IMG/VR virus record: IMGVR_UViG_3300046810_000161
Coordinates: 1-26,323 of that record
Strand: one strand, 5' to 3'
Origin: a virus
Length of the DNA: 26,323 nt
Each line of letters starts with the position of its first letter. The stretch's first letter is position 1. The notes under the pieces are model-generated. The model was not told where the DNA came from. It did not search any database and was given only the letters and a program-made list of their open reading frames with translations. A program made the translations under genes and the position numbers. Positions 1-26,323 of the stretch are shown here, piece by piece.

Positions 1-259
1 AACCGGTCAGCGCAAAAGCGGACACCAGGCCCCAAGCGGAGTCACGGAGTTTGTTGGTGAGGAAGAACAGCCCGTAGAAGCCGATCAGCACCACGAAAAT
101 GTTCGGGTAGCCAACGCGCATCTGCTGGGCAACGAAAGCCATGACGCCGCTGAATGCGAGGGTCAGAGCCAGTAGGCCGTAAGTGTTGCGCAGGACGCGG
201 CTAACCTCTAGCTGCTCAGCCTGCACGCTGTTATTAACTGCGTAATCCTGTTCGCGCAT
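1..259 (-). CDS. yccA: Bax inhibitor-1/YccA family membrane protein (partial)
   Basis: The first 86 codons are present; the rest lies beyond the left edge. The protein begins MREQDYAVNN, followed by hydrophobic stretches at about residues 27-46 and 52-69, which fit the multi-pass inner-membrane TEGT/BI-1 fold. The family's YccA member in E. coli interacts with and modulates the FtsH protease; that role is family knowledge. The ATG at 259 is preceded by the ribosome-site-like AGGAGT. In Pseudomonas this gene neighbours a tRNA-Ser and sulfur-relay genes, so I read it as host chromosome outside the prophage. Confidence 0.88.
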   Translation of the reverse strand, partial: MREQDYAVNNSVQAEQLEVSRVLRNTYGLLALTLAFSGVMAFVAQQMRVGYPNIFVVLIGFYGLFFLTNKLRDSAWGLVSAFALTG

Positions 260-336
260 GGCGACACTCCTGTTGGTTTGAAACGTTCAGTCGCAAAGAT
301 CATAACAGACGCTCTGTAACAAGCCATGCAGAGAGT

Positions 337-364
337 TTGACAGTGTGTTTCATTCAGGTATTAT
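337..364 (+). promoter_or_regulatory. Sigma-70 promoter of tRNA-Ser
   Basis: A TTGACA -35 box (337-342), a 16-bp spacer and a TATTAT -10 box (359-364) lie just upstream of the tRNA. The GC-rich stretch after the -10 box resembles the discriminator of stringently controlled stable-RNA promoters. Confidence 0.75.
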
Positions 365-382
365 GGCGCCCGCAACAGCAAC

Positions 383-470
383 GGAGGTGTGGCCGAGTGG
401 TTTAAGGCAACGGTCTTGAAAACCGTCGACTGTAACAGGTCCATGAGTTCGAATCCCATCGCCTCCGCCA
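383..470 (+). tRNA. tRNA-Ser (anticodon UGA)
   Basis: The acceptor strands GGAGGTG and CGCCTCC pair with one wobble, followed by discriminator G and an encoded CCA. The anticodon loop CTTGAAA places TGA at 417-419. There is a long variable arm, as expected for class II tRNA-Ser, and a GTTCGAATC T-loop region. tRNA-Ser genes are frequent phage integration sites, and prophage-associated genes start after its terminator. Confidence 0.96.
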
Positions 471-478
471 TCTTAAGT

Positions 479-514
479 ACGACAAAGCCCTGATTATTCA
501 GGGCTTTGTCGTTT
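479..514 (+). terminator. Intrinsic terminator after tRNA-Ser
   Basis: A perfect 15-bp stem (479-493 with 498-512) with a TTAT loop is followed by TTT. It begins 8 bases after the tRNA CCA end. Confidence 0.9.
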
Positions 515-547
515 CTGGCGTCCTGAAAAATTTCCGCCTAGCCGAAT

Positions 548-582
548 GCGTTCCATAACTTTTGTGGACGCGTTCCATAACT
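548..582. repeat. Direct repeat pair GCGTTCCATAACT
   Basis: Two identical 13-base copies lie at 548-560 and 570-582, giving a 22-bp period (about two helical turns). The position is just past the tRNA terminator, at the probable boundary of integrated DNA. Such spacing would suit a protein bound on one DNA face, for example at an integrase arm site or operator; that reading is inference. Confidence 0.55.
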
Positions 583-681
583 CGACAGAGTTTTCCCCTC
601 TCCGGCGTCCTGCCAATCGTTAAAACACTCTTCATGTAACACGGTGCTACGCTGATTCCTTGGCTGCCAAGGAAACCAAAA

Positions 682-891
682 ATGCCCAACTCCGACCTGC
701 TCCCTTCCCTTCTCTTCAAAATCAACGAAAACCAACTCGCCCTCGAAGCCGCCATCATGGAGTTGTCGAACTGGGTCGAACAACGGGGATCGGCAGACGT
801 CGCCGAGAATGTGCGCGGCGCGCTCTGGGCGATCGACAAGAACGAAGAGTTCATCAAGATGACGCTTGCAGTGCTGATGACGCCCGACTGA
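682..891 (+). CDS. Small conserved-looking protein, 69 aa
   Basis: The frame starts at an ATG preceded by AAGGA with about 8 bases spacing, a convincing ribosome site. The product is predicted to be mostly helical and soluble, with no signal peptide or membrane segment. It resembles small unknown proteins I recall from Pseudomonas accessory regions, but I cannot name a family. It lies between the tRNA terminator and a small membrane-protein gene on the same strand, with 63 bases between them, so the two may be cotranscribed. Function unknown. Confidence 0.6.
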   Translation: MPNSDLLPSLLFKINENQLALEAAIMELSNWVEQRGSADVAENVRGALWAIDKNEEFIKMTLAVLMTPD

Positions 892-954
892 CGAATAGAC
901 GGCCAGAACCGTTCGGAGATATCTAGGAACACGACTAGAAGGCGTGAGGGTCAA

Positions 955-1140
955 ATGGACTTCATTTTCGATTTGATAGCTCATCGTGTTGGCGTCTACG
1001 TACTGAGCCTCTTGAGTGGCGGCCGCTTCAAGGGAGAAAGTGGTTTTGCCTGGGGCTGGGCAGTTGTCGTCGGCGCGCTGATTCTGATCTCTCCATTCGC
1101 AACATTCATAGCCTTGCTCATCTACATCAGTGGCCCGTGA
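955..1140 (+). CDS. Small membrane protein, 61 aa
   Basis: The ATG follows GAGGG at about 6 bases. The N-terminal 20 residues are amphipathic to hydrophobic. Residues about 33-57 form a clear transmembrane segment (AWGWAVVVGALILISPFATF). No enzymatic motif is visible. The gene follows the 69-residue gene on the same strand. Small membrane proteins near prophage ends can act in exclusion or as toxins, but nothing here proves either. Confidence 0.55.
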   Translation: MDFIFDLIAHRVGVYVLSLLSGGRFKGESGFAWGWAVVVGALILISPFATFIALLIYISGP

Positions 1141-1342
1141 AGTGATGTCTCGCATGGGTCAATAACCGCACTTCGCGACAGACGCCAATCGGCCAAAAAG
1201 CTGAAGGTACCTACAGGCAGCAATCGACCCGTTGCGGCCGTTCAGCGGATCACTCTCAATAGACTGCTATGCAGACAAACCTACTGCCGCGTATGACAGT
1301 GCCGGTAGGAAGACTACCTAGGTCTGCATCGCTCATAGGTGA
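1141..1342. other. Intergenic spacer, 202 bp
   Basis: I see no gene here. The stretch at about 1180-1255, containing ATCGGCCAAAAAGC and GGCAGCAATCGACCC, looks like a degenerate copy of a non-coding sequence I recall from Pseudomonas intergenic regions. A loosely similar sequence in the opposite orientation lies on the other side of the AbiJ-type gene. Confidence 0.4.
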
Positions 1343-2401
1343 CTACAACCGCTTGATCAAGCTCTTGACCCAAGACATGCAGAACTCGATGGTTTGATCT
1401 ATCTGCTGCGGAGTGAAGCTGGGCATGTCTTTGGCGCCGGGTCCATGCCCCAAGTCGTTCCGCACGTCGCTGTAAAATCGCTGTATTGATTGGCGTTCCC
1501 AGATCTCTATGAATGGGCCGTTCACCTTGCTCTCAAGATGATTCAGGAAGTCAGACACGCCTTTCTCATTGCCGGTTGCCCACTTTTTAAGTTCGCAAAT
1601 AATCTTGATTGTGCTTTCCAGTGCCTTGGCGGCATAGAGCGATGGGTCTCGCCCGCCGGTGTCTCTGCGATCGATCGCCTCGGCCATGTCAGTGCTGACG
1701 TTTTTCCATTGGGCGTCCTTCACCAATAGCCAGAATGGCTGCTCGACTTGTTCTTGAAGCTGCTCGTCCTGAGTAACCTGCAAGTACCCATTGTGATAGT
1801 GCAATGGCATATCAGCTTGCTTTAGGCGCTCGTTCAGCTCATGCACATTGGCTGCGAACGTGCTGTTCAGATCCTTGTTGATGGCTCGAACGCCGTTGGA
1901 TCGTTTGCCAGGAATTGTCATGGGTCTCTTGGGCATCTTTTCTTGCAGTTCGGCCTCGGCCAACCGTCGCGGAAAATCGGCATTCGCTTGAACTACTTGC
2001 TCCTCTCGCGTGCGGAAGGCCAATTCAACGAAGCTTAGGCGACGCTTGACGAATATGTCAGGGTCCATACCATCAGCAAATTTGAGGTTGAGCCACTGCT
2101 CAACCACGTGGTTCATGTTGCTCCAACCCGAGTTCGTGTAAGGCTTACCCATACGCTCTGTTTGATAAGAGAAGTACTTCGGCGACAGTTCCTTGGCCCC
2201 GATCTCCATTGCCAGGCGGTCATGAATATCAGTCCAGATTGTCTTGGTGCTCTCGTCGACCTTCTGGTCGTACCCGTAGTACTTCCAAATCTGCTCGTCG
2301 ACGATCCTGTACGCCTGAACAAAGAACGCAGATTCCTTTTGCCCGACACTTTCGAATAGTGGACGGTTCGCATACCTGCGAAAGAAGACATCAGTAAGCA
2401 T
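1343..2401 (-). CDS. AbiJ-type abortive infection protein with HEPN domain
   Basis: This 352-residue protein begins MLTDVFFRRYANR, typical of the AbiJ N-terminal domain 4 family. The C-terminal third contains VRNDLGHG, giving R314-x4-H319, the R-x4-6-H catalytic signature of HEPN ribonucleases. The middle (about residues 260-290) is the helical part expected of a HEPN four-helix bundle. Abi proteins of this type are thought to cut RNA after phage infection, stopping the phage at the cell's expense; this is family knowledge, not shown for this protein. It is a single gene with no antitoxin-like partner overlapping it, transcribed toward the tRNA. Its position at the prophage edge fits a cargo defence gene. 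Confidence 0.75.
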   Translation of the reverse strand: MLTDVFFRRYANRPLFESVGQKESAFFVQAYRIVDEQIWKYYGYDQKVDESTKTIWTDIHDRLAMEIGAKELSPKYFSYQTERMGKPYTNSGWSNMNHVVEQWLNLKFADGMDPDIFVKRRLSFVELAFRTREEQVVQANADFPRRLAEAELQEKMPKRPMTIPGKRSNGVRAINKDLNSTFAANVHELNERLKQADMPLHYHNGYLQVTQDEQLQEQVEQPFWLLVKDAQWKNVSTDMAEAIDRRDTGGRDPSLYAAKALESTIKIICELKKWATGNEKGVSDFLNHLESKVNGPFIEIWERQSIQRFYSDVRNDLGHGPGAKDMPSFTPQQIDQTIEFCMSWVKSLIKRL

Positions 2402-2608
2402 GGTTAGACTCTCTCATTCTGGCGCTTAGTAGTGACTTTCGAAGCAGGCAATCACCTCCAGTCTATCTCAAGCGGTCATTCAAAGAGAGGAAGGCGCAGT
2501 CCGCTCTTGTCCGGTAGCGGTCGCTTGCAAACATCCGCTTCTGGCCGAAAGTAGCCGCACCGCTGCAGTTCGTCGCCTCACCCTCGCCCACCTGCCTCGC
2601 CTAGATTA
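2402..2608. other. Divergent intergenic region, 207 bp
   Basis: It separates the minus-strand AbiJ-type gene from the plus-strand LexA-box operon, so it should hold promoters for both. I cannot assign clear -35/-10 boxes. The stretch at about 2495-2570 (with CCGCTTCTGGCCGAAAGT) resembles the non-coding sequence noted at 1180-1255, inverted. Confidence 0.4.
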
Positions 2609-2624
2609 CTGTACATGCATACAG
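2609..2624 (+). promoter_or_regulatory. LexA box (SOS operator)
   Basis: CTGTACATGCATACAG is a perfect CTG-N10-CAG palindrome matching the gamma-proteobacterial LexA consensus. It ends 24 bases before the ATG at 2649, so LexA bound here would block the promoter of the two genes that follow. Confidence 0.85.
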
Positions 2625-2648
2625 CTTTTGTACAGCGAACCCCGCAGC

Positions 2649-3374
2649 ATGAATTTCGACCAGGCAAAAACCCTACGGCTCCAGCGATGGAGCGCGACTC
2701 TCGACGATCAGGACTTCCGTATGCAAAACCCAGAGGGGCATCGGGAAACCCTCCACGAGATGGCAGCTACGCTCCGCGATGAGGGCCTGATCGACCACCT
2801 TGAGCAATTCGACATGAACGAAATGGCAGACGCCGCGTACTGGCACGCCGTCGAGGAGCTGCAGAACTCGCCCGGGCACTACCGCGGCGCCTCGACCTAT
2901 GATGTTGTTCAGATCGACAACGGGAGTCTGCTGGGCACTATCAGCCGGTCAATCTTCAACTTCGAAAGTGATGAACCGCGCGGCGCTTCCTTCGCTTACG
3001 ACGGCAAGGTCTACTCTGACGCGGATGGTGTGCGGCTGACCTTGGGTCTTTCTCCGAAGATTGGGCGGATTTCAGGCCTGGTGCTGGAAATGAATGGTCG
3101 CCGATATCAGTTGGTAGAGACTGAACGAATGATCGCTGGCGTAACGCACCGACCAATTTCCGATGCCGATGCTTACCGAGCACTTATAGATGCAGCGCAA
3201 GTCGCGCACGAAGAACGGGATCTGCGCACCTTTGAAAAGGTGCGGCCTCACATTGAGTCGGCAGCCTTCTGCATGTGCCCCGCCTGCCTCGATCGCTTTG
3301 ATGCCCGTGAGGATTGTCCGACCTGCGCAGGAAAAGGTTTTGTTACGAAGGCGGCGCCAGTGGGTCTACGGTGA
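2649..3374 (+). CDS. LexA-controlled hypothetical protein with C-terminal Cys cluster, 241 aa
   Basis: I chose the ATG at 2649; an in-frame TTG at 2628 lies almost on the LexA box and is less likely. I do not recognise the N-terminal two thirds. The C-terminus carries Cys208, Cys210, Cys213, Cys223 and Cys226 with a CPTCAGKG ending, reminiscent of the DnaJ zinc-finger repeat and suggesting one zinc site. The gene is followed after 23 bases by the SRAP gene, so the two form an SOS-induced pair. The context points to DNA damage or repair, but no reaction can be assigned. Confidence 0.8.
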   Translation: MNFDQAKTLRLQRWSATLDDQDFRMQNPEGHRETLHEMAATLRDEGLIDHLEQFDMNEMADAAYWHAVEELQNSPGHYRGASTYDVVQIDNGSLLGTISRSIFNFESDEPRGASFAYDGKVYSDADGVRLTLGLSPKIGRISGLVLEMNGRRYQLVETERMIAGVTHRPISDADAYRALIDAAQVAHEERDLRTFEKVRPHIESAAFCMCPACLDRFDAREDCPTCAGKGFVTKAAPVGLR

Positions 3375-3397
3375 AAGATCGATGCGAGGAACTGGCA

Positions 3398-4078
3398 ATG
3401 TGCGGACGACTTACCCAGTACAGTGGCATTCATGACTTCGTGGAGGCGCTCAGCATGCCGAACGCCTTGATCAGCACTGTCAACGAACAACCACTGGAGC
3501 GCTATAACGCGGCGCCTACGTCTCAGCTCGCGCTGTTTCACCAAGAGGGTGAGTTCCTCCACGCCGATATGGTGCGGTGGGGGTGGCGCCCGCACTGCGC
3601 CAACGACCGCGCGGCACCAATCAACGCCCGCGTAGAGAAAGTTGCCCACGGGCCGTTCTTCCGTGCGATCTGGCCGCACCGTGCGATCATCGCGATCAAC
3701 AACTGGTTCGAGTGGGTTGACGAAGGTGGCCCGAAAAAGCAGCCCTACCTAATCCGGCACAGGGATGGCTCACCCATTCTATGCGCCGCAATCGGCCAAT
3801 ACCCGAATAACGAGCATGATCCCAGCGAACACGACGGCTTCGTAATTATCACCGCCGACAGTGCCGGTGGGATGGTCGACATCCATGACCGTCGGCCGGT
3901 GGCACTTTCTCCGGAGCTTGCACGGGAATGGCTGGACCCGGCCACACCGAAAGAGCGCGCTGAACAGATGGTGCTGCACCAGGGCGAGCCGACAGAAGTT
4001 TTCGAGTGGTTCAAGGTTGACCGGGCAGTGGGGAATGTCCGCAACCAAGGCCCGGACCTGATCAAACCGGTCGGATGA
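3398..4078 (+). CDS. yedK: SOS response-associated peptidase (SRAP/HMCES, YedK-like)
   Basis: This 226-residue protein forms a covalent thiazolidine crosslink with abasic sites in single-stranded DNA, shielding them from breakage (family knowledge for YedK and HMCES). All key SRAP residues are visible: Cys2 exposed after Met removal (MCGRL), Asn76 in INAR, Glu105 in NNWFEW and His163 in DIHDRRPV. The start is set by the required Cys2 and by AGGA 7 bases upstream; an upstream in-frame ATG would bury Cys2. It is the second gene of the LexA-box pair. Its stop TGA directly abuts the stop of the convergent gene at 4079. Confidence 0.95.
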   Translation: MCGRLTQYSGIHDFVEALSMPNALISTVNEQPLERYNAAPTSQLALFHQEGEFLHADMVRWGWRPHCANDRAAPINARVEKVAHGPFFRAIWPHRAIIAINNWFEWVDEGGPKKQPYLIRHRDGSPILCAAIGQYPNNEHDPSEHDGFVIITADSAGGMVDIHDRRPVALSPELAREWLDPATPKERAEQMVLHQGEPTEVFEWFKVDRAVGNVRNQGPDLIKPVG

Positions 4079-4318
4079 TCAGCTCCGGGCCAAAGTCTTC
4101 AGGCGTTCCACCAGCGCGGCTTCAAAAGTGATGTACAGCCGTTCAGCATCGCCGGCGCGCAACGCCCCGCCGGTTTCCAGTCCAAGCACGAAACCATCCG
4201 CCCGCGCCCCCGCCTTCACAGCGATGATCATCGAATCTGCCCGGACAATTTGCGCCAGCAGCCGATCCGCTTCTCGCTGCATCTTCTCGCTCAGCACCAC
4301 GCCTTCCAATTCAGCCAC
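4079..4318 (-). CDS. Hypothetical protein at the end of the lysis region, 79 aa
   Basis: It starts at GTG, with AAGG about 6 bases upstream. The product has no membrane segment. It looks like a small helix-strand protein with charged helical ends. I do not recognise the family. It is the last gene of the minus-strand late operon, downstream of Rz/Rz1, and its stop codon touches the SRAP gene stop (TGA|TCA), leaving no room for a terminator between the convergent units. Confidence 0.6.
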   Translation of the reverse strand: MAELEGVVLSEKMQREADRLLAQIVRADSMIIAVKAGARADGFVLGLETGGALRAGDAERLYITFEAALVERLKTLARS

Positions 4319-4330
4319 CTATTACCTTCA

Positions 4331-4426
4331 CTACGACATCCAATACATGACGGAAAGAACGACTGAAACCCAAATAATCGTCATCAAAATTGAGTAGCCC
4401 GCCAGTTGCTTGTCCATGTTCACCAT
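4331..4426 (-). CDS. Single-span membrane peptide, 31 aa (or 28 aa)
   Basis: This short frame reads MVNMDKQLAGYSILMTIIWV and ends VVLSVMYWMS: a short polar N-terminus and one transmembrane helix of about 20 residues. GGGA precedes the first ATG; a second in-frame ATG at 4417 gives 28 residues. It lies between Rz and the 79-residue gene. A lysis-related role (holin-like or antiholin-like) is possible from position and topology, but it is very short and could be chance. Confidence 0.4.
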   Translation of the reverse strand: MVNMDKQLAGYSILMTIIWVSVVLSVMYWMS

Positions 4427-4490
4427 TCATCCCGTCCGAGCCTAAATGATGGTTCACGGCTTGTGACCTCGCAAGAATGGCGCGGCGCCA

Positions 4491-4997
4491 TCACTGCTGA
4501 AGATTCTTCACGTATGCCTGGCATGCCTGTAGAGCGATCAGTCCGCGATCGCCGGTATCGGTGATGGCGATAATTCGTTGAGCATGCGCCGGGTCAAGTC
4601 GGGCGCGTACGGCTGCATGATCCACGCCGCCGGCGCTGGAGGTGGTTGGCACGCCGCAGCCTTTGGCAATGTCGGTTGCATCGAGGAGGACTGACAACCG
4701 CAGATCAGAAGTGGCAAGGCGATCACGCAAGCGATCTTGGTCACGTTGGGCATCAGTCATTTTCCTGAAGTGGGTTTGCTCACTGGCCGCCAGCCGCTGC
4801 TCGAGCGCCAGCCGCTTGTCCTGCTCAGCCTTCTCTGCGGTGGCAGCGGCCTGGGTTATTTGGTTGAGGTCTTCGACATGCTGCTTTGCCTGCTCGGCAA
4901 GTTGCTGACCGTAACGCCAGTCTTGGAACTGCCAGGCGCTGCCGAAGCCGGCGAGCACCAGCGCAAGCACACCGACCGCTTTCCACGGAACGACCAT
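4491..4997 (-). CDS. Rz: Rz-like inner-membrane spanin
   Basis: This 168-residue protein has a signal-anchor helix at about residues 6-23, then a long charged, Gln/Glu/Lys/Arg-rich stretch (about 30-110) predicted to be coiled coil in the periplasm, as in lambda Rz. With Rz1 it would bridge and fuse inner and outer membranes in the last step of lysis. The ATG at 4997 overlaps the stop of the upstream hydrolase (TGATG). A longer reading to 5063 would run into the hydrolase and place extra residues before the anchor, so I reject it. The Rz1 gene is nested inside in another frame. Confidence 0.88.
   Translation of the reverse strand: MVVPWKAVGVLALVLAGFGSAWQFQDWRYGQQLAEQAKQHVEDLNQITQAAATAEKAEQDKRLALEQRLAASEQTHFRKMTDAQRDQDRLRDRLATSDLRLSVLLDATDIAKGCGVPTTSSAGGVDHAAVRARLDPAHAQRIIAITDTGDRGLIALQACQAYVKNLQQ
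4538..4753 (-). CDS. Rz1: Rz1-like outer-membrane spanin lipoprotein, nested in Rz
   Basis: This 71-residue frame lies wholly inside Rz in the +1 frame. It starts MPNVTKIACVIALPLLICGC, a type II signal peptide with the lipidated Cys at residue 20, and continues with a Pro-rich stretch (QPPPAPAAW). The size, lipobox, Pro content and embedded location match lambda-type Rz1. It is exported and anchored in the outer membrane, where it binds the C-terminal end of Rz. Confidence 0.87.
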   Translation of the reverse strand: MPNVTKIACVIALPLLICGCQSSSMQPTLPKAAACQPPPAPAAWIMQPYAPDLTRRMLNELSPSPIPAIAD

Positions 4998-5419
4998 CAC
5001 GGCACATCCTTGAAGAAGACGTGGCCACCCAACTTGAGCGTCTGCTTCGCATTCGTTGACCACGCCGGCGCCTTGATGCTGGTGGCGTAGTAATGCGTGG
5101 CTCCGCCGGTGGGATCCGGTACCGCGCCGTCGATCACCTTGTCAGCAGCGATACGACACTGCGCCAGCTCGCGGAACGGGATCTGTTTCACGCCGATCAG
5201 GAACTGATAGTTCAGGTCGGTCTTGTTCCAGCAACTGAATTGGTAAGGTTTCTGGCACACTCCTGTATACCCCTCCCCCCACCACGACTTTTCCTTCCCA
5301 TCAAACACACGGTTGCGGATCGTCCAGGCGACGGCGATCTGTCCGGCCGTGCCCTCACCGCGCGCCTCACCCCAGATGGTGCGGGCGAGGATGTCGCGCT
5401 CTCTTTCAGTTACGGTCAT
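4997..5419 (-). CDS. SleB-type cell wall hydrolase (endolysin)
   Basis: This 140-residue protein has the Hydrolase_2 (SleB) fold signature, beginning ERERDILARTIWGEARGEG with the likely catalytic Glu18, followed by AVAWTIRNRV and a C-terminal GGATHYYA. Family members cleave the peptidoglycan glycan strand. No signal peptide is visible, so a holin or another exit route would be needed. GGAGAAAA lies just upstream of the ATG. It overlaps Rz by one base, forming the lysis cassette. A terminator hairpin sits only about 15 bases before the start. Confidence 0.88.
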   Translation of the reverse strand: MTVTERERDILARTIWGEARGEGTAGQIAVAWTIRNRVFDGKEKSWWGEGYTGVCQKPYQFSCWNKTDLNYQFLIGVKQIPFRELAQCRIAADKVIDGAVPDPTGGATHYYATSIKAPAWSTNAKQTLKLGGHVFFKDVP

Positions 5420-5433
5420 ACTTTTCTCCAGGC

Positions 5434-5460
5434 AAAAAAATACCCGCTCGACGGCGGGTT
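5434..5460 (-). terminator. Intercistronic terminator before the lysis cassette
   Basis: Read on the minus strand, ACCCGC and GCGGGT (5442-5447 and 5454-5459) form a 6-bp stem, followed by A and seven T. It lies between the fibre-assembly gene and the hydrolase start. Confidence 0.7.
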
Positions 5461-5476
5461 GCGGTGTTTGGCTTGA

Positions 5477-5869
5477 TCAGGCGGGATTGAGGGGCCAATC
5501 GATTGCGGTCGGGTACCCGTCCTGCGAACTGATACTCCTCAGCGCCAGCTTGTAAGCGGCGAAGCTTTTGAAGCGCTGGGTTTCAGACTCGTCCAGCAAG
5601 CCGGCAATGAAAGCATCAGACATTCCGGCCGTCGCCTTATCTGCTAATTCCAAAAGCTGATCGCGTTTGGATATCGCGTTCAGGGCGGCAACCTCGACCT
5701 CGGTCTCGGAGTAGCTGTAATTCGCCAAAGCTGCGTTCAGTTTTTTCTGGGTTACCCCCAGCACCTCGAGAACGCCATCGTGATAGGAGCGCATTTCAGG
5801 GTCTGGCTGGCCCGCCGAATTGGCGATCTTGACCAGGTCATAGTTGGGTGGAACGACAATGGTCGCCAT
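5477..5869 (-). CDS. Tail fibre assembly protein (Tfa-like)
   Basis: This 130-residue protein (131 if the ATG at 5872 is used) ends SSQDGYPTAIDWPLNPA, the Trp-Pro ending common in caudoviral fibre-assembly chaperones. The central part is helical (residues about 60-110). Such proteins help fold or attach the fibre encoded next to them. The start region has ATGATG overlapping the fibre stop; GGAG lies 7 bases before the second ATG, which I prefer. It directly follows the fibre gene, as is usual. Confidence 0.75.
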   Translation of the reverse strand: MATIVVPPNYDLVKIANSAGQPDPEMRSYHDGVLEVLGVTQKKLNAALANYSYSETEVEVAALNAISKRDQLLELADKATAGMSDAFIAGLLDESETQRFKSFAAYKLALRSISSQDGYPTAIDWPLNPA

Positions 5870-6513
5870 CATGCATCTCCAAGCTGGAAGATTTCGACGT
5901 TGCTACCGCCACTCAGCGGCAGGCTCATGTCTGCCCCGCTGTCCTGAAACCCCTGAATCCTCAGGATGGTTCCCGCCGTTGTGATCCTGATCGGGATAGT
6001 GAGCGTCACGGTAGTTACGCCGTTCGGCGTGATAGGCACGAGAATGAACCCTCCCGCGAAACCAGCGTTGCTCAGTGTGAACCTGATCCCACGGCGCCCG
6101 GTCGGGTGGTAGTCGTAAGTCAGCGTCGCCGACACCAGGAAAATTCCTACTGGCAAAACGAACGCATCTGAGTTTGAAGTCTGACTGTGAATCCCCCCGA
6201 TACCATAGACGTCGTTGGTCCAGTTTATTGTGGTGTAGGTGCCGTTCGGGATGGTTACGTTGCTGGTATTCGATTTCCAGCGAACGTCGCCGGACTTTAT
6301 GCCTAAGGCGGTTCGGGCTGTGGATTGCGTTTTTCCGCCAGTCCCTCCCTGCTCAATCGGGAGTGCTGCCGGAAGCACAAGCGGGCTACCACTGGCGCCA
6401 AGCGCTGCATAAAGCTCGTCGAAATTGCTCTGTGTTTTAGTGAACGCACTTCGAGGCGTATCGCCGCCCACGCCTGTAGGCGCAGAGCCGAAAGTGATCG
6501 TCTGCTTGGACAT
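5869..6513 (-). CDS. Tail fibre protein, 214 aa
   Basis: It starts at MSKQTITFGSAPTGVGGDTP, preceded by AGGAA at about 6 bases; an upstream in-frame Met at 6642 is unlikely. Residues 5-39 (TGVGGDTPRSAF...NFDELYAALG) and the GGTGGKTQSTARTALG segment at about 55-70 are recurrent N-terminal motifs of phage fibre proteins. The remainder is beta-rich and probably forms the trimeric receptor-binding part. The next gene encodes a Tfa-like chaperone. AT content is higher than in the J gene, suggesting separate ancestry of the host-range module. Confidence 0.78.
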   Translation of the reverse strand: MSKQTITFGSAPTGVGGDTPRSAFTKTQSNFDELYAALGASGSPLVLPAALPIEQGGTGGKTQSTARTALGIKSGDVRWKSNTSNVTIPNGTYTTINWTNDVYGIGGIHSQTSNSDAFVLPVGIFLVSATLTYDYHPTGRRGIRFTLSNAGFAGGFILVPITPNGVTTVTLTIPIRITTAGTILRIQGFQDSGADMSLPLSGGSNVEIFQLGDA

Positions 6514-6550
6514 TACAAGTTCCTGATTTTGAGAGGTTGGGCGCGCGCGA

Positions 6551-7231
6551 TTACACGGCCATCTTGGCAAACATTGCGGGGAGGAAAAATGCGAAGGGAT
6601 TATTGGCGGCAGAGGTGATGGCGTAGAGCGTATTTGCCGCAAAATCCCACGTACAGTACAGCTGTCTTGGGATGTTCCCGCCGGACACCATGCTCATGCC
6701 GAAGTTGTTGATCAGAATGAATTCGTCCTGGGGAAAATTGAATGGTACCGAGTAGTAGTTTCGGTACAGTCCCTGATCGGATTGATCCGACTTCACATAA
6801 GTCCAGTTTTGGATAGCTCGCGTGAAACTGGCATTGGGTGTACCAGAGTCGAAGAGCATTTTTCCAGATCCGTCCCAGAGCCGCATGCCGTACTGTGCCA
6901 CCGCTTGAGCAGCAAACGCGGCGACGAAGTAGCGGCCATTAGGCTGGGCCGTGGCGTTGCTGTACGCGCGAACATAGAATCCGGTCCAGTTGCCTGCGGA
7001 GCCGATCAATCTCATGTTGCTGAGTCCGGCGACGCCGGCGACAGTATCCGGGCGGACGAATACTAGCGGCGGCTCCTGTGATGTCACCGGCCTTGCGAAG
7101 TAATTCGTTGAGCCCATGCCCCCTTCTTCCGTCGGCGCATACCTCCCACTCGAAATCACCATTAACCTGGCGAATTCAGAATCAATGGTTACCACATTGC
7201 TGTTGTTCCTAAACTCTAGTCCGTACGCCAT
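6551..7231 (-). CDS. Tail tip or fibre-associated protein, 226 aa
   Basis: The protein begins MAYGLEFRNNSNVVTIDSEF, similar to the N-terminus of the preceding 105-residue protein. A second related unit occurs at residues 113-130 (QYGMRLWDGSGKMLFDSG). Similar short YGLxVW-type starts are known in small proteins downstream of J in lambda-like phages. It is probably a structural protein of the distal tail. The start overlaps the upstream stop by one base (TGATG), indicating translational coupling. Exact role unknown. Confidence 0.7.
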   Translation of the reverse strand: MAYGLEFRNNSNVVTIDSEFARLMVISSGRYAPTEEGGMGSTNYFARPVTSQEPPLVFVRPDTVAGVAGLSNMRLIGSAGNWTGFYVRAYSNATAQPNGRYFVAAFAAQAVAQYGMRLWDGSGKMLFDSGTPNASFTRAIQNWTYVKSDQSDQGLYRNYYSVPFNFPQDEFILINNFGMSMVSGGNIPRQLYCTWDFAANTLYAITSAANNPFAFFLPAMFAKMAV

Positions 7232-7548
7232 CAGTTGAACCTCATGACGATCAGTCGCATCGTCCCGGTCGCGACATAGCTCGCGGCGTAGCCTCTTGTA
7301 TGGTTGTAAACCCGGGCCACGTTATCGACCAGCTCGGTTTCAAACTGCTGTTGCTGATCAGTGTAGGTACCGACAGGGACGACAATTGCGGCGCCGTTTG
7401 AGGGGCCAACTCCGGGCACCGCGAAATCCTGATTTGACTTCCCTCCGGTGAATGTAACTAACGTTGAAAGCACAACCCGAATAGTGAACGAGTTTTCGTC
7501 GATCTGAAGCGCGCCGTCGGCGCCCCAGATCCTCATTCCATATGCCAT
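7231..7548 (-). CDS. Small tail tip-associated protein, 105 aa
   Basis: It begins MAYGMRIWGADGALQIDENS and is beta-rich throughout. The stop of J (TGA) lies 3 bases upstream of its ATG (TGATAAATG), so the two are probably translationally coupled. It shares the N-terminal YGxR-W pattern with its downstream neighbour, suggesting duplication of a small module. No catalytic motif is present. Distal tail decoration is likely from position. Confidence 0.7.
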   Translation of the reverse strand: MAYGMRIWGADGALQIDENSFTIRVVLSTLVTFTGGKSNQDFAVPGVGPSNGAAIVVPVGTYTDQQQQFETELVDNVARVYNHTRGYAASYVATGTMRLIVMRFN

Positions 7549-7551
7549 TTA

Positions 7552-10500
7552 TCACCCCAGATAGCCGAGACGGACGCGCAGCACGTTATTGGCGTCGTAG
7601 ACCGAGACGTTCAGAGAATTGATCACCAGACGGCCCTGTCCCGGGACAATGCCGTTGATTTCAAGCGTGCCGTCTTTATTCAGGATCCAGCCTTGCTGGC
7701 CGGCGATGTAGTTGGTGGAGCTGATGTAGCTGCCGATCTTGGCGTTTGTGATCGTGCCGTCCGCGACAAAGAGCGAGCTGATGAACGTCTGTCCGTTCTG
7801 CACCACGAACGGCGCAGTTGGACTTCCGCCCAGCCCATTCACCACGGCGAACCGATCAGCGCTCACCAGGAACTGACTTTGTAACCCGGCCGGGCCGTTC
7901 TCGATGCCCAAGCCGATGCCCGCTGCGACGTATCGACCGTTGGAGTCAATCTGCATCTTCACAGACCACATGGCCGACGCTTTGCCATCCGCTGCGACTT
8001 GCGCCTGGCTGACCTGCTGAATGACGGCGCTGTTCTTGCCCATCTCAACCTGAACGGTGTCGACACGCTTGCCGGTGGCTACATCGCCTTCGATCACGGC
8101 AGACTGCAATGACCAGACGCCGACGAAGGCTTCCGTCGATCCGGCGAAGCCCTCAGTTTCACCCGCCATCGGTGGATTCACTTGGGCAAACACGCCGTCG
8201 ACTTTTTCCGAGATTGCATCAACCTCACCGGTTACGACCTGAATGCGGTTGTTCACCGATCCCGGTAAGTCCGCCGGACCATCAATCAGGTTTATGCGAT
8301 CGCCAAGGTGCTGGCCAAGCGCGGAATCGCCGATCTGTCCGGAGAAATATTTCTCGTACTCGGTTTGATCAGAACTTGCTTGGCCGTTGACGCCGATACC
8401 TTGTGGATACCATGGCCCGATGTTTCCAGTCCGATCGATGAGGCGCGCCCAGAAAAAGAAACTTGCACCGGCAAGGATGTTTTGCATTTCGTGCGATGCC
8501 TGCGGATATGCGAAGTCACCCAGCTTGATCGCATCATCCCGAGAGGTCGTTTTGCTGTACCAGATCTCGGTGCGCTGAGTGTCCTCTGCACCGGGTGGAA
8601 AGCCCCACGCCATCCGGATGCCGTAAACAAGACTGGTCGGAGTGAGGAACGACACCGCCGGCGGCAACCCTTCCTTCCCTTTCAGATTGGTCAGGATCGA
8701 GTTGCGCCACGGTGACGTGATGTCGAACGCGCTGACCGCCCTGACGCGGGCCACGTAGGCGCCGGCATAGATTCCGACCACGTCCACGTTGGTCATTCCG
8801 GTGCGCTGCAGCTTTATCCAGTTGCCGCTGTCCTTGCGCCATTCGACGTCGTACCCGACCCCGCCATCCACGGCTGGCCAGGTGATCGTCATGGTTGCCA
8901 CAGCCAAGCCCTGCACAACCGATGAAGTCGACGACAGCGACACGCTCGCCGGCGCCGGAACAACGGTGATCGGGATCACGCTGATCGGGCGTTCTTCCAG
9001 GCGTGCGCCGGTGTCGATGAAAGCAAACTTGCTCGGCTCGAACTGAAGCGCGCTGATTTCGTAGTCACCCTCGGTGGTGCGCTTGGTGCGCAGCACGCGG
9101 TACAGCGGTATGGCCAGATCATGAGCGTCGAGCGCCCATTGCAACTGCGCTACCGGCGGTTCGCTGTAGGCGACCGTGACGGTCACGGCGCGGCCGTTGA
9201 CGCTCTGCACGGTACGACCTTCTGCGCGTCCGCCCGGCAGGTTGATGATCAGCCGGTCGCCGGCCTTGGCCTGGGTATCGCGATCGAGCGTGATCACCCG
9301 CCCTGCCACCGCCGAGATCCGACCGCCGACTTCGCGGCCAGCGAGAAGCGAGTCGGCCACCGGGATGATGTGACCCGGCAGCGGAATCACGCCCTCCATG
9401 CCGGTCTTGAACGACACGGTGCGGTCTTGGTTGTTGCTGAGGATCGCCCACTTGCCGCGGCGCTGGGCTTCTGAGGCGCGCGTGCAGCCAATGGCGCTCA
9501 GCTCGGTCGGACGGTCGCCGTATCGGCGTTGCAGATCAAGGTCCGCAAACGGAATGACGTCGGTGTCGTAGTTGTTCGCCGGATTGTCGTAGCTCACCAG
9601 CGCCCGGGTGTAACGGGTCTTCGCTGACGCGCTGCCGTACGAGAACTTGCCGTCGATCACGTTTGCCCGGGTGAAGACGTAGTCGAAGTCCTGCGCGCGC
9701 GGCATGTCGGCCTGCATCACCAGTTGACCCTGCGCCCAATAAGTCATGCCCCGATAAATCGCCGAGATATCGCGCAGCAGCGACCAGGCGTCCGCCTTAC
9801 CCTGCAGGTTCATGTCGCAGAGGAAGCGCGGCTCCTGACCGCCCAGCCCGTTCGGCACAAGCTGATCGCAATATTGGGCGATGCGGTACAGCTCCCACTT
9901 GTCGACCATGAACGGCTTGATGCGCTTGCCCAGGCCGAAACGCTCTTCGGTGCAGATGCCGTAGGTGATCCAAGCAGGGTTATTGGTCCAGGCCGATTTC
10001 ATCGAACCGTCCCACGTCCCGGTGTAGGTGCGCAGAATCGGGTCGTAGTTGCTCGGTACCATCCAGCGCCGGGCTTTGCACTTCACGGTCACGGCTGGAA
10101 TGTTGGTGAACTGCTCGGCGTCGAATTCGATGTAGAGCAGCGCGGTGTTTGGGTAGCGCAGCTTGGCGTCGATCACTTCGGTGTAACCGGCCACCAGCAT
10201 GGTGTCGGCGATCTTGTTGGTGTTCTGGTTCGGCGTCAGGCGGCGAACGCGGATCTGCCAGCCGGTGGTGGCGTCAGGCAGATCGATGCGGCGCGAGCGC
10301 TCGTAGCGCGTGGTGGTTTTGCCGTCGACCGCATCCACCAGCACCTGCTGATAGGCGCCGCCATCGGTGGCCACGTCGATTGCGTATTCGATGCGGTAGC
10401 CGCCGACGTTGCCCTGATCATCGGACCGTTGCAGCGCTGGCCAGGCCAAACGCATGCGCACGGCTGAAAGCTGGGTGTTCGTGATCGAGCGCACCCATGC

Positions 10501-10824
10501 CGAATCGCTGCGCAACTCGATGTTCAGCGACGTCTCGTTCTCGACGGATGGAATGCCCGGGATGTAGGTCTGATCCACCGAGCCCGGGCGCCAGTCCCAC
10601 TTCACGTTCGGGAAGTTGTAGTTGCCGCTGGCATCTCGGATCGGTGTGTTGTCCAGGTAGATATCGTAATCGGTCGGGACGCTGTCGAACTCACCCTCGC
10701 CCACCGCGATCAGCAGCTTGGCCAGGTTGGTCGAGCGCAGGCTGTCGCTGGCTTCGGTCGGCGACTTGGGCTTGCTGCTGCCGCCCTTCTCGCCATGGAT
10801 ATCGATCTGTGCTGCTGCGCCCAT
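7552..10824 (-). CDS. J: Central tail tip / host specificity protein J
   Basis: This 1090-residue protein is the J/TipJ homologue: it forms the central tail tip and contacts the receptor. It starts MGAAAQIDIHGEKGGSSKPK, with a strong GGAGGAAA site, so longer in-frame readings (to 10983) are rejected. The N-terminal half carries the phage tail baseplate-hub region typical of J. A fibronectin III-like segment lies at about residues 620-705 (WPAVDGGVGYDVEWRKD). The C-terminal about 150 residues (VNGLGGSPTAPFVVQNGQTF, VADGTITNAKIGSYI) are the recurrent J/DUF1983-like end. It follows the I gene after an unusually long spacer with hairpins. Confidence 0.93.
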   Translation of the reverse strand: MGAAAQIDIHGEKGGSSKPKSPTEASDSLRSTNLAKLLIAVGEGEFDSVPTDYDIYLDNTPIRDASGNYNFPNVKWDWRPGSVDQTYIPGIPSVENETSLNIELRSDSAWVRSITNTQLSAVRMRLAWPALQRSDDQGNVGGYRIEYAIDVATDGGAYQQVLVDAVDGKTTTRYERSRRIDLPDATTGWQIRVRRLTPNQNTNKIADTMLVAGYTEVIDAKLRYPNTALLYIEFDAEQFTNIPAVTVKCKARRWMVPSNYDPILRTYTGTWDGSMKSAWTNNPAWITYGICTEERFGLGKRIKPFMVDKWELYRIAQYCDQLVPNGLGGQEPRFLCDMNLQGKADAWSLLRDISAIYRGMTYWAQGQLVMQADMPRAQDFDYVFTRANVIDGKFSYGSASAKTRYTRALVSYDNPANNYDTDVIPFADLDLQRRYGDRPTELSAIGCTRASEAQRRGKWAILSNNQDRTVSFKTGMEGVIPLPGHIIPVADSLLAGREVGGRISAVAGRVITLDRDTQAKAGDRLIINLPGGRAEGRTVQSVNGRAVTVTVAYSEPPVAQLQWALDAHDLAIPLYRVLRTKRTTEGDYEISALQFEPSKFAFIDTGARLEERPISVIPITVVPAPASVSLSSTSSVVQGLAVATMTITWPAVDGGVGYDVEWRKDSGNWIKLQRTGMTNVDVVGIYAGAYVARVRAVSAFDITSPWRNSILTNLKGKEGLPPAVSFLTPTSLVYGIRMAWGFPPGAEDTQRTEIWYSKTTSRDDAIKLGDFAYPQASHEMQNILAGASFFFWARLIDRTGNIGPWYPQGIGVNGQASSDQTEYEKYFSGQIGDSALGQHLGDRINLIDGPADLPGSVNNRIQVVTGEVDAISEKVDGVFAQVNPPMAGETEGFAGSTEAFVGVWSLQSAVIEGDVATGKRVDTVQVEMGKNSAVIQQVSQAQVAADGKASAMWSVKMQIDSNGRYVAAGIGLGIENGPAGLQSQFLVSADRFAVVNGLGGSPTAPFVVQNGQTFISSLFVADGTITNAKIGSYISSTNYIAGQQGWILNKDGTLEINGIVPGQGRLVINSLNVSVYDANNVLRVRLGYLG

Positions 10825-10840
10825 GCTTTCCTCCAGGCAT

Positions 10841-10865
10841 AAAAAAACCGCCTCGAGGGCGGTTT
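10841..10865 (-). terminator. Intercistronic terminator immediately before J
   Basis: On the minus strand AAACCGCC and GGCGGTTT (8-bp stem; 10845-10852 with 10858-10865) enclose a 5-base loop and are followed by a T run. It ends 17 bases before the J start codon, overlapping the leader of the J ribosome site region. Confidence 0.8.
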
Positions 10866-10867
10866 GG

Positions 10868-10957
10868 TCAAAAGCCCTGAGGCTCACGTAAAGTTTCATC
10901 GCACAGATAGCAACGCGGATTAAATTCCAAAAAATTGCGCGAATCAGTGGAAACCAT
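10868..10957 (-). CDS. Mini-protein with CxxC motif, 29 aa, between two hairpins
   Basis: The frame reads MVSTDSRNFLEFNPRCYLCD followed by nine residues and TGA. GGTGGG precedes the ATG at 3-4 bases. Its start lies 10 bases after one terminator-like hairpin (10967-10993) and its stop abuts another (10841-10865), so it forms a self-contained unit in the I-J spacer. The RCYLCD segment could be half of a metal site. It is too short to be certain it is expressed. Confidence 0.35.
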   Translation of the reverse strand: MVSTDSRNFLEFNPRCYLCDETLREPQGF

Positions 10958-10966
10958 TTTCCCACC

Positions 10967-10993
10967 AAAAAGCCCTCCTTCAACTGGGAGGGC
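10967..10993 (-). terminator. Terminator-like hairpin after gene I
   Basis: GCCCTCC (10972-10978) pairs with GGAGGGC (10987-10993) and, read on the minus strand, is followed by five T. It lies about 35 bases after the end of the I gene. An adjacent hairpin (CCCTC...GAGGG, about 10998-11018) followed by TTTT could act on the plus strand, making the pair bidirectional. Confidence 0.6.
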
Positions 10994-11027
10994 CAATCCC
11001 TCCTCGTTTAGGTGAGGGGTTTTGCTG

Positions 11028-11621
11028 TTAGGTCTTATCTTCAGCCAAGATCGACGCCGAGATGATCATCCCGCCCCACCGGCGTTCACCGATGCAGATC
11101 GGTGCCGGGTTGCCGCTGGCGGTGGTGTTCTTGGCGCTGCCGAAGGCGTAGGACGGGGAGTTTTCGGGGGATGCGCTTTGGCTCAGGCCTGACGCCTGCG
11201 GGCTGAGCATCTGGATTACACCGCCAGCAGTCATTGCGAGGCCGGCCGAGAACAGCGAAGGCCCAGCGCCGCCAGCAAAGAACGACGCGGCGATCAGCAC
11301 GACGCCGATGATCGTTTGAAGGACGCCCGCTCGCTTGCTACCCGAGATCACCGGGACGATCCGAATCTCCTGGGCACCACCCAGCGTAAAGTCCTTCTCG
11401 CCAACATTCGTTCGGTTCCGAAAAATTGCAAACCGCATTCCGCGTAGATCTAAATCTTTTATCGCCTGCTCAAATCCATCGAGCGTACATTTCAAAGCCT
11501 TGAAGGCCTCGCCAACTGACTTTGTTCCGAGTTCTCGGTAATGAGTTCGGCCGAACATTTTTGCCAGCGGTCCCGATAAAAGGATGGTTGTCATTGATGG
11601 GTTCGACGCTGTCGCAGCCAT
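11028..11621 (-). CDS. I: Tail assembly protein I
   Basis: This 197-residue protein matches the lambda gpI family: an N-terminal ubiquitin-like part (TTILLSGPLAKMFGRTHYRE) and a hydrophobic Gly/Ala-rich middle at about residues 99-139 (TIIGVVLIAASFFAGGAGPS). The C-terminal YAFGSAKNTTASGNPAPICI segment is typical of the family. gpI is needed for tail tip assembly. The start used is ATGGCTGCG at 11621; a GGGAGAAA site lies about 12 bases upstream and better suits an overlapping out-of-frame ATG, so the start is slightly uncertain. The N-terminal part is more AT-rich than neighbours. K, its usual neighbour, is 2.1 kb away because cargo genes intervene. Confidence 0.88.
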   Translation of the reverse strand: MAATASNPSMTTILLSGPLAKMFGRTHYRELGTKSVGEAFKALKCTLDGFEQAIKDLDLRGMRFAIFRNRTNVGEKDFTLGGAQEIRIVPVISGSKRAGVLQTIIGVVLIAASFFAGGAGPSLFSAGLAMTAGGVIQMLSPQASGLSQSASPENSPSYAFGSAKNTTASGNPAPICIGERRWGGMIISASILAEDKT

Positions 11622-11640
11622 TACGCATTTTCTCCCGACG

Positions 11641-11665
11641 AAAAAAAACCGCCATTTGGCGGTTT
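11641..11665 (-). terminator. Terminator of the lipoprotein gene
   Basis: On the minus strand AAACCGCC (11658-11665) and GGCGGTTT (11646-11653) form an 8-bp stem with a 4-base loop, followed by a T run ending at 11641. It lies 17 bases after the lipoprotein stop and 20 bases before the I start. Confidence 0.8.
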
Positions 11666-11681
11666 GATTGATTTGATCGCG

Positions 11682-12026
11682 TCACAAACAGTCGCGGACA
11701 GCGGCTTCCAGCGCGCCTCTTCCCCACATCTTTGACCAAGGCATCCGCTGGTATAAGGCGACCTTGCTACCAGATCCAGCACTGGAGACCTCAAGAACCT
11801 CATCGGTCATCATGTCAGTAGCAACCACCAAGCGATATCCATTCTCGGTTTCAGACATCGTTGCCGTTGATCGCTGCTCTTGCCATTTTGGGAAAACACA
11901 CAGCGCATACTTCTTGGCAGACTTGGCAGTAGAGGTGCTGATTGTTGGGTCATTCTTCTTCACGTCGCCTGGCGACGCACACCCCGCCAGCAGCGCTACC
12001 GCCAACGCTCCTACGATCAGTTTCAT
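11682..12026 (-). CDS. Prophage-encoded lipoprotein, 114 aa (moron candidate)
   Basis: The protein starts MKLIVGALAVALLAGCASPG, a clear type II signal peptide with lipidated Cys16. AGGAGT precedes the ATG by about 9 bases. The mature part is about 98 residues, with two further Cys (in YALCVFP and the final RDCL) that could form a disulfide. There is no Asp after the lipid Cys, so an outer-membrane destination is likely. It has its own terminator and is inserted between K and I. Phage lipoproteins such as T5 Llp block receptors against superinfection; that role is plausible here but only inferred. Confidence 0.82.
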   Translation of the reverse strand: MKLIVGALAVALLAGCASPGDVKKNDPTISTSTAKSAKKYALCVFPKWQEQRSTATMSETENGYRLVVATDMMTDEVLEVSSAGSGSKVALYQRMPWSKMWGRGALEAAVRDCL

Positions 12027-12108
12027 GCAGGTCACTCCTGTGGGAAAGGCACACGATATCACTGGGCGGGCGCGGAAATGAAAAGCTCGGCAAAGCGTCG
12101 GGTTTCAA

Positions 12109-12741
12109 TCAGAGTTCAAGCTCGCTATCTCGATGCTTCAATGCGTCTCTCAGCAAGTGCACGACACTGCCAGCGCCCCCGTCGAAAATTAGATCGTCGT
12201 ACAGCATTGTCGACTCACGATAGTGCCCATTCAAAACCTCCAGCACTACAGAGATGGCGTTCAAACCAGCCTTGATTTTTTGACGACTCGCTGGGGGTAG
12301 CGGATTTGCGATCTGGTTCTGAATACGCACCAAATCGTTGTGCGCGATCCGCTTATTACGGTGTGCCCTTGTGAACTCCGCCTCGCTTAACGCTAAGTTG
12401 ATGGCGCTTTCTACGTTGGCTTTAACAGCCTGGTCAGTCACAAGATCCGGAATGGCTCTGATCGAGAGTGTTTTTTTTCCGGCGCTAACTGGCGGGTCGG
12501 TCAGCCTCGAAATGCCCAGCATTACGCCGTCCCAGAGCTGCGCCTGCACGACGCTGAAGAATGTCGGGGCAGCATCGTTAAGAACCCGAACAGTATCTTG
12601 ATCTACGCCAAAAAGTGCCTCGTATTGCTTCCATAGCAGCAGGATATCTAACAAGTGGTCGTTGAGGTCGCAATACATGATGCCCAAGTCCGCTCCCATG
12701 GCCGCCACGCACTGGGCTCTAACCTCTTTATGACTCAACAT
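12109..12741 (-). CDS. AbiU2-type HEPN domain protein, 210 aa
   Basis: The sequence fits the HEPN/AbiU2 family: a helical N-terminus with LLLWKQYEALFG, the LGISRLTDPP motif at about 75-84, and FTRAHRNKRIAHNDL carrying R128-x5-H134, the HEPN R-x4-6-H ribonuclease signature. AbiU2 was described as an abortive infection determinant; related HEPN proteins cut RNA. I used the ATG at 12741; a TTG at 12753 would add four residues. The gene stands alone on the minus strand, divergent from a plus-strand gene, inside the tail operon. No classical antitoxin (MNT) is adjacent. A defence or superinfection role is inferred. Confidence 0.75.
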   Translation of the reverse strand: MLSHKEVRAQCVAAMGADLGIMYCDLNDHLLDILLLWKQYEALFGVDQDTVRVLNDAAPTFFSVVQAQLWDGVMLGISRLTDPPVSAGKKTLSIRAIPDLVTDQAVKANVESAINLALSEAEFTRAHRNKRIAHNDLVRIQNQIANPLPPASRQKIKAGLNAISVVLEVLNGHYRESTMLYDDLIFDGGAGSVVHLLRDALKHRDSELEL

Positions 12742-12804
12742 TCCCAGATCCAATGGCCATTTTTAAGCCGAAAGGATGTCACGGCGCTTATAACACCTCA
12801 ATGC

Positions 12805-12829
12805 CTGTCCACCCATCCAGTGTGGACAG
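12805..12829. promoter_or_regulatory. Inverted repeat in divergent promoter region
   Basis: CTGTCCAC (12805-12812) and GTGGACAG (12822-12829) form perfect 8-base arms around 9 bases. The repeat lies between the divergent AbiU2-type gene and the 100-residue gene, where an operator for a dimeric regulator would be expected. It is not a LexA box (wrong spacing). Regulator unknown. Confidence 0.5.
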
Positions 12830-12903
12830 AAAACCAGTAACGTCACGCTGATCTCCGATAGTAGCCTCTTGCCTCCACGACATAGCATTTCAAAGGATTG
12901 CGC

Positions 12904-13206
12904 ATGAATGATCCGAAGCAAGCTCTCGAGAAAATCGAAGAGCTGATTAACGCCGCGCGCGCCACGGATGACCTTTTCTGCCATGCAGCTGCCTTTTCCG
13001 CCATATCAGTACTCGTGCAGAGTCTGGAGAACTACTTCGAAGAGAAGGCGCCATATGCAGGCGAGAATGTGGAACGACTACGCTCTCACTCGGCAGCGAT
13101 GCTTGGTTACGACATCACAAACGGGCATGGCGTCGAACAGCATCACGTTTGGATGCTGAGCGCAATTTCGGCACTCAGCGGAGTGCTGCGAAAATTGAAT
13201 ACTTAA
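12904..13206 (+). CDS. Hypothetical helical protein, 100 aa, opposite to the late operon
   Basis: The ATG at 12904 is preceded by AAAGGA with 6 bases spacing. The product (MNDPKQALEKIEELINAARA...) is predicted almost all-helical, with no signal peptide or membrane helix. I do not recognise it. It runs on the plus strand against the tail genes and is divergent from the AbiU2-type gene, so it is probably expressed in the lysogen. A partner or regulator of the HEPN protein is one possibility from position only. Confidence 0.6.
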   Translation: MNDPKQALEKIEELINAARATDDLFCHAAAFSAISVLVQSLENYFEEKAPYAGENVERLRSHSAAMLGYDITNGHGVEQHHVWMLSAISALSGVLRKLNT

Positions 13207-13213
13207 AGGATTC

Positions 13214-13246
13214 CCCAGTCCTTTGCCTGCAAGCCCAAGGACTGGG
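13214..13246. repeat. 10-bp stem hairpin between two plus-strand genes
   Basis: CCCAGTCCTT (13214-13223) pairs perfectly with AAGGACTGGG (13237-13246) around 13 bases. It starts 7 bases after a stop codon but lacks a T run, so it may be a weak terminator, an RNA processing site or a stabilising hairpin. Confidence 0.6.
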
Positions 13247-13286
13247 ATTGCGCCAATTTCGGCGCGGATAACGCAAGGAGTGTGAA

Positions 13287-13556
13287 ATGCAACTAGATCC
13301 ACCAAAACAATCCCAGCTAACGCTGGATCAGCGACTCAGCGCGCTTGAAGTTGCTGCAAGCAGCTTTGCGACTGCTCATACAAACGCTATCGCCAGTGTC
13401 GTCTCTGCAATATGCAAGCTGCCTGGAGTCGATATCAGGCAACTCGAGAGCGATCTTGTCGAACTAAAGACGCTGCCTACCGAAGGAATTGATCCAATCC
13501 TGTACGGCAACTTGATCGACTTGTTTATTTCGCGTATCGAGCATGCTCGAGGGTAA
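13287..13556 (+). CDS. Hypothetical helical protein, 89 aa
   Basis: AAGGAG lies 6 bases upstream of the ATG, a strong site. The product (MQLDPPKQSQLTLDQRLSAL...) is helical and soluble; I recognise no family. It follows the 100-residue gene on the same strand after a hairpin, and the two may form an operon. Its end overlaps by 32 bases, tail to tail, with a minus-strand small gene. Confidence 0.6.
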   Translation: MQLDPPKQSQLTLDQRLSALEVAASSFATAHTNAIASVVSAICKLPGVDIRQLESDLVELKTLPTEGIDPILYGNLIDLFISRIEHARG

Positions 13557-13683
13557 ACCCGAGGGCGTGAGATTTAGAGGCACCTGAAATCGTCACACGC
13601 CATCGAACTGGCGCGTTGTCGCGGATGATAGCCTCGACAATGCGCACCTTCCCTTCTTCTGTTGCTTCAAATGGCTGGCTCAT
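13525..13683 (-). CDS. Small protein, 52 aa, downstream of K
   Basis: The frame starts MSQPFEATEEGKVRIVEAII and ends LEHARYAK. AGGAG precedes the ATG by about 9 bases. It begins 27 bases after the K stop, on the same strand, so it would be cotranscribed with the tail genes. A beta-hairpin-like pattern (VRWRVTISG) is visible. Its end overlaps the plus-strand 89-residue gene by 32 bases. Function unknown. Confidence 0.55.
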   Translation of the reverse strand: MSQPFEATEEGKVRIVEAIIRDNAPVRWRVTISGASKSHALGFTLEHARYAK

Positions 13684-13710
13684 AAATCTATCTCCTGCGG
13701 CTTTGCCGCG

Positions 13711-14475
13711 TCATAAAGTCGATTGTGCACCTTTGTGCCTTAGAATCAGGCGTGTCCGGTCGAACCATGGCCCACCGAAAACGATGACCTCCGATAGTCG
13801 GCCGTACAGGTGGTGAAGCAGAAACGGGCCGGGGCCGAACGTCGCGGCATCCTCTCCAGGCAGTGCCGGATCGCCGCCGAGGAAGATCCCGGCGTGGTTT
13901 GGGTAAACCGTCCGTCCGACCTCCATCACGATCATGTCGCCGCGCTGCGGCTGGTCGACGCGGTAGAAGCCGGCTGCCTCGTAGTTCGCTTCGTAGAGGC
14001 TGGTGTTGTCCTTGCTTTCCCACCAGCCATCGGCGCGCTTGAAGGCCTCGAACTCCAAGCCCCACTCGCGCTTGTACCAATCGGCGCAGACCTGCCAGCA
14101 GTCCCATGCGCCGTGCACAAATGGCCGCTTCAGCAGCGGAACGTCGCCAGATGGCATGACAGTTCTCAGATCGCCCTCCGGCCAACTGAGTATGTGCCAA
14201 GGCATCGCGGTGGCTTCGCACATGGCGAGGTCACGCGGTGACGGTCTGCTGGTAGCGTCTGGATGCGAATGAACCACGCCGATTACTTCGCCTTCGTCTT
14301 CGGCCGCTGCGTACTGTTCAGGATCGATTCGGAACTCTTCGTTCGGCTCGGTCGAGATGTTGGCGCAAGGGAAGTATTGCTGCTTGCGCCCGATCGCGAG
14401 CAGCAGCCCGCAGCACTCTTTCGGGTACTCGGCCGCCGCGTGCGCCTGGATCGCATTCAAGATGTGCTTTCGCAT
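13711..14475 (-). CDS. K: Tail assembly protein K: JAB/MPN peptidase plus NlpC/P60 domain
   Basis: This 254-residue protein combines two peptidase folds, as in lambda gpK. The N-terminal JAB domain shows Glu20, then HSHP (His69, His71) with Ser79 and Asp82, the metalloprotease pattern. The C-terminal NlpC/P60 domain shows Cys126 (AWDCWQVC) and His194 (NHAGIFLG). It may process tail proteins during tip assembly and open peptidoglycan at DNA entry. GGAG lies 5 bases before the ATG at 14475; a longer start at 14490 would overlap L. It follows L by one base. Confidence 0.92.
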   Translation of the reverse strand: MRKHILNAIQAHAAAEYPKECCGLLLAIGRKQQYFPCANISTEPNEEFRIDPEQYAAAEDEGEVIGVVHSHPDATSRPSPRDLAMCEATAMPWHILSWPEGDLRTVMPSGDVPLLKRPFVHGAWDCWQVCADWYKREWGLEFEAFKRADGWWESKDNTSLYEANYEAAGFYRVDQPQRGDMIVMEVGRTVYPNHAGIFLGGDPALPGEDAATFGPGPFLLHHLYGRLSEVIVFGGPWFDRTRLILRHKGAQSTL

Positions 14476-14476
14476 G

Positions 14477-15226
14477 TCAGCTCCGTGCAATCAGGGAAAC
14501 AGCCGGGAAGCCACCGAACGGCAGCGGGTTACCCTCTCCGAAGCGCGGGATGCAACCTTTGCCCAGCGTGGCGTCACATTCATCCAGCTCCGGGTTGTCG
14601 GTGACGATGCCGTCCTTGGTCACGTATGGCCCGGTGTATCCGCAGTTCGGCCCACGGTAACCACCAGTGAGGCACCAGTGGCAAAGGGTCGTGGCCTGCC
14701 GGCCGATCGATTCGTTGCCCACGTCGCCCGGGCTGGCCAACTCCCAACTGACATTCTCCCCGTCCTCGTTCGTTTTCTGGTCGATGTACCAGACCTCGAT
14801 CGTCTCTTGGGTTGGATCTGCCGTCGGATTGCCGGCTGGGAAGTTGGCGGCATCGAGGTAGCTGCCGAGCGTGTGGCGCATCGTCAGCTTGAACTCGAGC
14901 AGATCTTCGAACGCCAGACAGAGCGCCGTGATGCGCCCGTTGACGTTACCAACAGAAAGCGTGGGCCGAACCGCCGTGCCATCCCCGTTCGCCTCTATGC
15001 CGTCGATCTGCATCGGCCAGGCGCTGTACTCATTGCCCTGCCAGTAAATCGCCTTCGCCGGCAGTTGGTCTGCATTGTCGCCGGCAGCGATAAGCTCGGC
15101 CGACGTGTGCGGAATCGCGTGCCCGTGGAAGCGCAGAACGTCCGCGCCGTAGTCCGTGCCGTCCAATTCAAAGAGCAGCACTTCGCTGCCAGGCTCAAGC
15201 ACCTGGATATCACTGATCAGCGGCAT
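14477..15226 (-). CDS. L: Minor tail protein L with probable Fe-S cluster
   Basis: This 249-residue protein matches the lambda gpL family. The C-terminal domain has Cys182, Cys185, Cys195, Cys217 and Cys225. Four of these (185, 195, 217, 225) are spaced like the conserved Cys that hold an iron-sulfur cluster in lambda gpL (established knowledge for that protein). It is part of the tail tip complex, between M and K, in the lambda order. The N-terminal domain (VLLFELDGTDYG...) is the beta-rich hub-like part. Confidence 0.92.
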   Translation of the reverse strand: MPLISDIQVLEPGSEVLLFELDGTDYGADVLRFHGHAIPHTSAELIAAGDNADQLPAKAIYWQGNEYSAWPMQIDGIEANGDGTAVRPTLSVGNVNGRITALCLAFEDLLEFKLTMRHTLGSYLDAANFPAGNPTADPTQETIEVWYIDQKTNEDGENVSWELASPGDVGNESIGRQATTLCHWCLTGGYRGPNCGYTGPYVTKDGIVTDNPELDECDATLGKGCIPRFGEGNPLPFGGFPAVSLIARS

Positions 15227-15235
15227 GGTTACCCC

Positions 15236-15574
15236 TTATGGTTGGAATGCCCGTTCGAACGTGGCGGTGAGTTTGAAGACCTCTCCGCCCATCGGTGTGG
15301 GAGCGGGATTTTTGCAGGTGAACAGTCCGAGTTCGCCGAGCGGCGTTGTCCAGAGAAACGCCTTTGCCCCGGCGTGCCTATCGAGGAACGCCATGATCTG
15401 CTGCACCTTGACCTTGTGGCCGACGCAGGTGATCGGGTAGGAGTCCTCCTTGTTGTTTGGTCCGTCGCCGACATTTTGGGCGTAGCCATTGCCGAACTTG
15501 GAGGAGCGCACCCGAAAGTTGATATCGGGTGTTTCCCCGCGCCCGGTTGGCCATGTGAATTTCTCGATGGCCAT
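15236..15574 (-). CDS. M: Minor tail protein M
   Basis: This 112-residue protein begins MAIEKFTWPTGRGETPDINF and contains the RSSKFGNGYAQNVGDGPN and FLDRHAGAKAFLWTTPLGE motifs of the lambda gpM/phage tail protein family. It is a distal tail component joining the tape measure end to the tip. The ATG at 15574 overlaps the tape measure stop by one base (TGATG); the frame extends upstream to 15622 but that would lie inside the tape measure gene. Confidence 0.9.
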   Translation of the reverse strand: MAIEKFTWPTGRGETPDINFRVRSSKFGNGYAQNVGDGPNNKEDSYPITCVGHKVKVQQIMAFLDRHAGAKAFLWTTPLGELGLFTCKNPAPTPMGGEVFKLTATFERAFQP

Positions 15575-18500
15575 CAGGCCCTCCCATTTGCCTTTCGGAA
15601 GCTGGTACCGCCCGGGTACCAAGAGTCGGCGACGGCTTTTTCGGCCACCGCCCGCATTTGCGACTGAAGGTTTTTCGACAGGGCCTGCTGGTCGATCTGC
15701 ATCCCTTCGGAGCTGCGATCCTGCGTCATCACTGTCACCGGCGCGTTGATGCTGATCGAAGTTCCGGAGCCGCCACCGGCAGCGATAACCCCCAGCTTTC
15801 CGCTGGAGGTCCGGGTCAGTGGCATGATCGCCTCCGGCCCCGCCTCACCCATGACGCCCGCCCGGCCTCCAGCCATCCCGAAAGCGGTTGGCGAACTGAC
15901 GATCTTGTTGGTGAAGGCGCCGCCGTTGGCGAACATTTGCACACCCGACGACCAGGCACCGCCGAGCGCCTGCGGGAAGTAGGTGCTGGAGTAACCTGCC
16001 GAGGACGCGCCGAGGTTCGAAGACGTTGCACCTGCAGATCCAGCCGCCAGCCCATTTCCGCCACCACCGCCAGTGAAGTAACTGGTGGCAGCACCGACGA
16101 GGCTGCTCAGCAACGCAGAACTGGCCTGACGGGTCGCGATCCGCGCCATATCCGCCAGAATCGACTTGGTGAAGTCAGCAAACGACAGCTTCCCGGTCAT
16201 GGCAAAGTTGACGACCGCGTCTTCCATCGAACTGAAGGCGTTGCCGAACAGGGTCTTCGTCTGGCCAGCAATATTGCTCGCCGAATCCAGGTAGTTGGCC
16301 CAGGCCGACGTTGCGCCTTTGGTCCAGTCACCCTGCGCCGCCTCCACGTCCGCGTAGTTCTGGCGGATTTGGTCGGTGGCAGCTTTGTTCGCATCGGCGA
16401 GGGCCTGCGACTTCCGAGCGAACTCCTCCTCCGACATGTTCCGCGACGGGTCAGATTTCTGATTTGCCAGTTCCAGCGACTGCTGAGCGAACCGATCCTG
16501 CTGGCTGTTCAGCTCACCGTTGAGCGCGTTCTGGCGATCGCCCTGCCCGACGCCTAGAACGGCTCGCTGCCCTGCCAACTCCAGCGCTCGCTGCTGTTGA
16601 GCCACCGCCTGAGCGTAGGTAGTGATCGCACGCTCTTGTCGGGCGAGACGGCCGGTCTCGTTCGTGGCCAGAACCTCAAGCTGGCTGTCCGCGTCCTTCT
16701 GCGCTTTGACCATGCCGGCGCGCGCATCGGCGATCTTCTGGTCAAGCTGGATGCTTTGGGCGGCAGAGGTGGTCTTTTTCGTCTTCGCGGCTTCTAGCGC
16801 GGATATCTCAGCCTCGTAGGCTGCGGTCACTTCGTCGCGCTCGTTGCCGATCAGCGCTTCGCGTTTCAGGGCATAGTCGGCTTGAGAAACGAGTCCGGCC
16901 TTCTGTGCGGCGTCCAGTTCCTTCTGGGCGTTTTTGTACTCTTCGCTGATGGCTGCGAGGTTGTTCTTAGCGTTGTTGAAACTGGTCAGATCAACCTGCG
17001 ACCCGGCCGCTTTCGAATCCTTGAACTGGTCGTTGATGTTCGCAATGTTCTTGTCGATCGCGGCCTGATTCAGGCGCGAGTCGTTGGGGGCGACCTTGCG
17101 AATGTCTTCGAGTTGGCGCTTGTATTCCTTGATCGCTTCGGTGCGCTTCTGCTCATTGGTCCAGGCAGACTTGGTCAGCGCGTCGATTTTTATCATCGCT
17201 TGCTGAGATTCAATCTCCGCCTTCGAACGATCACCCGCAGCCTTTGCGTTCGCCTCGACTATCGATTTCTGTCTCTTGAGTGCATCAATTTGCTGCTCAA
17301 TGAACTTTGTTGAATTACTTCCACTCCCGAGATCATCAGGGAATAACTTCACTAAGAGGCTCGACTTACGCTCATCGAGGATCTGCTGATAATTAGCGAT
17401 CTGTTCGTCAAAGGATTGAGTACGACCAACATCAAGTGTGGCATCAAGAGCTTCGTTAGCAGCTGATTTGACAGCTTTCCAGCCCTTCTCAATCAAACCA
17501 AGATTCTGAGTTATCTCGCCAGCGCGCGAGCTAACTGCATCCGCGTACTGCTCAGTCGCTAGTTTCACGGCGCCGACGTGATCGCCTTGCTCTTCGAGCG
17601 CCGCGATCTGCGAGTAAACCGACGCGGTCAGGTAGTGGTATTGCTCATTCAGCGCGGCAGACGCCTTGACCGGGTCGTCGGCGAGCTTGGCGAACTCCGC
17701 CACTGTCTCGCTTACGGCCTTGCCAGTTGCCTCCTGCATCGACACGGCAGCTTGGGTGATTCCGGTGAAGCTCTCGCCAGCAATCTTCCCGTTACCCGCC
17801 AGCAGCGCCAGAACCTCAGCAGCTTGTCCGGTCGTGCCAACGGTTGCGCCGACTTGGCGGGCCATGTCGCCCAATTGCCCGGCGCTCACGCCGGCGTAAT
17901 TGCCGGTCAGGATCAGTGATTTGTTGTAGCGATCCTGCTCCTCGCTGCCCTTGTAGAAAGCGTATGCCAGCCCACCCACTGCGGCGGTGGCCAGCGCAAG
18001 AGGGCCAAGAATGGCGAGCAGTCCCGCCGCACCCTCACCCGCACCAGCGCCAAGTTGTGCGACTGCGCGAACGCCGCTACCCCAGTCGCCTGACGACAGC
18101 GCATTTCCCAGCTGAACGACGTTTTCCTGTGCTTGGCGGGTGCCGAGGCGCAGCTTGTCGAAGCCGGTGGTAGTTTTGTTTAGCTTGTCGTAGTCCTTAT
18201 CGATCTTGCTCAGGGCGGTGTTGTACTCGTCCTGGCTGATGCGGCCGGCATCCAGATGTTTGCCCAGTTGTTCGACCTGAGTATCCAGCTTCGCCAGCGC
18301 GGCGCGGGCCGGGTCAATGGCGCCCAACAGGCTGTTCAGTGCCTTCTGCTCATCCATGGTCGACTTGGCCAGCGCTACCTGCTGCTTGTCGAGCTGCGCC
18401 GAGATCTTCGCGGCCTCAGCCTCGCCATAGGCGCCTGTTTTGGTCAGCTTCGCCAGCGCATCACGTTGTTTGGCAAGGTCCTGCGTGGTCTTGGCGCTGG

Positions 18501-18654
18501 TGGAAAGCGACTTCTCCAGCGCCTGCATTTCATTCATCAGCGAAACGGCGGACTGCTCGGCGCGGCCGCCGGCCTTCGCCATCTCATCCAGGCTCGTTTT
18601 GGCCTCGATCGCATCGGCCGAGTCGATCTTGACGCCGAGTTCTGCAATGTTCAT
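15574..18654 (-). CDS. H: Tail length tape measure protein, 1026 aa
   Basis: This is the longest tail gene after J and lies directly after the G/GT chaperone genes, as the tape measure does in lambda. It has a coiled-coil N-terminus (residues 15-180), a hydrophobic stretch at about 201-233 (GLLAILGPLALATAAVGGLA), and Ala/Gln/Lys-rich helices from 440 to 800. A TMP C-terminal domain follows, with a Gly-rich segment and QMFANGGAFTNKIVSSPTAF. It sets tail length and leads DNA ejection. Codons for residues about 365-458 are visibly more AT-rich than flanking parts, suggesting a recombined insert. Confidence 0.95.
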   Translation of the reverse strand: MNIAELGVKIDSADAIEAKTSLDEMAKAGGRAEQSAVSLMNEMQALEKSLSTSAKTTQDLAKQRDALAKLTKTGAYGEAEAAKISAQLDKQQVALAKSTMDEQKALNSLLGAIDPARAALAKLDTQVEQLGKHLDAGRISQDEYNTALSKIDKDYDKLNKTTTGFDKLRLGTRQAQENVVQLGNALSSGDWGSGVRAVAQLGAGAGEGAAGLLAILGPLALATAAVGGLAYAFYKGSEEQDRYNKSLILTGNYAGVSAGQLGDMARQVGATVGTTGQAAEVLALLAGNGKIAGESFTGITQAAVSMQEATGKAVSETVAEFAKLADDPVKASAALNEQYHYLTASVYSQIAALEEQGDHVGAVKLATEQYADAVSSRAGEITQNLGLIEKGWKAVKSAANEALDATLDVGRTQSFDEQIANYQQILDERKSSLLVKLFPDDLGSGSNSTKFIEQQIDALKRQKSIVEANAKAAGDRSKAEIESQQAMIKIDALTKSAWTNEQKRTEAIKEYKRQLEDIRKVAPNDSRLNQAAIDKNIANINDQFKDSKAAGSQVDLTSFNNAKNNLAAISEEYKNAQKELDAAQKAGLVSQADYALKREALIGNERDEVTAAYEAEISALEAAKTKKTTSAAQSIQLDQKIADARAGMVKAQKDADSQLEVLATNETGRLARQERAITTYAQAVAQQQRALELAGQRAVLGVGQGDRQNALNGELNSQQDRFAQQSLELANQKSDPSRNMSEEEFARKSQALADANKAATDQIRQNYADVEAAQGDWTKGATSAWANYLDSASNIAGQTKTLFGNAFSSMEDAVVNFAMTGKLSFADFTKSILADMARIATRQASSALLSSLVGAATSYFTGGGGGNGLAAGSAGATSSNLGASSAGYSSTYFPQALGGAWSSGVQMFANGGAFTNKIVSSPTAFGMAGGRAGVMGEAGPEAIMPLTRTSSGKLGVIAAGGGSGTSISINAPVTVMTQDRSSEGMQIDQQALSKNLQSQMRAVAEKAVADSWYPGGTSFRKANGRA

Positions 18655-18681
18655 CGACTCACCTTGAATAAGTGCCCGTGA

Positions 18682-19385
18682 TTACGGGCTGTTTTCCCTT
18701 TCCTCCGCCATGACGCGCAGGGCTTCGCCTTCCAGCACCTGCAGGTCAGGAAAGATTTCAGCGAGTTTCTTTTTCTTGATTGCGAGGAAACCGGCGACGT
18801 CGCGAATGCAGTTGTAATCGAGACCGATCGGGCCACCGGTGCCGACCCGCCACTGCGTGGACATTCGGTTGAACAGGAGGAAGGCCGGCCAGTTGCATGG
18901 CCAGACCTCTACATCGTCACCCGACAAATCGGCAGCCGTCAGCCCGAGGATTGCCAACTGCTCAGCAGATGGCCCGCTTTCGTACAACGCTGCGGCTGCT
19001 GCCCTCAGTTTCCCAGCCGGGCCTGATTGAACGCACTCTGATAGGCATTCACTACCGCTTCGGCGGTTCCCTGACACGACTTCACAAGGGCAAGGATGCT
19101 CTTGTCGTCGAACTTGTCATCGAAGCCCCAGCCCGCCACCAGGTCCTTGACCTGCTGCACCTGATATTCGGTTTCGGCAGCAACGACATCTGACAATGTG
19201 GTGCCGTCCCCGAACGCCTCACGCATTTCCTTCGCCTTGAGGTTCCATTCGTCGAACAGCGCGGCGAGCGCCGGGCGATCGCGATACTTGAAGGTGAACT
19301 CGATTGCCTCGGGCTCACACCCAACGATTGGAATGTGCACGATGGCTTTGAACGTAGGGTTCTGAGCGATCCTGATCTTTGCCAT
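18682..19385 (-). CDS. GT: Tail assembly chaperone fusion GT, made by -1 frameshift
   Basis: Ribosomes that slip at GGGAAAC (minus strand, 19014-19008) bypass the G stop and continue in the -1 frame to 18682, giving about 234 residues (126 from G plus 108). The T part contains TQWRVGTGGPIGLDYNCI, a DUF1799-like signature of lambda-type T proteins. In lambda, G and GT coat the tape measure before tail tube polymerisation, in a set ratio fixed by frameshift rate. Alone, the T frame has no good start site, which supports expression only as a fusion. Confidence 0.9.
19005..19385 (-). CDS. G: Tail assembly chaperone G
   Basis: This 126-residue protein (MAKIRIAQNPTFKAIVHIPI...) lies between the tail tube and tape measure genes. 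Its pattern (an N-terminal beta part, TFKYRDRPALAALFDEW, then helices with a WGFDDKFDD segment) fits tail assembly chaperones. It terminates with TGA directly after the slippery heptamer GGGAAAC, so most ribosomes stop here and a fraction make GT. It is not expected in the virion. Confidence 0.9.
   Translation of the reverse strand: MAKIRIAQNPTFKAIVHIPIVGCEPEAIEFTFKYRDRPALAALFDEWNLKAKEMREAFGDGTTLSDVVAAETEYQVQQVKDLVAGWGFDDKFDDKSILALVKSCQGTAEAVVNAYQSAFNQARLGN
19008..19014 (-). promoter_or_regulatory. -1 ribosomal frameshift site GGGAAAC
   Basis: The heptamer G GGA AAC sits in the X XXY YYZ arrangement relative to the G frame and is followed at once by the G stop TGA. The -1 frame runs without a stop into the T domain. 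Lambda uses the near-identical GGGAAAG at the same place. Confidence 0.93.
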
Positions 19386-19394
19386 GAGAAGTCC

Positions 19395-20054
19395 TCATGC
19401 GCCGGCCAGGTAACGGAGCGAACGAGCAGAAAGCCCGATGCTGATGGTGCGCGTCATGACGTTGTTGCGCTCCATCGTTGGATCGGGAGTGATGCTCACA
19501 TAACCCGGATAGAGGATCTGATCGCCATTGCGCAACTTCATGCGCACGACGGCCAGCTCTTTGGTGTCATCGAAGCCTTCGACAGTCTCGACGTATTGAG
19601 CGGTCGGCTGATCCTCCACCACGATGGTGATCGTGGTCGGGTTGCGGTTGGTTGGAAATTGCTTGTCGTCGTCATCTTCCAGGTAGCCGACAGTTTGGTA
19701 TTGCTGTTCGCCGCCGGAGGAAGTGAAAGAAGTGACTTTCGAGATTTGCGTCCATCCGGACACAGGAATCACTGAGCCAGAACCAGCACCGGCAGTGAAT
19801 TTGTCGGTGTTGGTGGTATTGAGACCAGCCAAGGCAAAAGCATCGGCGGTGACGCCGGACGCCTTTACTGCGCGGTCATTGATCAGCGCCCAGCCGGAGT
19901 TGATCAGCAAAACGTCGCCGTTTTCAATGTCGTGCCCTACTGAGGCAGCGACCGGCGGTTTCGCATTGGTCAATGCAGTGAAAGCGACGGCGGATCCCAT
20001 AACGCTGGCGATCTCCAGCACAGCGCCGTTCGGCAGCGGGAAGCGTGCGGCCAT
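19395..20054 (-). CDS. V: Major tail tube protein (V-like)
   Basis: This 219-residue protein has the phage tail tube pattern: SGWALINDRAVKASGVTADA, GWTQISKVTSFTSSGGEQQY, and a C-terminal beta-rich part with MERNNVMTRTISIGLSARSL. It polymerises in rings around the tape measure to form the non-contractile tail. GAGGAAA lies upstream of the ATG. It sits between the tail terminator-like gene and the G chaperone, as expected. It appears to lack an obvious C-terminal Ig-like domain of the kind present in lambda gpV. Confidence 0.9.
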   Translation of the reverse strand: MAARFPLPNGAVLEIASVMGSAVAFTALTNAKPPVAASVGHDIENGDVLLINSGWALINDRAVKASGVTADAFALAGLNTTNTDKFTAGAGSGSVIPVSGWTQISKVTSFTSSGGEQQYQTVGYLEDDDDKQFPTNRNPTTITIVVEDQPTAQYVETVEGFDDTKELAVVRMKLRNGDQILYPGYVSITPDPTMERNNVMTRTISIGLSARSLRYLAGA

Positions 20055-20093
20055 GGTGTGTTTCCTCTTGAATGCCCGCCTGACGGCGGTAGG

Positions 20094-20522
20094 TTATGCC
20101 CCAGCGGGCGGTAGGTCTGCGACACCTGCGTAGGTGAAGCTGGCCGGGACCGTGTAGGTCGCCGACTCTGTGATTGTTGGCCCTTGATCTACTGGTTCCG
20201 TGATGAGGCCATCGAACCCGTTGCGGGCCAGTGGCGTGTCTACGCGAAAGAGTCGGGTCAGCTCTTCAACAAGCGTCTCTGCGGTGGCCATGGCCTGGGC
20301 AGATGGACAAACGATGCTGATCTGATAAACACCGGCGTATTCGTAGGCGTCCCCGCCGAGATAACGGCAGGCGGTGCTGGCTGGAAGCTGAAAGGCCCGC
20401 AGATAGGTTTCAGATGGATTTGGAGTAAATGGCTGATTCGAGTAGGCCACTCGTATTGGGCGCGCAGCCGACCATGCGGCCAGCTTCGTTTCGATGGCCT
20501 GACGGGCGCGTGCGTGACTCAT
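20094..20522 (-). CDS. Tail terminator-like protein (U-like), 142 aa
   Basis: Sequence and position (directly before the tail tube gene) fit the minor tail protein U or DUF4128 group. Visible features are an N-terminal helix (ARQAIETKLAAWSAA), a strand with IRVAYSNQPFTPN, and YLGGDAYEYAGVYQISIVCP followed by a helix (AMATAETLVEELTRLF). Such proteins cap the tail tube and join it to the head. The start overlaps the previous gene's stop by 4 bases. The family assignment rests on pattern and order. Confidence 0.75.
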   Translation of the reverse strand: MSHARARQAIETKLAAWSAARPIRVAYSNQPFTPNPSETYLRAFQLPASTACRYLGGDAYEYAGVYQISIVCPSAQAMATAETLVEELTRLFRVDTPLARNGFDGLITEPVDQGPTITESATYTVPASFTYAGVADLPPAGA

Positions 20523-21115
20523 ACCTGATTGTTCCTGATGGCCTCCTGCACGATCTGCTGGAAGCGAGCCACGGTTACCCGAACCATGCCGCCGGGGGCC
20601 TGAGTGGAATGGCCGAACTCCAGAGGAATCGCATAGGGCAAGTTGTTGATGATGTAAGCCATCTGGCCGGCAGTGAAATCGCTCATCGCGGCAACCAGCG
20701 CGGCGGTAGTCTCGGCGCCGCTCGGGTCAACCTCGTCGAAGGTGACGCTTTCGACCACACCGAGCGAGATGTGCCAGTTCGCGCGGAACCGGCCGCCGAC
20801 GTAGCCTTCGGGCGCCTTGATGTCCATACCGTCGTTGAGCTTGCGGCCTTTCTTGAGCCTGCCGCCCTTGGTGAGGTTGGCTGGATCGCTGCGCAGCGCG
20901 CTGTTGTGATCGTCGACGGCCTTGTTGTACTGGGTTGCTACAGAGTTCTGCGCCCAGATATCCGGGTTACCCACTGGAGACATGCGGATCAGGCTGCTGC
21001 CGACCTCGATGATGATCTCGCGCACACTCGCGTCGATGGCTTCGCTGGTCTGGGCCGCAAACTCGGCGAGACTCAGCGCGAAGCTGCCGGATTGGCCGGC
21101 GCCCACCCGGCTCAT
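20519..21115 (-). CDS. Neck / tail completion protein (HK97 gp10-like), 198 aa
   Basis: The segment SFALSLAEFAAQTSEAIDAS, then SSLIRMSPVGNPDIW, GGRFRANWHISLGV and the C-terminal NLPYAIPLEFGHSTQAPGGM form the characteristic pattern of HK97 gp10-type neck proteins. Residues 80-103 hold a basic Lys/Arg/Gly-rich insert (TKGGRLKKGRKLNDG). It overlaps the 122-residue gene by 4 bases. It is expected at the head-tail junction. Confidence 0.82.
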   Translation of the reverse strand: MSRVGAGQSGSFALSLAEFAAQTSEAIDASVREIIIEVGSSLIRMSPVGNPDIWAQNSVATQYNKAVDDHNSALRSDPANLTKGGRLKKGRKLNDGMDIKAPEGYVGGRFRANWHISLGVVESVTFDEVDPSGAETTAALVAAMSDFTAGQMAYIINNLPYAIPLEFGHSTQAPGGMVRVTVARFQQIVQEAIRNNQV

Positions 21116-21480
21116 GACCTCACCTGCAATTCGTAGAGAATCGGCGTGCCGGCCGGGTTGGTTTCTTTCAAGGGAGGGACGATTGACCAGGTACGACCTT
21201 GAACAACGACCTTGCTCAGTAACTCAGGCACCCACTCCAGTCCCTGCGCGGCGATCTTGAGCTTCTTGTCGCCCTGCTTGATGAGGCTGTTGTTCTGGAA
21301 TTCCTGCCCGGTGAAGTCGAGCAGGATCCCTTGAGCAATTTGCTCGATGGTGATGCCCGGTGACTCGCCTCCGGTCTCCGGGTCGTATTCTCCCGGCTGT
21401 GTCTTGCTAATGGTTACGGGCTGGCCGAACTCTGTGATCATCTCCAGAGCCATCACGGCCATTTCGTCGTAGAAGGCCAT
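21112..21480 (-). CDS. Head closure-like protein, 122 aa
   Basis: The protein (MAFYDEMAVMALEMITEFGQ...) is beta-rich, with WVPELLSKVVVQGRTWSIVP and PAGTPILYELQVRS at the C-terminus, a pattern common to head-tail joining proteins that follow the adaptor gene. It overlaps the neck gene by 4 bases. The assignment comes mainly from gene order and fold pattern. Confidence 0.7.
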   Translation of the reverse strand: MAFYDEMAVMALEMITEFGQPVTISKTQPGEYDPETGGESPGITIEQIAQGILLDFTGQEFQNNSLIKQGDKKLKIAAQGLEWVPELLSKVVVQGRTWSIVPPLKETNPAGTPILYELQVRS

Positions 21481-21516
21481 GTCGGCTCCAGATGCAGAAA
21501 CCTTATTGGTTTGTCT

Positions 21517-21720
21517 TTAAGTTTGAGATGGAAGACCTGCGAATATCTTCCTGCGCTCTTCAAGCAACATCGTCGCGTACTCGGCAGCCAGCGCAACCAT
21601 TTCATGCCTCGCAGCGCCCGGCATGACAACCGCTCCCAAGGCTGCACTCGCGTACATATCCCAAGCGTCTTTCTCATCCTGTTGTTTTTGCTTTGCGTAA
21701 ATCTGATGTTCGCCAGTCAT
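21517..21720 (-). CDS. Small phage protein, 67 aa
   Basis: The frame starts MTGEHQIYAKQKQQDEKDAW and ends IFAGLPSQT. AAGGAG lies 7 bases before the ATG at 21720 (a second ATG at 21723 is too close to it). The product is a helical, charged protein with an Ala-rich middle. It fills the gap between the head-tail adaptor-like gene and the head closure-like gene on the same strand. Function unknown; a structural or assembly role is likely only from position. Confidence 0.65.
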   Translation of the reverse strand: MTGEHQIYAKQKQQDEKDAWDMYASAALGAVVMPGAARHEMVALAAEYATMLLEERRKIFAGLPSQT

Positions 21721-21760
21721 CATCAGGCTCCTTGTCGTTGGAGCAACAATCCTAGCCTCA

Positions 21761-22264
21761 CTACGCTCTGACGGCAAAAAGCCCCCGCCGGTGTAAGTAG
21801 TCAGCAAACTGCGTGGCACTGGGTCGGTGAGGCGCCGCTGGCAACAGTCGGCCGCTGGTGTTTGGGATCGTCGCGTATTCGCGATCAACTGCGCCTTCAA
21901 CTCGCTCCCGAGTAATTGCGCCTTTGCGCTTCTCGATCGGATCAACGTCGTCGGTGTGGATCTCGGCAGCCAGCGCCATCTGGCCGTACTGAATTCTCGC
22001 CGGCAGGTAGTTGTCAGGCTTGATCTCGTAGTCCAACTCAACGCCTCGGCGCGGCCAGGACAGCGCTTGCTCGCTGTTGGACTTTCGCCCTTTCCACCTC
22101 ATGCCGTCCATTGCCAGCGCGGCACGACGCAGAAGCGCTTCCTGTGCTGGCACCTCCGCCGGGATGGTCATGCCGAACTTCACCGCGTACATGGCCAGAT
22201 CCTCGGCGGATGCGTAGCTTTCGGCGTCAGGCTTGCCGGTACCGTCCTCAATGATGAGAGTCAT
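21761..22264 (-). CDS. DnaT-like / head-tail adaptor protein, 167 aa
   Basis: This protein (MTLIIEDGTGKPDAESYASA...) matches a phage group often named DnaT-like single-stranded DNA binding protein. Key segments are AESYASAEDLAMYAVKFG, LLRRAALAMDGMRWKGRKSN, LSWPRRGV and a basic C-terminus. In head modules this position and helical fold are usually the head-tail adaptor, so the DnaT name probably reflects remote fold similarity and not replication. No strong ribosome site is visible; the start is the first ATG. Confidence 0.75.
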   Translation of the reverse strand: MTLIIEDGTGKPDAESYASAEDLAMYAVKFGMTIPAEVPAQEALLRRAALAMDGMRWKGRKSNSEQALSWPRRGVELDYEIKPDNYLPARIQYGQMALAAEIHTDDVDPIEKRKGAITRERVEGAVDREYATIPNTSGRLLPAAPHRPSATQFADYLHRRGLFAVRA

Positions 22265-22321
22265 GAATCAGCTCGCTGTGGGGTTCTGGATCGGATGCCC
22301 AGTTACTGGGCACCCGGATTG

Positions 22322-22906
22322 TTACGCCTGCTGCAGGTCAGCAACTGCCTTTTCCAGCGATTCTACCGAAGCATTTGCCCGATACGTCACGTTGGCGGCG
22401 TCGAGTTGCGCTTTGAGGTTCGCGATCTTCTCGGCATTGTCGACCGGCTCCGCTGCCGCCTTGAGGCGTTCGACTTCTGCGCGGAGAGATTCAACTTCGA
22501 CCGCCAAGTTGTCACGTTCACCCGTAAGGGTTTCGAAACCCTCATGAATGGCTTTCAACGCACCGAACAAGCGGATCGGCAGTTCGCCGGCGCCAGGGTG
22601 TTCCAGTTTGGTCAGACCTTCGGCAGCCTCGATCAGCAACACGATACCGTCACGCTCAGCACGGAGCATGTCGTTGTCCTGGCTGGCGATGGTGTCGGCA
22701 CGATCCGAATTAACTGACTCGCGGTTCAAAGGCTTCAACACCGAGACGTCGACGCCTTGCGCCTCATAAGCGTCGACCACCTTCGGCCAGTCACCAATCA
22801 CAACTGCATGAGTTACACCCGCCTCAGGCTGATCAAAGTGCGCGGGATTGCGGTACCGCTTCTCCGGATCGAAGTCCGAATTCTGAGTGGAATAAACCAG
22901 TTCCAT
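22322..22906 (-). CDS. Head-module protein with coiled coil and HeH/LEM-like C-terminus, 194 aa
   Basis: The ATG at 22906 is preceded by GGAGAT at 6 bases. Residues 1-60 are globular. About 110-165 form a Leu/Glu/Arg-rich coiled coil (ETLTGERDNLAVEVESLRAE). The last 35 residues (IANLKAQLDAANVTYRANAS, then VESLEKAVADLQQA) fit a HeH/LEM motif, a small two-helix DNA-binding-like module found in phage head proteins. It follows the capsid gene. It may be a head accessory protein; the exact role is unknown. Confidence 0.7.
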   Translation of the reverse strand: MELVYSTQNSDFDPEKRYRNPAHFDQPEAGVTHAVVIGDWPKVVDAYEAQGVDVSVLKPLNRESVNSDRADTIASQDNDMLRAERDGIVLLIEAAEGLTKLEHPGAGELPIRLFGALKAIHEGFETLTGERDNLAVEVESLRAEVERLKAAAEPVDNAEKIANLKAQLDAANVTYRANASVESLEKAVADLQQA

Positions 22907-22951
22907 AAATATCTCCGTAGCGGCCATCGCTGGCCACTGTCTGGGCCGGTA

Positions 22952-23914
22952 TCAGCCGCCGGCTGGTGGCGTGGTAGTCAGGTTGATCAGCACACCAGCA
23001 GTCACCTTGTTGCTGTTGGAATGCTTGACCCAGTTCGCAGCCGAACCCACGGCGGCAAGCGTTGGGTTCACACCACCAGCAGCTTCCTTCCAGCTGTAGC
23101 CGAGAACGTCGATGTTGACGGTGCCTTCAGCGCGGTAACCGATACCCAGGTTCTCTTCGTCATTCACCGCGTACGATCGGAAGCCGGGAGCCTGCGACTC
23201 GGTGATCACCACAGCGTTCGGTAGCAGGCCGAAGATCACATCAGCCGGCGCGGTGTCGGTGACCAGCACCGGCTTGCCGAGAGTGCCTGGCAAGCCGCCG
23301 TAGATGACGACGCCCGCCTCTTCGTAGACCTTGTTCGCGATCGCCTCGTCGACAATGTCGAAGTAAGCACTGGAGTGCATGACCCACAGCGCGATGCGGC
23401 CGAACTTGTCACCGAACTTGCGCATGCCGCGGGTCAGGGTCTTTTTGCCGTCGGTTTCGATGTTGGCCGAAACCACCATGTCAGTGTTGGAGCTGATCGA
23501 AGCACGCAGCGCAGCAGTGGCGTACTGAATGAAGCCTTCCAGAGTGGCGTCGGCAACATCGGCGCCGATAATCTGAGAGAACTCATCGACTGGGCGACCG
23601 CGGCGCTTGAAGGCTTCCTCGGTGGTCTGGTACGGGCCGTACTTCCATGGCGCCTTGACGCCAACGGCCTCGCCGGCGCCGATCTTCTTCGCGGTCACTT
23701 TGCCGGTGGAGTTGACGTCGCGGTGCTCCAGCGAGCCGCCGATCTTGTAGAACGAGCGCTTGCGGAAGTCGCCTTCGATCAGCTCGTTGTCGAGCACGAT
23801 CGCGCCGTTGGACGATGCGTTGAACACATCGAGGTTGTCCTGAACACGCTCCAGGTATGCAGTTTGCGCCTCATCGTTGTAGATGATCAGGTCGCTGTTA
23901 ACAGTCGTTGCCAT
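22952..23914 (-). CDS. Major capsid protein, 320 aa
   Basis: Size, position after the scaffold gene and sequence fit a Gp13-like HK97-fold coat protein. Visible are an N-terminal arm (MATTVNSDLIIYNDEAQTAY), a region with RRGRPVDEFSQIIGADVADA, the segment RKFGDKFGRIALWVMHSSAY, and GLPGTLGKPVLVTDTAPADV near the axial domain. It assembles the icosahedral shell on the scaffold. An ATG with AAGGGGA about 5 bases upstream sets the start. Confidence 0.92.
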   Translation of the reverse strand: MATTVNSDLIIYNDEAQTAYLERVQDNLDVFNASSNGAIVLDNELIEGDFRKRSFYKIGGSLEHRDVNSTGKVTAKKIGAGEAVGVKAPWKYGPYQTTEEAFKRRGRPVDEFSQIIGADVADATLEGFIQYATAALRASISSNTDMVVSANIETDGKKTLTRGMRKFGDKFGRIALWVMHSSAYFDIVDEAIANKVYEEAGVVIYGGLPGTLGKPVLVTDTAPADVIFGLLPNAVVITESQAPGFRSYAVNDEENLGIGYRAEGTVNIDVLGYSWKEAAGGVNPTLAAVGSAANWVKHSNSNKVTAGVLINLTTTPPAGG

Positions 23915-23926
23915 GGGTGAATCCCC

Positions 23927-24655
23927 TTACTTGGGCAATTGCAGGTATGCGGTTTGGCCGTGCTTGCGCTGGTAATCGCGCTTTTGCTCGGCAGTCATTT
24001 CGGAGCGCTTGAATGCAGCCTGGCCGCCACCCCCGCCCGGGGCCTGTGTTCCTGAAGCCCTTGGCCACAGATGAGGTGCGCTTTCGCGCAGAGATTCCGC
24101 CCATTCGAGCGGAGTCAGAGGGGTCTTGCCGTCTTTGCCGAGGATGACCTGGCCGGATTCATCAACGGCGACCGCTTCACCCTCTTCGTTCAGCGAGAAC
24201 ACGCCTTTAGCGCGCAGAATGATGTCGTCGGTTGCTTCAGGCAGTGCGCCGGCTTTAAGCGCTGCACCGCGAACCGAATCGCCCAGGACTTTGCCCTGGA
24301 ACTTCGCGGCGAATGCTTCGGCCTTCTCGGCGCGCGCTGTGACGGTCTTCAACTGCTTGTCGTAGTCACCACGCAGGCGCTCGGTGCGGCGGTTGAAGAC
24401 CTCGTCGACCTTACCCTCAGTCAGCAGCTTGGTTTCTTCGTCTTGGCCGGCACGACTGAGCAAGCCTTTTACGGCGTCAATGTCGATGCCTTCAAACTGG
24501 GTTTCGAACTGGGTCAGCTTGCCGGAGGTTTCCTTCAGCTTGCCCAGCAGTTCCGAGTTCTTGGCCTTCAAACCGGAAACGGATGCTTCAACGGCCGTCG
24601 CGATAGCGCCCTTGATTGCCGGGTTTTCCAGGTCGATTTCGTTTTCTTCTGCCAT
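23927..24655 (-). CDS. Phage scaffolding protein (GP20-like), 242 aa
   Basis: The start is MAEENEIDLENPAIKGAIAT at 24655, with AGGGG about 10 bases upstream; an in-frame ATG at 24697 lies in the terminator T run and is rejected. Residues 25-130 are long, charged coiled coil (LKAKNSELLGKLKETSGKLT), as in GP20-type scaffolds. The C-terminal part has a Gly-rich linker (TQAPGGGGGQAAFKRSEM) and a basic tail able to bind the coat protein. It directly precedes the capsid gene. Confidence 0.82.
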   Translation of the reverse strand: MAEENEIDLENPAIKGAIATAVEASVSGLKAKNSELLGKLKETSGKLTQFETQFEGIDIDAVKGLLSRAGQDEETKLLTEGKVDEVFNRRTERLRGDYDKQLKTVTARAEKAEAFAAKFQGKVLGDSVRGAALKAGALPEATDDIILRAKGVFSLNEEGEAVAVDESGQVILGKDGKTPLTPLEWAESLRESAPHLWPRASGTQAPGGGGGQAAFKRSEMTAEQKRDYQRKHGQTAYLQLPK

Positions 24656-24696
24656 GTTGATGCACCCCTTGGTTTTGTTTGCCCGCTTTACAGGCA

Positions 24697-24720
24697 TAAA
24701 AAAACCCGCCGAAGCGGGTT
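24697..24720 (-). terminator. Intercistronic terminator before the scaffold gene
   Basis: On the minus strand AACCCGC, a TTCG tetraloop and GCGGGTT (24714-24720 with 24703-24709) are followed by further T residues. It lies 25 bases after the 103-residue gene and about 45 bases before the scaffold start. Confidence 0.85.
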
Positions 24721-24745
24721 TCTAAAAATAATGTGTAAGGTATTA

Positions 24746-25057
24746 CTAGAGCCCGAGGTCATCCTCCAACTGCCAAATCTTCACTTCGTCCGGGCCATAC
24801 GGATAACGCGGCTCAGCTACTTCTATGCTTTTCAGCTCCTTGCCTTTGCTAAACATCCAAGTGTTGTGAATGAACGCCGTCAACATCGCGTTGTATATGT
24901 TCTTTTCAAGCCGACCTTCGCGTACTGCCCTATCGGTCAAAACCTTAAGCTCTTCGTGTTTAGCCTTGCATAGAGCTGAATCATTCGGATTGGCCATGAC
25001 GCACCTAAAGATCGCAGCCAATTCTGCTCTTTCGAAAATATTCAGATTTTCAACCAT
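24746..25057 (-). CDS. Hypothetical protein with own terminator, 103 aa (moron candidate)
   Basis: The ATG is preceded by GGAG at 9 bases. The product (MVENLNIFERAELAAIFRCV...) is helical in its first 70 residues, with a C-terminal part rich in Pro, Tyr and Asp. It contains no known motif that I recognise. It is inserted between the minor head gene and the scaffold gene, normally close neighbours, is more AT-rich than both, and is followed by a strong terminator. Those features fit a late-acquired cargo gene. Function unknown. Confidence 0.65.
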   Translation of the reverse strand: MVENLNIFERAELAAIFRCVMANPNDSALCKAKHEELKVLTDRAVREGRLEKNIYNAMLTAFIHNTWMFSKGKELKSIEVAEPRYPYGPDEVKIWQLEDDLGL

Positions 25058-25089
25058 GTTAGGCGCTCCGGACTGATGAGCCGGGCAAT

Positions 25090-26175
25090 CTACAGCTTGG
25101 CTTTTTCAAAAGCCAGCGGCTCAAGCGCTCGCATTTGTGCGAGGGTCAGAGGTGAAAAATTGCGATCAAGTTGCAGCTCGCCGAACCGCTCAACGGTCAA
25201 TCCACCCTCCCGGAACAGCTTGGCCCGAACAGGGCCGATCGCGACGTCCTGAAACGATGCCGGCTGCTGCTCAAGCCAGTGGTAATAGTCGAGGCTCGCA
25301 CTGACCTGCCCTGCTCCATCTGCGCCCACCGAAGCCCGGGTAGCGCCTTTGGCGAACATCTCGCTGAGCTTGGTCAGCAATACAAACGTGGTGCGGCAAT
25401 TTGGGTGAAACGGCGGCCGCGGTCCGGAATCGACCGGAAACCTTCGTTTGTCCATCGACCGGCATTGTTGGCTGGTTTTACTGTCCAGCGTGGCGACCAT
25501 CTCCACTTCGGACACGACGTCCGTATTGGCCTTGGCCACCTCCATGCGCGCTTGAGACGACACATGCTGAATCGCAGTGTGCACGACCGTGCTGGCATTG
25601 CGGTTGGTGGTGGCGAGAATGCCATCCTTGTAGCCGGCCGACTTTGTTCCGCGAATGTTGCGGATGATCTGGAAGTTCGTTTGTCCTTCGAAGAAGCCCT
25701 GCCGGATGGTGCCGGTGACGCGCTCGCGCTCGGCACTGGTCCAGCCCTTGATGAACGACTTCAGCAGCTTGCCGCCGCCGGTACCACGCACACTGAGGGG
25801 ATTGGTCAGCACCGCAGTGCGGATAGCTGCTGCCGTCGGCGCGACCACATCCAACGAGACTCCAACCGGCGCCGACCGGGCCAGGCTCGACGCTTCAAAC
25901 TCAGCCTCGTAATTCGCGATGTCGATCAGGTCGAGGTTCAATTGTGCGCTGTAGCGGTCGAAGATACCCAACAGCAGACTGTCGACCTCTTTCAGCAGCG
26001 CTTCCAGCCGCTTGACGTTGTACTCGGTCAGATCCGATTGAGTGAGCCTGTCGCGAATAGAGCGGTCGATCTCCTTCAGGAAGGGGGCGAACTTGCCGAC
26101 CTCCCCTGCCTTCAGCTTTTCGAGGAAGACCGCGTGCCGAATCGTGGCGTCAAGGATTGCTTGGTTTGCCGCCAT
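25090..26175 (-). CDS. Phage head morphogenesis protein (SPP1 gp7 / Mu F-like)
   Basis: This 361-residue minor head protein has a helical N-terminus (residues 1-100). The F-like domain follows, with RNASTVVHTAIQHVSSQARM and the conserved QQCRSMDKRRFPVDSGPRPP...HPNCRTT block (Cys238, His257, Cys260). Such proteins associate with the portal and help start capsid assembly or DNA entry. The start overlaps the portal-like gene end by 26 bases. It is part of the head module. Confidence 0.9.
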   Translation of the reverse strand: MAANQAILDATIRHAVFLEKLKAGEVGKFAPFLKEIDRSIRDRLTQSDLTEYNVKRLEALLKEVDSLLLGIFDRYSAQLNLDLIDIANYEAEFEASSLARSAPVGVSLDVVAPTAAAIRTAVLTNPLSVRGTGGGKLLKSFIKGWTSAERERVTGTIRQGFFEGQTNFQIIRNIRGTKSAGYKDGILATTNRNASTVVHTAIQHVSSQARMEVAKANTDVVSEVEMVATLDSKTSQQCRSMDKRRFPVDSGPRPPFHPNCRTTFVLLTKLSEMFAKGATRASVGADGAGQVSASLDYYHWLEQQPASFQDVAIGPVRAKLFREGGLTVERFGELQLDRNFSPLTLAQMRALEPLAFEKAKL

Positions 26176-26323
26176 CTACTTTGTCCTCGTCATCCAGACC
26201 CAAGCCGTCGCCCTGCTCTGCCAGCTCACCGTCGATTTGCTGGTCTGTGCGCTCGGGCGCGATCAGGCCCAACTTACGCAGATAGGCTCGAAGATCTGCT
26301 TTGGCGAAACCGCCGTTCTGCCA
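26150..26323 (-). CDS. C-terminal end of probable portal protein (DUF4055-like), partial
   Basis: Fifty-seven codons and the stop are present. The visible end reads WQNGGFAKADLRAYLRKLGL followed by IAPERTD and an acidic tail (GLGLDDEDKVDGGKPSNP). The NGG...L...L..G.I.P.RT pattern is that of DUF4055-type portal proteins, and the location before the minor head gene supports this. The N-terminal bulk is beyond the right edge, so the name is provisional. Confidence 0.7.
   Translation of the reverse strand, partial: WQNGGFAKADLRAYLRKLGLIAPERTDQQIDGELAEQGDGLGLDDEDKVDGGKPSNP

Follow-up and report, generated by a model that had tools for sequence, protein, structure and literature searches.

The interval between tail genes K and I of a Pseudomonas siphophage with lambda-like tail genes, as we judge the phage to be from its gene content and best phage matches, is a hotspot of fixed architecture, in which a promoter-like element (P) is followed by an optional variable gene, an RNA leader (E) and a variable cassette gene, with a small gene (s) facing them on the late strand. 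The slot keeps P and the folded leader E, and the small cassette and the facing gene s are swapped between phages. We propose that the interval is a modular exclusion and counter-exclusion slot of Pseudomonas lambda-like phages, a reading of the sequences that has perhaps an even chance of being right; in it we infer the promoter activity and timing of P, the effector function of the cassette, the antidote function of s and the target. The analysis was made on a virus record of 26,323 bases (the window), along the whole of which positions are counted, and on a comparison set of more than 150 related loci.

Tail gene K (13711–14475, minus strand), with JAB and NlpC/P60 domains (Pfam Prok-JAB, E = 2e-19, plus NLPC_P60; phrog_30, E = 3e-121), forms the constant right border of the slot and is flanked by tail gene L (14477–15226, minus strand), which is homologous and co-directional next to K in nearly all relatives. 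The left border is tail gene I (11028–11621, minus strand; phrog_32, E = 2.6e-65). It is adjoined by a lipoprotein gene (11682–12026, minus strand; phrog_914, that is PHROG 914, E = 6.5e-35), and a terminator-like hairpin followed by a T run, found by a consensus scan only, lies between the two (11646–11665, minus strand). Further along the operon is the gene for the tail-tip protein J (7552–10983, minus strand), which has a C-terminal Phage_Tail_Tip domain (PF09327, E = 5e-49). The first-pass annotation had described cargo that splits K from I, and this is borne out in the sequence: the two genes are separated by 2,089 bp, and the five genes claimed for the gap (encoding a HEPN protein, proteins of 100, 89 and 52 residues, and the lipoprotein) were all found where they had been placed.

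Across relatives, the content of the interval is exchanged while its borders stay, as had been anticipated. The loci were gathered by searching with the island's own parts, and percentages are to be read as a biased census: in the 93 loci that have the two border genes, their separation varies between −30 and 8,265 bp, the lipoprotein gene has a match in 62, the HEPN gene is present in only 11 and the 100-residue family in only 9. Pairs of phages with K proteins 95–100% identical have a cassette subfamily in common in 11% of cases, with most lower identity bins at 3–11%. Phages with K at least 95% identical thus usually differ in their cassette, and across the pairwise bins K identity is no predictor of the cassette. 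Related cargo also occupies other insertion points, between L and M in one locus (L024), where K and I are adjacent, and between I and J in phages Alize and phiAH14a. No description of the slot, P or E was found in the open-access literature, which is weak evidence of absence since subscription papers and preprints lay outside the search.

Element P (12805–12865, plus strand) occupies the spacer between the HEPN gene and the 100-residue gene, and comprises an inverted repeat (12805–12829) with arms CTGTCCAC (12805–12812) and GTGGACAG (12822–12829), the box CCAGTAACG (12834–12842) and TAGTAGC (12859–12865). The perfect 8-base repeat, noted earlier as shared by a divergent HEPN/100-residue pair, is exact and real, but it is not specific to that pair, being part of an element that stands before many different genes. 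We identified about 120 distinct copies of P, of types A and B, upstream of different, unrelated genes. The element is built as CCAGTAACG-N15-17-TAGTAGC with one of two boxes upstream: the type A box is CTGTACGAATC (42 distinct copies), and the type B box is the inverted repeat CATCCAGCGTGGATG, in which 5 or 6 of the 6 arm pairs are kept in 53 of 61 copies. The distance from P to E is fixed at 20–25 nt in 34 loci, and in 57 loci a first gene comes between P and E. This position makes P promoter-like; it gave no match to the sigma-70 consensus, and no sigma-70 consensus site was found in the window. CTG-N10-CAG, the core of the LexA box, is present at 12805–12820 and in 98 of the 103 typed copies of P. 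Control by LexA and the SOS response is possible on this pattern, but type B copies are rich in G and C at its centre, and the copies of each type share a single line of descent.

Element E, which was absent from the first-pass listing, is a 63-nt leader with a conserved double hairpin (13208–13270, plus strand; hairpin 1 at 13214–13246, hairpin 2 at 13250–13265) behind the 100-residue gene. It is found at high identity beside otherwise unrelated genes. An exact 29-base pattern recovered E from at least 119 viral stretches, and a profile search (nhmmer) from 144 sequences including the source, nearly always with one copy per locus. The exact pattern also occurs in 22 of 399 sampled Pseudomonas genomes (25 copies), and K lies within most of the 3-kb stretches fetched around these copies. 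In 33 distinct sequences, 95.5% of hairpin pairs are kept and five pairs are changed on both sides, and the resulting covariation score was reached by none of 500 shuffles. The structure is therefore supported, although the small RNAalifold covariation term (−0.64) indicates that the conservation of E is mostly that of primary sequence; a search of Rfam returned no significant match. A conserved hairpin before unrelated small open reading frames might also be expected of an integron-like cassette system with E as its recombination site. E, however, occurs about once per locus and not once per gene, so that there is no one site per cassette, and it lies 20–25 nt after P or behind the first gene, and beside K in most genome copies; we give the integron-like reading almost no credence.

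The first gene after P in the window (gene 1 of the opposite-strand transcript; 12904–13206, plus strand) encodes 100 residues predicted to form four helices (AlphaFold2 pLDDT 93.3), and has relatives in loci L022–L024, L056 and L109. The median dN/dS of first genes is 0.16. Families at this position are highly diverse, most of them without a known family. Two further loci retain only the first 25 residues of the 100-residue gene at 96–100% identity, followed by unrelated sequence (L025 near 6001 and L026 near 1903), apparently marking a recombination junction just inside the gene. The commonest first gene after P has 28 members of about 85 residues (in L003, L004, L006, L012 and 24 other loci); the members viewed carry CxxC...HxH, are possibly zinc-binding and had no significant Pfam match. 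In locus L098, the first gene has the look of a ClpP/SppA-type serine protease, by eye only.

Downstream of E, the K–I loci have a start codon and then the cassette gene, an open reading frame of 60–90 residues in most loci and about 200 in some. In the window, this candidate exclusion effector encodes 89 residues (13287–13556, plus strand; phrog_16832, E = 5e-12), predicted to form three helices (AlphaFold2 pLDDT 91.6). Searches with the 89- and 100-residue models found no significant fold match in the PDB. At E < 1e-3, the 113 cassette proteins group into 19 families, the largest of which includes the 89-residue protein, and iterative profiles merge some of these into one helical family of 56 members that includes it. 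Purifying selection on the cassettes is clear (median dN/dS 0.14). Their diversity is great, and most have no known family. All eight members of family C02 (about 200 residues) carry a HEPN-like motif, RHKIVHW or RN[EV][VI]AHW; the two members scanned gave no significant Pfam match.

Facing the cassette is the s gene, which in the window encodes 52 residues (13525–13683, minus strand), starts about 25 nt past the stop codon of K and overlaps the 3′ end of the 89-residue gene; it is a candidate antidote. Homologues 54–56% identical stand in the same place in loci L027 and L028. With s defined as any open reading frame of at least 25 residues that has a ribosome site and a start 8–45 nt past the K stop, 76 of 98 loci have one, where shuffles gave 4.3 on average; the commonest offset is 24–25 nt. 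The s genes (median dN/dS 0.30) converge tail to tail on the cassette and usually overlap its 3′ end. The type of s tracks the type of cassette, and a comparison of loci L097 and L117 shows the second part of s going with the cassette type even though the first parts are different. Since cassette and s overlap on the DNA, this tracking is not independent evidence of interaction and could be produced by co-inheritance alone. On this pattern, the pair that tracks together is the convergent 89- and 52-residue pair and not the HEPN gene with a partner.

At the sequence level, a number of s families look like pieces of J's C-terminal domain, the region changed by mutations that confer escape from Tai, an inhibitor of tail assembly. 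Of 73 s proteins, 17 match J proteins at E < 0.05, compared with 5 of 730 shuffled sequences (Fisher p = 6e-15, a value that is too small because related s proteins are not independent). Most matches lie towards the C terminus of J, in the part that is the Phage_Tail_Tip domain in the source phage. In profile alignments to J, no column shuffle scored as high as the s group associated with cassette family C01, and the same held for three groups picked by motif. The selection of these three was post hoc, so that their significance is inflated; the C01 group was defined by cassette family alone. By the same alignments and shuffles, no resemblance to J was seen for the s groups of C02, C04 and C06. 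The 52-residue protein itself is not significantly similar to J (11 of 100 column shuffles were equally high; p = 0.65 against J), and a wider PFE group that includes it is borderline (1 of 97 shuffles as good). The s proteins do not match the J of their own phage best, being no closer to it than to other J proteins (mean percentile 0.56), and this idea was rejected. The cassettes were likewise rejected as relatives of J, with none matching J proteins.

The layout of the slot, a small effector-like gene opposite the late genes and an antidote-like gene on the late strand, has a published counterpart in phage JBD26, where Tab (83 residues) is encoded opposite to the late operon from its own promoter and blocks tail assembly, and anti-Tab is expressed late (PMC10884400). 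In both, the antidote or candidate antidote comes immediately behind a late gene and in its orientation, and the reading frames overlap tail to tail, by 47 nt in the annotated tab and anti-tab ORFs; at present this likeness is one of layout only. The systems differ: Tab is encoded between the terminase genes, acts on the tape measure protein and hardly varies among the phages of our collection, whereas the slot between K and I has many alternative cassettes, a shared RNA leader and several J-like s types. Tab matched one cassette in a single pair (14.4 bits), and since family profiles do not separate it from shuffles, Tab was not accepted as a member of the large cassette family. Tai proteins also block tail assembly, and the mutations that escape them map to the C-terminal region of J; phage phi80 has a counter-defence that acts late, and its authors expect further pairs of this kind to exist (PMC11364771). 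Tai and Ati share with our model a prophage moron that blocks tail assembly and a late counter-defence on the opposite strand, but tai and ati are located upstream of the packaging module and it is their 5′ ends that overlap, and TaiEcA is a protein of 204 residues that matches no cassette. Single-sequence searches (phmmer) found no similarity of TaiEcA or AtiEcA to cassettes or s proteins. As in the antiviral hotspots of P2-like phages and P4-like satellites, which are reported to have exchangeable anti-phage genes at a fixed site (PMC9122126), the cassettes share one position; the slot differs in lying inside the tail operon, in its constant P and E and in its facing late gene, and its anti-phage function is a candidate function only.

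Because the two exclusion pairs share the logic of the slot, we propose the cassette as a tail-tip exclusion protein and s as its late antidote, in some types a decoy of J. P would drive a short opposite-strand transcript comprising an optional first gene (100 residues here), the leader E and one cassette gene (89 residues here). The cassette protein would be made in the lysogen and would keep superinfecting relatives from assembling their tail tips, in the manner of Tab and Tai. Upon prophage induction, late transcription would make s, which would neutralise the cassette protein and in several types may do so as a mimic of the J segment under attack; convergent late transcription would also oppose the cassette mRNA.

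We consider an ordinary moron hotspot a rather less probable reading than such an exclusion slot. In that case P and E would be a shared expression signal that recombination reuses as homology arms, the cassettes would serve a range of roles in the lysogen (host physiology, receptor masking, anti-defence), and the s proteins would have nothing to do with the cassettes, being accessory tail-tip proteins or chaperones made late. The diversity of cassette and first-gene families, most without a known family, would suit this explanation, the overlap of s with the cassette would account for their linkage physically, and pieces of a J domain would equally fit an assembly helper. It fits less well with loci L097 and L117, whose s genes differ in their first part and still match the cassette type in their second, and with a layout equal to that of tab and anti-tab.

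More tentatively, and we think with somewhat worse than even prospects, a single plug-in slot with a shared promoter and structured RNA leader in Pseudomonas tail operons may be a reservoir of dozens of effectors, many acting on the tail tip, whose late antidotes are decoys of the attacked J domain. If so, P and E would be sequence tags with which many unannotated prophage exclusion genes and their antidotes could be listed from genomes, and E would be a testable RNA leader common to unrelated genes. Antidotes that imitate J would show how phages shield their own tail tip from weapons aimed at relatives, and the slot would help to account for the different small genes that close relatives among temperate phages have at a single site.

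The HEPN gene stands apart from this pair. HEPN proteins have R-x4-6-H as their catalytic motif. The gene in the window (12109–12753, minus strand, co-directional with the tail genes) scores 59.2 bits against the Pfam HEPN_AbiU2 profile (PF18734; curated cutoff 26.8, E = 4.9e-16), and its assignment by this profile is secure at the family level. The R-x5-H motif reported in the first-pass annotation is likewise upheld, RNKRIAH being invariant in 15 homologues. Translation more likely begins at the ATG at 12741 than at the TTG at 12753. The contexts named for HEPN_AbiU2 genes include Sel1-repeat or restriction–modification neighbours (PMC3710099), whereas the gene here has neither. PADLOC matched none of the five island proteins, HEPN included; NCBIfam had no match for the HEPN, 89- or 52-residue proteins, and PDB sequence searches with the HEPN and 89-residue profiles gave nothing significant.

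A lysogen-expressed AbiU2-type ribonuclease with the divergent 100-residue protein as partner or antitoxin would agree with the HEPN_AbiU2 profile and invariant RNKRIAH, and with a short divergent spacer containing an inverted repeat. The 15 viral relatives in IMG/VR, which are on the tail-gene strand and mostly between K and the lipoprotein gene or I, argue against it. When the relatives of both proteins were searched, the two genes occurred together only in the source window: no other HEPN relative has a 100-residue homologue as neighbour, in L002 and L013 HEPN comes straight after K and the opposite strand has no gene between them, and the 100-residue family occurs without HEPN in all five loci named above (L022–L024, L056, L109). 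The inverted repeat, moreover, belongs to P. The proposed partnership of HEPN with the 100- or 89-residue gene is thus not supported, and we regard the 100-residue version as very improbable.

HEPN is a separate, optional late-strand gene, probably for an RNase-type defence protein. Its orientation with the late operon does not imply expression in the lysogen, and late-only expression would leave an uninfected lysogen unprotected. Its action might depend on a superinfecting relative that turns on the late operon of the resident prophage, or it might have a promoter of its own. The first option, in which the relative's late activator turns on the resident operon and HEPN degrades RNA and aborts the infection, concerns HEPN only and is compatible with the exclusion slot; it would suit a gene that never departs from the orientation of the tail genes and that only 11 of 93 loci possess, but HEPN would then also be on during the phage's own lytic growth, and we think this option unlikely. 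One HEPN relative (L020:4866-5465; MT836437) has an internal stop codon in the matched stretch, possibly reflecting a broken copy or a sequencing error. Profiles of C02 and of HEPN gave no significant match to TaiEcA, nor did profile comparison show a significant relation of Tai to the HEPN families here, and the word HEPN is not in the main text of the Tai paper (PMC11364771). In TaiEcA of phi80 (L197:4366-4980) and its homologues in L203 and L211–L213, we observed RND[LI]AH, a HEPN-type R-x4-H motif.
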